Below are positions 1 to 64,000 of a DNA stretch of 64,000 bases, piece by piece; position 1 is the stretch's first letter; every line of letters begins with the position of its first letter. A program made the position numbers and the translations under genes. The notes below the pieces were generated by a model, which searched no databases, had not been told where the DNA came from, and was given only the letters and a program-made list of their open reading frames with translations. This stretch comes from an uncultured Bacillota bacterium (lineage in GTDB: Bacteria; Bacillota; Dehalobacteriia; UBA7702). The DNA lies in assembly GCA_902796855.1 (NCBI GenBank), contig CADBQN010000005.1:1-64000 (forward strand), given 5' to 3'.

Positions 1-85
1 AGGGCCTGACACCTGCTCAACACAGATACCAGACCCTTCAGGTCGCTTAATTAAATCTTTTGTCTAACTTTTGGGGTTCACTTCA
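1..85 (+). mobile_element. Right end of an IS3-family (IS150-group-like) insertion sequence
   Basis: Only the terminal part lies in the window. The first 50 bases encode the last residues of a transposase. Bases 61-85 read on the minus strand as TGAAGTGAACCCCAAAAG followed by TTAGACA, which resembles the terminal inverted repeats of IS150-type elements. The element ends about 20 bp beyond the stop of the neighbouring TVP38-family gene, so that gene is not interrupted. The target-site duplication cannot be checked because the other end lies outside the window. Confidence 0.7.
3..50 (+). CDS. Transposase OrfB, C-terminal fragment (cut by window edge)
   Basis: The frame starting at base 3 reads GLTPAQHRYQTLQVA and then TAA. 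Tails of the form K-L-K-G-[LM]-[ST]-P-x-x-[HY]-R close many IS3-family OrfB transposases (DDE integrase catalytic subunit). The rest of the protein lies to the left of the window, so completeness and activity cannot be judged. Confidence 0.65.
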   Translation, partial: GLTPAQHRYQTLQVA

Positions 86-106
86 ATTTTTGTATCCGGG
101 GGTGTT

Positions 107-880
107 TCAGTTCTTGTTTTCATAGGCGGAACCCGACCTGCTCCGGACGGACTCGATTTTTTCCCGATACCGCGCCTTGCGGCGGTTCACCCGTTCGATG
201 ATCATCTTCTCCCAGGCGGAGCCGAAGCGCCAGGAAACGGCGACGGTGACGATGACGAAAAGAATGGCCGGGATGTAGCCGTAGGAGGGCAGGGAAAAGA
301 CGCTGATCCCCACAAGGCAGTTGATCAGCAGCCCCCAGGGACGTCCCAGTACCGCCGCCAGCAGGAAATATTTCCAGCGGATGTTGACGAGGCCCGCGGC
401 GTAGCAGAGGAGGTCGTCGGGGAAAAAGGGGAAAAAGAACATGACGAAGAGCAGAAAGTTCTTGCGGTCCTCAAAGGAGCTGATGTACCGGTCCAGCTTG
501 TGGCGGCTCAAAAAGAGTTCCACCAGCGGCCGCCCCAGATAGCGGGAAAGGGCGTAGCTGACGCAGGAGCCGAGGATCGTCGCGGCGGAGCAGATCAAAA
601 ACGTCGGTACAAAGCCGAAGAGCGCCGCCGAGGTGACGACGATGACGCCGCCGGTGGCGGGGATCAGGATCACGGCAAAGAACTGCAGCAGAAAGACGAT
701 AAAATAGCTGCCGACGCCGAGGCTTTCAAAATAGGCGCCCAGGGCCTCCGGGTCGCGGATCAGGGGCAGCAGTCCCGAACGGACGAACCACCAGATGCCC
801 GCGGCGATGAGGCCGCAGAGGAGCAGAAAATAGAGGATCGGTATGATTTTGTATTTGAGCAGTTTTTGATAGAGGGTCAT
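107..880 (-). CDS. TVP38/TMEM64-family (SNARE-associated, DedA-like) membrane protein
   Basis: A 257-residue integral membrane protein. There is a hydrophobic helix near residues 13-33, then several further membrane segments around the VTT-domain core (the FxxxxLGSCxSYxLSRYLG region, residues about 95-115, and FFPFFPDDLLCYAAGL near 148-163). Family members are thought to act in membrane lipid handling; the exact substrate here is unknown. The start ATG (880-878) lies just downstream of the XRE regulator gene, so the two probably form one minus-strand operon. If the XRE UAG stop were read through, the next in-frame UGA would overlap this ATG as ATGA. The 3' end is close to the IS3 end. The family call is solid; the function is not. 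Confidence 0.85.
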   Translation of the reverse strand: MTLYQKLLKYKIIPILYFLLLCGLIAAGIWWFVRSGLLPLIRDPEALGAYFESLGVGSYFIVFLLQFFAVILIPATGGVIVVTSAALFGFVPTFLICSAATILGSCVSYALSRYLGRPLVELFLSRHKLDRYISSFEDRKNFLLFVMFFFPFFPDDLLCYAAGLVNIRWKYFLLAAVLGRPWGLLINCLVGISVFSLPSYGYIPAILFVIVTVAVSWRFGSAWEKMIIERVNRRKARYREKIESVRSRSGSAYENKN

Positions 881-912
881 TCTCGCGCTTCCGGCGCGCC
901 GTTTTTTCGGCG

Positions 913-1122
913 CTATTGCAAAATCGGCTCTTCCTCGGGGATGAAGAGCTCCTCGATGGTGACGTCGAGCTGGCGGGCGATGTGGTAAGCCAGGTTCAGG
1001 GAGGGGTTCGCCTTGTTCTTCTCAACGCGGCAGATCGTTTCCCGGCTGACGCCGCAGCGGTCGGCCAGTTCCTGTTGGGAGAGGTTCCGCCGATAGCGGA
1101 ACTCCCGGATCTTGTTTTTCAT
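913..1122 (-). CDS. Small XRE-family helix-turn-helix regulator (69 aa), ends in UAG
   Basis: A single-domain Cro/C1-type DNA-binding protein. The HTH is visible as [28 protein letters not shown] (residues about 14-41; quoted in pieces: [13 protein letters not shown] and [15 protein letters not shown]). Such 65-70 residue proteins usually bind operators as dimers and often repress themselves. A good promoter (TTGTAT-N16-TATAAT, minus strand, about 1228-1265) lies upstream, with a dyad over its start region. The stop is UAG at 915-913. In this pyrrolysine-encoding genome that codon could be decoded; read-through would add Pyl plus 11 residues before a UGA that overlaps the next gene's ATG. Confidence 0.85.
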
Positions 1123-1207
1123 GTCGTTTCCGTTTCTCCTCGTTCCGATGGGCGTTTCCGCCCTCTTGCCGCCGCGGGGCGCGAAACGGTGTTCTTCGCC
1201 GCGGCGG

Positions 1208-1232
1208 ATATGATGAATTCATCACATCATAT
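1208..1232. promoter_or_regulatory. Palindromic operator candidate between the XRE gene and lon
   Basis: Bases 1211-1224 form a perfect 14-bp palindrome (TGATGAATTCATCA). A second dyad is nested around it: ATATGATG at 1208-1215 with CATCATAT at 1225-1232. It sits just downstream of the minus-strand TATAAT of the XRE gene and about 50 bp upstream of the lon -35 box. This fits autorepression by the XRE protein, possibly with influence on lon. Binding is inferred only. Confidence 0.5.
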
Positions 1233-1283
1233 GAAAATTATATCACAATTATTGGAAAATACAAGGTATTTTCACGGAAACAA

Positions 1284-1312
1284 TTGAAATTTTTCCCGTT
1301 TTACGCTATGAT
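1284..1312 (+). promoter_or_regulatory. Sigma-A promoter of lon
   Basis: TTGAAA (1284-1289), 17-bp spacer, TATGAT (1307-1312). The lon start codon follows about 44 bp downstream with an AATGGAGG ribosome site. No CtsR- or HrcA-type heat-shock operator was recognised. Confidence 0.65.
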
Positions 1313-1355
1313 ATACTACATCCCGTTAAATAAAACGCGAAATGGAGGACTAATC

Positions 1356-3799
<2,444 letters not shown>

Positions 3800-3803
<4 letters not shown>

Positions 3804-4384
3804 AGATCAAAAAAGCCGAAGTCGCGGCGACGGCGGCCTGGCAGAGCCAGTATCCCCCCGTCGGCGACGTCGATATCGTCCTCGCCGGCCGCTCCAACGT
3901 GGGGAAATCGTCCCTCGTCAACCGTCTGATCAACCGGAAGAACCTGGCCCGCACCAGCTCCAGCCCGGGAAAGACCCGGACGATCAATTTCTACCGGATT
4001 GACGACCGCTGGTACTTCGTCGACCTCCCCGGTTACGGTTACGCCAAAGTCAGCAAGGCCGAGCAGGAGTCCTTTAAAAAGATGGTCGACAGCTACTTTG
4101 ATTCCGACCGTCCCCGGGTCATCTGGCAGATCGTCGACCTGCGCCACCCGCCCACCGCCTCGGACCGGCAGATGAACGCCTTTTTGCGCTCGAAGGGCCT
4201 GCCCTTTCTCGTCGTCGCCACCAAAGCCGATAAGCTCAGCAACAACCAGATCGCAAAAAACAGAGCCGTCGTCAAACGGGAGCTGGATCTCGCCGACGGG
4301 GAGCTTGTCGTCTTTTCCGCCCAGAGCGGTCTCGGCAAGGAGGAGCTGTTAAAGCGCGTTCAGGCACTGCTCGGACGGAGCTGA
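3800..4384 (+). CDS. ysxC: Ribosome-biogenesis GTPase YsxC/EngB
   Basis: A 194-residue TrmE-Era-EngA-EngB-type GTPase needed for late assembly of the 50S subunit. The G1 P-loop is visible (GRSNVGKSS, residues about 31-39), with G3 DLPGYG and G4 TKAD. Length matches the family. Its start overlaps the lon stop, and an intrinsic terminator follows immediately, so the transcript is probably lon-ysxC. No unusual features. Confidence 0.96.
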
Positions 4385-4402
4385 AACAACCGCAGAAACA
4401 GA

Positions 4403-4439
4403 AAATGACCGGTTCTTCATCCGGTCATTTTTTCTTTTT
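4403..4439 (+). terminator. Intrinsic terminator after ysxC
   Basis: Stem AAATGACCGG (4403-4412) pairs with CCGGTCATTT (4421-4430), followed by a T-rich run. The convergent small membrane gene ends inside this structure. Confidence 0.85.
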
Positions 4440-4790
4440 CCCGCTGTTCCGCCGGGTCCTCCCGACGATCTCGCCGCAGACGGCGGCGCAGACAGCGGCG
4501 GCGAGGACCGGCGGACCGAAGAAGACGGTGAGGAAGGGGAGCTGAAAGCGGTTCGCCGCGTAACAGAGCGGCAGCAGCGGCAGGGCCGCGGTGAACACGC
4601 CGCCGCCTTTGGTCAGCCCCGCGCCGCCGTGGAGCGCCGCGGCGGCAAAGGCGAAACACGGCGTAAAGAGATACCAATGGAAGCCCCGCAGCGGCGTCGC
4701 CGCGGGCGTCAGGTTGGAAACGGCGGCGAGGATGGCGGCGAGGAGCGCCCCCGCCGCGGCGGCGAGGACGAGGACGGTGACTCGTTTCAT
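4425..4790 (-). CDS. Small Ala-rich membrane protein of unknown function (121 aa)
   Basis: No family recognised. The protein starts with a hydrophobic helix (residues about 4-25, VTVLVLAAAAGALLAAI), has further hydrophobic segments near 40-55, 65-82 and 88-108, and ends with a basic tail GRTRRNSGKKKK, so it is probably a four-helix inner-membrane protein with a cytoplasmic C-terminus. A weak GAGGGA ribosome site precedes ATG. The GC-rich, Ala-rich sequence could produce an open frame by chance, but the membrane pattern and the start site favour a real gene. Confidence 0.55.
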   Translation of the reverse strand: MKRVTVLVLAAAAGALLAAILAAVSNLTPAATPLRGFHWYLFTPCFAFAAAALHGGAGLTKGGGVFTAALPLLPLCYAANRFQLPFLTVFFGPPVLAAAVCAAVCGEIVGRTRRNSGKKKK

Positions 4791-4851
4791 GGACGATCCC
4801 TCTTTTTCGCAAATAATAGGTAGAAACGGCGTATTTTTTCCCCGAAAATAC

Positions 4852-4880
4852 TTTTCAGAAAGCGTAATTTATGGTATACT
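4852..4880 (+). promoter_or_regulatory. Putative promoter of valS
   Basis: TTTTCA (4852-4857), 17-bp spacer, TATACT (4875-4880). The leader to the valS ATG is about 120 nt. No T-box motif (GGTGGNACCGCG) or terminator-antiterminator pair is visible in it. Confidence 0.5.
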
Positions 4881-5008
4881 GATAAAGATTCTAAACTGGC
4901 GTTTTATTGCGCCGACGATCGGCGAAAAAGAAAGACAGAACGGCGTTTCCGCGAAAAACACAAAACGGGAAGCGCGCCGACAGCGAAGGATAAAGGAGGA
5001 ACCGGCTT

Positions 5009-7651
5009 ATGGCGGGAGAATTAAAATCGGTCTACGATCCGAAGGAAGTTGAGGAAAAATGGTACAAAACCTGGGAGGAAAACGGCTATTTCCACGCCGA
5101 CGTCAACGATGAGCGGGAAGCCTTCACCATCGTCATTCCGCCCCCCAACGTTACCGGACAGCTCCACATGGGCCACGCCCTCGACGAGACCCTTCAGGAT
5201 ATCCTGATCCGCTATAAGCGGATGGCCGGTTTTAACACCCTCTGGGTCCCCGGCACCGACCACGCCGGCATTGCCACCCAGGCGAAGGTGGAAGAAAAGC
5301 TCCGCGCCGAAGGCACCTCCAAAGAGGAGATCGGCCGCGAGGAATTCATGAAGCACGCCTGGGCCTGGAAGGAAAAATACCACGACCGCATCGTCGCTCA
5401 GCTCCGGGGCCTCGGCTCCTCCTGCGACTGGGAGAGAGAGCGCTTCACCATGGACGAGGGGCTTTCCCGCGCCGTCCGCGAGTCCTTTGTGACCTTCTAC
5501 GAAAAAGGTCTGATCTATCGTGATAAGTATATTGTCAACTGGTGCCCAAAATGCCATACCACCATCTCCGATATCGAGGTGGAACACGAAGAGGAAGAAG
5601 GGCATCTCTGGGAGATCCGCTATCGGATCAAGGACACCGACGCATACATGACCGTGGCCACGACCCGGCCGGAAACGATGTTCGGCGACACGGCCCTGGC
5701 CGTCAACCCCGAAGACGAGCGCTATCAGAGCTATGTCGGTAAAACGGTCATCATGCCGATTACCGGCAAGGAGATCCCCGTCATCGCCGACGAGTACGTC
5801 GATCAGTCCTTCGGCACCGGCGTCGTCAAGATCACGCCGTTCCACGATCCCAACGACTTTGAGGTCGGCCTGCGCCACAACCTTCCCCAGGTGGAAGCCA
5901 TCGATCTCGACGCCAAAATGACCTCGGTCTGCGGCAGATACGCCGGCATGGACCGGTACGAGTGCCGCGAGGCGATGCTGAAAGAGCTCCGGGAGACCGG
6001 CTGCGGCGGCGCCGAGGAGACCCATGTCCACGCCGTCGGCCATTGCTATCGCTGCGGCACCACGGTGGAACCGCTCATTTCCAAGCAGTGGTTCTTAAAA
6101 ATGAAACCCCTGGCGGAACCGGCCATCGCCGCGGTGAAGAACGGCGATACCTCCTTTGTTCCGTCCCGATTCGATAAAGTCTACCTCGGTTGGATGGAAA
6201 ACATCCGCGACTGGTGCGTTTCCCGGCAGCTCTGGTGGGGCCACCGCATCCCGGTCTGGTACTGCGACGACTGCGGCGCGGAAATCTGCGTCCGGGAAGA
6301 CCCCGAAGTCTGCCCGCACTGCGGCTCCGCCCACATCCGCCAGGACGAGGACGTCCTCGATACCTGGTTCTCCTCGGCGATGTGGCCCTATTCGACACTG
6401 GGCTGGCCCGATGCGACGCCGGAAATGAAAAAATACTTCCCCAACTCGGTCCTCGTCACCGGCTGGGACATCATCTTTTTCTGGGTCGCCCGGATGATCT
6501 TCTCTTCCCTGTCCCACACCGGCTCCGTGCCGTTCAGGGAAGTCCTCATCCATGGCCTCGTCCTTGACGCCCAGGGACGGAAAATGAGCAAATCCCTGGG
6601 GAACGGCATCGATCCCCTGCAGGTCATCGCCGAGCACGGCGCCGATTCCCTCCGCTTTATGCTGGTCACCGGGAACACCCCCGGCAACAACCTGCGCTTC
6701 CGCACCGAACGGCTGGAGGGCAGCCGCAACTTCGCCAATAAGATCTGGAACGCCAGCCGCTTTGTGCTGATGAACCTGGAAGGCTACGAAGACGGTGAAA
6801 TCGACCGGGAAAACCTCGCCCTCCACGACCGCTGGATCATGGCGCGGCTCAACGACACCGCCCGGGCCGTCCGTTCCAACCTGGACCGCTACGAATTGGG
6901 GGAAGCCGCCCGGGTCATCTACGAATTTATCTGGGACGACTTCTGCGACTGGTACGTGGAACTGAGCAAGAACGCCCTCTACAAGGGCAGCGAAGCGGAA
7001 CGTCTCCGCGCCCAGCGCGTCCTCGTCTTCGTTCTGCGGAGCGCTCTGGAGCTGCTCCATCCCTTTATGCCCTTCATTACCGAGGAAATCTGGCAGAAAC
7101 TGCCCCACAGCGGTGAGACCATCGTCCTCGCGGCCTATCCCGATTACAGCGAGGACGCCGCCGATCAGGACGCCGCCGCCGATATGGAAATGATGATCGG
7201 CATGATCAAAGCCATCCGCAACCTCCGCGCGCAGATGAAGGTGCCCCTGGGGCAAAAGGCCAAAGTGATTCTGGCCGCCGGGGAAAAGGAACGCGCCATC
7301 ATCGCGGAAAACGCCGTATATCTCGATAAAATGGCCGCCGTCAACGAAACGGAGTTCATCCGCCTCGGCGACGACGCGCCGAAAGGCGCCGCCGCCGCCA
7401 TCTTAGGCGACGTCCGTGTCTATCTGCCGCTGGCCGGTCTCATCGACATGGATAAAGAAAAAGCCCGTCTCGCCAAGGAACTGGACAAGACGGAAAAGGA
7501 AATCGCCCGCCTCAGCGGCAAACTGGCCAACGAAGGCTTTTTGGCCAAAGCCCCGGCGGAAGTCGTGGAAGGGGAAAGAGTCAAATTGGAAGACGCCAAA
7601 AAGAGACTGGCCGGTTTCAAGGAAACCGTCGCCATTTTAGAAGAGGTCTGA
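5009..7651 (+). CDS. valS: Valyl-tRNA synthetase
   Basis: Class Ia aminoacyl-tRNA synthetase that charges tRNA-Val and edits mischarged threonine; 880 residues, the normal bacterial length. The HIGH-type motif is HMGH (in PPNVTGQLHMGHA, residues about 46-58), and KMSKS appears as GRKMSKSLGNG. The CP1 editing region contains TTRPETMFGDTA, and the C-terminal coiled-coil arm runs over about the last 70 residues (MDKEKARLAKELDKTEKEI). The ATG follows a strong AAAGGAGG. folC starts three bases after the valS stop, so the genes are cotranscribed. Confidence 0.98.
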   Translation: MAGELKSVYDPKEVEEKWYKTWEENGYFHADVNDEREAFTIVIPPPNVTGQLHMGHALDETLQDILIRYKRMAGFNTLWVPGTDHAGIATQAKVEEKLRAEGTSKEEIGREEFMKHAWAWKEKYHDRIVAQLRGLGSSCDWERERFTMDEGLSRAVRESFVTFYEKGLIYRDKYIVNWCPKCHTTISDIEVEHEEEEGHLWEIRYRIKDTDAYMTVATTRPETMFGDTALAVNPEDERYQSYVGKTVIMPITGKEIPVIADEYVDQSFGTGVVKITPFHDPNDFEVGLRHNLPQVEAIDLDAKMTSVCGRYAGMDRYECREAMLKELRETGCGGAEETHVHAVGHCYRCGTTVEPLISKQWFLKMKPLAEPAIAAVKNGDTSFVPSRFDKVYLGWMENIRDWCVSRQLWWGHRIPVWYCDDCGAEICVREDPEVCPHCGSAHIRQDEDVLDTWFSSAMWPYSTLGWPDATPEMKKYFPNSVLVTGWDIIFFWVARMIFSSLSHTGSVPFREVLIHGLVLDAQGRKMSKSLGNGIDPLQVIAEHGADSLRFMLVTGNTPGNNLRFRTERLEGSRNFANKIWNASRFVLMNLEGYEDGEIDRENLALHDRWIMARLNDTARAVRSNLDRYELGEAARVIYEFIWDDFCDWYVELSKNALYKGSEAERLRAQRVLVFVLRSALELLHPFMPFITEEIWQKLPHSGETIVLAAYPDYSEDAADQDAAADMEMMIGMIKAIRNLRAQMKVPLGQKAKVILAAGEKERAIIAENAVYLDKMAAVNETEFIRLGDDAPKGAAAAILGDVRVYLPLAGLIDMDKEKARLAKELDKTEKEIARLSGKLANEGFLAKAPAEVVEGERVKLEDAKKRLAGFKETVAILEEV

Positions 7652-7654
7652 GCG

Positions 7655-8959
7655 ATGATGGATTATAAAGAATCCCTCGTTTATCTCAGGGATCTGACAA
7701 AATTCGGTTTCAATTTCGGTCTTGAGCGGGAGCGGGAGCTCCTGCGCCGCCTCGGCGACCCACAGAAGACGATGACCTGTCTCCACGTCGGCGGCACCAA
7801 CGGCAAGGGGAGCGTCGTCTCGATGCTCAATGCCATGCTCATCGCCGCCGGGGAAACGCCGGGCATGTTCACCTCGCCCCACCTCCACTCCTACCGGGAG
7901 CGGTTCCGCGTCGGCGGCGAGCCCATCTCCCACGAGGACGTCGCCGCGATCCTGAACAAGATCCGTCCCATCGTCGAGTCGATGATGGCCGACGGTTTTG
8001 AGCAGCCGACGGAATTCGAGGTCAACACCGCCATGGCCTTTTACTACTTTGCCCAAAAAGGCGTAAAGACCGCCGTGATGGAAGTGGGCATGGGCGGCGA
8101 GATCGACGCCACCAACGTCATTGAAAACACTGCCGTGGCCGTCCTCACCAACGTGGCGCTGGAACACACCGAATACCTCGGCGATACGAAAGAAAAAATC
8201 TGCCTGACGAAATCGGGCATCATCAAAAAAGGCTGTCACGTCGTCAGCGGCTGCGAGGAAGAATCCCTGTGGGAGCTCCTCACCCGCCGCGTCGCCGAGG
8301 AGGGGGCGGAAGACCTCTCCCTGGCGGGGCGCGACTTTGGCGGCGTTTTCGAGTCGGAGACCGCCTCGGAACAGCGCTTTACCTACCGCGACGGCGATGT
8401 CGTCTACGAACACCTGGCCCTGCCGCTGATGGGCCGCCACCAGGTCGGCAACGCCGCCCTTGCCGTCCGCGCCGCCCGCCTCTTCGGCCTTGAGGAGGAA
8501 GCGATCCGGACGGGGCTGAAAAACACCGTCTGGCCCTGCCGCCTGGAACACGTCGCCGACGATCCCCTGACGATCATCGACGGCGCCCACAACGATCACG
8601 GCATGGCGGTGCTGACAGATTATCTGAAAGCCCACTGGCAGGGAAAGACCGTTGTCGTCCTCATCGGCATGCTCGCCGATAAGGAACGGGAAAAGGCCAT
8701 CGCCCTTTTGGGCCCCCTCACCGACAAAGTGGTGGTCACCCGCCCCAACAGCCCCCGGGCCGGCGATTACGAAATGATCGCCGAGTTCTTTAAGCCCTAT
8801 TGCGGCGAGATCTATCTCGAGGAAAAGATCCCCGACGCCGTGGCCCTGGCGCAGAAACTGACGCGGGAAGCCGGAAATAACGCCCTGCTGCTGATCACCG
8901 GCTCCCTCTACATGGTCGCCGACGCCAGAGGGGCGATTTTGGGCATTGAAAGTGAATGA
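7655..8959 (+). CDS. folC: Folylpolyglutamate synthase / dihydrofolate synthase
   Basis: Mur-ligase-family enzyme that adds glutamate to folates (and usually to dihydropteroate), keeping tetrahydrofolate in the cell. The P-loop is GGTNGKGSV (residues about 46-54), and the FolC signature region TSPHLHSYRERFRVGG follows. The length of 434 residues is typical. It sits between valS and maf in the order common in Clostridia and Negativicutes. Folate is also the likely methyl acceptor for the pterin-binding methyltransferase in the pyl cluster; that link is metabolic, not genetic. Confidence 0.95.
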   Translation: MMDYKESLVYLRDLTKFGFNFGLERERELLRRLGDPQKTMTCLHVGGTNGKGSVVSMLNAMLIAAGETPGMFTSPHLHSYRERFRVGGEPISHEDVAAILNKIRPIVESMMADGFEQPTEFEVNTAMAFYYFAQKGVKTAVMEVGMGGEIDATNVIENTAVAVLTNVALEHTEYLGDTKEKICLTKSGIIKKGCHVVSGCEEESLWELLTRRVAEEGAEDLSLAGRDFGGVFESETASEQRFTYRDGDVVYEHLALPLMGRHQVGNAALAVRAARLFGLEEEAIRTGLKNTVWPCRLEHVADDPLTIIDGAHNDHGMAVLTDYLKAHWQGKTVVVLIGMLADKEREKAIALLGPLTDKVVVTRPNSPRAGDYEMIAEFFKPYCGEIYLEEKIPDAVALAQKLTREAGNNALLLITGSLYMVADARGAILGIESE

Positions 8960-8960
8960 A

Positions 8961-9560
8961 ATGAAACGAAAACTGATTCTCGCCTCGGCGTCGCCGCGGC
9001 GAAAGGAACTTTTGCGCAGATTCGATCTCGATTTTGAGGTCCGCCCCGCCGACGTCGACGAGACGCCCTTCCCCGGAGAGGACGCCGCCGCTTATCCCCT
9101 CCGCGTCGCCGTGAAAAAGGCCATGGCCGCCGCGGCCGCTGCGGAGGATGAGAACGCCATCGTCATCGCCGCCGATACCGCCGTCATCGTCGACGACGAT
9201 ATTCTGGGCAAGCCCGCCGACGAAACCGAGGCCGAAGTGATGCTCTCCCGCCTTTCCGGCAGGGAACACGTCGTCGTTACCGGCATCGGCCTGGCGGATA
9301 CCGCTTCCGGCCGTACCCTGAGCGCCGCCGAGCAGACCATCGTCTATTTCCACCCCTTGAGCGACGCGGAGATACGCGCCTATATCGCCTCGGGGGAATG
9401 TCTCGACAAAGCCGGCGCCTACGGCATCCAGGGCAAAGGCGCGCTCCTCGTCCGCAAGATTGACGGCGATTACTTCAACGTCATGGGGCTGCCCTTGGGC
9501 CGTCTCTACCGCCTCCTCCTCCGTTTTGACGCGGACTTGCTGAAAAAGACCGGGATCTGA
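8961..9560 (+). CDS. maf: Maf-family nucleoside-triphosphate pyrophosphatase
   Basis: House-cleaning pyrophosphatase acting on non-canonical or modified nucleotides (dTTP/UTP or m7GTP types in the family). The Maf signature ASASPRRKELL opens the protein (residues about 7-17), and the catalytic Asp lies in AADTAVIVDD. ATG 8961 directly follows the folC stop, and a TTG 15 bases upstream is also in frame but inside folC. 199 residues is the usual length. It precedes mreC, a conserved placement next to shape genes. Confidence 0.94.
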   Translation: MKRKLILASASPRRKELLRRFDLDFEVRPADVDETPFPGEDAAAYPLRVAVKKAMAAAAAAEDENAIVIAADTAVIVDDDILGKPADETEAEVMLSRLSGREHVVVTGIGLADTASGRTLSAAEQTIVYFHPLSDAEIRAYIASGECLDKAGAYGIQGKGALLVRKIDGDYFNVMGLPLGRLYRLLLRFDADLLKKTGI

Positions 9561-9592
9561 CATAAAAAGTCCCCAGAAGAAAGGTTTCCGCT

Positions 9593-10561
9593 ATGGTAGC
9601 ATTTATAAAAAGATGGAAATATCTCGGGCTGATCATTCTCCTCATCGCCCTGCTGCTCCTCGCCAAGAGCTGCGGCGGGAGCGACACGGCCTCCGCCGCG
9701 GAGGGCGGCGCCAAAGAGGCGTGGTCCCCGGTGGCCGCCGTCGGCGAGTTCTTTGGGAATATCTTTGATTTCTCCACGAAAAAAGGCCTCCAGAAGGAAC
9801 TTGACGCCGCCAATAAGGAACTGGCGGAACTGAAGACGCAAACGGAGATCTCCGGCGACATCGTTGCCGAGAACGAGGAGCTTCGGGAACTTCTGGAACT
9901 GAAACGGAGCTATACTAACGACTGGGTGACCGTCGCCGCCGAGGTGACGGCCAGGGAAGCCGATAACTGGTATGAAAAGCTGACCTTAAACAAGGGCAGC
10001 AAAGACGGCATCACCGAAAATATGGCCGTCGTCAACGAGAAAGGTCTCATCGGCAAAACGGTGAACGTAACGGAAAACACCTGTGAGGTGCTGCTGATCA
10101 TCGACGCCGGCGGCGCCCTCGGCGGCATGCTCAAGGAAAGCAGCATCGAAGGGGTGCTCCAGGGCATCGGCGGCGGCAAAGGGCTGATCTCCATGACGAA
10201 ACTGCCCTACAACGCCGATATCCAGCTCAATGACGTCGTCGTGACCTCCGGCGTCGGCGGCATTTTCCCCGCCGGCATCCTCGTCGGCTCCGTCGTCAAG
10301 GTCACCACCTCCTCCGACGGCCTCAGCAAAGAGGCCATCATTGAACCGTACTGTGATTTTAACGCCATCAGCTTCGTGCTCATCGTCCATCCCATGACGG
10401 AAGAGGAAATCGCCGCCAGGGACAAAAAGACCGCCGAGGATGACGCGGAAACGTCCGACGCGGAGGATGACGACGGCGATGACGGTACGGCACAGACAAA
10501 AACGAACTCCACCGCTGAAGATGACGAGGAAGACGAAAGCGAGGAGGATGACAGCGAATGA
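9593..10561 (+). CDS. mreC: Rod-shape-determining protein MreC with acidic C-terminal tail
   Basis: Bitopic scaffold of the elongasome that activates PBP2-RodA. It has one membrane helix (residues about 9-26), a coiled coil (about 62-110), and the beta domains typical of MreC up to about residue 265 (IEPYCDFNAISFVLIV). The last 55 residues are a strongly acidic, low-complexity tail rich in Asp, Glu, Ser and Thr that is not part of the usual MreC fold. The topology puts this tail outside the membrane. mreB is not next to it here. The 3' end overlaps mreD by four bases. Confidence 0.94.
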   Translation: MVAFIKRWKYLGLIILLIALLLLAKSCGGSDTASAAEGGAKEAWSPVAAVGEFFGNIFDFSTKKGLQKELDAANKELAELKTQTEISGDIVAENEELRELLELKRSYTNDWVTVAAEVTAREADNWYEKLTLNKGSKDGITENMAVVNEKGLIGKTVNVTENTCEVLLIIDAGGALGGMLKESSIEGVLQGIGGGKGLISMTKLPYNADIQLNDVVVTSGVGGIFPAGILVGSVVKVTTSSDGLSKEAIIEPYCDFNAISFVLIVHPMTEEEIAARDKKTAEDDAETSDAEDDDGDDGTAQTKTNSTAEDDEEDESEEDDSE

Positions 10562-11469
10562 TCCGTTTTGTCGTGCCTTATCTCCTATACAGCGCGATCG
10601 CTCTCGTCTGCGTCTTCCTTCAGTCTCAGCTTTTTTCCCATCTGCAGATCTTTAACGCCAAGCCCGACCTGCTCCTTTTGGTGCTGGTGATGTCGGCGCT
10701 GAAAAGCGACTGGAAAAACGGCGTCGCCGTCGGTCTGCTGCTGGGTTTCTGGATCGATCTGCTCAACGCCGCCTTTTTCGGGACGAACATGATCGTCTAC
10801 GGTCTGGTCGGCGCCGTCTGCGGCCTGATCGGGACCCGCTTTCCCGACCGCACCTATGAAGGGTATTTCTTCACCGCCGTCGGCGCTTCGCTCCTTTCCG
10901 GCTTTTTGACGCTCCTCGTCTTCCAGCTGGCCGGCGCCGCGCCGCCGGTGGGGCAGAGCGTCTTTGGGATCATCTTCCCGATGACGTTCTATACGAGCCT
11001 CATCGCCTTTCTCGGTCTGCCGCTGATCTTTCTCTATCGCCGCCGCAAAGGCCGGAAGATCGGCAGGATCGACCTTTTGGGCTACGGCGTGATCTACGTC
11101 CGGGGCAATGAGAAAATCGATCTGAAAAAAGTCGAAGCCGAACGGGCGGAAGCCCGCCGCCGCCGTGTTTCCTCCCGGGAACGTCTGGCCCGCCGCGCTT
11201 CGGAACGGAGCGCCGGACGCGGCGGTTCTTCCCGTTCTACCCGGGCCGCCGGGAGCGGCGGCCGTTCGCCGCGTTCCTCATCGCCGCCGCGGCGGCAAGC
11301 GCCGTCCCGAAGCGACGCCGCCCGCCGCCGTCCCGCTTCGGGATCGTCTTCCTCGCGAAACGGCGATTACCGGGTCGCGCCGAAAAAGAAGGCGGCGCCG
11401 TCGTCGAAAAAACCGCGTTCCTACCCGAACCGCCGCCCGCAGAAGCACCGGGGACGGCGTTCCTCGTAA
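10558..11469 (+). CDS. mreD: Rod-shape-determining protein MreD with long basic tail
   Basis: Polytopic membrane protein of the elongasome. Residues 1-165 hold about five membrane helices, the whole of a normal MreD. After LYRRRKGRKIGR the protein continues for about 130 residues, with the last 100 made almost only of Arg, Ser, Ala, Gly, Pro and Lys. This makes it nearly twice the usual size (about 165 residues). The tail is probably disordered and strongly positive. The reading frame is intact and overlaps mreC at its start, so the extension is real at sequence level. Low-complexity tails can also arise from repeat slippage. Confidence 0.9.
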   Translation: MIRFVVPYLLYSAIALVCVFLQSQLFSHLQIFNAKPDLLLLVLVMSALKSDWKNGVAVGLLLGFWIDLLNAAFFGTNMIVYGLVGAVCGLIGTRFPDRTYEGYFFTAVGASLLSGFLTLLVFQLAGAAPPVGQSVFGIIFPMTFYTSLIAFLGLPLIFLYRRRKGRKIGRIDLLGYGVIYVRGNEKIDLKKVEAERAEARRRRVSSRERLARRASERSAGRGGSSRSTRAAGSGGRSPRSSSPPRRQAPSRSDAARRRPASGSSSSRNGDYRVAPKKKAAPSSKKPRSYPNRRPQKHRGRRSS

Positions 11470-11532
11470 TCCCATGAAAACAGCCTTCGGCGCGAGAGAG
11501 AAACAAGCGCCGGGAATCAGGAGTTTTATAAA

Positions 11533-13896
11533 ATGATAAAGCTGAAGCGCCCCCAGGGAGCCACCGTGGCTCAGGAAAAAATCAATAAACGGCTGCTGGT
11601 AATCTACCTCTTCATCATCGTCCTGTTCGTCATTTTGGTGGGCCGCCTTTTCTTTATGCAGGTCGTCAAGGGCCAGGAGTACGTCTCCCGCTCCGACAGC
11701 AACATCTACCGCACCATCACCCTGCCGGCGCGCCGCGGCACCATCTACGACCGCAACGGCAACGTCCTCGCCAGCTCCCAGCCGTATATGAGCGTCCAGG
11801 TCTACCCCAACGAAGTGGAGGATCTCGACGCCCTGGCCGATCAGCTCGCCAAGCTGTTCAGCAGTGACGAGGTCTTTGAGGCGGAACAGTCCGCCCGGAA
11901 GAACATCGCCCAGTCCTCCCTTTCCGAAACCATCGCCAACGTCAGCAAACAGGTGCAGGAACAGAAAAAGGAAGCCGAGCGGGAAGCCGCCGAAAAAGAA
12001 AAGGAACAGGCGGAAGAAGCGAAGAACGGAGGCGGCACCGCCGATACGTCGGCGCTGACGCCGACGGAAAAAGCGCGCCTCGGTGAGGCCGCCGCCGCGG
12101 TGAAGCAAAAGAGCGCCTCATCCTCGGCGGAGACCGAGGAAGAGGAGAATACCTCCGCCGAAACGGAAGAGGATGATATCAACGCCGCCATCGGTTCGCT
12201 GACGGCGAACACCAAAATCTCCAAAAAAGAGGTCCTTGAGATTCTCGAAACGGGGATCGGCTCCTACAACGCCATCACCGTCCGCACCTACACCTACGAG
12301 GTCGGCGTCACCATCGCCGAGATCGTCGCGGAAAACCCCGATCTCTATCCAGGCGTCTACGTCTCCGAGGAACCGATGCGCAGCTATCCCAACGGTTACT
12401 ATCTCGGCCACGTCCTCGGCACCGTCGGCAAGATCACCGATACTCAGCTGGAAAAAATGACGTCCTACGGCTATAAGATTTCGGACATCGTCGGCCAGAG
12501 CGGTCTGGAAAGCTACTACGAGCACTACACCGAAGGCGGCAAGGTCTTCAGCCTCAGCGGCCAGGACGGTCACCGCGTCGTCGAGGTCGACGCCAAGAAC
12601 AACATCATCGACGTCATTTCCGAGGAAGCGCCCGTCGCCGGGAATTCCCTGGAACTGACGATTGACCTGAACACCCAGATGCACATGGAAGACTCTCTGA
12701 AGCGGGTCATCGCCGGCGCGGGGAATCCCAAGGCCATCGGCGGCTCCGCGGCGCTGATCGATGTCGACACCGGCGGTGTGGTGGCCATGGCCAGCGCGCC
12801 CTCTGTCGACCCCAACGACTTCGCCCGGGGGCTCTCCTCGGAAGAGATCGATTATTACTTCCACGAAAAACTGAAACCGCAGATGAACCGCGCCATCACC
12901 GCCGGTTATCCCTCAGGCTCCACCTTTAAGATGGTGACGGCCACGGCGATCTTAAAAGCCGGCGTCTCCCCCAACGACACCATCGTCTGCTCCGAGGGAT
13001 CCTGGGCGCTGCCGCTGGCGAAATGCCACTGGCACGGCGGCGTGAACTTCTACAACGCCGTCGCCGCCAGCTGCAACATCTATTTCCAGAAAATGGCGGC
13101 CCGCATCGGTGAGGAAGCGCTGATCTCCGTCGGTCTCCAATACGGTTTCGGCAAAAAGAGCGGCATCGACCTGCCTTCGGAAGTGACGGGGCTGCTGCCG
13201 ACGCCGGAATGGAAAGCCCAGAACAACACCGGCTGGGAAAAACAGTGGCATATTTACGATACTTACTACATGTCGATGGGTCAGGGGGCTACCGTCGATA
13301 CCGTGATTCAGCTGGCCAGCTGCGCGGCGACCATCGCCAACCACGGCGTCCGGCTCCGCCCCTATGTCTGCCAGTCGATCCTCGATGACGAAGGCAACGT
13401 CTTAAAGACGAGAGAACCGGAAGTCGTCGATACCATTGAACTGGACGACGCCGATTGGGACACAATCACCGAGGCGATGAGAGGCGTTGTCAGCGACGGC
13501 AGCGGTACCGCCCGGAACCTCTTCGGCTCCCTCTCGGGGACGCTGATGCCCGCCGGGAAGACCGGTACCGCCCAGACGGGGCTTGCCGGCGATAACCTGG
13601 AATCGGACAACCACGGCGTCTTCATCGGCTTCGCCCCCGCCGACAACCCCCAGGTGGCCTTTGCCTGTCTGGTGGAATACGGCGGCGCCGGGGCGAAATC
13701 CGCGGCCTACGTCTGCCGCGACACCTTCCGCGCCTACTTCGGCTACGACGTCGAATCCAATATCATCCTGATGGACGATCTTTTCGTTTCCTCCTCCCAG
13801 CGTGATTCCGACGAGGATGACGAGGAAGATGACGAGGATTCCGAAGAAGAGGCGGCGGACGTCAATCGCTACGACCTTTTGTCGGAAGATGAGTGA
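11533..13896 (+). CDS. mrdA: Penicillin-binding protein 2 (class B transpeptidase) of the elongasome
   Basis: Cross-links peptidoglycan during side-wall growth, working with RodA. One N-terminal membrane helix (residues about 22-44) is followed by the pedestal domain, then the transpeptidase domain with S463-T-F-K466, S513-C-N515 and K676-T-G678. Two unusual parts stand out. A Lys/Glu coiled then Ser/Glu-rich insertion of about 100 residues lies in the pedestal (about 115-215). An acidic C-terminal tail covers about 757-787 (DEDDEEDDEDSEEE). At 787 residues it is longer than most PBP2s (about 620-680). mreC and mreD sit upstream, and the min genes follow from their own promoter. Confidence 0.94.
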   Translation: MIKLKRPQGATVAQEKINKRLLVIYLFIIVLFVILVGRLFFMQVVKGQEYVSRSDSNIYRTITLPARRGTIYDRNGNVLASSQPYMSVQVYPNEVEDLDALADQLAKLFSSDEVFEAEQSARKNIAQSSLSETIANVSKQVQEQKKEAEREAAEKEKEQAEEAKNGGGTADTSALTPTEKARLGEAAAAVKQKSASSSAETEEEENTSAETEEDDINAAIGSLTANTKISKKEVLEILETGIGSYNAITVRTYTYEVGVTIAEIVAENPDLYPGVYVSEEPMRSYPNGYYLGHVLGTVGKITDTQLEKMTSYGYKISDIVGQSGLESYYEHYTEGGKVFSLSGQDGHRVVEVDAKNNIIDVISEEAPVAGNSLELTIDLNTQMHMEDSLKRVIAGAGNPKAIGGSAALIDVDTGGVVAMASAPSVDPNDFARGLSSEEIDYYFHEKLKPQMNRAITAGYPSGSTFKMVTATAILKAGVSPNDTIVCSEGSWALPLAKCHWHGGVNFYNAVAASCNIYFQKMAARIGEEALISVGLQYGFGKKSGIDLPSEVTGLLPTPEWKAQNNTGWEKQWHIYDTYYMSMGQGATVDTVIQLASCAATIANHGVRLRPYVCQSILDDEGNVLKTREPEVVDTIELDDADWDTITEAMRGVVSDGSGTARNLFGSLSGTLMPAGKTGTAQTGLAGDNLESDNHGVFIGFAPADNPQVAFACLVEYGGAGAKSAAYVCRDTFRAYFGYDVESNIILMDDLFVSSSQRDSDEDDEEDDEDSEEEAADVNRYDLLSEDE

Positions 13897-13905
13897 AAAA
13901 AACCG

Positions 13906-13934
13906 TTGTCCCGGCCCTCTCCATCCGTTATAAT
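13906..13934 (+). promoter_or_regulatory. Sigma-A promoter of minCDE
   Basis: TTGTCC (13906-13911), 17-bp spacer, TATAAT (13929-13934). It lies just after the mrdA stop and lets the min genes be expressed apart from the mre operon. Confidence 0.75.
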
Positions 13935-13971
13935 GTCATTACCGCAACAATCCTTTAGGGAGGCGATGCTT

Positions 13972-14343
13972 ATGACAGCGGATGTTTGGGACAAGGAAGG
14001 AGCATTGACCAAGGACACCCTTTTGATTGAAGGCCCCCTTCGCGGCGGCCACAAAGTAGATTACGACGGCAACGTCGTGGTGATGGGCGACGTGAACGCC
14101 GGCGCGGAGATCCGCGCCTCCGGTCACATCATCATCTTCGGCGCCCTCCGCGGCATGGTCCACGGCGGGAAGGACGGCAACAGCGGCGCGAAAATATTGG
14201 CGCTCTCCCTGTTCCCCACCCAGCTGAGGATCGCCGATCACATCACCTGTCCGCCGGAGGGGTACACGGCGCCGCGGGAGCGCGGCCCGGAAATCGCCTC
14301 GATCCGCGGGAACAAAGTCATCATTGAAACACTCGCCATGTAA
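13972..14343 (+). CDS. minC: MinC-like septum-site protein, C-terminal domain only
   Basis: Part of the Min system that places the division septum. The 123 residues match only the C-terminal beta-helix domain of MinC, including GHKVDYDGNVVVMGDVNAGAEI and GALRGMVHGG (given here in part). This domain dimerises and binds MinD. The N-terminal domain that blocks FtsZ assembly (about 100 residues in normal MinC) is absent. ATG 13972 has AGGGAGG eight bases upstream; the promoter lies at 13906-13934, so no room exists for the missing domain. minD follows 48 bp later. Confidence 0.88.
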   Translation: MTADVWDKEGALTKDTLLIEGPLRGGHKVDYDGNVVVMGDVNAGAEIRASGHIIIFGALRGMVHGGKDGNSGAKILALSLFPTQLRIADHITCPPEGYTAPRERGPEIASIRGNKVIIETLAM

Positions 14344-14391
14344 CGACCGTAAGAAAGACAGCGTGGAAGCGACAGCAAAGGAGGTTTACGG

Positions 14392-15180
14392 ATGGGCGAA
14401 GTCATTGTGATTACTTCCGGAAAAGGCGGCGTCGGCAAAACGACGACCACCGCCAATATCGGAACGGCCCTGGCCATGATGGGGAAAAGAACTTTATTGA
14501 TCGACACCGATATCGGTCTCAGAAATCTCGACGTGGTGATGGGATTGGAGAACCGCATCGTCTATCACCTTGTCGACGTGACGGAAGGCCGCTGCCGGCC
14601 GCGGCAGGCCATGATCAAAGATAAAAAACTGGAACGGCTTTCCCTGATCCCGGCGGCCCAGACAAGGGACAAGACCGCCGTCAGCGAAAGCCGCATGAAA
14701 GAACTGACCGACGAACTGAAAGAGGACTTCGATTACGTGCTGATCGACTGTCCCGCCGGCATTGAACAGGGGTTTAAAAACGCCGTTGCCGGCGCGGACC
14801 GGGCCCTCGTCGTCACGACACCGGAAATCAGCGCCGTCCGCGACGCCGACCGTGTCATCGGCCTTTTGGAGGCCGCGGGGCTGCCCGCCCCGGAAGTCAT
14901 CGTCAACCGCGTCCGCTTCGATATGGTGAGAAAAGGCGACATGATGACCATTGAGGATATTCTCGATATCCTCGCCGTGGAGCTCATCGGCATCGTCGCC
15001 GACGACGAGGACATTGTCATTTCCACCAACCGCGGCGAACCCATCGTCAAAAACCAGCTCAGCACCGCCGGCAGGAGCTTCCGCGACATCGCCGCCCGCA
15101 TCACCGGGGAGGATATCCCCTTTGTCCAAAGCGGCGGCAGGAACTTCTGGCGTCGGTTCAAAGCCGTGTTCGCGCGCTGA
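14392..15180 (+). CDS. minD: Septum-site-determining ATPase MinD
   Basis: Deviant Walker-A ATPase that binds the membrane and recruits MinC. The P-loop is GKGGVGKTT (residues about 8-16), with Walker B-type VLIDCPAGIEQGF (about 116-128). The C-terminal amphipathic membrane-targeting helix is visible as FWRRFKAVFAR at the very end. 262 residues is normal. It has an AAAGGAGG ribosome site and sits between minC and minE. Confidence 0.97.
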   Translation: MGEVIVITSGKGGVGKTTTTANIGTALAMMGKRTLLIDTDIGLRNLDVVMGLENRIVYHLVDVTEGRCRPRQAMIKDKKLERLSLIPAAQTRDKTAVSESRMKELTDELKEDFDYVLIDCPAGIEQGFKNAVAGADRALVVTTPEISAVRDADRVIGLLEAAGLPAPEVIVNRVRFDMVRKGDMMTIEDILDILAVELIGIVADDEDIVISTNRGEPIVKNQLSTAGRSFRDIAARITGEDIPFVQSGGRNFWRRFKAVFAR

Positions 15181-15192
15181 GGGGGTGGGAAA

Positions 15193-15486
15193 ATGACGAT
15201 TCTACAACGTATCTTTCGCCGAAACGATCCCGGCGAAAAGAGCCGTCTCGCCGCCAAAGAGCGGCTGAAACTCGTCCTCGTTCAGGATCGCGTCAATTTG
15301 GATCACGACCGGATGGAAGCGCTGAAAAACGATCTCATCGACGTCGTTGACCGCTATCTCGATATCGACCGGGAGGCGATGGAAGTCTCGTTCCTCAGGG
15401 AAAAGGGCTCCGTTTCCATCGTCGCCAGCCTGCCGGTCCAAAACGATATCCTCCCGGCGCCGGAGCGCCGGCGGGGCACGGCCTGA
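15193..15486 (+). CDS. minE: Cell-division topological specificity factor MinE
   Basis: Activates the MinD ATPase and drives Min oscillation. The N-terminal membrane-binding and anti-MinCD stretch is visible (ERLKLVLVQDRVNL, residues about 23-36), followed by the dimerisation domain (LIDVVDRYLDIDREAMEV). 97 residues matches the family. MinE occurs in many Clostridia and Negativicutes but not in Bacillus. Its presence beside a MinC without the FtsZ-inhibiting domain is notable. Confidence 0.93.
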   Translation: MTILQRIFRRNDPGEKSRLAAKERLKLVLVQDRVNLDHDRMEALKNDLIDVVDRYLDIDREAMEVSFLREKGSVSIVASLPVQNDILPAPERRRGTA

Positions 15487-15535
15487 GGGCCTCGGCGCGC
15501 GCCTTTTGCCGCCGTGATGATTTGGAAGGATTTTT

Positions 15536-16768
15536 TTGCAGACCATGAGCACCGACGCGAGAAAAAGTTCAGACCAACTGAAAAGAGCGAAACAGAAACG
15601 GCGCCTCCACATGAGCCAGGAGACGCGGCGCAGGCGGGGGATATATAACTCCTTCGATTGGGTGACCTTTGGTCTTTTCGCCCTGCTGCTCCTCGTCAGC
15701 GTCATCGTCATGAGCACCGCCTCGGCCAACGCCATGAGCGATGACTCCGGCTATTACCTGCGCCGTCATTTGTTCATGATCGCCGTCGGCTTCGGCGTGT
15801 TTGTCGCCGTGACGCTCTTCGACTATCGACGCTACAAGGATTTCCTCACTCAGGGGTACATCATCGTCTGCGTCATGCTGCTGATCACGCTGATCTTCGG
15901 CACCGGCGACGGCGCCAACCGCTGGATCTTCGGGGTGCAGCCCTCGGAAGCGGCGAAAGTGGCGATGATCGTCCTCTTCGCCGCCTATCTCGACCAGAAC
16001 CGAAAGCGGCTGAAAGAGCCGAAATTCGTTTTGCAGAGCATGGGCTACATGGCCATTCCCACCGGGCTGATCTTTATGGAGCCGGACCTTGGGACATCCC
16101 TCGTCTTCATCGTCGTCATGCTGGTGATGCTCTACGTCGCCGGGGCCAACCGCCGCGTTTTCGGCGCCGTCATCGGCATCATGGCCGCTTTTATCGCGAT
16201 TATTTTCGTCACGCTCTTCATCTACACCAAGGGCTTTAACGAAAACCTTTCCGGCGATATTCCCTGGATCCCGCTGCATCGGTACCAGCTGATGCGGCTG
16301 GCCATCTTCATCAATCCCGACATGGACGCCCTCAACACCGGCTACCACATCATCCAGAGCAAAATCGCCGTCGGCAGCGGCGGCCTCTTCGGCAAGGGCT
16401 ACGGCAACGGCACCCAGGTGCAGGGGAACTTCCTGCCGGAACACCACACCGACTTTATCTTTTCCGTCATCAGCGAGGAATTCGGCTTTTTTGTCACCGC
16501 GGCGATCCTCTGTCTCTTCATGGTCTTTTTGCTGCGGCTGATGAACAAGGCGTTTTTCGCCCGTGATTTCTTCGGCACGCTCATCATCTCCGGGATCTCG
16601 GCGATGATGATCTTCCAGGTATTTGAAAACGTCGGCATGGCCATGGGGATCATGCCCGTCACCGGTCTGCCGCTGCCCTTCTTCAGCTACGGCGGCACCA
16701 GTATGATTACGAACATGGCCGCCGTCGCCCTGGTCTTTTCCGTGTCGCTGCGCGGCCGCAAAGTCTGA
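15536..16768 (+). CDS. rodA: Peptidoglycan glycosyltransferase RodA
   Basis: SEDS-family lipid II polymerase of the elongasome, partner of PBP2. It has about ten membrane helices, and typical SEDS motifs include GTGDGANRWI, FMEPDLGTS, NTGYHIIQSKIAVGSGG and the C-terminal FFSYGGTS. Start taken at TTG 15536, five bases after GGAAGGA; ATG 15545 is the alternative. A basic cytoplasmic N-terminus of about 40 residues precedes the first helix. The distance to mrdA (the min genes lie between) is common in Clostridia. Confidence 0.95.
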   Translation: MQTMSTDARKSSDQLKRAKQKRRLHMSQETRRRRGIYNSFDWVTFGLFALLLLVSVIVMSTASANAMSDDSGYYLRRHLFMIAVGFGVFVAVTLFDYRRYKDFLTQGYIIVCVMLLITLIFGTGDGANRWIFGVQPSEAAKVAMIVLFAAYLDQNRKRLKEPKFVLQSMGYMAIPTGLIFMEPDLGTSLVFIVVMLVMLYVAGANRRVFGAVIGIMAAFIAIIFVTLFIYTKGFNENLSGDIPWIPLHRYQLMRLAIFINPDMDALNTGYHIIQSKIAVGSGGLFGKGYGNGTQVQGNFLPEHHTDFIFSVISEEFGFFVTAAILCLFMVFLLRLMNKAFFARDFFGTLIISGISAMMIFQVFENVGMAMGIMPVTGLPLPFFSYGGTSMITNMAAVALVFSVSLRGRKV

Positions 16769-16845
16769 TTTTTCATTTCCCGTGTCATAAACGGCCTCTT
16801 TGTCCCGTAGGATTGAAAACAGAGGACAAAAAGGAAGTGAGTGGC

Positions 16846-17451
16846 ATGGGAAATTATTATAAACGGCGCGGCCGTCCCTTCGGCGCCCGGCGGCGGTCGG
16901 GCAAGGCGGCTTTTGCCGCCGGCGCCGTCCTCGTCGCCGTTTTCGCGCTGGCGCAGTTCGGCTCCGTCGGCGACGGCGTCAGAGAGGCCGTCGCCGAAAG
17001 CGGCGGCAGCTTCGTCACCGCGGCGAAGACCGCCTGGAACTGGGGGCGCGACTCCCTCACCGGGGAAGAGACCTCCTTTTCGGTGCCGGTCAGCTCCGGT
17101 GTGGTCGTGGAAAATTTTGGCGTCGTCTCCGCCGCCGACGGCAGTGACGCCTATCACAACGGCATCGATATCAAAGTGCCCGCCGGCAGCGAGGTGCTGG
17201 CCGCCGCCGACGGCAGCGTCGCCGACGTCTCCGAACGGGACGACGGCACCTTCTGGATCACCGTTGAGCACTCAAAACACTGGTCGACGGTGTACGGCCG
17301 CCTCGGCGAGGCAAAAGTGGCCGTCGGCGACAAAGTCGCCAAAGGCGATGTCCTGGGCACCCCCGCCGGGGAGATCCTTCACTTTGAGGTGAGGGAAGAC
17401 GATACGGAAAAAGACCCCGTCCGCTATTTTAACGGCGGCGGTGAACCATAA
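16846..17451 (+). CDS. LytM/M23-fold protein with lost catalytic histidines
   Basis: A 201-residue membrane-anchored protein. It has a basic N-terminus, one helix (residues about 20-40) and an extracellular M23 domain. The zinc ligands remain: H104 and D108 (HNGID) and H179 (LHFEV). Both general-base histidines of active LytM enzymes are replaced: R152 in VYGRLG where VYxHL is usual, and I177 where HxH is usual. It is probably a scaffold rather than a hydrolase, like SpoIIQ or other degenerate LytM factors. Its position after rodA suggests a role in envelope growth or engulfment; that is inference. Confidence 0.85.
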   Translation: MGNYYKRRGRPFGARRRSGKAAFAAGAVLVAVFALAQFGSVGDGVREAVAESGGSFVTAAKTAWNWGRDSLTGEETSFSVPVSSGVVVENFGVVSAADGSDAYHNGIDIKVPAGSEVLAAADGSVADVSERDDGTFWITVEHSKHWSTVYGRLGEAKVAVGDKVAKGDVLGTPAGEILHFEVREDDTEKDPVRYFNGGGEP

Positions 17452-17516
17452 AAGAACCGCGGGGAGCCCGCCGCTTCCCCCGGACATATCACAGCAAAGA
17501 ATGAGGAACAGAGGAA

Positions 17517-19334
17517 ATGAGAGAAAATCACTATGTCCCCGTCGGGAAATACCTCCGCCGGGTGACGCGCCCCGGCCGCTACGTCGGCAGGGAATGGAAC
17601 ATACCGGATAAGGACTTCGCCGGGGCCGACGTGCAGATGGCCATGGCTTTCCCTGATCTCTACGAGGTCGGCATGAGCCACCTCGGCCTGCGCGTCCTCT
17701 ACGAGGTCGTCAACGGCCTGCCCTACGCCGCCATGGAACGGGTCATGGCCCCCGCGCCCGATCTGGAAGCGCTGCTCCGCGCCGACAGAGCGCCGCTGTT
17801 CACGCTGGAGACGAACAGGGCCGTCGGCGATTTCGATCTCCTCGGCTTCAGCCTCCAGTACGAGCTCTGCGCCACCAACGTTTTGAATATCCTCGATCTC
17901 TCCGGAATCCCCCTGCGGGCGGAGAACCGGGACGAGCGTCATCCCATCGTTATCGGCGGCGGTCCCTGCGTCTATAACCCGGAGCCCTTCGCGCCATTTT
18001 TCGACGTGTTTCTGATCGGCGAGGGGGAAGAGGCTTTGCCGGAACTGCTCACGCTGTACCGTGAGACGCGCCCCGGGAAAAGCAAAGCGGCGCGGGCGGC
18101 GTTTTTAAAAGAACTCGCCGGGAGAAAGGGTTTTTATGTGCCCTCCCTTTACGAAGAAAAGAACGGCGCCGTGACGCCGCGGGACGGAGCGGCCCCCGTC
18201 GTCGTCCGCAAGCGCTATATCGCCGATTTGGACAATGTTTCCTTCCCGAGAAAGCCGCTGGTGCCCCATACGGAAATCGTCCACGACCGCGGCGTTATCG
18301 AGCTCTTTCGCGGCTGTGTCCGCGGCTGCCGCTTCTGTCAGGCCGGGATGATCTACCGGCCGCGGCGGGAAAAGAGCGTCCCGACGCTCCTTGCTGACGC
18401 CGACGCGGTCATCGCTTCCAGCGGCTACGACGAGCTGGGCCTGCTCTCCCTGAGCACGATGGATTACAGCGGCATCGACCCTCTGGTGACGACGCTGACG
18501 GAGCGCTACAGCGGCCGCGGCGTCAGCCTCTCCCTGCCGTCCCTGCGCATGGACGCCTTTTCGGTGGAGCTGGCTCAAAAGGTGCAGAAAGTGCGGAAAG
18601 GCACGCTGACGCTGGCGCCGGAAGCCGGCAGCCAGCGGATGCGGGACATCATCAACAAAAACATCAATGAGGACGACATCGTTTCCACCGCGGCGGCGGC
18701 CTTTGCCAACGGCTTCCGCAACCTGAAATTCTATATGATGATCGGCCTGCCCCACGAGACCGACGCCGACATCGACGCCATCCGGGAGCTGCTGCTCAAA
18801 GTGAAACGCTCCGTCGGCCGCGGGCTGAACCTCGGCGTCAGCATCGGCACCTTTGTGCCCAAAGCGCAGACGCCGTTCCAGTGGTACGGTCAGGAGGGCG
18901 AAGAGAGCGTCCGCGGGAAACAGCGCGCCCTGAAATCCTGGGCCAAGGGGCAGAAGGGCATCCGCCTCAGCTATCACGATTTTGAGACGAGCTTCCTCGA
19001 GGCCGTCATCGCCCGGGGCGACCGCCGCGTCGCCGACGTCATCGAACGGGTCTTCACCCTCGGCGCCCGCCTCGACGGCTGGAGCGAGTATTTCCGATAC
19101 GACCTTTGGCAGCGGGCGCTGGCGGAGACCGGCGTTGACGGCGTCTTTTACGCCTCCCGCCGCTTTGACGATGACGCCGTTCTGCCCTGGTCCCATATCT
19201 CCTGCGGCGTCAGCCGCGAATTTCTGCTGAGGGAAAAGAATAAGGCCGTCGCCGCCGCGGTGACGCCGCATTGTTACGACGATGTGTGCTCCGGCTGCGG
19301 CATCGGCTGCAGAAAGGCGGGGGAAAAGAAATGA
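17517..19334 (+). CDS. B12-binding-type radical SAM protein (TIGR03960 family)
   Basis: A 605-residue protein conserved next to a DUF2344 protein and ribonuclease G in many anaerobic Bacillota. An N-terminal Rossmann-like region (about 1-170, with PDLYEVGMSHLGL) resembles cobalamin-binding radical SAM enzymes. The radical SAM core begins at FRGCVRGCRFCQAG (C-x3-C-x2-C, residues about 265-277). The Cys-rich C-terminus (CSGCGIGC) may bind a second cluster. The substrate is not established; the neighbourhood hints at tRNA or rRNA modification. The following gene starts two bases before its stop codon ends. Confidence 0.9.
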   Translation: MRENHYVPVGKYLRRVTRPGRYVGREWNIPDKDFAGADVQMAMAFPDLYEVGMSHLGLRVLYEVVNGLPYAAMERVMAPAPDLEALLRADRAPLFTLETNRAVGDFDLLGFSLQYELCATNVLNILDLSGIPLRAENRDERHPIVIGGGPCVYNPEPFAPFFDVFLIGEGEEALPELLTLYRETRPGKSKAARAAFLKELAGRKGFYVPSLYEEKNGAVTPRDGAAPVVVRKRYIADLDNVSFPRKPLVPHTEIVHDRGVIELFRGCVRGCRFCQAGMIYRPRREKSVPTLLADADAVIASSGYDELGLLSLSTMDYSGIDPLVTTLTERYSGRGVSLSLPSLRMDAFSVELAQKVQKVRKGTLTLAPEAGSQRMRDIINKNINEDDIVSTAAAAFANGFRNLKFYMMIGLPHETDADIDAIRELLLKVKRSVGRGLNLGVSIGTFVPKAQTPFQWYGQEGEESVRGKQRALKSWAKGQKGIRLSYHDFETSFLEAVIARGDRRVADVIERVFTLGARLDGWSEYFRYDLWQRALAETGVDGVFYASRRFDDDAVLPWSHISCGVSREFLLREKNKAVAAAVTPHCYDDVCSGCGIGCRKAGEKK

Positions 19335-19981
19335 AAACACGCGTCTGTTACGAGATCATCGGCCCGCTGGCCTTCCTCTCCCATCTGGAGATCATGCGGC
19401 TCTGGCAGCGGGCGTCGCTCCGCGCCGGGCTGCCCATCGCCTGGAGCAACGGCTTTAATCCCCGCCCCAAGATCTCCCTGGGCCCCGCCCGGAACGTCGG
19501 CGTCGAAGGGCACCGGGAATACCTCGATATGGAATTTCGGGAGGAGATCGCCGGCGATGACGTGAAGGAACGGCTCAACGCCATCCTGCCCGAGGGCATC
19601 CGCGTCCTCTCCCTGCGGACGCTGCCGCCGGGGACAAAGATGCTGGAAGCCGTCATCAACGAGGCTCACTATCAAATTACCTTCGGCGGCGGCGCGCCGC
19701 CGGATTTAAAGGAAAAAATCGCCTCCTTCCTCGCCGCGGAACACTGCCCCTATCTGCGGGAGAGCCCCAAAGGCAAAAAGGAGCTCGATCTGCGCTCCTT
19801 CGTCCTCGCCATCGACGCCGGAGAGAGCGGTTTTGCCCTCGCTGTCCGCGCGGGACAGGGGGGGAGTCTGCGTGTAGCAGAGCTTTTGACAGTCCTCGGA
19901 TATTGGGATATAATAGAGGATATCAAAATTGAGAGAACGGGGCTTTTCGTATCCGAGGGAACGGAGAGGACCGCGCCTTAA
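19331..19981 (+). CDS. DUF2344 / TIGR03936 family protein
   Basis: A 216-residue partner protein of the upstream radical SAM enzyme. In some lineages the two are fused in one polypeptide, which indicates they work together. The family opening is visible (FLSHLEIMRLWQRASLRAGLPI), followed by SNGFNPRPKISLGPA. ATG 19331 overlaps the upstream stop (ATGA). No catalytic residues can be assigned. Ribonuclease G starts 12 bases downstream, so the three are one operon. Confidence 0.9.
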   Translation: MKTRVCYEIIGPLAFLSHLEIMRLWQRASLRAGLPIAWSNGFNPRPKISLGPARNVGVEGHREYLDMEFREEIAGDDVKERLNAILPEGIRVLSLRTLPPGTKMLEAVINEAHYQITFGGGAPPDLKEKIASFLAAEHCPYLRESPKGKKELDLRSFVLAIDAGESGFALAVRAGQGGSLRVAELLTVLGYWDIIEDIKIERTGLFVSEGTERTAP

Positions 19982-19993
19982 ACGGAGAACATT

Positions 19994-21466
19994 ATGGAAA
20001 AAGAAATTATCATCCGCTCGGAAACCGATGAAACCCTCGTCGCCGTCATGGAAGACCGGCGTCTGGTGGAGCTCTATATCGACCGCGCCGATGAGGAACG
20101 GCTGACCGGCAACATCTATAAGGGCATCGTCGAAAACGTGCTCCCCGGGATGCAGGCGGCCTTTGTGGATATCGGTCTCACGAAGAACAGCTTCCTTTAT
20201 GTCCGGGAGGTTCTGCCGAAAGTCGCCGGCGAAGGGGAAAGCGACGATACCGTCACCATCAGCGACCTGCTGAAAAAGGGACAGGAAATCCTGATCCAGA
20301 TCGTCAAGGAACCGACGCCGACGAAAGGCGCCCGGGTGACCACCCACCTGACCCTGGCCGGGCGCTATCTGGTGCTGATGCCCACCGTCTCCTACATCGG
20401 CATTTCCCGCCGCATCGAGGAAGAGGAAGAAAGGGAACGCCTCTCGAAATTGGCGGAAAAGATATGTCCCGAGGGGATGGGCGTCATCGTCCGCACCGTC
20501 GCCCAGGGCGCGGGGGAAGAAGAACTCCTCAACGACCTGAAATGGCTGAAGAGCGTATGGAGCAAAATTGTCAACAAGAGCGCCCACACCAAGGGAAGCC
20601 GCCTGATCTATAAAGACTTGAATCTTCTCTCCAGCATCCTGCGGGATCAGGTCACCGAGGACGTCACCGCTATTCTCGTCAACAACCGCGAGACCTACGA
20701 CGCCGTCATCGACGGACTCCAGTTCTTCTCCGGCGAGTATAAAAACAGGGTTAAGATCGCCAACATGCGCACCGTCTTTGACGAGTACAACATCTTTCAG
20801 GAAATCAAAATGGCCGGCAAGCGCAAAGCCTGGCTGAAAAACGGCGGCTATATCGTCATCGACAACACCGAGGCCCTCACCGCCATTGACGTCAACACCG
20901 GCAAATACGTCGGCACCACAAATCTGGAAGATACCGTTGTCAACGCCAACATCGAGGCGGTGGAAGAGATCGTCCGCCAGGTGCGCCTGCGGAACATCGG
21001 CGGCATCATCATCATCGATTTCATCGACATGGAGCGGCAGGAGGATCGGGAAAAGGTCATCGCCGCCCTGGAAAAGGAACTGAAAAAGGACCGGGTCAAA
21101 ACGAATATCCTCGGCCTGACCCAGCTGGGCCTTTTGGAAATGACCCGGAAAAAGACGGGCCACGGCCTGAACCAGATGATGGACAGGGAATGCGGCTGCT
21201 GCGACGGCCGCGGCCGGGTCTATAACGACTCCATCATCTGTCTGGAGATCCGCCACTGCGTCGATAAGGAAGCCGTCACCACCCGGGCCGATACCATCCG
21301 CGTGGAGGCGCCGACGCCGCTGATCCAGTACATCAAGCACAACCATCTCCATCGGAAATGGGAAAAGGAAACGGGGAAAAAGATCTCCCTCGTCGAGGAC
21401 GAGCAGCGGTGCCACGGCTTTACCGTCCGTCCGGAGTTCCCCGACGGCGTCAAGAAAAACGGATAA
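19994..21466 (+). CDS. rng: Ribonuclease E/G family endoribonuclease
   Basis: Single-strand-specific endoribonuclease acting in rRNA 5' processing and mRNA decay; 490 residues, the RNase G size class without the RNase E scaffold tail. An S1 RNA-binding domain covers about 36-125 (GNIYKGIVENVLPGMQAAFVDIG, in part). The catalytic DNase I-like domain carries AIDVNTGKYVG and IIIIDFIDM with the metal-binding aspartates. The zinc-link region is RECGCCDGRGRV near residue 395. A terminator follows. Confidence 0.95.
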   Translation: MEKEIIIRSETDETLVAVMEDRRLVELYIDRADEERLTGNIYKGIVENVLPGMQAAFVDIGLTKNSFLYVREVLPKVAGEGESDDTVTISDLLKKGQEILIQIVKEPTPTKGARVTTHLTLAGRYLVLMPTVSYIGISRRIEEEEERERLSKLAEKICPEGMGVIVRTVAQGAGEEELLNDLKWLKSVWSKIVNKSAHTKGSRLIYKDLNLLSSILRDQVTEDVTAILVNNRETYDAVIDGLQFFSGEYKNRVKIANMRTVFDEYNIFQEIKMAGKRKAWLKNGGYIVIDNTEALTAIDVNTGKYVGTTNLEDTVVNANIEAVEEIVRQVRLRNIGGIIIIDFIDMERQEDREKVIAALEKELKKDRVKTNILGLTQLGLLEMTRKKTGHGLNQMMDRECGCCDGRGRVYNDSIICLEIRHCVDKEAVTTRADTIRVEAPTPLIQYIKHNHLHRKWEKETGKKISLVEDEQRCHGFTVRPEFPDGVKKNG

Positions 21467-21477
21467 CGTACAGTTCA

Positions 21478-21511
21478 CCCGATCCGCCGGTCCCGGCGCG
21501 ATCGGGTTTTT
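21478..21511 (+). terminator. Intrinsic terminator after rng
   Basis: CCCGATC (21478-21484) pairs with GATCGGG (21500-21506), with an inner GCCGG/CCGGC pairing, followed by five T. Confidence 0.85.
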
Positions 21512-21550
21512 CGCGCCCGCGGCGCGTTTTTTAAAACAATCGTTATTGTT

Positions 21551-21578
21551 TTACTTTTCGGCGCGGGTGTGGTATAAT
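21551..21578 (+). promoter_or_regulatory. Promoter of the asp23-fakA-recG operon
   Basis: TATAAT at 21573-21578 with TTACTT at 21551-21556 (16-bp spacer). The ribosome site GGAGG and ATG follow about 40 bp later. Confidence 0.6.
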
Positions 21579-21621
21579 AATAAATCAGATTAAAAGCGAA
21601 AGAATCAACGGAGGTGTGATT

Positions 21622-21966
21622 ATGGTCAATACCATCGTCAATGACGCGGGCTCGATTGTGATTTCCCAAACGGCCATCGCGCAGATCGCCTATAAAGCAG
21701 TCTCTGAATGTTTCGGCGTCGTGGGCATGCCCGCCCAGAATTTCACCCAGTTCCTCCGCGGCGAAGGCGCCGTCAAAGGCATTGAAGTGAAGATCAGGGA
21801 AACGGGCATCCATATCGCCGCCCAGATCCAGGTGCTCTACGGGACAAAGATTTCCGAGATCGCCAAGAATATTTCCGACGCCGTTCTCTACGCCGTGGAG
21901 AACACGACGGGGCTGAAAGTGGAAGCGCTGGACATCAAAATTTCCGGCATCCGCGTTGTGGAATAA
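21622..21966 (+). CDS. Asp23/YloU-family protein
   Basis: A 114-residue Asp23 (DUF322) protein. Members are abundant small cytoplasmic or membrane-associated proteins linked to envelope stress. YloU lies beside the fatty-acid kinase gene yloV/fakA in Bacillus, as here. The family pattern is visible (IVISQTAIAQIAYKAV and the acidic/hydrophobic region IRETGIHIAAQIQVLYG). ATG 21622 has GGAGG eight bases upstream; GTG 21616 is less well placed. Confidence 0.9.
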   Translation: MVNTIVNDAGSIVISQTAIAQIAYKAVSECFGVVGMPAQNFTQFLRGEGAVKGIEVKIRETGIHIAAQIQVLYGTKISEIAKNISDAVLYAVENTTGLKVEALDIKISGIRVVE

Positions 21967-21981
21967 GGAGGAACTCCCCGT

Positions 21982-23664
21982 ATGAAGGATATCGAAACAA
22001 TGAACAGCGCCTTGCTGCTGCATTTTTTCCGCTGCGGTGAAGCGCAGCTGACAGGGCATCGTGAAGAAGTCAACGCTTTGAACGTCTATCCCGTTCCCGA
22101 CGGCGATACCGGCACGAACATGGGGCTGACGATCAAAAGCGCCATGAAGAACGTCGATGAGACGATGTCGATCAAGCAAATCTGCGCCGCCATTTCCCGC
22201 GGGGCGCTGATGGGCGCCAGAGGGAACTCCGGCGTCATCCTTTCTCAGCTTCTCCGCGGCATGACGATGGCGATGCAGAACTGCGAGACCGTCTCCGCCG
22301 CCGATTTTGCCGCCGCCCTCAACAAGGGCGTGGAAATCGCCTATAAGAGCGTGCTCAAGCCTGTGGAAGGCACCATCCTCACCGTCAGCCGCAAAGCGGC
22401 GGAAGCGGCGCGGGAAGCGGCGGAGACCGACACTTCCCTGGAAGTTGTCGTCAGCGCCGCCGTGGAATCGGGCCGCATCGCCCTGGCTCAGACGCCGGAA
22501 CAGCTGCCGGTGCTGAAAGAGGCCGGTGTCGTCGACGCCGGCGGCCGCGGCTTCCTCTATATCCTCGAAGGCGGCCTCGCCGCGCTGAGAGGGGAATCCG
22601 TTAGCGTCGGCGGCGATGAGGAACTCGTCGTCAAAGACAAGACCGTCGCTTTCTCCGCCGACTTCCAGGAAGCGGAGATCAAATACCACTACTGCACCGA
22701 GCTGATGATCCACAACGCCACCCGGGATCACGAATATGTGCGCCGTCACATCACCGAAGCCGTCGACGGCGATTCCCTCGTCTGCGTCGGCGATGAAGGC
22801 ATCATCAAAGTGCACTATCACAGCAACGCCCCGGGGGAAATCATCAATTTCGCCCAGAGCATCGGCGAGCTCTTCGATATCAAAGTTGAAAATATGAAAG
22901 AACAGATGGCGAGAGAAGCCGCGGAAAAACGCGCTCTGGAAGGGAACGCGGCTCCGGCGGAAGTGGCGCCCGCTCCGGCGGCGCCCGTGTCTCCGGCCGC
23001 GCCGGCGAAAAAGACGGCGGTCATCGCCGTTTCCAGCGGCGACGGCATTTCCGAGATCTTTAAAGGCCTCGGTGCCGACGGCGTGATCTCCGGCGGCCAG
23101 ACGATGAATCCCAGTGCCGAGGATATCCTCAACGCCATGGCCGCGGTGCCGGCGGAGGAATACGTGATCCTTCCCAACAACGGCAACATCATCCTCGCCG
23201 CTCAGCAGGTCGTCTCCATCAGCGACGCTCCCGTCGCCGTGGTGCCCTCGAAATTTATGACCCAGGGACTTTCGGCGCTGATGATGTTCAACGGTGAGCT
23301 CTCCGCCGAAGAAAACGCCGAAGCCATGACCGACGCCCTCGGCGACGTCCAAAACGGCGAGATCACCTTTGCCATCCGCGACACCGTCAACGACGGCATT
23401 GAGATCAAAGCCGATGATATCCTCGTGCTCCTCGACGGCAAGATCATTGCCGCCGACGCCACCGTGGAAGACGGCGTCTTCTCCCTCCTCGACCGCATGG
23501 AAATCGACGACGCCTCGCTGCTGACGCTGTATTACGGCGAGGACGTCTCCGAAGCGGAAGCGGAAACGCTCCGTGAGAAGATCGAAGCCCGTTATGAGGA
23601 TCTGGAAGTGGAATTCTACCGCGGGGGACAGCCCCTCTACTATTATCTCGTCTCCTTAGAATAA
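21982..23664 (+). CDS. fakA: DhaL-domain fatty-acid kinase subunit (FakA/YloV)
   Basis: Kinase subunit that phosphorylates fatty acids bound to FakB (DegV-type) proteins, feeding PlsX-PlsY phospholipid synthesis. The N-terminal DhaL domain carries the Mg-binding aspartates in VYPVPDGDTGTNMG (residues about 34-47) and ARGNSGVILSQ. The middle and C-terminal FakA domains follow a Pro/Ala-rich linker near 325-350. 560 residues is normal. No fakB is in the window, but plsX lies at 33872. Function follows the family, with no substrate evidence here. Confidence 0.9.
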   Translation: MKDIETMNSALLLHFFRCGEAQLTGHREEVNALNVYPVPDGDTGTNMGLTIKSAMKNVDETMSIKQICAAISRGALMGARGNSGVILSQLLRGMTMAMQNCETVSAADFAAALNKGVEIAYKSVLKPVEGTILTVSRKAAEAAREAAETDTSLEVVVSAAVESGRIALAQTPEQLPVLKEAGVVDAGGRGFLYILEGGLAALRGESVSVGGDEELVVKDKTVAFSADFQEAEIKYHYCTELMIHNATRDHEYVRRHITEAVDGDSLVCVGDEGIIKVHYHSNAPGEIINFAQSIGELFDIKVENMKEQMAREAAEKRALEGNAAPAEVAPAPAAPVSPAAPAKKTAVIAVSSGDGISEIFKGLGADGVISGGQTMNPSAEDILNAMAAVPAEEYVILPNNGNIILAAQQVVSISDAPVAVVPSKFMTQGLSALMMFNGELSAEENAEAMTDALGDVQNGEITFAIRDTVNDGIEIKADDILVLLDGKIIAADATVEDGVFSLLDRMEIDDASLLTLYYGEDVSEAEAETLREKIEARYEDLEVEFYRGGQPLYYYLVSLE

Positions 23665-23676
23665 CGTAGGAAGAAA

Positions 23677-26148
23677 ATGAAAGATTCCTTCTTGAAAATC
23701 GCGAAAGCGGCCAAAAAAGAAAGCCACACGGGATACGGCGATTACGCCGTATTCGGTGGCTTTTCTGCCTTTGTGGAGAAAACGCTGAGCGGCGACGACA
23801 GCGACGACGCTTTGCTGCTGAAGGGCGTCTGCCGCCATTACGGCGATTCCAATCTGATTACAAGGAAATCCATCATCGCCCTGACGCTGAAGATCCTCGG
23901 CGACATCGAGACCGAGGAAGCGGCAAACGCGCCCGCTGCTTCCGAGGAAGCGCCGGCAGAAGCGCTCTTCTCCGCGGAACCGCCGCCGGAGCGCGCCGCG
24001 GCGGAAGATGCTCCCGAAGAGGGGAGCGCCGCGCCTAAAGGGGAAGAACGTCGTGCTCCCGGAAAAGCGCCGGCGGTACCGAAGCGCTCCCTCAAAAGCG
24101 CCGCGGCGTCCCGGCGGAGAGGGGATATCCCGACGGAGCTTTCCTATTTAAAGGGCGTCGGTCCGAAAAAGGCGGAGCTTTTGAACAAGCTGGGGATCCG
24201 CACCGTTTACGATCTCTGCGAATACTTCCCCCATCGCCATGAGGACCGCCGCTTTATCACCCCCGTCGCGGAGCTGAACGACGGGGAGCAGGCCCTCGTC
24301 AGCGGCGTCGTCGACCGGGTGGAACTGAACCGGGTGCGCAGCCGGCTGCAGATCCTCAAAGCCCGGCTCAGCGACGAGACCGGCTCCCTGACCGTCGTTT
24401 GGTTCAATCAGCCCTGGCTGAAACAGCAGCTTTATGACGGCCGGGAGATCACCGTTTACGGCAAGGCGGAGTTCCGGGGGCAGCGGCCTTCCATGACGGT
24501 TTCGGAATATGAGCTGGCCCGGCGGGAGGAGGGCTTCGGCATTCTGCCGGTTTACGGCCTCACCGCGGGCATCAACCAAAAGACGATGCGCCGCGTCGTC
24601 GCCTCGGCGCTGGAGCTCTGCGGCGGGGAGCTCGCCGAGTTCTTCCCCGCGGATTTTTTGGCGGAGCACCGCCTGGAGCCGCGTCCCGACGCCGTTTTTG
24701 ATTTTCATTTCCCGCCGGATTTCGAGTCCCTGCGGGAGAGCCGCCGCCGCCTCGTTTTTGAGGAATTCTTCCTCTTCCGTCTCGCCTTCCGCCGCCGTCA
24801 CGACAACGAGAGCAAAGAAGGCGTCGCCATGGCCCGCGGCTCAAAGGAGGAATTCTTTGGGATGCTCCCCTTCACGCCGACGGGCGCGCAGGACCGCGCC
24901 GTCAGCGATATCTTTCGCGATATGGCTTCGCCCAGGATGATGAACCGCCTGCTTGAGGGCGACGTCGGCAGCGGCAAGACCATGGTGGCGGCGGCGGCGG
25001 TGTGGCGCTGCTGGCGCAGCGGCCACCAGAGCGCTTTGATGGCGCCGACGGAAATTTTAGCGGAGCAGCACTATGCCTCGATGCGAAGTTTCTTTGCCGA
25101 CGTCGGCCTGAACATTGCTCTGCTGACCGGTTCCACCAAGGCCGCGGAGAAGCGGAGCATCTGCCGGGACCTGGATGACGGCAAAATCGATCTGCTCATC
25201 GGCACCCACGCCCTCATCGAGTCCACGGCGGTCTTTCGAGATCTCGCCCTCGTCGTCATTGACGAACAGCACCGCTTCGGCGTCAACCAGCGCGGCGCGC
25301 TGTTCATGAAGGGCAACCGCCCCGATCTCCTCGTGATGACGGCGACGCCGATCCCGCGGACGTTGGCGATGACCGTCTTTTCCGGCCTCGATCTCTCGAT
25401 CCTCGACGAGATGCCGCCGGGGAGAAAGCCCATCAAAACGATGGTCATCACCAACGATCAGGAAGACAGGGCGATTCGCTTCATGAAGCGTCACGTCGAG
25501 GCCGGTCACCAGTGCTATGTCGTCTGCCCCCTTGTGGAGGAAAGCGAAAAACTCGACGTGGAAGCGGCGACGCGGTTTTACGACCGTCTGCGCCTGACGG
25601 AGATGAACGGCGTTTCCGTCGGTCTCCTCCACGGCAAAATGAAGGCCGGGGAGAAGGAGGATATCCTGAACCGTTTCCGCGACAACGAGATCTCCGTCCT
25701 CGTCGCCACCACCGTCATTGAGGTCGGCATCGATGTTCCCAACGCCACGGTGATGTACGTCAAAGACGCCGACCGCTTCGGCCTGGCCCAGCTCCACCAG
25801 ATCCGCGGCCGCATCGGCCGGGGCAGGGCCGCCGGGACCTGCCTTTTGCAGAGCGGCGGCAAAAACGAGCTGGCCATGGAACGGCTCCGAGTGCTGGAAC
25901 GCTGCGGCGACGGGTTTAAAGTCGCCGAGGAAGACCTCAAACTGCGCGGCCCCGGCGATTTCTTCGGCGTCCGTCAGCACGGCCTGCCCGAAATGAACCT
26001 GGCCGATCTCTTCCGCGACCACGAACTGCTGCGGGAAGCCGCCGCCGCCGTTGACGCTCTGCTGGCCGACGATCCCGAGCTGGCGGACGCCAAATGGCGA
26101 CCGGCGCTGGAACGGGCGGTGAGGCAATACGATACCATACAGAATTAA
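23677..26148 (+). CDS. recG: ATP-dependent DNA helicase RecG with N-terminal extension
   Basis: Branch-migrating helicase for Holliday junctions and stalled forks. The wedge/OB domain begins near residue 150 (LSYLKGVGPKKAELLNKLGI). The helicase core has Walker A GDVGSGKTM, the DEQH box (VVIDEQHRFG) and the C-terminal QIRGRIGRG motif. The first 150 residues do not belong to usual RecG. They have a helical part (1-85, with HTGYGDYAVFGGFSAFVEK) and a Pro/Ala/Glu linker (about 86-145). This explains the length of 823 residues against about 690 normally. Confidence 0.95.
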   Translation: MKDSFLKIAKAAKKESHTGYGDYAVFGGFSAFVEKTLSGDDSDDALLLKGVCRHYGDSNLITRKSIIALTLKILGDIETEEAANAPAASEEAPAEALFSAEPPPERAAAEDAPEEGSAAPKGEERRAPGKAPAVPKRSLKSAAASRRRGDIPTELSYLKGVGPKKAELLNKLGIRTVYDLCEYFPHRHEDRRFITPVAELNDGEQALVSGVVDRVELNRVRSRLQILKARLSDETGSLTVVWFNQPWLKQQLYDGREITVYGKAEFRGQRPSMTVSEYELARREEGFGILPVYGLTAGINQKTMRRVVASALELCGGELAEFFPADFLAEHRLEPRPDAVFDFHFPPDFESLRESRRRLVFEEFFLFRLAFRRRHDNESKEGVAMARGSKEEFFGMLPFTPTGAQDRAVSDIFRDMASPRMMNRLLEGDVGSGKTMVAAAAVWRCWRSGHQSALMAPTEILAEQHYASMRSFFADVGLNIALLTGSTKAAEKRSICRDLDDGKIDLLIGTHALIESTAVFRDLALVVIDEQHRFGVNQRGALFMKGNRPDLLVMTATPIPRTLAMTVFSGLDLSILDEMPPGRKPIKTMVITNDQEDRAIRFMKRHVEAGHQCYVVCPLVEESEKLDVEAATRFYDRLRLTEMNGVSVGLLHGKMKAGEKEDILNRFRDNEISVLVATTVIEVGIDVPNATVMYVKDADRFGLAQLHQIRGRIGRGRAAGTCLLQSGGKNELAMERLRVLERCGDGFKVAEEDLKLRGPGDFFGVRQHGLPEMNLADLFRDHELLREAAAAVDALLADDPELADAKWRPALERAVRQYDTIQN

Positions 26149-26150
26149 AG

Positions 26151-26180
26151 GATCCTCTCTTTTAGGGAGGGTCTTTTTTT
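26151..26180 (+). terminator. Intrinsic terminator after recG
   Basis: GATCCTCTC (26151-26159) pairs with GGGAGGGTC (26165-26173) with two G-T pairs, followed by seven T. Confidence 0.85.
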
Positions 26181-26212
26181 GTTCAAAAAGTGCGGAAGAG
26201 GAAAAAAATGTC

Positions 26213-26242
26213 GGAATAAAATCCATGAACGGTGCCACACTA
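26213..26242 (+). promoter_or_regulatory. Sigma-G-type promoter of the first SASP gene
   Basis: GGAATA (26213-26218), 17-bp spacer, CACACTA (26236-26242), close to the forespore sigma-G consensus TGAATA-N17/18-CATACTA. It lies 24 bp upstream of the SASP start and downstream of the recG terminator, as expected for forespore-only expression. Confidence 0.65.
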
Positions 26243-26266
26243 ACTTTGCAGCGAAAGGAGGTGCGT

Positions 26267-26482
26267 ATGATGAGTTCTCCGTTAAGATCCGAAGCGGCGT
26301 CCGCGCTGAAACAGTTCAAAATGGAGGTCGCCGGTGAATTGGGCCTGCCCGATTACGATTCCATCGACAAGGGAAATCTTTCATCCCGCGAAAACGGCTC
26401 CGTCGGCGGAAATATGACTAAAAAGATGGTCGCCTTCGCCGAACAGTCCCTGGCGGGTTCCGCAGGCCGCTCCATGATGTAA
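26267..26482 (+). CDS. Alpha/beta-type small acid-soluble spore protein
   Basis: Spore core protein that coats DNA and protects it from UV and heat; degraded by Gpr on germination. It has 71 residues. The Gpr-site region (FKMEVAGELGLPDYD) and the DNA-contact region (GNMTKKMVAFAEQSLAG) are visible. GGAGG lies just upstream of ATG-ATG, so the start may be 26267 or 26270. The next gene is a close paralogue. Finding gpr 2 kb away on the opposite strand is consistent. Confidence 0.95.
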   Translation: MMSSPLRSEAASALKQFKMEVAGELGLPDYDSIDKGNLSSRENGSVGGNMTKKMVAFAEQSLAGSAGRSMM

Positions 26483-26541
26483 CAACGTCCGTCCTTTTTT
26501 ACGCACAGCACCAAAAATAGATTCTTCAGGAGGAACAGAAT

Positions 26542-26826
26542 ATGTCCAACATGTCCAGTATGTCCAATTCCGGCTCGAGCTCCAGCTCCAGCCCCGTGAA
26601 AAAGAGCGCCCAAAGCGCCCTCAACCGTTTCAAAATGGAAGTCGCCGGTGAACTCGGCATCCCCGAATACGATTCCATCGACAAAGGGAACCTCTCTTCC
26701 CGCGAAAACGGCTCCGTCGGCGGAAACATGACCAAAAAGATGGTCGCCTTCGCCGAACAGGCCATGAGCCAGGGCCAGGGCTCCGCGGTCAACAGCTCCG
26801 CCAAGACGCAGTTCCCCCGCGGCTGA
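26542..26826 (+). CDS. Alpha/beta-type small acid-soluble spore protein, second copy
   Basis: A 94-residue paralogue of the preceding gene. The core from FKMEVAGELGIPEYDS to MTKKMVAFAEQ is nearly identical. It differs by a Ser-rich N-terminal stretch (MSNMSSMSNSGSSSSSS) and a polar C-terminus. CAGGAGG precedes ATG. No separate sigma-G promoter is clear in the 59-bp gap, so it may be cotranscribed with the first copy. It is followed by a strong terminator. Confidence 0.94.
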   Translation: MSNMSSMSNSGSSSSSSPVKKSAQSALNRFKMEVAGELGIPEYDSIDKGNLSSRENGSVGGNMTKKMVAFAEQAMSQGQGSAVNSSAKTQFPRG

Positions 26827-26898
26827 GCGAAGCGGCCCGGCGGCAGATCCGCAGACCACGGTGAAGGGAGCGCCGACCGGCTCGGCGCTTCCCCGAAC

Positions 26899-26946
26899 AC
26901 GGCTTTGCCCTTTCTCTTCTTTGAGGAAGGGCAGGGCCGTTTTTTT
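26899..26946 (+). terminator. Intrinsic terminator after the SASP pair
   Basis: ACGGC (26899-26903) pairs with GCCGT (26936-26940); inner TGCCCTT pairs with AAGGGCA; followed by a T run. Confidence 0.8.
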
Positions 26947-26990
26947 CGCGCCGATGTTTTTTCGCTGTTTTTTCATGGAAAAAAGAGGGG

Positions 26991-27019
26991 TTGGAGGATT
27001 CATGTAGAATACTTATAAT
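26991..27019 (+). promoter_or_regulatory. Promoter of the SLH-domain gene
   Basis: TTGGAG (26991-26996), 17-bp spacer, TATAAT (27014-27019), then an 83-nt AT-rich leader to the ATG. Confidence 0.6.
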
Positions 27020-27102
27020 AATATCTATGTCCGTAAAGAATTTGTCGCATCATGACGAAATAAACGAATTTGAAAAAACAGCGAAAAAAAGAGGTGTATC
27101 CT

Positions 27103-28221
27103 ATGAAAAAATCGATTCTCGCCGCGATCATCGTCGCGGTTGCCGTGATCTGCGGCGTTTCGGCCTACGCCATTCAGGGGCTGGACGAAACGAAGAGCAC
27201 GCGGATCCTTGCCAATGACGGTTACGCCACGCTGACGGCGGAATCCGTCGGCGGCACCGTCAGCACGACGTCTTCCGCCCTTCTCGCCGCGGCGGGTTCT
27301 TCCTATCCCGGCGTCCACGTGACGGATACGTATTCCGTCTTCACACTGGACGCGGCTTTTATCAACTCGCTCCTCGCCTCGACGAACAGCGACGTGATCA
27401 GCTTCCAGTTCAAATATAACCTGGCCAAAACGGCGGTGACCTTTACCATCCGCGACGGCGACGGCAACGCGATCTTCGCGCCGAAGGGCCGCTGTGTCGG
27501 GGAGCTCCCCTATCAGGCGGAATCCTCCGCCAACGACAATCACGTCTACGTGCTGAATCCTTCCAGCGATCCCGTGGCGATGAGCTCCTATTATCCCGAC
27601 GCCGGTTACGTCCACTTCCAGCTGAAAACGAACGGCACCTATACCGTTTCGACAAAGAACGCTTCTTTCTCCGACACGACGAACCACTGGGGCAGAAACT
27701 ATATTGAGTTCCTCGCCTCCCGGGGTGTCGCCAACGGTGTCGGCAACGGGCTGTTCAGCCCCAACGGCACCGTGACGAGAGCACAGTACGTGATGTTCCT
27801 GGCCAACATCTCCATGGACGACGTCAGCTCTTACAACAGCAACCGCTTCAGTGACGTTTCCTCCGGCGCCTGGTATTACCATGCCGTTTCCTGGGCCGTC
27901 CAGAACAAGATCACCAGCGGTGTCAGCACCGTTCTCTTCGCGCCGAACCAGAACGTGACGAGAGAACAGATGACCGAGCTGACCAAGAACTTCTTCAATT
28001 ATATGGGCATAGAAATGAAACCGATCCGCTCCGCCGCCAATTTCAGCGACGAAAGCAAGATCAGCGCCTGGGCAAAGGATTCCGTCGGACGCTGTCAGAC
28101 AATGGCGATCATCTCCGGTTATCCCAACGGGACGTTCGGCCCCCAGGGCAACGCCACCCGGGCCGAGGCGGCGACGATATGCTCCCGTGTCATCGCCTAT
28201 TCGATGCTGCTGCCGCAGTAA
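27103..28221 (+). CDS. Secreted protein with three C-terminal SLH domains
   Basis: A 372-residue exported protein. The signal peptide is residues 1-about 23 (MKKSILAAIIVAVAVICGVS, cut near AYA). An unassigned N-terminal domain covers about 24-190. Three S-layer homology domains follow, opening with FSDTTNHWGRNYIEFLASRG, FSDVSSGAWYYHAVSWAV and FSDESKISAWAKDSVGRC. SLH domains bind pyruvylated or polyaminated cell-wall polymers, so it is held at the cell surface. It ends directly against the convergent gpr gene with no gap. The role of the N-terminal domain is unknown. Confidence 0.9.
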   Translation: MKKSILAAIIVAVAVICGVSAYAIQGLDETKSTRILANDGYATLTAESVGGTVSTTSSALLAAAGSSYPGVHVTDTYSVFTLDAAFINSLLASTNSDVISFQFKYNLAKTAVTFTIRDGDGNAIFAPKGRCVGELPYQAESSANDNHVYVLNPSSDPVAMSSYYPDAGYVHFQLKTNGTYTVSTKNASFSDTTNHWGRNYIEFLASRGVANGVGNGLFSPNGTVTRAQYVMFLANISMDDVSSYNSNRFSDVSSGAWYYHAVSWAVQNKITSGVSTVLFAPNQNVTREQMTELTKNFFNYMGIEMKPIRSAANFSDESKISAWAKDSVGRCQTMAIISGYPNGTFGPQGNATRAEAATICSRVIAYSMLLPQ

Positions 28222-29199
28222 TCAGCCGATTAGATACGTCCGGTAGTTTTCGGCGGTGATCTCCTCGTGGAGCGCCGTTTCGATGCCCCCGGCCAAAAGC
28301 CGGGCGACGGTGTTGACGATGACGTCGATGTCCTTGGGCGTAACGGCAAAGAGCTCCATCTCACCGCGGAGCAGATCATACAGTTTTTCTTCCGCCGCTT
28401 CCCAGCAAAGGGGAGCGGCGGTTTTGTCCTGTTTTGCCATTTCCGCTTTCAGCCGGGAAAAGGCGTCGCCGACAATGGACTGCGGGTAGATGACGGTGGG
28501 GACGCCAACGGCGATGACCGGCACACCGGCGGTGTCCGCGTTGACGGCGGGGCGGCGGTTGCCGATGCCGCCGCCGGGGGAAAGGCCGGTGTCGGTGATC
28601 TGGATGGAGGTGCCCAGCCGGGCGAAGGACGCGGTGGCAAGGGCGTCGATGACGATGAGGGCTTTGGGGCGGATTGCTTTCGCCGCGGCGTGGATCATCT
28701 CCGCCGACTCGATGCCGGTGTTGCCGAAAACACCCGGGGAGAACAGCGCGACGGAACGGGTAAAATCCTCTTTTTCCTCGTACTCCGTTTCGTTTTGAAG
28801 GAAACTCCTGGTGGCGATGAGCTTTGACGTGACGGTGCTCCCCAGGGCGTCGGAGGCGATCTTCGCGTTGCCGACGCCGCAGACGAGGACGGATGCTCCC
28901 GGATCTTTCGGGAGCATGGCGGCGATCGTTTGGCCGACGGCGCGGACGATGGCCCGGTCGGCGCCTTCGGCGTCAAGGGGCGCTTTCGCGTCGATGGTGA
29001 CGTAGCGGCCCGGAGGACGCTTCAGGGCCCGGGCGCCGTTTTGGTCGAGAATCGTGATCGCCGTCTTCTCGCAGAACCCGTCCCGGACAACGGTCTCCCG
29101 AACGCCGGGAATTTCGCCGTCCTCGCCGCGGAGAAACTGTCCCGCTTCGACGGCCATGTCGTAAAAAGGAATAAAAGAAGCTGATTTTGTCGGATCCAT
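28222..29199 (-). CDS. gpr: Spore germination protease Gpr
   Basis: Endopeptidase (MEROPS A25) that cleaves alpha/beta SASPs in the first minutes of germination; made as a zymogen in the forespore. The family regions are visible: LVCGVGNAKIASDALG, FSPGVFGNTGIESAEM and TDTGLSPGGGIGNRR. It is 325 residues from ATG 29199, chosen for AAGGAG upstream; longer in-frame versions reach into the promoter region. The C-terminus follows the family. A CATACTA-type element upstream suggests sigma-F or sigma-G control. Its substrates lie 2 kb away. Confidence 0.95.
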   Translation of the reverse strand: MDPTKSASFIPFYDMAVEAGQFLRGEDGEIPGVRETVVRDGFCEKTAITILDQNGARALKRPPGRYVTIDAKAPLDAEGADRAIVRAVGQTIAAMLPKDPGASVLVCGVGNAKIASDALGSTVTSKLIATRSFLQNETEYEEKEDFTRSVALFSPGVFGNTGIESAEMIHAAAKAIRPKALIVIDALATASFARLGTSIQITDTGLSPGGGIGNRRPAVNADTAGVPVIAVGVPTVIYPQSIVGDAFSRLKAEMAKQDKTAAPLCWEAAEEKLYDLLRGEMELFAVTPKDIDVIVNTVARLLAGGIETALHEEITAENYRTYLIG

Positions 29200-29243
29200 A
29201 GAGTGCTCCTTCGATATTTTTTGAAAAATTTTGAGGATTGTTC

Positions 29244-29273
29244 TTGCAATTTTAGGGTGAGTTGGGTTATAAT
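29244..29273 (+). promoter_or_regulatory. Sigma-A promoter toward rsmD
   Basis: TTGCAA (29244-29249), 18-bp spacer, TATAAT (29268-29273). A leader of about 155 nt to rsmD contains the hairpin at 29344-29369. It is back to back with the putative gpr promoter. Confidence 0.55.
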
Positions 29274-29274
29274 A

Positions 29275-29305
29275 TAGTATGTATAAAAATGACGTGGAAA
29301 ATTCT
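29275..29305 (-). promoter_or_regulatory. Putative sigma-F/sigma-G promoter of gpr
   Basis: On the minus strand CATACTA (29281-29275) matches the forespore -10 consensus. AGAATT (29305-29300) sits 18 bp upstream as a weak -35. The transcript leader would be about 65-70 nt. Gpr is under forespore sigma control in Bacillus, which supports the reading. Confidence 0.5.
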
Positions 29306-29343
29306 TTTGAAACCCCTGCTGGAAGGGGCAAAGGATTTTTTTG

Positions 29344-29369
29344 CCGCGGTTTCCCCGAGGGAACCGCGG
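29344..29369 (+). other. Strong hairpin in the rsmD leader
   Basis: CCGCGGTTTCCC (29344-29355) and GGGAACCGCGG (29359-29369) form an 11-bp stem with one bulge and a three-base loop. No T run follows, so it is not a normal terminator. It may be a transcript-processing or stabilising element; no known RNA class is recognised. Confidence 0.45.
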
Positions 29370-29436
29370 ATCGTCGCGAAATGAAACCGCCGCGAACCGA
29401 TGGTTTTTCGGCGCGGCGATAACGGAGAGATCTTCT

Positions 29437-29970
29437 TTGCGAATCATCGGCGGCAGTGACCGCGGCAGAAAATTATCGGCTCCCGAAGGCGTGCATACGC
29501 GGCCGACTTTGGATAAAGTCCGGGGAGCGATTTTCAATGTGCTGTTTGACGTCAGCGGCAGCGAGGTGCTGGATTTGTTCGGCGGCAGCGGCGCGATGGG
29601 TTTTGAGGCGCTCTCCCGAGGCGCGGCGAAGGCGGTCATTGTCGAAAATGACCGAGCCGCCTTTCGCGTCATTGAAAAAAATAAGGACAGCTTGTCGTAT
29701 GGTGACCGAGCCGATCTGCGCTTTGCCGATTTTCGCCGGGCCCTTCGCGGGGGAGAACGCTTTGACATTATCTTTTTGGATCCGCCTTATCGCGGAGCCC
29801 TCCTTGAGGAAGCCCTGGCCATGATCGAAAAGGAGAACCGACTGAAAGAAGGCGGCGTGATCGTCGCCGAGACCGACTTGGATAAAGAAACAGCGTGGTC
29901 TTCTTTTTCGTATCGAATCGTCAAGGAGAAGCGCTATGGCAAGACAAGAATCATCTTTTTAAAAACTTAA
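29437..29970 (+). CDS. rsmD: 16S rRNA (guanine966-N2)-methyltransferase RsmD
   Basis: SAM-dependent methyltransferase acting on the small ribosomal subunit. From TTG 29437 (GGAGAG eight bases upstream) the protein is 177 residues and starts MRIIGGSDRGRKL, the typical RsmD opening. Motif I is VLDLFGGSGAMGFEALSRGA, and the catalytic FLDPPY lies near residue 117. coaD, often its neighbour, is absent; a small coiled-coil protein follows 10 bases later. Confidence 0.94.
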   Translation: MRIIGGSDRGRKLSAPEGVHTRPTLDKVRGAIFNVLFDVSGSEVLDLFGGSGAMGFEALSRGAAKAVIVENDRAAFRVIEKNKDSLSYGDRADLRFADFRRALRGGERFDIIFLDPPYRGALLEEALAMIEKENRLKEGGVIVAETDLDKETAWSSFSYRIVKEKRYGKTRIIFLKT

Positions 29971-29980
29971 GGAGTGTAAA

Positions 29981-30478
29981 ATGGAAATCTTAAAATATGT
30001 CGATCAGCTGGAAGAAATCGTAGACACCGCGGCGAAAGTGCCGTTTTCCAATAAAGTGATGGTCAATGTGGACGAAATTTTCGAGGTCATCGATCTGATC
30101 CGGGAAAATCTTCCCCAGGAACTGAAAGACGCGCAGTACGCGCTGCTGGAAAAAGACCGCATGATCGCCGAAGCCCAGGCCAAAGCCGAACGGGAACTGG
30201 ATAACGCCAGAAAAGAAGCGAGAGCCCTCGTCGCCGACCATGAAATCGTCCGCCACGCCGAAATCGAGGCCGACGCCGTCATGGAACGCGCCAATCAGGT
30301 GGCCCTCGAAGTCCGGGAAGGCGCCAGAAGCTACGCCAACGATGTCCTCTATCAGATCGAAAACAGTCTTGACAAAGCGCTTTACACCGTGAAGAAGAGC
30401 CGCGACGAGATCCGTTTGAACACCAACAAGAAGGCGAGCGCTAACGCTCCCGCCGCCCGGCCCAAAGAGAACGAATGA
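29981..30478 (+). CDS. Small coiled-coil protein of unknown function
   Basis: A 165-residue soluble, charged protein. Residues about 45-110 form a predicted long coiled coil rich in Glu, Lys and Ala (LLEKDRMIAEAQAKAEREL), and the C-terminus is basic and disordered. Proteins of this type are found next to rsmD in Clostridia, sometimes annotated as ATP-synthase-like or DivIVA-like only because of the coiled coil. No function is assigned. Its last 38 bases overlap the convergent ylbJ end. Ribosome site AAGGAG upstream. Confidence 0.75.
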   Translation: MEILKYVDQLEEIVDTAAKVPFSNKVMVNVDEIFEVIDLIRENLPQELKDAQYALLEKDRMIAEAQAKAERELDNARKEARALVADHEIVRHAEIEADAVMERANQVALEVREGARSYANDVLYQIENSLDKALYTVKKSRDEIRLNTNKKASANAPAARPKENE

Positions 30479-31619
30479 TTTTTTTCGCTCCCCTCAGGGC
30501 AGCCACGGCGCAGAACGCGCACACTACGAGAGAAGCAAGACCGACCAAGGGAGAAGTGTGCGCCAAATGAGGGTAAAAACCCGTCCATAGCGGCGCTCCT
30601 TCCGAAAATCCGCCGGTGACGGCGGCGGCCGTTGGCAAAATCGTATTTGCCGGCGGCGCGAACCATGATTCCGGAACCCACAGGGAGACGACGAAAGCCG
30701 TTGCTCCCTGTATTATTTTGTAACGAAAATAAAAACCCATTTTTAAATCGGTATCCCGAAGCTCGGCGCTGATTTGGGCAGCGGCGGAAAGGCCGCCCCA
30801 GGCGAAAACGGCGGAAAGCAGGCAAAAGCAGAGGCGCCCTTCGGCGGCGCCGCAGACGGCCCAGGCGCCGGCGGTGATTTCCAGCGCTCCGCAGAGCGTG
30901 CCGCGGACGACGGCGGCGCTTTTTTCGGAAAGGGAGAACACCGCGGCAATGATCCGGAAAAGCCCGACCCTGTCGGCGAGGGCGATGAGGATAAAGAACG
31001 CCATCACCACGGCGCCGATCAGCACCATCGTGCGGACGCTGCGGAAAATCGCGTCGCTGAGGCCAGGGAATCTCATGGCCGCCGTTCCTTTCGCCGCGCC
31101 GGTTCCCGCCGCCGGTGTTTTCAGGGGAAAGAAGCGGCAGACCGTCAGCGTCAGCAGGAGGTTCGTGCCGTAGTTCACCATTAAGAGCGGCGGCCCAATC
31201 CTCTCATTGTCCAAGAGCCCCAGGGCGACGGCGGAAAGAAGGAACAGCGGCGAGACGTTGGCGGCAAAGGCCAGCAGACGCTCGGCCTGCTTTTTTTCGA
31301 TGGAACCGCCGCGGTACTGCGCGGCGATGAGCGAGGCGCTGACGGGAACGCCGGCGGAATACCCCGCCGCCATGATAAAGGCGGCCTCCCCCGGGAGCCT
31401 CAGGATTTTGCCCACAGGCGCTTTCAGCGCCCGTCCGACCAGGGCGACGCCGCCGGCGTCGCTCAGCAGATGGTTCAGCAGAATGAAGGGCAGCAGCGAG
31501 GGAACGAGGGTCTCTCCCCAGAGACGCAGACCGTTCCCGGCGGCGGCGAAGACCGTTTCCGGCGAAATGAGAAAAAAGAGAAACAAAACGAACAAGGATC
31601 CAACAAAAAAGGCTTGCAT
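30441..31619 (-). CDS. ylbJ: Sporulation integral membrane protein YlbJ, ends in UAG
   Basis: A 392-residue polytopic protein with nucleoside-transporter (Gate) domains, required in Bacillus for spore cortex formation. About eight helices are visible, with the conserved segments WGETLVPSLLPFILLNHLL and AAGYSAGVPVSASLIA. ATG 31619 follows AGGTGATG. The stop is UAG at 30443-30441; past it the frame stays open for more than 25 codons, antisense to the coiled-coil gene. UAG is most likely a true stop here, but some read-through cannot be excluded in a strain with tRNA-Pyl. Confidence 0.9.
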   Translation of the reverse strand: MQAFFVGSLFVLFLFFLISPETVFAAAGNGLRLWGETLVPSLLPFILLNHLLSDAGGVALVGRALKAPVGKILRLPGEAAFIMAAGYSAGVPVSASLIAAQYRGGSIEKKQAERLLAFAANVSPLFLLSAVALGLLDNERIGPPLLMVNYGTNLLLTLTVCRFFPLKTPAAGTGAAKGTAAMRFPGLSDAIFRSVRTMVLIGAVVMAFFILIALADRVGLFRIIAAVFSLSEKSAAVVRGTLCGALEITAGAWAVCGAAEGRLCFCLLSAVFAWGGLSAAAQISAELRDTDLKMGFYFRYKIIQGATAFVVSLWVPESWFAPPANTILPTAAAVTGGFSEGAPLWTGFYPHLAHTSPLVGLASLVVCAFCAVAALRGAKKIIRSLWAGRRER

Positions 31620-31803
31620 TTCATCACCTGTATGTTATATAATAGAACCTCTAAGGTTGTAAAATGAGACAAATTGTGTTTTTCTTTATTTTTGAAGGAA
31701 AAGACGGCTTGTTTTAGCACCTGAGGAAAAGAATCCATTTTATTATCTTTTGCGCGGCTTACGGAGTGTTTTAAGGGCGCAAAGCGTTACGGAGGTAAAT
31801 TAA

Positions 31804-32994
31804 ATGAAAATCTTAGTGCTCAACTGCGGCAGCTCTTCGTTGAAGTATCAGCTCATCGATATGGATGACGAAAGCGTCATGGCGAAAGGTCTTGTGGACC
31901 GCATCGGTATCCCCGATTCCCTGCTTTCCCACAAACCCACCGGCAAAGACAAATACGAAGTCAAATCCGACATCGAAAACCATGACGTGGCCATTAAAAT
32001 GGTCTTTGACGCCCTCGTTGACAAAGAACACGGCGTGATCAGTGATCTGAGCGAAATCGGCGGTGTCGGCCATCGTTACGTTAACGGCGGGGCTCTCTTC
32101 CCCCAGTCCATCATCACCGATGAAGCCGTCATCAAAGACATGGAAACGACGTTCGCCATGGCTCCGCTCCACAATCCCGCTCATGTCATGGGGATGCGCG
32201 CCTGCCAGAAACTGATGCCCGGCACGCCGATGGTCACCGTCTTCGACACGTCCTTCCATCTGACCATGCCTCCGAAAGCTTATTCCTACGGCATTCAGTC
32301 CGATGTCGCCGAAAAGTATAAGATCCGCCGCTACGGCGCTCACGGGACTTCCCATCGCTACGTTTCCAAGAGAGCTTACGAACTCCTCGGCGACGAAAAC
32401 GCCAAAATCGTCACCTGCCATCTCGGCAACGGTTCCTCCCTCTCCGCCGTCAACGCCGGCAAATGCGTTGACACCTCGATGGGCTTCACGCCCCTGGCCG
32501 GTGTGCTGATGGGCACCAGATGCGGCGACATCGACGCCTCCGCCGTGACCTATCTCATCGACAACGGCGTTGTCAAAGCGGAAGATATGGCCAACTATCT
32601 GAACAAGAAATGCGGTCTCCTCGGTGTTTCCGGCGTTTCCAGCGACCTGCGCGAAGTGGAATCCGCCGCCGCCGAAGGCAACGAACTGGCTCAGAAAGCC
32701 ATCGATATGCTCTACTACGGCGTTGAAAAATACATCGGCGCCTACATGGTCGCCATGGGCGGTCTCGACGCCATCGTCTTCACCGCCGGCATCGGCGAAA
32801 ACTCCATCGCCGCCAGAAAAGCCGTTCTCGAATCCCTGTCCTTCCTCGGCGTCAAAGTGGACGACGAAGCCAACAACGTCCGCGGCGAAGAAAGATGCAT
32901 CACCACGCCGGATTCGAAGATCAAGGCGTTCCTGATCCCGACCAACGAGGAACTGGCCATCGCCAGAGACACCCTCGAACTGATCACGAAATAA
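31804..32994 (+). CDS. ackA: Acetate kinase
   Basis: Converts acetyl phosphate and ADP to acetate and ATP, the main ATP-yielding step of acetogenic and fermentative anaerobes. 396 residues. The N-terminal KILVLNCGSSSLKYQL signature is present, with phosphate-binding GHRYVNGG, the catalytic region DTSFHLTMP and RRYGAHGTSH, and C-terminal TAGIGENS. pta is not adjacent. Codons are biased toward those of highly expressed genes. A good GGAGG ribosome site precedes ATG. The 184-bp gap upstream has AT-rich promoter-like sequence but no single convincing promoter. Confidence 0.97.
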   Translation: MKILVLNCGSSSLKYQLIDMDDESVMAKGLVDRIGIPDSLLSHKPTGKDKYEVKSDIENHDVAIKMVFDALVDKEHGVISDLSEIGGVGHRYVNGGALFPQSIITDEAVIKDMETTFAMAPLHNPAHVMGMRACQKLMPGTPMVTVFDTSFHLTMPPKAYSYGIQSDVAEKYKIRRYGAHGTSHRYVSKRAYELLGDENAKIVTCHLGNGSSLSAVNAGKCVDTSMGFTPLAGVLMGTRCGDIDASAVTYLIDNGVVKAEDMANYLNKKCGLLGVSGVSSDLREVESAAAEGNELAQKAIDMLYYGVEKYIGAYMVAMGGLDAIVFTAGIGENSIAARKAVLESLSFLGVKVDDEANNVRGEERCITTPDSKIKAFLIPTNEELAIARDTLELITK

Positions 32995-32997
32995 AAC

Positions 32998-33026
32998 TTG
33001 ACATCGGCGGGACACTTTTATATAAT
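32998..33026 (+). promoter_or_regulatory. Sigma-A promoter of yceD-rpmF
   Basis: TTGACA (32998-33003), 17-bp spacer, TATAAT (33021-33026): a consensus promoter directly after ackA. Confidence 0.85.
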
Positions 33027-33055
33027 TATTCTGATATGAAGGAAGAAATGACCCC

Positions 33056-33583
33056 ATGGCGATGATCTGCAAAGTCGATCAATTGAAAAACATCGACGGT
33101 TTCGTCGGGGAGCTCCGCTTTGAGCTTACCAAAGCGGAAGCGGCGGATCTGTGCCGCCTGGAGCTGGCCGAGGGGAACCTCGCTTTCAGCGGCCGCGCGG
33201 AGCACAGAAACCGCGTCATCCACATCACCGGCGTCATCGAGCTGATTCTCGCCCGGCCCTGCGACCGCTGCGGCGAACCGGTGTCGATCCCCCTTCGCTG
33301 TGATTTTGCCGAGGACTTTACCAATGTCCCGGAAAAAGCCGACGAAGGCGCCATGAGTGAGGAAGAGGAAGTCCATTTCTTCAGCGGAGACGAAATCGAT
33401 CTGCTCCCCTATGTGGAGCAAGCGATTTACCTCGCGCTCCCGATGAAGACCCTTTGCCGGCCGGACTGTAAAGGTCTCTGCCCGCAATGCGGCACGAATT
33501 TAAACGAAAACGAATGCTCTTGTGATCAATCACCCATTGACCCTCGTCTGGCGGTTCTGGCTGATTTGCTGAATAAGGGTTGA
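33056..33583 (+). CDS. yceD: YceD/DUF177 family protein
   Basis: A 175-residue protein almost always encoded just before rpmF, as here. It is implicated in 23S rRNA metabolism (the plant homologue acts in chloroplast rRNA maturation). Cys pairs typical of the family are present: CDRCGEP (residues about 62-68) and CRPDCKGLCPQCGTNLNENEC near the C-terminus, probably binding zinc. The start may be ATG 33056 or 33062. rpmF begins 22 bases after the stop. Confidence 0.9.
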   Translation: MAMICKVDQLKNIDGFVGELRFELTKAEAADLCRLELAEGNLAFSGRAEHRNRVIHITGVIELILARPCDRCGEPVSIPLRCDFAEDFTNVPEKADEGAMSEEEEVHFFSGDEIDLLPYVEQAIYLALPMKTLCRPDCKGLCPQCGTNLNENECSCDQSPIDPRLAVLADLLNKG

Positions 33584-33605
33584 TGTAGGAAAGGGGTGTA
33601 AAACC

Positions 33606-33788
33606 ATGGGTGTACCGAAAGGTAAAATGTCCAAATCCAATAAGAGACAGCGCCGCGGCGAAGACAAGCTCAAAAAAGTGGGCCTGTCCAGATGCCCGCA
33701 GTGCCACGCTTTGAAACGTCCGCACACGGCCTGTCCCGAATGCGGATACTATAAAGGACAAGAGGTAGTCAAAGCTGCCGCAAAATAA
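33606..33788 (+). CDS. rpmF: 50S ribosomal protein L32
   Basis: A 60-residue L32 protein: MGVPKGKMSKSNKRQRRGED start and a zinc-ribbon with two CxxC pairs (CPQC, CPEC). Part of the large ribosomal subunit. Cotranscribed with yceD and closed by a terminator 8 bp after the stop. Confidence 0.97.
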   Translation: MGVPKGKMSKSNKRQRRGEDKLKKVGLSRCPQCHALKRPHTACPECGYYKGQEVVKAAAK

Positions 33789-33795
33789 AAAACGG

Positions 33796-33831
33796 AACGC
33801 ACCTCTTCCGCTTCGGCAGAGGTGCGTTTTT
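33796..33831 (+). terminator. Intrinsic terminator after rpmF
   Basis: AACGCACCTCT (33796-33806) pairs with AGAGGTGCGTT (33818-33828), then a T run. Confidence 0.9.
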
Positions 33832-33871
33832 CATGTGAACCCGAACACGAGAGAAAAGAAAGGATACGCGC

Positions 33872-34882
33872 ATGAAGATCGCGATTGATATCATGGGCGG
33901 GGATCATGCTCCCGAGGAAATGATCAAAGGCGCGCTCCTCGCCCTGAAAGACGACCCTTCCCTGGAGCTGCTCCTCGTCGGCGGAGAAAAAGCCTTCGCC
34001 GATTTTCTCCCCGAACTGCCCCCGCGGGCGGAAAAACGAATCTCCGCGACGGTCATGTCCATGGACGAGTCCGTTGAGAATCTCCGCAACAAAAAGGATT
34101 CTTCGATCTATCTTGCCACCGAAGCCGTGGCCGACCATGAGGCCGACGCCGTCGTTTCCTGCGGTTCCACCGCCGCGCAGATGGCCGCCGCCGTGCTCCT
34201 CCTCGGACGGATCAAAGGCGTGAAGCGCCCGGCGCTCGTGGTGCCCTACCCCACGCTGAAGGGGAATAAACTGATGCTGGACGGCGGCGCCAACGCCGAC
34301 GTGACCTCCGCCAACCTGATGGATTTTGCCGTTCTCGGCAACGCCTATTACCGGATGATCTCCGGTGTTGATCGTCCTGAGGTGGTGCTCCTTTCCAACG
34401 GCACCGAAGCCCACAAGGGGAACGCCGTGGTCCGCGAGACCCATCAGCTCCTGAGCGAGACGGATTTTCTGAACTTTAAAGGCAACATCGAAGGCCGGGA
34501 CATCATCGCCGGCGATTACGACGTCCTCGTCACCGATGGTTTCACAGGCAACGTCGTGGTCAAAGTGACGGAAGGCGTCGCGATGGGGCTGTTCCGTCTG
34601 ATCAAGGAAGAAATCACCGCCACCGCCTCGCGGAAAGTCGGCGCCGCCCTGGTAAAGCCCGGTCTGAAGAACATCGCGAAGAAATTCGATTACAGCACCG
34701 TCGGCGGTATGCCCCTGCTGGGCGTCGGCGGCATCTCCATCGTGTGCCACGGGAGCTCCAACGCGGAAGCGGTGCGCAACGCCGTGAAAGGCGCTGTTTC
34801 TTTTGTGGAGCAGGATTTCATCGACGTCCTTGCCAACGATGTGGCACGGTATCGCGAACAGAAAAAACAAAGTGAGGTTTAA
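33872..34882 (+). CDS. plsX: Phosphate acyltransferase PlsX
   Basis: Makes acyl phosphate from acyl-ACP for phospholipid synthesis at the membrane. 336 residues, with the family opening KIAIDIMGGDHAPEEMIKG and conserved GDYDVLVTDGFTGNVVVK region. fapR, which often precedes plsX in Bacillota, is absent here. Four bases separate it from acpP, and the plsX-acpP-rnc-smc-ftsY order is the usual one. Confidence 0.97.
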   Translation: MKIAIDIMGGDHAPEEMIKGALLALKDDPSLELLLVGGEKAFADFLPELPPRAEKRISATVMSMDESVENLRNKKDSSIYLATEAVADHEADAVVSCGSTAAQMAAAVLLLGRIKGVKRPALVVPYPTLKGNKLMLDGGANADVTSANLMDFAVLGNAYYRMISGVDRPEVVLLSNGTEAHKGNAVVRETHQLLSETDFLNFKGNIEGRDIIAGDYDVLVTDGFTGNVVVKVTEGVAMGLFRLIKEEITATASRKVGAALVKPGLKNIAKKFDYSTVGGMPLLGVGGISIVCHGSSNAEAVRNAVKGAVSFVEQDFIDVLANDVARYREQKKQSEV

Positions 34883-34885
34883 GCC

Positions 34886-35125
34886 ATGAACGACATCGCC
34901 AATGAAATCATCGGCATTTTTAAAGAAACGATCCAGGATGACGACATCGTCATCGACCTCGACGCCACCTTTAAGGAGCTCGAAATCGATTCTCTCGATC
35001 TCCTTGAAGTCGTCACCGCTATTGAGCGGCGCTATAAGATTTCCATCTCCGACGACGCCCTCGGGGAAATCAAAACCGCCGGCGACGCCATCGCCTACGT
35101 GGAAAAGCTGGTGAATCAGGGATAA
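34886..35125 (+). CDS. acpP: Acyl carrier protein
   Basis: A 79-residue carrier of acyl chains in fatty-acid synthesis. The phosphopantetheine serine lies in the DSL motif (LEIDSLDLLEV, Ser about 37). Acidic four-helix protein of normal length. rnc starts two bases after its stop. Confidence 0.96.
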   Translation: MNDIANEIIGIFKETIQDDDIVIDLDATFKELEIDSLDLLEVVTAIERRYKISISDDALGEIKTAGDAIAYVEKLVNQG

Positions 35126-35126
35126 T

Positions 35127-35837
35127 ATGAACCATCAGGAACTGCTTGAGAAAAGAATGAAGGAATGGGGCATCGAAGGCGCGCATCCGGATCTGATGCG
35201 CAGGGCTTTGATGCACCCTTCCTATGATACGGACGGCAAGCGCAACAATCAGCGCCTGGAATTCCTCGGCGACGCCGTCCTCGGCCTCATCATCGGGGAA
35301 TACCTCTTTACCGAATATCCGGAGTGGCAGGAAGGGGAGCTGACTCGTAACCGTTCCTTCCTGGCGAAGGAGCCGACGCTGGCCCGGGTCGCCAAGGAGA
35401 TCGGCCTCGATTCCGTGCTCCTGCTTGGAAAGGGCGAGGAAAAGGACGGCGGCAGGAATCGCCCCTCCACCCTGGCCGACGCCATGGAATCGGTCATCGC
35501 CGCCGTCTATCTGTCTTTTGGTCTCGGCCGGGCCGAGAAATTTGTTCTTCGTTATTTTGCAGGGTTGGAAAAACCGCGAGATGATCAAGAAGAAGTAATT
35601 GGCGACTATAAAACGGAACTGCAGGAATATGTCCAGAAGTATAAAATGGAAAACGTCCGTTATGAGATCGTCGATGAATCGGGCCCGCCCCATCTGCGCG
35701 TTTTCACCGCCGCCGTCTACCACCGCGGCAAAGCCATCGGCAGCGGCCGGGGGAAAACGAAAAAAGCCGCGGAAAAAGCCGCGGCCAAAGAGGGGCTCCA
35801 CTATCTGAAAAAGGAAAGCCGCCATGGCAAAAGCTAA
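35127..35837 (+). CDS. rnc: Ribonuclease III
   Basis: Double-strand-specific endoribonuclease for rRNA and mRNA processing; 236 residues. The signature NQRLEFLGDAVLGL (residues about 42-55) holds the catalytic acidic residues. The C-terminal double-stranded RNA-binding domain ends with GSGRGKTKKAAEKAAAKEGL. It overlaps the following radical SAM gene by 14 bases. Confidence 0.96.
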   Translation: MNHQELLEKRMKEWGIEGAHPDLMRRALMHPSYDTDGKRNNQRLEFLGDAVLGLIIGEYLFTEYPEWQEGELTRNRSFLAKEPTLARVAKEIGLDSVLLLGKGEEKDGGRNRPSTLADAMESVIAAVYLSFGLGRAEKFVLRYFAGLEKPRDDQEEVIGDYKTELQEYVQKYKMENVRYEIVDESGPPHLRVFTAAVYHRGKAIGSGRGKTKKAAEKAAAKEGLHYLKKESRHGKS

Positions 35838-36903
35838 GATCCTGCCGATTTTCATTCCCCACGGCGGCTGCCGCCATCGCTGCGTCTTCTGCGACCAAAG
35901 GGCCATCACCGGCCGGGATCACCTGCCCACCGCGGCGGAGCTGGAAGCGATGCTCCCTAAGGAGCTTGCTCCCGATACGGAACTGGCCTTTTACGGCGGC
36001 ACCTTTACGGCGCTGCCAAAGGAAATTCGCGGCGCTTATCTGCGCTTCGCCGAGAAAAAACTGCGGGAAGGCGCCGTCGCCGCCGTCCGGGTATCGACCC
36101 ATCCGCTGTACATCGACGAGGAAATCGTCGCCGAGCTGAGGGAGCACGGCGTTTCCACGGTGGAGCTGGGTATCGAGTCCCTGGATGACGCTGTTTTGAA
36201 AGCGGCGGGCCGGGGGTATACAAAGGCGGATGTCTTCCGCGCCGTCACGCTGCTGCGCCGCTCCGGCCTCGATTGGGGAGCACAGCTCATGGCGGGGCTC
36301 CCCGGCGACACGGAGGCAAAGTGTTTGCGCTCCGTAAGGGAGCTTCTGCCTTACGCTCCCGCGGTGGCGCGGATCTATCCCGTTCTCGTTTTGGAGGGGA
36401 CGGCGCTGGCGTCGCTTTGGCGGCGCGGAGCGTATCGGCCGCTCTCTCTGGAAGAGGCCGTGGCCGCGGCAGCGCCGATGTACGCCCTCTTTCGCCTTGC
36501 CGGCGTGAAGGTGATCCGCATGGGGCTTCAGCCCACCGAGGAAATCGCCGCCGGGAGCACAGCACTTTTGGCGGGGCCCTTTCACCCCGCTTTCGGGCAC
36601 CTCGTGCGCTGCCGGCTGAAACGGGAGCAGATTCGCTCGCTCCTCGACCGGACCGAGGGGGACGCTTTTCGGATCATCGTCCCCAAACGGGATCTGCCCC
36701 TTGTCTTTGGCGACGGCGGCGGTACTTTGGCGGAGCTTGCCGGAGGACGGCGTCTCGCTGCCGGTGAGGGGATGCTCCCTTCAGGAACGGTGGCACTGGC
36801 GCCGTATCCGAAAGAAGAAAAACACAGGATCCTCGCCATGATCGACGAGGCTTCTTTTCTGAAAAAATACACGGAAAGGGACGACACGACCGATTGTATC
36901 TGA
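35824..36903 (+). CDS. Elp3-like radical SAM protein
   Basis: A 359-residue radical SAM enzyme of the type encoded between rnc and smc in Clostridia. The cluster motif is HGGCRHRCVFCDQ (C-x3-C-x2-C, residues about 14-26), followed by LAFYGGTFTALP and the VSTHPLYIDEEIV strand region seen in Elp3/YhcC-type proteins. No acetyltransferase domain is present. The product is unknown; tRNA modification is a guess from the family. Its end overlaps the smc start by 10 bases. Confidence 0.85.
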   Translation: MAKAKILPIFIPHGGCRHRCVFCDQRAITGRDHLPTAAELEAMLPKELAPDTELAFYGGTFTALPKEIRGAYLRFAEKKLREGAVAAVRVSTHPLYIDEEIVAELREHGVSTVELGIESLDDAVLKAAGRGYTKADVFRAVTLLRRSGLDWGAQLMAGLPGDTEAKCLRSVRELLPYAPAVARIYPVLVLEGTALASLWRRGAYRPLSLEEAVAAAAPMYALFRLAGVKVIRMGLQPTEEIAAGSTALLAGPFHPAFGHLVRCRLKREQIRSLLDRTEGDAFRIIVPKRDLPLVFGDGGGTLAELAGGRRLAAGEGMLPSGTVALAPYPKEEKHRILAMIDEASFLKKYTERDDTTDCI

Positions 36904-39900
36904 AATCATTGGAACTGCAGGGATTTAAATCCTTCGCGGACAAGACAAAAATTGAATTGGGCAGCGGCATCGCCGCCATCGTCGGCCCCAACGGTTCCGG
37001 AAAGAGCAATGTCGTCGAGGCCATTAAATGGGTCTTGGGGGAACAGAGCGCGAAATCTCTTCGGGGCCACAAGATGCAGGACGTGATTTTCAGCGGCACG
37101 AAGAAGCGAAAGCCTCTGGGCGTCGCCGAAATCAGCCTCGTCCTCGACAACAGCGACCGCGGTCTCGACCTCGATTTTACCGAGGTGCGGGTGACCCGGC
37201 GCCTCTACCGCTCCGGCGACGGGGAATATCTCATCAACGGCAGGAACGTGCGGCTGAAAGATATCCATCAGCTTTTCGCCGACAGCGGCATCGGCAGCGA
37301 CGGTTATGCCGTCATCGGTCAGGGACGCATCGCCGAGATTCTCGACTCCCGCCCCGAGGAACGCCGGGCCATCGTTGAGGAGACCGCCGGTGTGGTCAAA
37401 TATCGGGAACGAAAAAAGGAAGCGCTGCGGAAAATCGAGCGCTCCGAAGAGAACCTGACCCGCCTGACGGACATTATGTCCGAAATCGAAAGCCGTCTCG
37501 GCCCGCTGAAGCGGGACGCCGAAACGGCGGCAAAATATTTGGAATTCAGCGGGGAACGGGATCACCTCGCCATCGGCATGCTCGGTGAGACGATCATCGA
37601 CACGCGGGAGCGTCTCCAAAGCGCGGAAGAAGCGTTTGCCCGGGCCGAGGGGGAACACAAGGAACTCGCCGCCGAGGTCATGGCCGGGGAAGCGCGCCTC
37701 GATGAGGAACGGGCCGCCCTGGCCCTGCGCGACGACGATTATCATCAGCGGGAGCAACAGTTCCACGCTTTAAAACTGGAAATCGAAAAGAGCGAGGGCG
37801 AGCTGAAAACGCTGGAAACGAGGATCCTCGGCTGTGAGGAGAAAAAGCGCATCTTAAAAGAAGGCGTCATCCGGGAGGAACAGCGCCGTCAAGCCGCCGC
37901 CGAGACGTTCGCCGCCGCCGAGGCGGAAGAAAAAGCGGCCCGGGAACGGCTGGACGCGCTGCGGGAAGACCTCCGCACCATGGAGGACCGCCGCCGCAGC
38001 GAGGCCGAGGATCTCCTCCGCGCCGAAGCGGAAATGGAAGAGCTCCGAGCCAAGGCCTTTGAAATGACGCGGCAGAGCGCCGCCCGGAAGAACGAGCGCA
38101 TCACGCTGACGGAACGAAAGACCGCCTCTCGGAAGCGCCTGGAGGCCATTGACGAAAAATTCCGCCGCTACGACGAAGAGGAAGCGGCGCTGAACGAACG
38201 GCTGGCCGAAATCAGCGACGCCGTCGACGACCTCGCCTTTGAGAGCGACCGCGCCGCCGAACGGTGCCGCGAGGCCGAGAGCGAGGCCGCCGCCGCGTCG
38301 GAAGCGATGCGCCGCCGCCGTGAAGAGCAGGTCGAGCTCAAAATGCGCCAGAACCGCGGCGAGGCCCGCCTCAAAGTGCTGGAAGAACTGACGCTGAAAC
38401 GGGAGGGCTTTTACCCCGGCGTCCGCGCCGTTCTGGAACGAAAGTCCGCCGGCGCCGACGGCATCTACGGTGTCATCGCCGAGCTCATCCGCGTCGATAA
38501 GGAATATTCCGTCGCCGTTGAATCGGTTCTCGGCGGCGCCCTGCAGAACATCGTCACCGCCACCGGCGAAGACGCCGCCGAGGCCGTGGCCTTTCTCAAA
38601 AAGCACCGCCGCGGCACGGCGACGTTCCTGCCGCTGGATCTGCTCCAGATCAGGGAACGGCGCGCCGTCCCGAAGGACATTCTGAACCACAGCGGCTACC
38701 GCGGCAACGCCGCCGATATGGTCTCCGCGTCTCAGCGGGTGCGGCCCGCCGTGGAGTATCTCCTCGGCAATACCCTCATTTTCAGCGACCTCAGCGACGC
38801 CGTGGCCCTGACCCGCCGCCATAAGGGGCAGTTCCGCATCGTCACCGTCGAGGGCGACGTCATCAACGCCGGCGGCACCGTCACCGGCGGCAGCCGCGAG
38901 AAGAGCAAGAACACGTTTTTGCAGCGGCAGAACGAAATTGCCGAACTGCGCCGCCTCCTGCTCAGCGCCGAAAAGGAAAATGAGAAGATCCTCGCGGCCA
39001 TAGGTGAGGAAGAAGACAGGCGGAAGCGCGCCGAGGAAGCCGCCGCCGCCGCGTCGGCCAAGGCCGAAAAGCTTCGCCGCGACATCGCCGCTTTTGAGGG
39101 GGAAATCAACACCATCGACACCCGCCGTGAATTGTTCGAGCGGGAACGGGAAACACTGACTCTTGAACGGGAACAGCTGGAAGAAGACGAAAAAGCCATC
39201 GACGAAGCCGTTGCCGCCGCGGATCGCGCCATCGCCGAGGCCGCCGCGGGGGAACAATCGCTGATCGACGAGATTCGCCGTCGGGAAGACCTGTTCAAAA
39301 CGGCGAAATCCTCCGAGGATCAGGGGCGCGATGAACATACGACGCTCCAGGTCTCCTTCGCCGAGACGAAATCCGTCTGCGAAGGCCTCCGCCTTCGCCT
39401 GGAAGAGGCCAAAAACGAGCTGACCGAGATCGACGCCGCTCAGGCCGAGAAAACGGCGGAGCTGGCGAAAGCGGAAGAAGAAGCCGCCGCCGCCGAAACC
39501 CGCCGGGACGAGCTGGATCGTCTCGTGCTCGAGAAGAACCGGGAGCTGATGGAATTTACCGCCGCTCTCGGCGGCCACAAAGAGGAGCGGGAGCGCTCCC
39601 ACGCCGCTCTGGACGAGGCGGAACAATCGCTCCGCGCCGTCCGCAGGGCGGAGACCGAGGCGAAGGAAAAGGTCTATCAGCTCTCCCTCCGGACGGAACG
39701 GCTGAAGATCGAGGCGGATCAGTGCGAGACACAGCTTCGGGAGGAATATCAAATGCTCCTCGCCGACGCCGTCCCTTATATCGACCGGGAAAAGACGAAA
39801 AAAGAGAAGCGGGAGCGGATCAAAACACTGAAACAGCAGATCGACGCGCTCGGCAACATCAACGTCGGCGCCATCGAGGAATACCGGACGGTCTCGGAAC

Positions 39901-40442
39901 GGTTCGCGTTCCTGACGGAACAGCGCGACGACGTCCTCGACGCCAAAGACTCCCTGGAACGGATCGTCGCCGAAATGGACGAGATCATCACGAAGCGGTT
40001 TAAAGAGACCTTTGACGCGATCAACGACAGTTTCCAGGCGACGTTCCCCGCCTTTTTCCGCGGCGGCCACGGGGAGCTCCGCCTCACCGACGAGGAAGAC
40101 CTCTTAGCCAGCGGCGTGGACATCGTCGTCCAGCCGCCGGGAAAACGGCTGCAGCATCTAAGCCTGCTTTCGGGCGGGGAAAAATCCCTCTCCGGGATCG
40201 CCCTGCTCTTCGCGATATTAAAAGTCAAGCCCAGCCCCTTTTACGTGCTGGATGAAATCGACGCCGCCCTGGACGACGCCAACGTGAGACGCTTTGCCGA
40301 TTATCTGACCCGTTACGGTTCGGACAGTCAGTTCATGATTATCACCCACCGTCAGGGGACGATGGAAGCGGCGTCGACGATGTACGGCGTCACCATGGCC
40401 GAGGAAGGCGTTTCCAAGACCGTCTCGGTGCGGCTGGCTTGA
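36894..40442 (+). CDS. smc: Chromosome segregation protein SMC
   Basis: ATPase of the SMC-ScpAB condensin that organises and segregates the chromosome. 1182 residues, start TTG 36894. Walker A is GPNGSGKSN (residues about 32-40). Long coiled coils (about 170-500 and 670-1020) flank the hinge (about 510-660, GFYPGVRAVLERKSAGADG). The C-terminal signature LLSGGEKSLSGIALLFA and Walker B FYVLDEIDAALDD close the head. The overlap with the upstream gene suggests translational coupling. Confidence 0.97.
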   Translation: MYLKSLELQGFKSFADKTKIELGSGIAAIVGPNGSGKSNVVEAIKWVLGEQSAKSLRGHKMQDVIFSGTKKRKPLGVAEISLVLDNSDRGLDLDFTEVRVTRRLYRSGDGEYLINGRNVRLKDIHQLFADSGIGSDGYAVIGQGRIAEILDSRPEERRAIVEETAGVVKYRERKKEALRKIERSEENLTRLTDIMSEIESRLGPLKRDAETAAKYLEFSGERDHLAIGMLGETIIDTRERLQSAEEAFARAEGEHKELAAEVMAGEARLDEERAALALRDDDYHQREQQFHALKLEIEKSEGELKTLETRILGCEEKKRILKEGVIREEQRRQAAAETFAAAEAEEKAARERLDALREDLRTMEDRRRSEAEDLLRAEAEMEELRAKAFEMTRQSAARKNERITLTERKTASRKRLEAIDEKFRRYDEEEAALNERLAEISDAVDDLAFESDRAAERCREAESEAAAASEAMRRRREEQVELKMRQNRGEARLKVLEELTLKREGFYPGVRAVLERKSAGADGIYGVIAELIRVDKEYSVAVESVLGGALQNIVTATGEDAAEAVAFLKKHRRGTATFLPLDLLQIRERRAVPKDILNHSGYRGNAADMVSASQRVRPAVEYLLGNTLIFSDLSDAVALTRRHKGQFRIVTVEGDVINAGGTVTGGSREKSKNTFLQRQNEIAELRRLLLSAEKENEKILAAIGEEEDRRKRAEEAAAAASAKAEKLRRDIAAFEGEINTIDTRRELFERERETLTLEREQLEEDEKAIDEAVAAADRAIAEAAAGEQSLIDEIRRREDLFKTAKSSEDQGRDEHTTLQVSFAETKSVCEGLRLRLEEAKNELTEIDAAQAEKTAELAKAEEEAAAAETRRDELDRLVLEKNRELMEFTAALGGHKEERERSHAALDEAEQSLRAVRRAETEAKEKVYQLSLRTERLKIEADQCETQLREEYQMLLADAVPYIDREKTKKEKRERIKTLKQQIDALGNINVGAIEEYRTVSERFAFLTEQRDDVLDAKDSLERIVAEMDEIITKRFKETFDAINDSFQATFPAFFRGGHGELRLTDEEDLLASGVDIVVQPPGKRLQHLSLLSGGEKSLSGIALLFAILKVKPSPFYVLDEIDAALDDANVRRFADYLTRYGSDSQFMIITHRQGTMEAASTMYGVTMAEEGVSKTVSVRLA

Positions 40443-40459
40443 GGGAAAGGAAGAAACAT

Positions 40460-41398
40460 ATGGGATTATTTGACCGTTTAAAGAGCGGCCTCGGCAAGAC
40501 CCGGGGCGGTTTCAGCGGCAAAATCGGCAGTCTGCTGCTGGGCCGCCGTGTCGACGAGGACCTCTTTGACGAACTGGAAGAAGCGCTGATCGAGGCGGAT
40601 CTCGGTATCTCGACGTCGATGGCGCTGATGGATCGCCTGCGGGACCGCGCCGCCGCGGAAAAGATCAGAGACGGCGAACAGCTGAAAGAAGCGCTGGAAG
40701 AAGAGCTCCGCGCGATTCTCGACCGGGGGCAGCGCCCCCTCGTCACCGAAAAGGGCGTTCTCAAGGTGATCCTCGTTACCGGCGTCAACGGCGTCGGCAA
40801 AACGACGACCATCGGGAAGATGGCGGCGAAGTATAAGGAAGAAGGGTACCGCGTCATTCTCTGCGCCGCCGATACCTTCCGCGCCGCCGCGGCGGAACAG
40901 CTGACGCTGTGGGCGGAGCGCTCCGGCGTCGACATCGTCAAACACGGCGAAGGGGCCGATCCCGGCGCCGTCGTCTTCGACGGCATCAAGGCCGCCGTCA
41001 GCCGCAAAGCCGATATCCTGCTGATCGATACCGCGGGACGGCTCCAAAACAAGAACAACCTCATGGCGGAGCTGCGGAAGATCAATAAGATCATCGACCG
41101 GGAATTGCCCGACGCCCCCAAGGAATCCCTCCTTGTTCTCGACGCCTCCACCGGGCAGAACGCCATCAGCCAGGCCCATTCCTTCGGTGAGATCGTCGAT
41201 CTGACCGGGATCATCCTGACGAAGATCGACGGCACCGCCAAAGGCGGCATCATCGTCGGCATCATCGACGAAATGGATCTGCCCGTCTACTATGTCGGCG
41301 TCGGCGAAGGCGTCGACGACCTTCAGGATTTTGACGCCGCCGGGTTCGCGTCGGCTCTCTTCGAGACGGCACCGGCGGAAGAAGGAGAAGCGATATGA
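40460..41398 (+). CDS. ftsY: Signal recognition particle receptor FtsY
   Basis: GTPase that docks SRP-ribosome complexes at the membrane. 312 residues with only a short N-terminal region, as usual in Bacillota. NG domain motifs: TGVNGVGKTTTIGK, the DTFRAAAAEQL box, DTAGR, and TKIDGTAKGG. ATG 40460 was chosen over an upstream in-frame start because of AAAGGAAG spacing. The 3' end overlaps the nucleoside phosphorylase gene by four bases. Confidence 0.96.
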   Translation: MGLFDRLKSGLGKTRGGFSGKIGSLLLGRRVDEDLFDELEEALIEADLGISTSMALMDRLRDRAAAEKIRDGEQLKEALEEELRAILDRGQRPLVTEKGVLKVILVTGVNGVGKTTTIGKMAAKYKEEGYRVILCAADTFRAAAAEQLTLWAERSGVDIVKHGEGADPGAVVFDGIKAAVSRKADILLIDTAGRLQNKNNLMAELRKINKIIDRELPDAPKESLLVLDASTGQNAISQAHSFGEIVDLTGIILTKIDGTAKGGIIVGIIDEMDLPVYYVGVGEGVDDLQDFDAAGFASALFETAPAEEGEAI

Positions 41399-42174
41399 GC
41401 AAAACAGCCATCATCGGCGGCACCGGCGTTTACGATCCGTCGATCCTCAGCGACATCAGAGAAGTGAAACAGGAGACCCCCTACGGCGCCATCACCGTGA
41501 CCGAAGGGACGTACAACGGCCGGACCGTTCTCTTTATGAACCGTCACGGCGCGGGCCACTCGATCCCGCCCCACAAGATCAATTACAGGGCCAACATCTG
41601 GGGCCTGAAGGAACTCGGCGTCGACCGCGTCCTGGCCACAGCGGCGGTGGGCTCCCTGAACCGGGACATGGCCCCGGGGCACTTTGTTTTTCCCGATCAG
41701 TATCTGGAATTCACGAAGGCCCGGGAATGCACCTTTTTCGACGGCGGCGAAGCCGGCGTCGTCCACACGGACATGACGGAGCCCTACTGCCCGGCGATCC
41801 GGAGCGCTTTTATGAAAGCGGCCAAGGAAATCGCCCACACGGCGCACAACGGCGGCACCTATGTCTGCACCGAAGGCCCCCGCTTTGAGACGCCGGCGGA
41901 AATAAAGATGTACCATCGGTTCGGCGGCGACCTCGTCGGCATGACCGCCTATCCCGAAGTGGCTCTCGCCCGGGAACTGGGCCTCTGCTACGCCGCCGTG
42001 GCGATGGTGACGAACTACGCCGCGGGGATTTCGGAATCCCATCTTTCCCATGAGGAAGTCCTCGCCGTCATGGCGCGGCTCTCCGAGGACATCCGCGGCC
42101 TGCTGTTAAAGACCATCGACCTGCTCCCCGCGGAGCGGGACTGCGGCTGCGGCGCCACGGCGGAAAGTATGTGA
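41395..42174 (+). CDS. 5'-methylthioadenosine/methylthioinosine phosphorylase (MTAP family)
   Basis: Cleaves a 5'-methylthio-nucleoside with phosphate to the base and methylthioribose-1-phosphate. 259 residues. Family motifs are IGGTGVYD, RHGAGHSIPPHKINYRANIW and TEGPRFETPAEIKM. In the base-binding loop the sequence is MVTNYAAG; human MTAP has aspartates (DYD) at the equivalent N and first A. That change, as in 6-oxopurine phosphorylases, favours methylthioinosine over methylthioadenosine. A methylthioadenosine deaminase two genes downstream makes this reading coherent. Confidence 0.85.
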   Translation: MSKTAIIGGTGVYDPSILSDIREVKQETPYGAITVTEGTYNGRTVLFMNRHGAGHSIPPHKINYRANIWGLKELGVDRVLATAAVGSLNRDMAPGHFVFPDQYLEFTKARECTFFDGGEAGVVHTDMTEPYCPAIRSAFMKAAKEIAHTAHNGGTYVCTEGPRFETPAEIKMYHRFGGDLVGMTAYPEVALARELGLCYAAVAMVTNYAAGISESHLSHEEVLAVMARLSEDIRGLLLKTIDLLPAERDCGCGATAESM

Positions 42175-42178
42175 CGTC

Positions 42179-43207
<1,029 letters not shown>

Positions 43208-43236
43208 GTGTTTTAAAGGCAAGAGGCTGAATTGAG

Positions 43237-44529
43237 ATGGCGCTTTTTATCAAGGACATCGATTATCTGCCGATGACCGGCAGTCCCCAACTGAAAAGAG
43301 GCTCCATTCGCATTGAGGGACGGCGAATCACCGCCGTCGGCGCGATTTCGCCCCAATGGGGCGACGAGGTGATTTACGGTCACGACAAACTGGCGCTGCC
43401 CGGTTTCGTGAACGGTCACTGCCACGCCGCCATGACGATGTTGCGGGGGTTCGGCGAAGGTCTGCCCCTCAGGGAGTGGCTCAGCCGCGTGCAGCCCGCC
43501 GAAGCAGCCCTGCGGGAGGAGGACATCTATTGGGCCTCCCTTCTCGCTCAGATGGAAATGATGAAAGCCGGCGTCACCTGTTACGCCGATATGTATTTCA
43601 GCGAGGAATGCTCTCTTTGGGCCCTGGAGGAAAGCGGCATCCGCGCCGTGCTCGCCAACGGTCTCGTCGATGACGACGGCCGCGGCGAGGGGCGTCTCCG
43701 CGCCATGCTCCAATGGGCGGATCATTACCGTGACGACGGCCGCGGCCTGGTCTCCTTCGCCCTCGCGCCCCACGCTGTCTATTCCTGCTCCGAGCCGTTC
43801 CTCAGGGACATCGCCTTCGAGGCGCGAAAGCGGCAGCTGCCGCTCCACATCCACATCGCCGAGACCGCCGCGGAACAGGAAAGCTGCGCCGCCGCCCACG
43901 GCAGGCGGGTCCTGCCCTATCTGAGGGACATCGGTTTCCTCGACGGCCGCGTCTTCGCCGCGCACATGATTCACCTCGATGAGGAAGAAATGGACATCGC
44001 CGCGGAAAAGGACGTCCGCGTGGTGCACTGCCCGCAGAGCAACATGAAATTAGCGTCGGGGGTCCTGCCCTATCGGAGCCTCCGCCGCCGCGGCGTGACC
44101 GTCGGTCTCGGCACTGACGGCGCGGCCAGCAACAACGACCTCGATATGCTGGAAGAAACGCGCTGCGCCTCGCTGCTGCAAAAAGTCGCCTCCGGCGACG
44201 CCGCGGCGCTGCCCCCCGGGGAAGCGCTGGCCATGGCCACCCGGGAAGGGGCGAAAGCGCTGTTCCTCGACGATCAGATCGGCACCATCGAGCCGGGGAA
44301 ACTGGCGGATATCACCATTCTTTCGCTGTGGCGGCCCCACTTTTACCCGCGGAACGACGTCAACGACGTCATGAGCCACGTCGTCTACGGCGCCAAGAAC
44401 GGCGACGTCCATACCGTCATCATCAACGGCAGCGTCCGCGTCCGCGCCGGCAAATGCGTCGATATCGACGAAAGCCGCGTCTATCACGAAATACAAAAAC
44501 GCGCCGCGGGATTCTGGCGGCGTGTGTGA
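43237..44529 (+). CDS. mtaD: 5'-methylthioadenosine / S-adenosylhomocysteine deaminase
   Basis: Amidohydrolase that deaminates methylthioadenosine (and often SAH) to the inosine form. 430 residues. Metal-binding HCHAAMTMLRGFGE (residues about 65-78), the HIHIAET segment, and VGLGTDGAASNNDLDM are the family marks. It closes the three-gene salvage operon and ends at a bidirectional terminator shared with metA. Confidence 0.92.
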   Translation: MALFIKDIDYLPMTGSPQLKRGSIRIEGRRITAVGAISPQWGDEVIYGHDKLALPGFVNGHCHAAMTMLRGFGEGLPLREWLSRVQPAEAALREEDIYWASLLAQMEMMKAGVTCYADMYFSEECSLWALEESGIRAVLANGLVDDDGRGEGRLRAMLQWADHYRDDGRGLVSFALAPHAVYSCSEPFLRDIAFEARKRQLPLHIHIAETAAEQESCAAAHGRRVLPYLRDIGFLDGRVFAAHMIHLDEEEMDIAAEKDVRVVHCPQSNMKLASGVLPYRSLRRRGVTVGLGTDGAASNNDLDMLEETRCASLLQKVASGDAAALPPGEALAMATREGAKALFLDDQIGTIEPGKLADITILSLWRPHFYPRNDVNDVMSHVVYGAKNGDVHTVIINGSVRVRAGKCVDIDESRVYHEIQKRAAGFWRRV

Positions 44530-44554
44530 GCGTCATCGCCTGATAAAGAAAAAC

Positions 44555-44596
44555 AAAAACGTCAGAACGGGTTCGACCGCCGTTCTGACGTTTTTT
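44555..44596. terminator. Bidirectional intrinsic terminator between mtaD and metA
   Basis: AAAAACGTCAGAACGG (44555-44570) pairs with CCGTTCTGACGTTTTT (44580-44595). A on one side and T on the other serve both converging operons. Confidence 0.9.
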
Positions 44597-44607
44597 GTTC
44601 TGTTGTT

Positions 44608-45585
44608 TCAGATCTGGAACTCGATGGCCTTCTTCCGTTCCTCGATCTTCACGTAGCTGTCCTCGGCGACGGGGCGCAGGTCTTTGAGGTCGTAAGGCGT
44701 CTCCTGATAGACGAGGTTCAGCCAGTTGGTGTAGGTGCAGTTGGAGCTGCTCCGCCAGGAGAGGATCGGCTCTTTGGCGGGGTCGTCGTCGGGATAGTAG
44801 TTCTTCGGGATCGTCGGCTCCAGCCCTTTGGCCACGTCGCGCTTGTATTCTTTATCCAGGTCGTAACGGTCGTATTCCGAATGTCCCGTGACAAAAATCT
44901 GCCGGGAGGAACAGGCCAGGATCAGGTAGCTGCCGGTCTCCTCGCCCTCGGCGGCGACGTAGAGCTCCGGATTGGCGCGGACGGCTTCCTCATCGATGCC
45001 GGTGTATCGGGATTGAGGCACAAAAAACTCGTCGTCCATGCCGCGCATGATGATCTTTTTGCGGTGGAGCACCCGGTGGCGGTAAACGCCGCTGAGCTTT
45101 TCCGGGAGCAGGTGTTTGGCGATGCCGTAGTGATAGTACAGACCGGCCTGGGCGCCCCAGCAGATGTGGAAGGTGGAAAAGACGTTGGTCTTGGACCATT
45201 CAAAGATCCGCGTCAGTTCCTCCCAATATTCCACCTCTTCATATTCCATCGTTTCCACCGGCGCCCCGGTGACGATGAGTCCGTCAAAGCGCTGGTCTTT
45301 GACGTCGTCAAAGGTGATGTAGAATTTGTTCAGATGGGAAGCGTCGGCGTGGGTCGACTCGTAGGAAGCCGTTTTCAAAAAGGTGATTTCCACCTGAATG
45401 GGGAAATTGGAAAGCACCCGCAAAATGTCAAGCTCCGTGTCTTCCTTCAGGGGCATCAGGTTCAGTATGGCGATCTGGAGCGGTCGGATCTCCTGGGCGT
45501 TGGCCCGGTCTTCGTCCATGACGAAGATGTTTTCCGATTCCAGCACGTTTTTTACGGGTAAGTCGTTTTGGACTTTAATAGGCAT
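44608..45585 (-). CDS. metA: Homoserine O-acetyltransferase (MetA-type)
   Basis: Acylates homoserine in the first committed step to methionine. 325 residues. Catalytic C142 lies in FHICWGAQAG, and H235 and E237 in TGHSEYD. Residue 111, which decides the acyl donor in this family, is Glu (GAPVE), the acetyl-CoA type as in Bacillus cereus; the E. coli succinyl-CoA enzyme has Gly. The start is 6 bases after the patB stop, with GAGGTGA overlapping that stop, so it is the second gene of a patB-metA operon. Confidence 0.95.
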   Translation of the reverse strand: MPIKVQNDLPVKNVLESENIFVMDEDRANAQEIRPLQIAILNLMPLKEDTELDILRVLSNFPIQVEITFLKTASYESTHADASHLNKFYITFDDVKDQRFDGLIVTGAPVETMEYEEVEYWEELTRIFEWSKTNVFSTFHICWGAQAGLYYHYGIAKHLLPEKLSGVYRHRVLHRKKIIMRGMDDEFFVPQSRYTGIDEEAVRANPELYVAAEGEETGSYLILACSSRQIFVTGHSEYDRYDLDKEYKRDVAKGLEPTIPKNYYPDDDPAKEPILSWRSSSNCTYTNWLNLVYQETPYDLKDLRPVAEDSYVKIEERKKAIEFQI

Positions 45586-45591
45586 ATCGCG

Positions 45592-46776
45592 TCACCTCTG
45601 TCTTTCTGCGCGGACGGCTCGTTTCAGGCGTTCCATGGCTTCCGCCAGCGTTTTGCGGGTACAGGCCAGGACGATCCGCTGGAACTGTTCGGCACCGCCG
45701 CCGAAGAGCCTGCCGCCGTCGAGCCACAGCTTTGCCCTGTTCAGAATGAAGTCTTCCAGCGCGTCATCGCCGAAGCCCAGGGCAGAGCAGTCGAGCCAGG
45801 CGAAGTAGGTGCCTTCCGGTTCCACGAGGCGGATCTCCGGCACGTTTTGCGCCAGTTCCGCCCGGAGAAAGTTCAGGTTCCCGCCGATATATTCTTTGCA
45901 GGCGGCGAGCCATTCGCCGCCCTCTTCGTAGGCGGCCTTCGCCGCGGCGAGGCCCATGGCGTTGAGGCCGTCGAGACCGCAGCGGCGGAGCTCCGCCCGG
46001 AATTTCTCTCTCGTGTCCCCGCCGGGGATAAAGATGTGGGACACCTGGAGCCCCGCGAGGTTAAACGTCTTGCTCGGAGCGGTGCAGACGACGGTCCGTT
46101 CGCCGAGTTCCGGGCAGACCGAATGGAACACGCGGTGGGGATGGTCGGGAAAGGCGAAATCGCAGTGGATCTCATCGGAAACGACGTAAACGCCGTACCG
46201 CTCGCAGATCGCGCCGACGGTTCTCAGTTCCTCTTCCCGCCAGACCCGGCAGACGGGGTTGTGGGGAGAGCAGAGGATCACCATCTTGACGTTCTCTTTC
46301 CGGACCCTCCGTTCAAAATCGTCAAAATCCATCTCATAGCGCCCGTTGACGAGGCGCAGCCTGTTTTCCGTCAGACGGCGGCCGTTCTCCCGGACGACGG
46401 AAAAGAACGGATAGTAGACCGGAGGTTGGATCATCACGGTGTCGCCGGGAGCGGTCAGAGCGCGCACCGCCATGGCCAGGGCGGTGACGACGCCGGGAGT
46501 CTTGACGATCCATTCCTTTTCCGCTTCCCAGCCGAAGCGGCTCTTGAACCAGGCCGTGACGGCGTCGTAATAATCGTCTTTGACGTCGCTGTAGCCGAAA
46601 ATGCCGTGTTCCGCGGCGTTCATCAGCGCTTTCCGCGCCGCCGGCGGCGCCTGGAAATCCATATCCGCCACCCAGAGGGGCAGGGCGTCGGCGGGACGGC
46701 GGAACGCTTCGGCGAAATCGTATTTCAAACTGTTGGTATGGCGGCGGTTTATTTCTCGGTCAAAATCAAAACGCAT
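45592..46776 (-). CDS. patB: PatB/MalY-type pyridoxal-phosphate C-S lyase or aminotransferase
   Basis: Fold-type I PLP enzyme, 394 residues. Members act as cystathionine beta-lyases or cysteine desulfhydrases. The family opening FDREINRRHTNSLKYDF is seen, with PLWVADMDFQ, the Asp/His segment SDEIHCDFAF, and the PLP lysine in APSKTFNLAGLQ. Pairing with metA suggests cystathionine to homocysteine conversion in methionine synthesis. It lies behind a 265-nt leader with a terminator and a competing pairing; the ribosome site is weak. Confidence 0.9.
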   Translation of the reverse strand: MRFDFDREINRRHTNSLKYDFAEAFRRPADALPLWVADMDFQAPPAARKALMNAAEHGIFGYSDVKDDYYDAVTAWFKSRFGWEAEKEWIVKTPGVVTALAMAVRALTAPGDTVMIQPPVYYPFFSVVRENGRRLTENRLRLVNGRYEMDFDDFERRVRKENVKMVILCSPHNPVCRVWREEELRTVGAICERYGVYVVSDEIHCDFAFPDHPHRVFHSVCPELGERTVVCTAPSKTFNLAGLQVSHIFIPGGDTREKFRAELRRCGLDGLNAMGLAAAKAAYEEGGEWLAACKEYIGGNLNFLRAELAQNVPEIRLVEPEGTYFAWLDCSALGFGDDALEDFILNRAKLWLDGGRLFGGGAEQFQRIVLACTRKTLAEAMERLKRAVRAERQR

Positions 46777-47041
46777 GGGATTTCTTTTCTATCCTCGGTA
46801 CGATTCCCGGCTCTTTGCCGGGGAATAAAAAAACAGGAGTTAAACAACTCCCGAACAGACGCGTATCACGAAGGCGCTTTTCCGCCGGCGCTTTTTCAGC
46901 GCGGCAAAAGAACCCGACCATACGGCGACGTTCGGGAGAAAAGCATTCGTTCGCTTTGTTGGACGGCGCGGAGCCGTTCCCCGCGGCAAAGGACCATGTC
47001 AAACAACCTCTCTGCAAGGATTTTCTCAACCTATGAGATAT
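46777..47041 (-). promoter_or_regulatory. Structured leader of patB-metA (attenuator or riboswitch candidate)
   Basis: A 265-nt untranslated leader runs from the promoter at 47076-47048 to the patB ATG. A terminator hairpin near 46853-46826 ends it early. The segment CTCCCGAAC (minus strand, 46938-46930) is exactly complementary over nine bases to GTTCGGGAG (46856-46848), which contains the 5' side of the terminator stem, so it can act as antiterminator. A hairpin GGAACGGC/GCCGTCC lies further upstream. CAGAGAGG near 47014-47007 recalls the start of an S-box, but the remaining SAM-I core is not recognisable, nor is a T-box. The ligand is unknown; methionine or SAM is the guess from the genes. 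Confidence 0.65.
46826..46853 (-). terminator. Attenuator terminator in the patB-metA leader
   Basis: On the minus strand GGAGTT (46851-46846) pairs with AACTCC (46841-46836) around GTTT, followed by TGTTTTTTTA. It lies 50 bp upstream of the patB start. Confidence 0.75.
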
Positions 47042-47047
47042 ATCTGT

Positions 47048-47076
47048 ATTATATCCCAACTCTCCGCCGCTGTCAA
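47048..47076 (-). promoter_or_regulatory. Sigma-A promoter of patB-metA
   Basis: Minus strand TTGACA (47076-47071), 17-bp spacer, TATAAT (47053-47048): full consensus. Confidence 0.85.
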
Positions 47077-47224
47077 TAGGGACCGGCGGCGGGAGAGGGC
47101 GAACGCGCTGTAATTTTTATGCGTTTTTTCCCGATGTTCAGTTTTTGTCTCTAACTGAGAAAATTCTTCCACATGGGTTTAGCAGGGGAACGCATATATT
47201 TTGATAATCAGCAAATTTATTAAA

Positions 47225-47253
47225 TTGTAATGAAATTCCTATCAGCGTATAAT
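47225..47253 (+). promoter_or_regulatory. Sigma-A promoter of pylSc
   Basis: TTGTAA (47225-47230), 17-bp spacer, TATAAT (47248-47253). The leader of about 60 nt contains the palindrome CCCCCCGGGGGG around 47298-47309 just before the ribosome-binding region. The 145 bp between this and the opposing patB promoter are AT-rich with no gene seen. Confidence 0.8.
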
Positions 47254-47323
47254 CAATGTGTATTCATATATCCTGCTTGCACAGCGAATCCCGGCTCCCC
47301 CCGGGGGGAAGGAAATACAGAAA

Positions 47324-48169
47324 ATGAAAGAGTTTTCCGTTGCCCAGAAGCAAAGACTTTCGGAGCTGAACGCCGATGAGGAAATGATCGGCCGTAGCTT
47401 TGAGGATGTAAAAGAACGTGAAAAAGCTTTTAAACTTCTGGAAAAGGAATTGATAGAAGCCAATAAAGACGCCCTGTTCGCCCTGCGCGACGGCTCCCGC
47501 CGCCCGATCCAGCTGGAGATTGAGTCGGCGCTGGTGCGGTGGCTCACCGAGGAAGAGGGCTTTACCCAGGTCGTCACGCCGATTATGATTCCCCGGGACA
47601 TGCTGGCGAAAATGACCATCGGCGAAGATCATCCCCTGTTTGAACAGGTCTTTTGGGTCGACAACAAAAAATGCCTCCGCCCGATGCTGGCTCCGAATCT
47701 CTACGACGAAATGCGCTCCCTGCAAAAGATCTGGGGCAATCCCGTCCGCATCTTTGAGGTCGGCCCCTGCTTCCGCAAGGAGAGCCAGGGCGCGCGCCAT
47801 CTCAACGAGTTCACGATGCTCAACTGTGTGGAACTCGGCGGCGTGAAAGAGGGCGAGCAGATGGCCAAGCTGAAAGAGATGGCCGTTCACGCCATGGCGG
47901 CGCTGGGCATCGACGATTATGAGCTCGTCGGTGACGACAGCGTCGTCTACGGCAGCGAGCAGACCCTCGACGTCCTCGTCGACGGCATGGAGGTCGCCTC
48001 CGGCGCCTACGGGCCGCACTTTTTGGACGATCAGTGGGGCATTTTCGATCCCTGGGTCGGCTTTGGCTTTGGCATTGAGCGCCTGGCGATGATGAAAAAG
48101 AAATACCGCAACATCAAGCGGGTGGGCCGCAGCCTGAAATACCTGAACGGCGCGCGGCTGAATATATAA
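47324..48169 (+). CDS. pylSc: Pyrrolysyl-tRNA synthetase, catalytic subunit PylSc
   Basis: Class II aminoacyl-tRNA synthetase that attaches pyrrolysine to tRNA-Pyl. The 281 residues match the bacterial C-terminal catalytic protein, as in Desulfitobacterium. Motif 2 is FEVGPCFRKESQGARHLNEF, and motif 3 WVGFGFGIERLAMM is near the end. KMTIGEDHPLFEQVFW and KCLRPMLAPNLYDE form the substrate pocket. N167 (TMLNC) corresponds to the pyrrolysine-binding Asn of archaeal PylS. The start is ATG 47324; an in-frame GTG at 47258 lies at the expected transcript start. The tRNA-binding N-terminal domain is encoded separately at 53600. Confidence 0.96.
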   Translation: MKEFSVAQKQRLSELNADEEMIGRSFEDVKEREKAFKLLEKELIEANKDALFALRDGSRRPIQLEIESALVRWLTEEEGFTQVVTPIMIPRDMLAKMTIGEDHPLFEQVFWVDNKKCLRPMLAPNLYDEMRSLQKIWGNPVRIFEVGPCFRKESQGARHLNEFTMLNCVELGGVKEGEQMAKLKEMAVHAMAALGIDDYELVGDDSVVYGSEQTLDVLVDGMEVASGAYGPHFLDDQWGIFDPWVGFGFGIERLAMMKKKYRNIKRVGRSLKYLNGARLNI

Positions 48170-48266
48170 CGCGCCTGATTTTACTCCACACTCCGTGAAT
48201 CAACGAATGAACAAAAAAACCGATTTATCTGTAAATCATCGGTGAGAGAAAGAGGTTTTGAACGAT

Positions 48267-49070
48267 ATGACCAGATTAACGACGGAATGGATTAAAAATA
48301 TGAAAAACGAGCTGCCCGAGTGGGGGCGGGGACTGGAAGAAATGACCCATATGTCCCCGCTGAATCTCGCCGCCGTCGGCGGCGATGTCTCCCGGGGCCG
48401 CATCAACAGCGCCTCCTGGCGGATCAAAGTGGCCGTTGTCCCGGTGACCCAGGGCGAAGGCATCATCGACACTTTCTGCGAACAGGTCGCCGCCATCGTC
48501 GCCTACATGGGCTTTGAGGTCTTCGTCACCGAGCAGACCGATGTCTGGGGCATCTATGAAGCCACGCAGAAGGGCGCCGGCATTATCTTCCTTGCCGACG
48601 ATATGTATTTCCTGGCGCTGAATATGTCGAAGAACGTCGTTGTGGAAAATTCCGACGCCACGGCCAGAGGCTTCGTCGCCGCGCTGGAAGGCGCCGCCGG
48701 CGGGCTCCGTGACCGCGCCGTTCTCGTTCTCGGCGGCGGCCGCGTCGGCAAAGCCGCTCTCTCCTTCCTCCGGTGCCGCGGCGCCGAAGGCGTCGTCTTT
48801 GATACCGATCCCGAAGTGTTGAAAGACCGCGCCGCCGAGGGCTGGCGCACCATTAAGACGAAGGAAGAAATCAAAGAATTCGACCTCATCGTGGACTGCA
48901 CCCCCGAAGGGAACTGGCTCACGCCGGACATGCTCCATCCCGACACTCTCTTCGCTTCCCCTGGTGTGCCCCTTTCCCTGACGCCGGAAGCGGAAAAGAT
49001 GCTGGAAGGGCGGATCATCCACGATCTGCTGCAGTTGGGGGTTATAACCATGCTGGTCATGGCCTGCTGA
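48267..49070 (+). CDS. pylD: Pyrrolysine biosynthesis dehydrogenase PylD
   Basis: Catalyses the last step, oxidation and ring closure of the lysine-derived dipeptide (3-methylornithyl-lysine) to pyrrolysine. 267 residues from ATG 48267. PylD features are GGDVSRGRINSASWRIKVA near residue 38, VVPVTQGEGII, and the NAD-binding Rossmann loop VLGGGRVGK (about 154-162). The stop codon is the first part of a long dyad that begins at 49067. It is 97 bp downstream of pylSc with no clear terminator between, so it is probably cotranscribed with it. Here pylD precedes pylT, pylB and pylC, unlike the common BCD order. Confidence 0.95.
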   Translation: MTRLTTEWIKNMKNELPEWGRGLEEMTHMSPLNLAAVGGDVSRGRINSASWRIKVAVVPVTQGEGIIDTFCEQVAAIVAYMGFEVFVTEQTDVWGIYEATQKGAGIIFLADDMYFLALNMSKNVVVENSDATARGFVAALEGAAGGLRDRAVLVLGGGRVGKAALSFLRCRGAEGVVFDTDPEVLKDRAAEGWRTIKTKEEIKEFDLIVDCTPEGNWLTPDMLHPDTLFASPGVPLSLTPEAEKMLEGRIIHDLLQLGVITMLVMAC

Positions 49071-49194
49071 GGAAGACGCTAAAGGCTGATAATCGGCGAA
49101 CCCGCTGAAACGCGACTGTTCGCAACCGAAAGGTTCGCGAACATCCGCGCTCCATCGGTTTCACCGATTCTAAGCCTTGATCGTCTCCCTCAGG
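49067..49194. repeat. Long imperfect inverted repeat after pylD
   Basis: The left arm (49067-49115, beginning CTGAGGAAGACGCTAAAGGC) and the right arm (49146-49194, minus strand beginning CTGAGGGAGACGATCAAGGC) match at about 38 of 48 positions. Several mismatches become G-U pairs in a minus-strand RNA. An inner hairpin TGTTCGCAACC/GGTTCGCGAACA with GAAA loop fills the centre, so the whole can fold as one stem of about 128 nt. The right arm is duplicated about 210 bp downstream. Confidence 0.7.
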
Positions 49195-49218
49195 AGAGCG
49201 TGCGTTGCTCTTTTTTTT
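49195..49218 (+). terminator. Intrinsic terminator in repeat unit A
   Basis: AGAGC (49195-49199) pairs with GCTCT (49207-49211), followed by eight T. It would end the pylSc-pylD transcript. Confidence 0.6.
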
Positions 49219-49405
49219 GCGCAAAAAGCGTGAAAAGCCGACGGCAGGCGCCCGGCAAGGGCAGCCCGCCTCCGTCTTTCCCCGCTTTCACCGGCTCTGA
49301 CCCGTCCTCGATTGCCTGATACGCTGTGAGGGAATGAATCGGTTGAAAGAACCTCCGCGCTCCATCGGTTTCACCGATTCTAAGCCTTGATCGTCTCCCT
49401 CAGGA

Positions 49406-49430
49406 GAGCGTGCGTCGCTCCTTTTTTTTT
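49406..49430 (+). terminator. Intrinsic terminator in repeat unit B
   Basis: GAGCG (49406-49410) pairs with CGCTC (49416-49420), followed by nine T. The stem differs from unit A yet pairing is kept. Confidence 0.6.
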
Positions 49431-49568
49431 GCGCAAAAAACGTGAAAAGCCGACGGCAGGCGCCCGGCAAGGGCAGCCCGCCTCTGTCTTTCCCCGCTTT
49501 CACCGGTTCTGACCCGTCCTCGGTTGCCTGATACGTTTTGAGGAAATGAATTTGACTGAAAGAATTTT

Positions 49569-49600
49569 TCATCCGGCTTTGTCGGATGATTTTGTTTTTC
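49569..49600 (+). terminator. Third terminator in series upstream of the pyl membrane gene
   Basis: TCATCCG (49569-49575) pairs with CGGATGA (49583-49589), then TTTTGTTTTT. It isolates the next gene, whose -35 region overlaps the T run. Confidence 0.7.
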
Positions 49601-49618
49601 GGGCGGGTATGATATAAT
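49592..49618 (+). promoter_or_regulatory. Extended -10 promoter of the pyl-embedded membrane gene
   Basis: TGATATAAT (49610-49618) is an extended -10 element; the -35 is weak (TTGTTT, 49592-49597, 15-bp spacing). Confidence 0.65.
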
Positions 49619-49648
49619 GACGGCAGTGAAAGAAAGGAGGGGATTTAA

Positions 49649-50125
49649 ACGCGTTTCGGTTTTTCTTATGTGGGGCTTCTTTGGATTTTGATGCTGACGG
49701 TGCCGAATCTTCTCTGGGCGAAGCGGCAGCCCGAAGGGTACGCGGAAGCGGCCGCCGCGGAAAACAGGGTATTGCTCGTTCTGGAGCGCGTCGGCGAGGT
49801 GCTCGTGACCGGCCTCGCCCTGGTCTCCGCCGATCTCAATCCGCGGCCCTGGTCGCTTTCATCGCTGTGGCTGGCGCTGTCCTTTGTTCTGATGCTGATG
49901 TACGAGGGTTATTGGCTCCGCTATTTCCGCGGCCCGCGGACGCTGGCCGATATGTACGCGAGCTTTCTCGGCGTTCCCGTCGCCGGGGCGGTCCTGCCGG
50001 TGGCGGCCTTTTTCGCCCTGGCGCTCTACGGGCGGAATCTGCCCCTGTTCATTGCCGTCTGCGTCCTCGGCGTGGGACACATCGGCATTCATCTTTCTCA
50101 CCGCCGCCGGATCCGTTCAAGATAG
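49649..50125 (+). CDS. Small membrane protein in the pyl cluster, likely ACG start, UAG stop
   Basis: A 158-residue protein of unknown function. Hydrophobic helices lie near residues 8-20, 45-60, 70-88, 105-125 and 130-145. Homologue-like N-termini of the form FGFSYVGLxxLxMLxxPNLxWxK are known to me from Clostridia hypothetical proteins. AGGAGGGG (49636-49642) points to codon 49649, which is ACG, not ATG; the first normal start in frame is GTG 49670, too far away (28 nt) and inside the first helix. Either ACG is used or the start is damaged. It ends UAG (50123-50125), with UGA three codons later. Its place directly before pylT is unexplained. Confidence 0.65.
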   Translation, partial: TRFGFSYVGLLWILMLTVPNLLWAKRQPEGYAEAAAAENRVLLVLERVGEVLVTGLALVSADLNPRPWSLSSLWLALSFVLMLMYEGYWLRYFRGPRTLADMYASFLGVPVAGAVLPVAAFFALALYGRNLPLFIAVCVLGVGHIGIHLSHRRRIRSR

Positions 50126-50207
50126 CGTTCGTTCTGAAAATGGTTATCATTTTTCTGTTTTGATAAAAAAACCCTTTTATTCAGGATGAAAATATTTTTG
50201 AAAAACC

Positions 50208-50236
50208 TTGATATTATGTTGTCCCTGTGCTATAAT
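50208..50236 (+). promoter_or_regulatory. Sigma-A promoter of pylT
   Basis: TTGATA (50208-50213), 17-bp spacer, TATAAT (50231-50236), 16 bp before the mature tRNA 5' end. Confidence 0.85.
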
Positions 50237-50252
50237 TGGATTGATCTCACAT

Positions 50253-50325
50253 GGGGGGTGGATCGTTATTGATCATATAGACTCTAAATCTATGCAGCCG
50301 GGTGAAACTCCCGGACTCCCCGCCA
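50253..50325 (+). tRNA. pylT: tRNA-Pyl, amber suppressor (anticodon CTA)
   Basis: A 73-nt gene with encoded CCA. The acceptor stem GGGGGGT/ACTCCCC has one G-U pair. The D stem is GATC/GATC with a six-base loop. The anticodon stem has six pairs (TATAGA/TCTATG) around loop CTCTAAA, anticodon CTA at 50284-50286. The variable loop is only three bases (CAG), and the T arm is CCGGG-TGAAACT-CCCGG without TTC. A six-pair anticodon stem, a one-base D-anticodon linker, a short variable loop and missing T-psi-C are the hallmarks of tRNA-Pyl. Discriminator base is G. A consensus promoter and a terminator flank it, so it is its own transcript or the head of pylBC. Confidence 0.97.
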
Positions 50326-50358
50326 GAAAAAAGACAGAGTTTTCTGAGATAATACACT

Positions 50359-50385
50359 GAGCCGGGTTTCCGGCTCTTTGTTTTT
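50359..50385 (+). terminator. Intrinsic terminator between pylT and pylB
   Basis: GAGCCGG (50359-50365) pairs with CCGGCTC (50370-50376), loop GTTT, then TTTGTTTTT. pylB translation begins 39 bp beyond, so pylB depends on read-through or on an unseen promoter. Confidence 0.85.
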
Positions 50386-50423
50386 AAGAGATCGCTTTGG
50401 GAGATACAGAGGAGAGACAGAGA

Positions 50424-51467
50424 ATGAGAGAGAAAGACATCATCAGGGGTTTGGCGGAAAACGGCAGAGCCGACCGGGAAGACCTCGTGACGCTGCTTCA
50501 GACGGAAAACGAAGACGTTCTGGAAGAGCTCTTCGCCGCCGCGCGGGAGCTGCGCCAACGCCATTTCGGCGACAAAATTTTTACGTACGGCTTTGTGTAC
50601 TTTTCCACTTATTGCCGGAACAACTGCAATTTTTGCTTCTTCCGCCGCGACAACGGGGATACGATCCGCTACCGGAAAAACCGTGAGGAAGTCCTCGCCA
50701 TCGCCAAAGAGCTGGCGGATTCCGGCGTCAACCTGATCGACCTGACGTTGGGGGAAGACCCCGAACTGCATAAAGAGGGCTTTCGTTCCATGCTGGATCT
50801 CGTCGATGACATCCACGCTGAGGTGGACCGTCCCGTGATGATCTCGCCCGGCGTCATCAGCGACGAGCTCATTCAGGAATTCGCCCGGCGCAACGCCGAG
50901 TTCTACGCCCTCTATCAGGAGACCTATAACCGCGGCCTCTTCAAAAAGCTTCGCATCCATCAGGATTACGACGAACGGCTCCACGCCAAGATCAAAGCCA
51001 GGGAATGCGGCATGCTCATCGAGGAGGGGCTGATGACCGGTCTCGGCGAGACCGCCGGGGACATCGCCGACGCGCTTCTCGCCATGCGGGAGCTGAAACC
51101 GAGCCAGGTCCGGGTGATGACCTTTGTGCCGCAGAATGGCACACCGATGGAGGATTTTGAGCCGCAGAACCACGATATGGAACTGAAAATCATCGCCCTG
51201 ATGCGGCTGCTGAACCATCAGGCGCTGATTCCCGCCTCCCTCGACGTGGAAGGCATCGAAGGTCTCGAAAGCCGGATCAACGCCGGCTGCAACGTCGTGA
51301 CCTCGATCATCCCGCCGACGTCGGGACTGGCCGGCGTCGCCCAGAGCACCATGGACGTCGGCGAAGGGTACCGCACCGTCGCCGGGGTCGAACCCCGTCT
51401 CAAAGCCCTCGGCCTCCGCGTCGCCGACAGCGACGAATACAAAGCCTGGCTGAAGGAAGCGCGATGA
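50424..51467 (+). CDS. pylB: Methylornithine synthase PylB (radical SAM)
   Basis: Rearranges lysine to (2R,3R)-3-methylornithine, the first step of pyrrolysine synthesis. 347 residues. The cluster motif is C64-x3-C68-x2-C71 (STYCRNNCNFCFF). The TIM-barrel continues with NLIDLTLGEDPELHKEGF, and the C-terminus has MTFVPQNGTPMED as in BioB-like enzymes. The start is ATG 50424 with GAGGAGAG upstream; a TTG 27 bases earlier is in frame but inside the ribosome-site region. The stop overlaps the pylC start. Confidence 0.95.
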   Translation: MREKDIIRGLAENGRADREDLVTLLQTENEDVLEELFAAARELRQRHFGDKIFTYGFVYFSTYCRNNCNFCFFRRDNGDTIRYRKNREEVLAIAKELADSGVNLIDLTLGEDPELHKEGFRSMLDLVDDIHAEVDRPVMISPGVISDELIQEFARRNAEFYALYQETYNRGLFKKLRIHQDYDERLHAKIKARECGMLIEEGLMTGLGETAGDIADALLAMRELKPSQVRVMTFVPQNGTPMEDFEPQNHDMELKIIALMRLLNHQALIPASLDVEGIEGLESRINAGCNVVTSIIPPTSGLAGVAQSTMDVGEGYRTVAGVEPRLKALGLRVADSDEYKAWLKEAR

Positions 51468-52633
51468 CAAAGGTCTGTGTCATCGGCGGCAAACTCCAGG
51501 GAGTGGAAGCGTTGTATCTGGCGAACAAGGCCGGCATGGAGACAACGCTGATTGACCACTCAAATTCACCATTAGGTAAAAATTTTTGCGGTAGATTTAT
51601 TTGCCAAGATGTGGTACAATATACTACGGATTTAATAAAGATCCTGGAAGAGGCGGATTTTGTCCTTCCGGCGCTGGAAGACAAAGAAGTTTTGTCCGTT
51701 TTGGCAAAACTGGCCGAAGAACACGATATCCGACTCGTCTACGACCGGGAAGCCTACGCGATCACGTCCTCCAAACAGCGGAGCGACGCGCTCATGGCCG
51801 AACATGGCCTGCCCTGCCCGCGTCACTATCCCGAAGGGGATTTCCCTTATATCGTCAAGCCGTCGTCGATGAGCTGCAGCGAAGGGGTTGAAAAATTCAC
51901 CGATCCCGAAAAGCTGGCGTCGTTTCTCGCCGCTCATCAGGGGGAAGCGTGGATCGCCGAGGAATTCCTCGAAGGCCCGTCCTACTCCATGGAAGTCATC
52001 GGCGTCCCCGGTGATTACCGCGCCTGCTTCACGACGGAGATCCTGATGGACAAGGACTACGACTGCAAACGCGTGCTGTCCTGTCCCGATCTCGATCCGG
52101 CCCTGAAACAACAGCTGAAAGAAGAGACGCTGGCCCTCGCCGAGATGGTGCGTCTCCACGGGATCATGGATGTGGAAGTCATCGAGACCGACGGCGTCCT
52201 GCGGATTTTAGAAATCGACGCCCGCATTCCCAGCCAGACGCCGATCACCGTTTACCACGCCACCGGCCTCAACATGATGGCGGAGCTGGCGGAGGTCTTC
52301 GGCAGGAACGGCGCGACGGCGAAAGCGAAGGAGCTTTTGGAACGGGAACGCTACGTGTCCCTGGAGCAGATCCTCGTGGATGGAACGGTCGTCCGTGTCC
52401 TCGGTGAGCGTGTTCTCGCCGCCGCGGGAACGCTCTCCCATCGTTATGGTTTCTGCGGCGCCGACGAGGCGCTGACCGATTACGAACCGGCCAAGGATCG
52501 CTGGACCGCCACGCTGATCTGCGTTGCCGACAGCCGCGCCGAACTCAGCGCCAAACGGCAGCGGATCCCCGGGGAAATATCCCGCCTGATCGGCGCCGAC
52601 GTCGATTTTTACGACGAGGAGCCGGATCACTGA
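51464..52633 (+). CDS. pylC: 3-methylornithine-lysine ligase PylC
   Basis: ATP-grasp ligase joining methylornithine to the epsilon-amine of lysine, second step of pyrrolysine synthesis. 389 residues. An N-terminal Rossmann region (VCVIGGKLQGVEALYLANKA) is followed by ATP-grasp segments YIVKPSSMSCSEGV and metal-binding VEVIETDGVLRILEIDARIP. Overlap with pylB (ATGA) shows coupled translation. Bases about 51560-51640 are far richer in A/T, with rare codons, than the rest of the gene. Confidence 0.95.
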   Translation: MTKVCVIGGKLQGVEALYLANKAGMETTLIDHSNSPLGKNFCGRFICQDVVQYTTDLIKILEEADFVLPALEDKEVLSVLAKLAEEHDIRLVYDREAYAITSSKQRSDALMAEHGLPCPRHYPEGDFPYIVKPSSMSCSEGVEKFTDPEKLASFLAAHQGEAWIAEEFLEGPSYSMEVIGVPGDYRACFTTEILMDKDYDCKRVLSCPDLDPALKQQLKEETLALAEMVRLHGIMDVEVIETDGVLRILEIDARIPSQTPITVYHATGLNMMAELAEVFGRNGATAKAKELLERERYVSLEQILVDGTVVRVLGERVLAAAGTLSHRYGFCGADEALTDYEPAKDRWTATLICVADSRAELSAKRQRIPGEISRLIGADVDFYDEEPDH

Positions 52634-52716
52634 ATTTCGTTTGTTGGTGCGCAGCGCACGACAGAGATAAAGTACTTTATTCAAAAGCACTAAAAGAACA
52701 AGGAGGAAACTCAAAC

Positions 52717-53529
52717 ATGTTAATCGTAGGTGAACTCATTAACACAAGCCGCAAAGCGATCAAAGCCGCTGTTGAAGCCAAGGATGCCGCTTACATCCAG
52801 CAGATCGCGAAAGAACAGGCCGAAGCCGGCGCCGACTACATCGACGTCAACTGCGGCACCCAGTTCGGGAAAGAAGTCGAAACGATGGAATGGCTCGTTG
52901 AAACCATTTGCGAAGTCGTTAAAGACAAACCCCTCTGCATCGACAGCCCCGACGCCGGCGCTCTCGACGCTGGTCTGACCCTGGTCAAAAAACTGCAGCC
53001 CGACTTCCAGCCGATGATCAACTCCATCAACTACGAACAGGAACGCTACAAAGAAGTTCTTCCCCTCGTCACCAAACATGACGCGAAGATCACCGCTCTC
53101 CTGATGGATGACACCGGTATCCCCGACAGCGCCGAAAAACGTTTGGCCGTTGCCGACCATCTCTATGAAGGTCTCACCGCCGAAGGCGTTGCCGACGAAA
53201 ACATCTATTTTGACCCCCTGATCCAGCCCATCAGCGTCAACGCTGAATTCGGCGTACAGGTTCTCGACACCGTCGCCGGTCTCACCGCCAAATATCCGAA
53301 ATGCCACAAAATGTGCGGCCTCTCCAACATCTCCTTCGGTCTCCCCAACAGAAAGATCCTCAACAGCTTCTTCGTTGCTCAGACCATGGTTGTCGGTATG
53401 GACGGCTTCATCGTCAACCCCACCGACAAACTGATGATGGGTACCATCGCTGCCGGCCAGGCTCTCATCGGTAAAGACGATTACTGCATGGGTTATCTGA
53501 CCGCTTCCCGTAACGGTCTCTATGACTAA
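52717..53529 (+). CDS. Pterin-binding methylcorrinoid:tetrahydrofolate methyltransferase-like protein
   Basis: A 270-residue TIM-barrel protein of the AcsE/MtgA/MtvA group, which moves methyl groups between corrinoid proteins and tetrahydrofolate. Visible marks are LIVGELINTSRKAIKAAVEA, the pterin-site DVNCGTQ, CIDSPDAGAL, MINSINYEQER and CGLSNISFGLPNR. Codon bias suggests strong expression, and the ribosome site AAGGAGG is excellent. Encoded between pylC and pylSn, it fits as the enzyme passing methyl groups from a pyrrolysine-containing methylamine methyltransferase to folate. The exact corrinoid partner is not in the window. Glycine-betaine demethylation is an alternative use. Confidence 0.85.
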   Translation: MLIVGELINTSRKAIKAAVEAKDAAYIQQIAKEQAEAGADYIDVNCGTQFGKEVETMEWLVETICEVVKDKPLCIDSPDAGALDAGLTLVKKLQPDFQPMINSINYEQERYKEVLPLVTKHDAKITALLMDDTGIPDSAEKRLAVADHLYEGLTAEGVADENIYFDPLIQPISVNAEFGVQVLDTVAGLTAKYPKCHKMCGLSNISFGLPNRKILNSFFVAQTMVVGMDGFIVNPTDKLMMGTIAAGQALIGKDDYCMGYLTASRNGLYD

Positions 53530-53544
53530 TCTTTAAAACAAGCG

Positions 53545-53577
53545 CATGGCGGAGGGGCTCCTCCGCCATGTCTTTTT
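53545..53577 (+). terminator. Strong terminator between the methyltransferase gene and pylSn
   Basis: CATGGCGGAG (53545-53554) pairs perfectly with CTCCGCCATG (53561-53570), followed by TCTTTTT. No promoter is seen in the 23 bp before pylSn. Confidence 0.9.
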
Positions 53578-53599
53578 ATCCGTAACCGAGGTGAACCCC

Positions 53600-53923
53600 A
53601 TGCCTTCCGAAAGCAACAAACGCTACTATCGCAAACACGTCGATTTTTTCCGCCTGCTGGAAAAAATCAAGCTCTGGCCCTCCCGCAACGGCACGCTCCA
53701 CGGAATCCGTTCCATCTCCTACAAAGGGGAATACGCCATCATCACCACCCACTGCGGGCAGACGTTTATGGTCCGGAACTCAAAAAATTCCCGTGCCGCC
53801 CGCTGGCTCAGAAATAAGTGGATGCGCGGCACCTGCAAAAAATGCGGAATCCCCGATTGGAAACTGGAAAAATACTCCAAAACGTACTTCACGCAGAGCT
53901 ACGGTTCGGAATTGAAGGACTGA
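53600..53923 (+). CDS. pylSn: Pyrrolysyl-tRNA synthetase N-terminal tRNA-binding subunit PylSn
   Basis: A 107-residue protein matching the N-terminal domain of archaeal PylS, which grips the D and T arms and short variable loop of tRNA-Pyl. The zinc ligands are H34 (GTLHG), C52 (THCGQ), C79 and C82 (TCKKC). The RNA-binding core VRNSKNSRAARWLRNKW corresponds to the archaeal NNSRSSRTARALRHHK. ATG 53600 follows CGAGGTGA. It is separated from pylSc by 5.4 kb and from the upstream gene by a terminator. It could easily be missed as a hypothetical protein. Confidence 0.95.
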   Translation: MPSESNKRYYRKHVDFFRLLEKIKLWPSRNGTLHGIRSISYKGEYAIITTHCGQTFMVRNSKNSRAARWLRNKWMRGTCKKCGIPDWKLEKYSKTYFTQSYGSELKD

Positions 53924-54111
53924 CCGTCCTTGTATTTTTCGAGTGTTGCCGTCGGTGTTTCCCGCGCGCCGCGGCGGATGTTCATCAAAAAGGTATAAGA
54001 TTTTTCTGAAAAAAAGATAAATTTGAAGTTATAATAAACATAAAAACTATTGCATTTATATTGAGAATTTAGTAAAATAATACCAATAAAGCAATAAAGG
54101 AGATGTTTACC

Positions 54112-55443
54112 ATGGAATTACAAAGCTTCATGGAAGCCGTTAAAGCGAAGAACCCCAACGAACCCGAATTCTTCCAGGCCGTGGAAGAAGTCGCGATGAC
54201 ATTGATCCCCTACATCAATGAACATCCCGAATATGAGGAAGCCAAGATCCTCGAACGGATGGTTGAACCGGAACGCGTCATCATGTTCCGTGTTCCCTGG
54301 GTCGATGATAAAGGTGAAATCCAGATCAACCGCGGTTATCGCGTTCAGATGAACAGCGCCATTGGCCCCTATAAGGGCGGTCTTCGTCTTCATCCCTCCG
54401 TTAATCTCGGATTGTTGAAATTCCTTGCCTTTGAACAAGTTTTCAAAAACAGCTTGACGACCTTACCGATGGGCGGCGGCAAAGGCGGTTCTGATTTTAA
54501 TCCTCATGGCAAGAGCGATGCGGAAGTGATGCGTTTCTGCCAGGCCTTTATGAGTGAATTATATCGTCATATCGGCCCTGATACCGACGTTCCCGCCGGC
54601 GATATCGGCACCGGCGCCAGAGAAATCGGCTATATGTTTGGTCAGTATAAAAAGCTCACCAATGAATTTACCGGCATTCTCACTGGGAAGGGCATGTCCT
54701 TCGGCGGCAGCTTGATTCGTCCTGAAGCCACCGGTTACGGTCTGCTTTATTTCGTCAATGAAATGATGAAAACGAAAGGCGACACCCTTGCCGATAAAAC
54801 GGTTGTTATTTCCGGCGCGGGCAATGTTGCCCTTTATGCTACGGAAAAAGCTCAGGAATACGGTGCTAAGGTTGTTACCCTCTCGGATTCCAACGGCTAT
54901 ATTTATGACCCCAACGGGATTGATCTTGCTGTCGCGAAACAGATTAAAGAAGTCGAACGCGGAAGAATTAAGGAATACGCGGAACGTGTTCCCGGCAGTG
55001 TATACACGGAAGGTTGCCGTGGCATCTGGAGCGTAAAATGTGACGTTGCTCTGCCCTGCGCAACACAGAACGAACTGAATGGTGAAGAAGCGCAACAGCT
55101 GGTTGATAACGGTGTAAAATATGTGGCTGAAGGCGCCAATATGCCCTCTACTCCCGAAGCCATTGAAGTTTATTTCAAAAATAACATCTATTATGCTCCC
55201 GGTAAAGCCGCAAACGCCGGCGGTGTGGCCACCAGCGGTCTGGAAATGTGCCAGAACTCCATGCGTTATAATTGGACGAGAGAAGAAGTCGATGCCAAAC
55301 TTCATGGCATTATGACTGACATTTATGAAAACGCCTACAATGCCTCTATTCTCGCCGGAGAAGAAGGAAATCTGATGATTGGCGCCAACATTGCCGGTTT
55401 CAAGAAAGTCGCCGACGCCATGCTCGCTCAGGGTCTTGTCTGA
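54112..55443 (+). CDS. gdhA: Glutamate dehydrogenase, NADP-type
   Basis: Hexameric family enzyme interconverting glutamate and 2-oxoglutarate plus ammonia; 443 residues as usual. It shows YKGGLRLHPSVNLG, the catalytic-lysine segment PMGGGKGGSDFNP, PAGDIGTGAREIGYM and the Rossmann loop VISGAGNVALYA. The ATG 54112 is preferred over 54103 because of the AAGGAG spacing. From about base 54350 its codons end in A/T much more than those of its neighbours. An AT-rich 188-bp upstream region holds at least one TATAAT (54031 area). A strong terminator follows. Confidence 0.97.
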   Translation: MELQSFMEAVKAKNPNEPEFFQAVEEVAMTLIPYINEHPEYEEAKILERMVEPERVIMFRVPWVDDKGEIQINRGYRVQMNSAIGPYKGGLRLHPSVNLGLLKFLAFEQVFKNSLTTLPMGGGKGGSDFNPHGKSDAEVMRFCQAFMSELYRHIGPDTDVPAGDIGTGAREIGYMFGQYKKLTNEFTGILTGKGMSFGGSLIRPEATGYGLLYFVNEMMKTKGDTLADKTVVISGAGNVALYATEKAQEYGAKVVTLSDSNGYIYDPNGIDLAVAKQIKEVERGRIKEYAERVPGSVYTEGCRGIWSVKCDVALPCATQNELNGEEAQQLVDNGVKYVAEGANMPSTPEAIEVYFKNNIYYAPGKAANAGGVATSGLEMCQNSMRYNWTREEVDAKLHGIMTDIYENAYNASILAGEEGNLMIGANIAGFKKVADAMLAQGLV

Positions 55444-55471
55444 GCCTCTTAAAACCGCGTAAGCCAAAGAG

Positions 55472-55524
55472 AACGGCTTTCGGCGCGGACGGTAAAAACC
55501 CGTCCCGCGCCGAAAGCCGTTTTT
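55472..55524. terminator. Large bidirectional terminator between gdhA and the MerR gene
   Basis: AACGGCTTTCGGCGCGG pairs with CCGCGCCGAAAGCCGTT around a short A-rich loop, with T run at the right end and A residues at the left. Confidence 0.9.
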
Positions 55525-55526
55525 CA

Positions 55527-55970
55527 TTATGCTTTGCTGAGCCGCAGTTTGGCTTTGATTTTTTTAAACTCCGGCGGGATCTCTTTTTTCTTCACGGCGG
55601 CCTCGCTGCCGGCTTCTTTTGCCGTCTCGTAGTACCAGCATTTGAAACGGACCAGCTCCAGCATGTCGTTTAGATCCGCGAGCTGCCGTTCCAAAGCCTC
55701 TTTTCGCGCCAAAAAGAGCTCCAGCCGCTCCTCAATGGAATCGTCGCCCCGCTTCACCATGTCGATGAAAGCTTTGATCTCCCGAATGGAAAGCCCCGTT
55801 TTTTTTAAGCACTCAATGACTTTCAGCGTTTCGTAATCGGCGTCGCGGAAGACGCGCCGCCCGCCGTCGGAACGCTCCACAAAGGGGAGCAGTCCCTCGT
55901 TATCGTAATAACGGATGGTCGAGGCGGGAAGGTTCATCAGTTTTGCCATTTCTCCGACGGTATATACCAT
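55527..55970 (-). CDS. MerR-family transcriptional regulator
   Basis: A 147-residue regulator. The winged HTH opens with YTVGEMAKLMNLPASTIRYY (residues about 3-22), followed by DNEGLLPFVERSDGGRRVF. A coiled-coil dimer helix is near 75-115. There is one Cys (C114) but no clear metal-binding Cys pair, so it resembles the aldehyde or redox-type MerR proteins rather than CueR. It is divergent from copA, but the absence of a CueR-type Cys motif argues against copper sensing. Confidence 0.9.
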   Translation of the reverse strand: MVYTVGEMAKLMNLPASTIRYYDNEGLLPFVERSDGGRRVFRDADYETLKVIECLKKTGLSIREIKAFIDMVKRGDDSIEERLELFLARKEALERQLADLNDMLELVRFKCWYYETAKEAGSEAAVKKKEIPPEFKKIKAKLRLSKA

Positions 55971-55993
55971 GTTTTGTCCTCCTCCATGATTGA

Positions 55994-56004
55994 AACTTAA
56001 AGTT
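55994..56004. promoter_or_regulatory. MerR-type operator candidate
   Basis: AACTTAAAGTT is a perfect dyad (AACTT-A-AAGTT) about 24 bp before the MerR gene start, inside its promoter region. This resembles ACTTTAAGT half-sites of AdhR-like MerR regulators, suggesting autoregulation. Confidence 0.5.
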
Positions 56005-56226
56005 CACTTGAATGATCGCTTTTTATTGTAACGGAAGACCGCGGTTTTGTCAAAACAAAATATGACCATCATCCGGTTAAAAAATTGCAAAAGGGAAAAG
56101 CCGTCGGGCGGCGAAATAATAAAGATAGAGTAATCTAACTAACTTCAACGCGGCTTCCGGCTTTTTGGGGTCGGCGCGGAATCCGCCGCCTCGCCGTTGG
56201 TTCGGGAGGTACAGGGAGGTGTCTCC

Positions 56227-58785
56227 ATGAGACAATTTACCGTTACGGGCATGAGCTGCGCCGCCTGCAGCGCCAGGGTGGAAAAGGCCGTTGCCAAAGT
56301 GGCAGGGGTCGAATCCTGCTCCGTCAGCCTGCTCACCAACTCCATGGGTGTTGAGGGTACCGCCGCCGACGGCGATATCATCGCCGCCGTGGAAAACGCC
56401 GGCTACGGCGCGTCGCCCAAGGCCGCGTCCGCTGTTTCCGCCGCGCCGGCCGACGATGATGAATCGCCCCTGGCCGATAAGGAAACGCCCCGTTTGAAAA
56501 AGCGTCTCATCGCGTCCGTCTGCTTTTTGGCGGTGCTGATGTACGTTTCCATGGGGCACACGATGTGGGGCTGGCCCCTGCCGCCCTTTATGGCGGAAAA
56601 CCACGTGATGATGGGCATCGTGCAGCTGCTGCTGTCCACCGCCGTCATCGTCATCAACCAGCGCTTTTTCATCAGCGGTTTTCAGAGCCTGCTGCACCGC
56701 GCCCCCAACATGGATACCCTCGTGGCCCTCGGCTCCGCCGCTTCTTACGGCTACAGTCTCTGGGCGCTCCTCGCCATGACCGACGCCCAGATGAAGGGCG
56801 ACCTTGACGCCGTCGCCGGTTATATGCACGGTTTCTATTTTGAGACGGCGGCGATGATCCTGACGCTGATCACCGTCGGCAAGCTGCTGGAATCCCTCTC
56901 CAAGGGGCGCACCACCGACGCTCTGAAAGGGCTGATGAAGCTGGCGCCGAAGACGGCGGTCATCGTAGTCGGCGGCGAGGAACAGACCGTTCCCATCGAC
57001 CGCGTCAAAAAGGGCGATCTCTTTGTCGTGCGCCCCGGGGAGAACATCCCCGTGGACGGCGTCGTCGTGGAGGGAAACAGCGCCGTCAACGAGGCGGCGC
57101 TGACCGGGGAGAGCGTTCCCGTCGATAAGACCGTCGGCGACCTCGTTTCCGCGGCCACGGCCAACCAGTCGGGGTTCCTCTGCTGCGAGGCGACACGGGT
57201 CGGCGAGGATACGACGCTCTCTCAGATCATCCGCATGGTCAGCGACGCCGCGGCGACCAAAGCGCCCATCGCCAAAATCGCCGACCGCGTTTCCGGCGTC
57301 TTCGTCCCGGCGGTGATCTCCGTCGCCGCGCTCACCTTTATCGTCTGGATGCTGCTGGGCCGGCCCGTCGGCACGTCGCTGACGCGGGCCGTCGCCGTGC
57401 TCGTCATCAGCTGCCCCTGCGCTCTCGGCCTGGCCACGCCGGTGGCCATTATGGTCGGCAACGGCATGGGGGCGAAGAACGGGATTTTGTTCAAGACCGC
57501 CGTTTCCCTGGAGGAAGCCGGCAAAGTCGAAGTGATGGCCCTGGATAAAACGGGCACCATCACGGCGGGGGAACCGAAGGTCACCGACGTCCGCCCCGCC
57601 GCCGGCGTCAGCGAAACGGAACTGCTCACCGCCGCTTACGCTTTGGAACGGAAGAGCGAACATCCCCTCGCCAAAGCGATTCTGGCGAAAGGGGAGGCGG
57701 AGGGGATCTCCGCCGAGGACGTCAGCGATTTTAAGGCGCTGCCCGGCAACGGTCTCACCGCCCGCTGGCGGGGCCGCTCCCTGACCGGCGGCAGCTTTGC
57801 CTTCATCAGCGGCCGCTGTGACGTTCCCGGGCCGCTCCGCGACGATGCCGCCCGCTTTGGCGGGGAGGGCAAAACGCCGCTGCTCTTTGCCGAGGACGGC
57901 GAGGTCAAAGGCATCATCGCCGTGGCCGACGTCGTCAAGGAGGACAGCCCCGGCGCCATCGCCGAGCTGCGGAACATGGGCATCCGCGTCGTGATGCTCA
58001 CCGGCGACAACGAACGCACCGCCGCCGCCATCGGCAAAACCGCCGGTGTCGACGAGGTCATTGCCGGCGTTCTCCCCGACGGCAAGGAAAGCGTGATCCG
58101 CTCCTTAAAGGAACAGGGCAAAGTCGCCATGGTCGGCGACGGTATCAACGATGCTCCCGCCCTGACCCGGGCCGATATCGGCATCGCCATCGGCGCCGGC
58201 GCCGACGTGGCCGTGGACGCCGCCGATATCGTCCTGATGAAGAACCGTCTCAGCGACGTGCCGGCGGCGATCCGCCTGAGCCGCGCCACGCTGCGGAACA
58301 TTCATCAGAACCTCTTCTGGGCGTTCTTCTACAACGTCATCGGCATCCCCCTGGCCGCCGGGGTGTTCATCTCGGCGCTGGGCTGGCAGCTGAACCCGAT
58401 GTTCGGCGCCGCCGCGATGAGCCTCTCCAGCTTCTGCGTGGTCACCAACGCCCTGCGGCTGAACCTCTTTGATCTGCGGGACAGCCGCAGAGATAAAAAG
58501 AGGAACAAAAAACAGACAGCGTTTCCGCCGGAAACGGCGATCAATCAATCCGAAGAAACGGAGGAAAATAAAATGGCAGAAAAGACCATCATGATCGAAG
58601 GCATGGCCTGCGGCCACTGCTCCGCCAGAGTGAAGAGCGCACTGGAAGCTCTGGACGGCGTTGCCGCCGCCGATGTCAGCCACGAAACGAAAAAAGCCGT
58701 CGTCACCCTGGAAAAGGATGTGACCGACGACGCGCTGAAAAAAGCCGTGGAAGATCAGGATTATCAAGTCGTCTCGATTTCCTGA
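56227..58785 (+). CDS. copA: Copper-exporting P1B-ATPase fused in frame to a CopZ-like chaperone
   Basis: Pumps Cu(I) out of the cytoplasm. 852 residues. The N-terminal HMA domain has [11 protein letters not shown], the membrane metal site is CPC ([15 protein letters not shown]), the phosphorylated Asp is in DKTGTIT, and the ATP-hinge is [10 protein letters not shown] normal CopA would end near residue 760 ([14 protein letters not shown]). Here a short linker leads to a second, complete HMA domain ([19 protein letters not shown]). ATG 58573 starts that domain with ACGGAGG eight bases upstream, so free CopZ could also be made by internal initiation. Start ATG 56227 (GGGAGG upstream). Confidence 0.93.
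58560..58575 (+). promoter_or_regulatory. Internal ribosome-binding site and start for CopZ within copA
   Basis: GGAGG (58560-58564), 8-base spacer, ATG (58573-58575), in frame with copA. The product would be a 70-residue HMA chaperone with CGHC, the size of a free-standing CopZ. Confidence 0.65.
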
Positions 58786-58809
58786 AAATCCGCCCGTCAA
58801 AAAAAGTTC

Positions 58810-58842
58810 GCGCCGCTCAAAAGGAGCGGCGCGGCTTTTTTA
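58810..58842. terminator. Terminator between copA and the lipid-kinase gene
   Basis: GCGCCGCTC (58810-58818) pairs with GAGCGGCGC (58824-58832), followed by CTTTTTT. The convergent kinase gene ends at its edge. Confidence 0.85.
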
Positions 58843-59757
58843 TGGAATTACGAAACGGAGGCGGTGGGGGAGGATCTCCGCCGTTACCCGGTCGGTGGTG
58901 ATGATCTCGCCGTCGATACAGACTTGGGTCGGCGTTTCCGTCCGGACGGAGACTTTGCGGCCCCGCCGGTAAGTGATGTATTTTTGATAACGGGGGTCGT
59001 CCAGATGGGTGCCGGCTTTGTAGCCGCCGACCATCTTGGCGAACTGTACTTTTGAAAGAGGGCGGACGGCGCAGATTTCCAGGAGGCCGTCGTCGATTCT
59101 CGCTTTCGGCGCGGCGCGGAAGCCGCCGCCGCAGCAGCTGCCGTTGGCGAAGGAGACGAGGAGAAAATCACCGGTCAGCGGCGGTTCGTCGTCGATGCTG
59201 ATTTCCATGGCGATGCCGAGGCGGTGGAGCAGGACGCGGTTTAGGAGGGAAAGGACGTAGGCGGCGGTGCCGGGGACATACTCGCTGAAACGGTGGACGT
59301 CGGCGGCGGTCTGGGCGTCGACGCCGATGTTGACCATGTTGACGCCGCAGAGGCCGAGGTCGGTGGCGATGGCGTCGATGGGTACGGCTTTCGCCGCGGC
59401 GGTCTTGGCGATGTCGCGGAAGTCCGCCCGATTCGGGAAAAAGCGGGCAAAGTCGTCGCCGGTGCCGCAGGGGATCAGCGCCAGCTCGCTTACGCCGGGG
59501 CGCTCCAAAATGCCGTTGACGGTTTCGTTCAGGGTGCCGTCGCCGCCGATGGCGTAAAACCGGGCGGCGGTGTCCTTATCGTAGGCGGCGGCGAAGCGCT
59601 TCGCGTCGCCGACGGAGGTCGTGACGCGGAGCTCGTAATCGAAACCGAGTTCCGCCGCGGCGGCGGCGATTTGGTCCGGCAGGTCCCGCTGGAATTTTTT
59701 CGTGCCGGCAACAGGGTTCAGCAAAAAGACGTGTTTCAGGGCAGCTGTTTCACTCAT
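58840..59757 (-). CDS. DagK/YegS-type lipid kinase
   Basis: Diacylglycerol-kinase catalytic-domain protein, 305 residues. The nucleotide-binding motifs are HVFLLNPVAGTKKFQRD at the start, FYAIGGDGTLNETVNGI, and IPCGTGDDFARFF. Likely phosphorylates diacylglycerol or a related lipid at the membrane. Third gene of a minus-strand operon behind two chrA genes, 9 bp after the second. No functional link to chromate transport is known. Confidence 0.88.
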   Translation of the reverse strand: MSETAALKHVFLLNPVAGTKKFQRDLPDQIAAAAAELGFDYELRVTTSVGDAKRFAAAYDKDTAARFYAIGGDGTLNETVNGILERPGVSELALIPCGTGDDFARFFPNRADFRDIAKTAAAKAVPIDAIATDLGLCGVNMVNIGVDAQTAADVHRFSEYVPGTAAYVLSLLNRVLLHRLGIAMEISIDDEPPLTGDFLLVSFANGSCCGGGFRAAPKARIDDGLLEICAVRPLSKVQFAKMVGGYKAGTHLDDPRYQKYITYRRGRKVSVRTETPTQVCIDGEIITTDRVTAEILPHRLRFVIP

Positions 59758-59766
59758 GGGTACTCC

Positions 59767-60306
59767 TTACAGCAGTAATAATCCGCAAACCCCGCCGATC
59801 AGCAGCAGCAGGAGCGGGGAGAGTTTAAAACGGAAGGCCAAAAAGACGAGGAGGGCGAAGAGCGCCCAGCCACAGGCGGCGGTCACCGCGTCGCCAAAGT
59901 TGAAGAGGGCGTTTTTCAGCAGGCTCACCGTGGCCGCCAGAATCAGGCCGCAGGCGCAGGGGATGAGGCCGTAAAAGACCTGTTTCATCCGGGGATGATG
60001 GGTGATATCGGGGATGAAGTGATTTAAAAGCAGGATCAGCGCGGTGGGCAGCGTCACCAGCGCCAGCGAGGCGGCGACGCCGCCGCAGACGCCGCCGGTG
60101 AGGTAACCGGCAAAGGTGGCCATGTTGATGCCGACGGGTCCCGGCGTCACTTCGGAAATGGCGATGAAATTGCTGAGGTCGTTCAGGGTGAACCAGTCGT
60201 AGCGCACCGCCATGTCGTGGAGATAGGGCAGCGTGGCGTAGCCGCCGCCGACGGCGAAGATGCCGGTTTTTAAGAACTCGAGGACGAGCAGAAGGAAATC
60301 AGGCAT
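59767..60306 (-). CDS. chrA: Chromate transporter family half-protein ChrA (second)
   Basis: A 179-residue single-domain ChrA/CHR protein with about five to six helices. The CHR motif region is FAVGGGYATLPYLHD, with NFIAISEVTPGPVGINMATFAGY. Short CHR proteins work in pairs, one inserted in each orientation, in place of the two-domain ChrA. The start overlaps the stop of the first copy by eight bases. Substrate is chromate in the family name; sulfate or another oxyanion is possible. Confidence 0.9.
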   Translation of the reverse strand: MPDFLLLVLEFLKTGIFAVGGGYATLPYLHDMAVRYDWFTLNDLSNFIAISEVTPGPVGINMATFAGYLTGGVCGGVAASLALVTLPTALILLLNHFIPDITHHPRMKQVFYGLIPCACGLILAATVSLLKNALFNFGDAVTAACGWALFALLVFLAFRFKLSPLLLLLIGGVCGLLLL

Positions 60307-60841
60307 GATCCGCTTTCCCCCTTCCCGCTAAAATCAGCCCGGCCAGGGTGCCGCCGATGGCGAAAAAGACCGGGTTAAAGCCGGTGAGCAGCGAGCCGGC
60401 GGCGACGATGACGAAGATCGCCGCCGTGAAAACGTCTTTGACGCCGCTCTTCGCCATTTTCCAGAGGGCCTGGGCGATGATGGCCAGAACGGCGATGTTC
60501 AGCCCGTTAAAAACGCTCTGTACCGCCGGGATCTCGGCGAAGCGGCGGAAGAACGCGGCGATGACGGTGATGATGACAATGGCCGGGATCATCACGCCGC
60601 AGGCGGCGGCGACGGCGCCTTTGAAGCCGCCGAGACGGTGGCCGAGGAATACCGCCATGTTGACGGCGATGACCCCGGGCAGCGACTGGGCCAGGGCAAA
60701 AAGCTCGTAGACTTCTTCCGCTTCGATGATTTCCAGCCGTTTGACGAATTCGCTCTCGATCAGCGGCAGCATCACATAACCGCCGCCAAAGGCCATGCAG
60801 CCGATTTTCAGATAGGTGAGAAAGATGGCAAAAACGGACAT
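60299..60841 (-). CDS. chrA: Chromate transporter family half-protein ChrA (first)
   Basis: A 180-residue partner of the next gene with the same fold: FGGGYVMLPLIESEF and FALAQSLPGVIAVNMAVFLGH. First gene of the operon, with an AAGGAGG ribosome site on the minus strand. Paired short CHR genes are typical of Bacillota. Confidence 0.9.
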   Translation of the reverse strand: MSVFAIFLTYLKIGCMAFGGGYVMLPLIESEFVKRLEIIEAEEVYELFALAQSLPGVIAVNMAVFLGHRLGGFKGAVAAACGVMIPAIVIITVIAAFFRRFAEIPAVQSVFNGLNIAVLAIIAQALWKMAKSGVKDVFTAAIFVIVAAGSLLTGFNPVFFAIGGTLAGLILAGRGKADHA

Positions 60842-60979
60842 GTCCGCGGGAAGTCCTCCTTTCCGCCGCGGCGGGCGCGGTTTTGTCTTTTTATATTATA
60901 GACGAAACGGCGGCGGGATTCAATAGAACCGCCGCCGGATTTTTCCCGCCGAGAACACAGTTTGTTCACAATGATATCG

Positions 60980-61007
60980 TTGCTTTATCAAAAAAACGGT
61001 CTATACT
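60980..61007 (+). promoter_or_regulatory. Promoter of the htrA-like gene
   Basis: TTGCTT (60980-60985), 16-bp spacer, TATACT (61002-61007). Confidence 0.6.
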
Positions 61008-61043
61008 TTGATGTAAGTTCAAAAACAAAGGAAGTGTTGCTTT

Positions 61044-62360
61044 GTGAGTGATGCGTTTAACCGGGAAGACCAAGGGAATCAGGGCGGTTTTCCTTCTGCC
61101 GATACACCGGAACCAAATGCCCATATCTGGCATGATGATGAGGCGACGATGTTTCAAAAAGTATCGCCGCCGGAACCGCCGCTTTACGCCGAAAAAGACG
61201 CGGCCGCGCCGACCGAGGAACCGCGGTACGAAGCGCCGCCGAAAAAGCGCTCCGGGTTCCGTTCCTTTTTAAAGGGATGTCTCGTGACGGTGATGGCTGC
61301 GATGATGATCTTTTCGACGGCGACCAGCGCTTTTCTGCTGAAAGAGCGTCTTGACGAAAAGGCGCATATTTCCGCCGCGCCGACGGTGACTCAGAACGCC
61401 GACGGCGACGAGGTGACGGCGACGAAGACGAGCAGCGGCAGCCTCAGCGTTTCCGAAATCAACACCAAGGTATCCCCCTCGGTGGTGCTGATCACCGGCA
61501 CCGGCTTTACCGGCGGCGGTCAGGGCAGCGGCGTCATCATCAGCGATAACGGCTATATCGTCACCAACGCCCACGTCGTTTCCGGGTTCAGCGACCTGAC
61601 GGTGACACTGAACGACGCTGACAAAACGGAATATCCCGCTTCCGTCGTCGGTTCCGACGCCCTGACGGATCTGGCGGTCATCAAGATCGACGCGAAGGGA
61701 CTTCCCGCCGCGGAACTGGGAACTTCTTCCACCCTCCAGGTGGGGCAGGACGTCGTCGTCATCGGCAACCCCCTCGGCTCCGAGTTTACCGGCTCGGTAA
61801 CGACGGGCATCATCTCCGCTCTCGACCGTCAGGTGCAGATGTCGCAGGATGAGGTCTATACCTACATCCAGACCGACGCCGCCATCAACGCCGGGAATTC
61901 CGGCGGCCCCTTAGTGAATATGGAAGGCCAGGTCATCGGCATCAACGCGGCGAAGATCGACACCTCCGTCGCCGAAGGAATGGGCTTTGCCATCCCCGTT
62001 GATGACGTGGTCCCCATCGTCAACGACCTCATCGACTACGGCTACGTCAAGAGCCGTCCCTATATCGGCATCAGCGGCGAAAGCCTCAGCGAGCAATTCA
62101 CGGAACGGTATGATCTTCCCCAGGGCGTCCACGTGACCTCTGTTTCCGCCAACAGTCCCGCGGCCGATGCCGATCTCCGCGTGGACGATATCATCACCGC
62201 CATCAACGGCACGGCGGTGACTTCCATCGGTCAGCTGAACCTCGTTAAGAACAAGCTCTCCGTCGGCGATACCGTGGAGCTGACGGTCTACCGCTATTCT
62301 GATAAGGAGACCATCACCGTAACGCTGGAATTGGCAGAAATGCCCCAGAACCTTCAATAA
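61044..62360 (+). CDS. Membrane-anchored HtrA/DegP-type serine protease with PDZ domain
   Basis: Envelope quality-control protease, 438 residues, start GTG 61044 after AAGGAAG. An acidic, Pro-rich cytoplasmic N-terminus (1-75) precedes one membrane helix (about 79-100). The trypsin-like domain has H177 (TNAHVV), D209 (TDLAVIKID) and S286 (GNSGGP). One PDZ domain covers about 335-430 (SPAADADLRVDDIITAING). The layout equals HtrA/YkdA/YvtA of Bacillus. Terminator follows. Confidence 0.95.
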   Translation: MSDAFNREDQGNQGGFPSADTPEPNAHIWHDDEATMFQKVSPPEPPLYAEKDAAAPTEEPRYEAPPKKRSGFRSFLKGCLVTVMAAMMIFSTATSAFLLKERLDEKAHISAAPTVTQNADGDEVTATKTSSGSLSVSEINTKVSPSVVLITGTGFTGGGQGSGVIISDNGYIVTNAHVVSGFSDLTVTLNDADKTEYPASVVGSDALTDLAVIKIDAKGLPAAELGTSSTLQVGQDVVVIGNPLGSEFTGSVTTGIISALDRQVQMSQDEVYTYIQTDAAINAGNSGGPLVNMEGQVIGINAAKIDTSVAEGMGFAIPVDDVVPIVNDLIDYGYVKSRPYIGISGESLSEQFTERYDLPQGVHVTSVSANSPAADADLRVDDIITAINGTAVTSIGQLNLVKNKLSVGDTVELTVYRYSDKETITVTLELAEMPQNLQ

Positions 62361-62367
62361 ACAGCGG

Positions 62368-62400
62368 GGCCCCGACGTTTTGTCACGCCGGGGCCTTTTT
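62368..62400 (+). terminator. Intrinsic terminator after the htrA-like gene
   Basis: GGCCCCG (62368-62374) pairs with CGGGGCC (62389-62395), followed by five T. Confidence 0.85.
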
Positions 62401-62440
62401 GATGGGCAGGGCATGATGTTCCCGCCGTCAGAAGCGTTTT

Positions 62441-62770
62441 TCAGCGATGTCCTTCCTGTTCCCAGCGAACAAGGTCGAGGAGGATCGGTTTCAGGGCGAG
62501 GGCCCGTTCGGTGAGCTCATATTCGACGCGGACGGGGATTTCCATGTATTCCCGCCGCAGGACCAGCTCATCCTTTTCCATTTCCTTCAGCGTTTTGGAG
62601 AGCATCGTGTTGGAAATGCCCTGTACGTTCCGGAGCAGATCGTTATAGCGGCTTTTGCCGTTGACGGCCAGGGAACATAAAACGGGCAGTTTCCATTTGC
62701 CGCCGATGGCGTTCATCGCTTTTTGGATGAAACACTGTTCGGAACAGGGGCAGGGTTTTGTTTCGGACAT
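62441..62770 (-). CDS. HxlR-family transcriptional regulator
   Basis: A 109-residue winged-helix regulator. The family pattern is CPCSEQCFIQKAMNAIGGKW at the start (several Cys that may sense redox or electrophiles), with GISNTMLSKTLKEMEKDELV and VEYELTER following. It is divergent from the flavin-type gene at 62958 and likely controls it and itself. The 187-bp gap holds a consensus promoter for the other gene. Confidence 0.92.
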   Translation of the reverse strand: MSETKPCPCSEQCFIQKAMNAIGGKWKLPVLCSLAVNGKSRYNDLLRNVQGISNTMLSKTLKEMEKDELVLRREYMEIPVRVEYELTERALALKPILLDLVRWEQEGHR

Positions 62771-62825
62771 GACGCTCCTCCTTTTAGCTCAGCTTTTTCT
62801 TATCAGCACAGTTTTTTTTGCGTTA

Positions 62826-62854
62826 TTGACGGGGATTTCGTTTCACGTTATAAT
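62826..62854 (+). promoter_or_regulatory. Sigma-A promoter of the flavin-binding-protein gene
   Basis: TTGACG (62826-62831), 17-bp spacer, TATAAT (62849-62854), in the divergent region with the HxlR gene. Confidence 0.8.
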
Positions 62855-62957
62855 CATATCAGATAAGAATTCCGTTGTAAAGAAGAAAAGTTTAGCGGGT
62901 AAAGCCGCCGCCGCGGAGTATTCTTTGCGCAACACAGACAGATTAGGAGGAAACAAA

Positions 62958-63353
62958 ATGATTGCCGAAAACGTAAAAAAAGTATTTGATGAAAACCTCT
63001 GGTTCCTTTCCACCTGCGGTGAGGAACCCAACGTCGTGCCCGTCGGTTTCAAACGCGTGACTGACGACGGCAAATTCACCATCGGCGCGGTGCTGCTCGA
63101 GGCGACGCTGGAAAACATCAAAGCCAACGGCAAAATCGCCATCGCCGCCTGCGACCCCGCTTCCGCCGAAGCCTATCAGGTCAAGGGCACCGCGGAACTC
63201 GTCAGCGCAGGGCCGGACTTCGATTTCTTCGCCGACCTGGCCAAGGAAACGTTCAAAGGGGCCATCCCCGCCAAATGCGCCGTGGTGGTGACGCCGGAAA
63301 AACTGATCGTAGCCAGCCCGAACAGCCAGAACAAAGAGGAACTGCCGCTCTGA
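62958..63353 (+). CDS. Pyridoxamine 5'-phosphate oxidase-like flavin-binding protein
   Basis: A 131-residue split-barrel protein. The fold marks are WFLSTCGEEPNVVPVGFKRV and the later AEAYQVKGTAELV strand region. Such small proteins bind FMN or F420-type cofactors and often reduce unknown substrates. ATG 62958 with AGGAGG eight bases upstream excludes longer in-frame starts. Its divergent HxlR neighbour suggests inducible expression in redox or electrophile stress. Confidence 0.85.
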   Translation: MIAENVKKVFDENLWFLSTCGEEPNVVPVGFKRVTDDGKFTIGAVLLEATLENIKANGKIAIAACDPASAEAYQVKGTAELVSAGPDFDFFADLAKETFKGAIPAKCAVVVTPEKLIVASPNSQNKEELPL

Positions 63354-63443
63354 GGCAAAAAACCGGCCGCGGAACCGCCCGCTGAAAAAGGGATGACGTC
63401 TTTCGCCCGCCGCCGCGGCCGGCTTTCCGCGGGCGAGGAGGGG

Positions 63444-63471
63444 AATCACCGGCCTGACCGGTGATTTTTTT
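63444..63471 (+). terminator. Intrinsic terminator
   Basis: AATCACCGG (63444-63452) pairs with CCGGTGATT (63458-63466), followed by a T run. Confidence 0.85.
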
Positions 63472-63534
63472 CTTGCCTTTTGCGGCGGAATCATGTAGTA
63501 TGATAGCATATACAAAAAGAGAAGGGGAATTTCA

Positions 63535-64000
63535 ATGAATGAAGAAGCGATCCGGGAAGCCGTCTCGGAATTTATCGATGCTTATCCCGTATGTGAGTAT
63601 TTTTTTCTGTCCACCGACGAACTGACGCTGTCGCCGGAGGTGAAGATCCTCTGTGATCAGGACGCCGCCGTTTACGGTGAGCGCCGCAGCGTCCCCGTGG
63701 CGCCGGAAAAGTATGAGAAGTGCGAGGCGAACATCAGGCGCTTCCCCGGCGCGTTCCTCTTTGACGCCGTCTATGAGGTCGCCGACGCCTACGACCTGGA
63801 ACGCTGCGGCGAGGCCCGCCGCGCCCACGCCGCCCTCGTCTCCGATCTGCGGGCCGAATTCGAACGGCGCTTCGGCGAAACGCTGGTCTTAAGCATCAGC
63901 TGTGACCTCTGCGGGGACTGCCCCTGCCCGAAAAAGCCCTGCAAAAAGCCGAAGGAAGCCGTCTTTTCCATGGACAGCTACGGCGTGCAGATCATGAAGA
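63535..64000 (+). CDS. DUF2284 Cys-rich metal-binding-type protein (5' part, cut by window edge)
   Basis: 155 codons are present and the frame is open at the window end. The N-terminal half is alpha/beta with CPVC-like spacing absent; the Cys-rich segment SCDLCGDCPCPKKPCKKP (residues about 122-139) is typical of DUF2284 predicted metal-binding proteins. The ribosome site is GAAGGGGAA, nine bases before ATG. Function unknown; a metal or iron-sulfur site is inferred from the Cys cluster. Confidence 0.75.
   Translation, partial: MNEEAIREAVSEFIDAYPVCEYFFLSTDELTLSPEVKILCDQDAAVYGERRSVPVAPEKYEKCEANIRRFPGAFLFDAVYEVADAYDLERCGEARRAHAALVSDLRAEFERRFGETLVLSISCDLCGDCPCPKKPCKKPKEAVFSMDSYGVQIMK

Follow-up and report, generated by a model that had tools for sequence, protein, structure and literature searches.

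The trp and his operons of Escherichia coli are the classical examples of amino-acid leader-peptide attenuation. T-boxes and riboswitches are the dominant devices of Bacillota, and leader-peptide attenuators are regarded as rare there (PMC2965389); examples act on His for hisS/hisZ (PMC2965389) and on Leu for ilv–leu of Staphylococcus aureus (PMC5794164). In the mycobacterial cys operons, Cys-coded leader open reading frames (ORFs) precede sulfur assimilation genes; these ORFs carry Cys runs near the stop codon, lack a conserved intrinsic terminator and have been termed leaderless (PMC1262725; Canestrari et al. 2020, as cited in PMC13236596). The uORFC-8-2 element, found ahead of cysS in Rhodobacterales, has tandem Cys codons followed by an intrinsic terminator (PMC8632094).

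Here we describe a leader upstream of patB–metA in the window, the 64,000-nt stretch of DNA from an uncultured Bacillota bacterium that was analysed, together with its relatives in other genomes. The leader is very probably a ribosome-mediated (leader-peptide) transcription attenuator. Its family resembles trp and his in combining a short ORF with control codons, competing antiterminator and terminator structures, and biosynthetic or transport genes on the 3′ side. It departs from them in that the 5′ arm of the antiterminator (strand a) lies inside the ORF, 3′ of the control codons, with the stop codon 25–58 nt past strand a rather than just before it, and in that the controlled genes are sulfur amino-acid genes of Bacillota. 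Unlike the mycobacterial cys ORFs, members of the family have a terminator and carry their Cys codons before a conserved Arg–Met pair, well 5′ of the stop, and no common sequence was seen. The uORFC-8-2 element shares the logic that we infer for the family but, going by its description, is set apart by phylum and target gene. The His and Leu attenuators, likewise compared by description, belong to the same phylum and use the same kind of mechanism, with other amino acids and genes.

Organization of the patB–metA leader

An earlier note on this locus had claimed a consensus promoter, a 265-nt leader and a terminator, all of which were confirmed on the minus strand (Table 1). The exact nine-base antiterminator complement that it had also reported is the pairing between strand a and a second segment, strand c; because strand c is common to both structures, the antiterminator and the intrinsic terminator are mutually exclusive. 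Absent from that anatomy was a small ORF overlapping the switch, and strand a falls within the residues F-S-R-T that it encodes. Shuffles of the region gave a chance expectation of 0.8 for promoter-like sites matching at least 9 of 12 positions. Chance alone would give the terminator scan 1.3 sites of this kind, and the terminator hairpin is therefore little proof on its own.

Table 1 Features of the patB–metA leader and the genes it precedes, in window coordinates
Feature	Position	Strand	Basis or remark
Sigma-70 promoter, TTGACA-17-TATAAT	47048..47076	minus	12/12 consensus positions
Leader RNA, untranslated, ~265 nt	46777..47041	minus	From sequence; start inferred ~7 nt past the −10 box
Shine–Dalgarno (SD) AGAGAGG of leader ORF	47007..47013	minus	9 nt 5′ of ATG
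Leader ORF, 33 codons, MVLCRGERLRAVQQSERMLFSRTSPYGRVLLPR, TGA stop	46896..46997	minus	SD-led frame open in 47/47 family members
CGAATG, conserved Arg–Met codons 17–18	46944..46949	minus	Switch point in ribosome-mask folding
Strand a, CTCCCGAAC, antiterminator 5′ arm within leader ORF	46930..46938	minus	Helix with strand c covaries; exact 9-nt complement of strand c
Strand b, TCGGG, local hairpin with CCCGA of strand a	46913..46917	minus	Weaker support than a:c
Strand c, GTTCGGGAG, antiterminator 3′ arm and terminator 5′ arm	46848..46856	minus	Sequence and covariation
Intrinsic terminator, CGGGAGTTGTTTAACTCCTG plus T7	46827..46853 (hairpin 46853–46834)	minus	Hairpin −9.8 kcal/mol; retained in relatives
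patB/malY, PLP-dependent C–S lyase (cystathionine beta-lyase type), first controlled gene	45592..46776	minus	TIGR04350, 447.9 bits (cut-off 340); ATG at 46776
metA, homoserine O-acyltransferase, second controlled gene	44608..45585	minus	NF047918 MetA_acetyl, 450.7 bits (below cut-off 460.5); PF04204

A second GC-rich hairpin lies 3′ of the terminator (46825–46803, minus strand). The beginning of the leader ORF, CTTTGCCGCGGGGAA, and the 5′ arm of this hairpin, TTCCCCGGCAAAG, are close to complementary. In the minimum-energy structure of the full leader, codons 2–8 pair with this hairpin; because this pairing is not evident in the same-genus genome G001, it was left out of our model. The divergent neighbours (47258–51467, plus strand) have the look of a pyrrolysine cluster, with a class II synthetase-like PylS piece (Pfam) and, next to it, PylD- and PylB-like ORFs recognized by eye. 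The gene convergent to metA (43237–44529, plus strand) looks by eye like an amidohydrolase of the SAH/MTA deaminase type, which would be another sulfur/methyl-cycle gene.

Comparison with known RNA classes

The earlier note could read neither SAM-I nor T-box cores in the leader and had proposed an Rfam search, which indeed places the leader in no known class. It has zero matches to Rfam 15 at gathering score and nothing credible when the search is relaxed to E = 10, where the best matches, leuA-Halobacteria and ncS16, were rejected as far under their cut-offs. SAM-I and the other Rfam SAM/SAH riboswitch models gave no match in the window or in 20 family loci, nor did the T-box model in the window (to E = 10) or in the same number of family loci; this model does detect T-boxes elsewhere in the window's genome. 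SAM-I (RF00162) and T-box (RF00230) elements share with our leader terminator-based control of sulfur or amino-acid genes in Bacillota, but the leader is without an aptamer or tRNA-binding core. The window's genome has one SAM-I match (L223, G000 contig C29, 51.3 bits), about 75 nt 5′ of an ORF that by eye resembles N-formylglutamate amidohydrolase, an unusual SAM-I partner.

A family of related leaders

In 60 relatives, plain BLAST of the leader returned one true homologue, at locus L032 of G001; the other matches were short GC-rich chance similarity. The L032 leader lies directly 5′ of metA, adjoins the same synthetase-like gene, aligns with the window leader in two blocks of 94% and 81% identity, has identical promoter hexamers and encodes MTIFTIAKPNGRMLFSRASADDRVFSRG. 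Promoter, frame, strands a, b and c, and terminator are kept between these two leaders, the rest of which is widely different. Of the patB genes in the collected genomes, the nearest comes from an Oscillibacter metagenome-assembled genome (L051) and belongs to a cystathionine lyase–patB pair with a leader ahead of it. All three leaders contain CGAATGCTnnnCTCCCG, read R-M-L-x-S-R, and this pattern occurs 21 times across the 394 L051-order genomes, where a reversed control gave 0; 12 of the matches sit in leaders with an ORF and terminator, and the other 9 (for example, L143, L146 and L147) were dropped because they are not leaders.

Searching by strands a and c only, with no ORF required, yielded an extra leader, L164, in which CGAATGCT is preceded by Cys-Cys-Cys. 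A covariance model built from 19 sequences and then used for genome searches found 5 strong leaders, the window's among them, in 399 phylum genomes, about 9 among the 189 genomes searched from another order, and matches in 27 of the 394 L051-order genomes, one of which has four. With weak matches (L171–L183, L192 and L219) left out of the count, the family totals 47 distinct leaders in Bacillota genomes. Of the 80 closest patB loci, L051 alone scored as a full member, patB homologues being generally without the leader; metA of G002 and G003 (53% identical) has no leader by scoring, and the leader peptide had no tblastn match in plasmids. Four copies in genome G061 (L204, L220, L221 and L222) stand before different sulfur genes and make up a small regulon.

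The SD-led ORF runs through strand a in every member; the other two frames are open there in 10 and 20. Between related leader ORFs, substitutions number 531 at the third codon position against 324 and 269 at the others, in pairs that are not independent. Arg–Met and Ser–Arg are near-invariant, with Arg–Met conserved in 43 of 47 leaders regardless of the downstream gene. Cys makes up 11.3% of residues 5′ of Arg–Met, and 42 leaders have a Cys codon at most three codons 5′ of the pair (FRCG-RM, MCC-RM, CCC-RM). The exceptions are the window, G001, L202 (Met-Met), L211 and L218. In a sub-family of three (L215, L216 and L217), Cys-Cys-Cys-Ile-Ser-Ser-Arg replaces Arg–Met, and the Cys codons belong to an outer stem that differs from the usual one and is very stable. 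For the Arg that precedes Met, 43 of 47 leaders use CGA and one uses CGG; CGA, a rare and slowly read codon, may be kept here for RNA pairing or pausing.

The window leader is an atypical member of the family. Its residues before Arg–Met are Gln-Ser-Glu, with Ser where FRCG leaders carry Cys, and its sulfur amino-acid codons are Cys4 and Met18 only; the G001 leader has Met only, without Cys.

Most leaders precede metY. Others precede metNI (MetN), cystine-type amino-acid ABC transporters, sulfonate-type (SsuA-like) binding proteins, YeiH-like transporters, cystathionine lyase–patB, metA or patB–metA. Over the −35 box, about 60–105 nt 5′ of the leader ATG, several members (L200, L201, L164, L186, L215 and others) carry the palindrome ACCTATTGACA-n-TAGG, a loose form of which (ACCTA-N8-TAGG-like) is matched by 36 of 47. 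An Rrf2-type regulator gene is often near the palindrome leaders, beside metY or metA in L170 (357–761) and L133, and palindrome and Rrf2 gene together are likely to form a second, CymR-like layer of control.

Covariation and ribosome-dependent folding

Comparison of relatives, also proposed in the earlier note, provides the strongest support for the observed switch. On MAFFT alignments built without structure, the a:c helix is paired in 98.2% of cells for 19 sequences and 95.2% for 42, and across the 42 it covaries, with 25 double-change cells against 8.2 in shuffles. None of 500 shuffles reached its covariation score, its paired percentage or its double-change count, and controls with slid partners were at most 55% paired, although neither control fully removes relatedness among the sequences. 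Pair 45/172, for example, occurs as G–C in 22 sequences, A–U in 13 and G–U in 7, and the tenth pair takes five types. The local a:b hairpin is less well supported, with pairing in 85.9% of cells over 19 sequences. About one-third of members have a strong outer stem that joins the codons around CGA-ATG to sequence 3′ of strand b; it is most striking in L215–L217, where Cys codons replace CGA-ATG and the long stem stays.

Folding with a ribosome mask links these helices to translation of the ORF. When the A site was placed one codon before Arg, the antiterminator exceeded 0.9 in 36 of 38 members. Placed over strand a instead, the ribosome gave a mean of 0.83 for the terminator and 0 for the antiterminator. 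With the upstream strand covered, the local hairpin is less stable, its median energy going from −21 to −13 kcal/mol. For the window leader, folded codon by codon with all RNA behind the ribosome treated as unavailable, a stall anywhere in codons 1–16 leaves the antiterminator at 0.97 or more, and from codon 19 on the terminator forms mainly or solely, the exact step varying slightly with the assumed footprint. This sharp change between codons 16 and 19 suggests that the switch reads ribosome passage of Arg–Met. A point against the attenuator is that many leaders, the window's included, still favour the antiterminator at equilibrium when no ribosome is present or when it stands at the stop codon; termination must accordingly depend on timing or on how ribosomes occupy the RNA.

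Proposed mechanism

In the mechanism that we propose, RNA polymerase would start at the consensus promoter and a ribosome would follow on the leader ORF. Halted before Arg–Met, the ribosome would leave strand a free to pair with strand c, no terminator would form, and patB–metA would be transcribed. With the ribosome over strand a, or with strand a held in the a:b hairpin, strand c would instead pair with its own downstream arm, ending transcription before patB. The usual halt in the family would be the Cys codon one to three codons before Arg–Met, such that a shortage of Cys-tRNA would turn on sulfur amino-acid genes across the family.

The ORF with its SD, the alternative covarying helices, the gene context and the placement of Cys codons form the computed basis of this mechanism, from which we infer leader translation, ribosome stalling and tRNA sensing. 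The most likely sensor is the ribosome itself, reading charged tRNA, and Cys-tRNA shortage is the natural reading of the codons and gene context as the family signal. As the Cys control codon of the window leader has been replaced, its own trigger may be the residual Cys4, the Met of Arg–Met, or none.

Alternative explanations

The same attenuator might have been retuned to methionine in the window's genus, with a ribosome waiting at Met18 deciding the fold; we consider this possible, though not clearly favoured, and on balance somewhat doubtful. Met18 is the sole sulfur amino-acid codon at the switch point, both metA-controlling leaders (window and L032) have lost Cys and keep Arg–Met, and the MetN leader L202 reads Met-Met-Arg-Met. 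A stall at Met18 keeps the antiterminator at 0.70 or 0.47 for ribosomal leading edges of +9 and +11, but at only 0.11 for +13; moreover, Arg–Met is kept whatever the gene, which the RNA stem may explain, and Cys4 could still act. Loss of the Cys control codon in both species of the genus could also mean that the window leader is a degenerate relic, with control left to the promoter alone through, for example, an Rrf2/CymR-like repressor, as the palindromes and Rrf2 genes of many relatives might suggest. This is unlikely: a palindrome scan of the window found none, and the promoter, the frame, the three strands and the terminator have been kept between two species whose leaders otherwise diverge.

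Two further explanations would take the signal away from charged tRNA. The TnaC and ErmC leaders are nascent-chain arrest peptides, and near-invariant Arg–Met and Ser–Arg could likewise reflect an R-M-x-x-S-R motif that stalls the ribosome together with a bound effector. However, strand a dictates Ser–Arg, and the Arg of Arg–Met is nearly always encoded by CGA, which suggests constraint at the RNA level, and L215–L217 are without Arg–Met yet keep a matching stem and Cys-Cys-Cys; we regard arrest as very unlikely. The earlier note had favoured SAM or methionine as the sensed ligand, and a complete terminator/antiterminator pair ahead of methionine genes, outside Rfam, could indeed be the platform of a new riboswitch class with an aptamer for SAM, SAH, methionine or homocysteine. 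We found no aptamer core shared by the leaders, though: the conserved blocks are the Cys-Arg-Met-x-x-Ser-Arg region of the ORF and its long-range partner, in leaders that all have an SD-led ORF enriched in Cys before Arg–Met. An aptamer riboswitch is accordingly unlikely, and a new class of this kind highly improbable. The note's switch for sulfur amino-acid genes thus stands as an attenuator and not as a small-molecule aptamer; its 'diverged or new class' is right in lying outside all Rfam classes, but the known leader-peptide mechanism fits better than a riboswitch.

Implications

The leader family was not found in Rfam 15 or in the open-access literature, to which the search was confined, and the attenuator family is apparently undescribed: the class of mechanism is old, but what appears to be new is this family, together with the sulfur regulon under it. 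We put forward tentatively, as less probable than not, the combined proposal that, in Bacillota of gut and rumen, a whole regulon of sulfur amino-acid genes is under one homologous, transferable attenuator module and that the metA leaders of the window's genus shifted from Cys to Met specificity by control-codon change with the RNA switch kept. The family would represent a sulfur regulon, in common gut bacteria, of a kind missed by searches for riboswitches, and would assign a function to many small unannotated ORFs, and it offers a testable case in which control codons change while the RNA switch is conserved.
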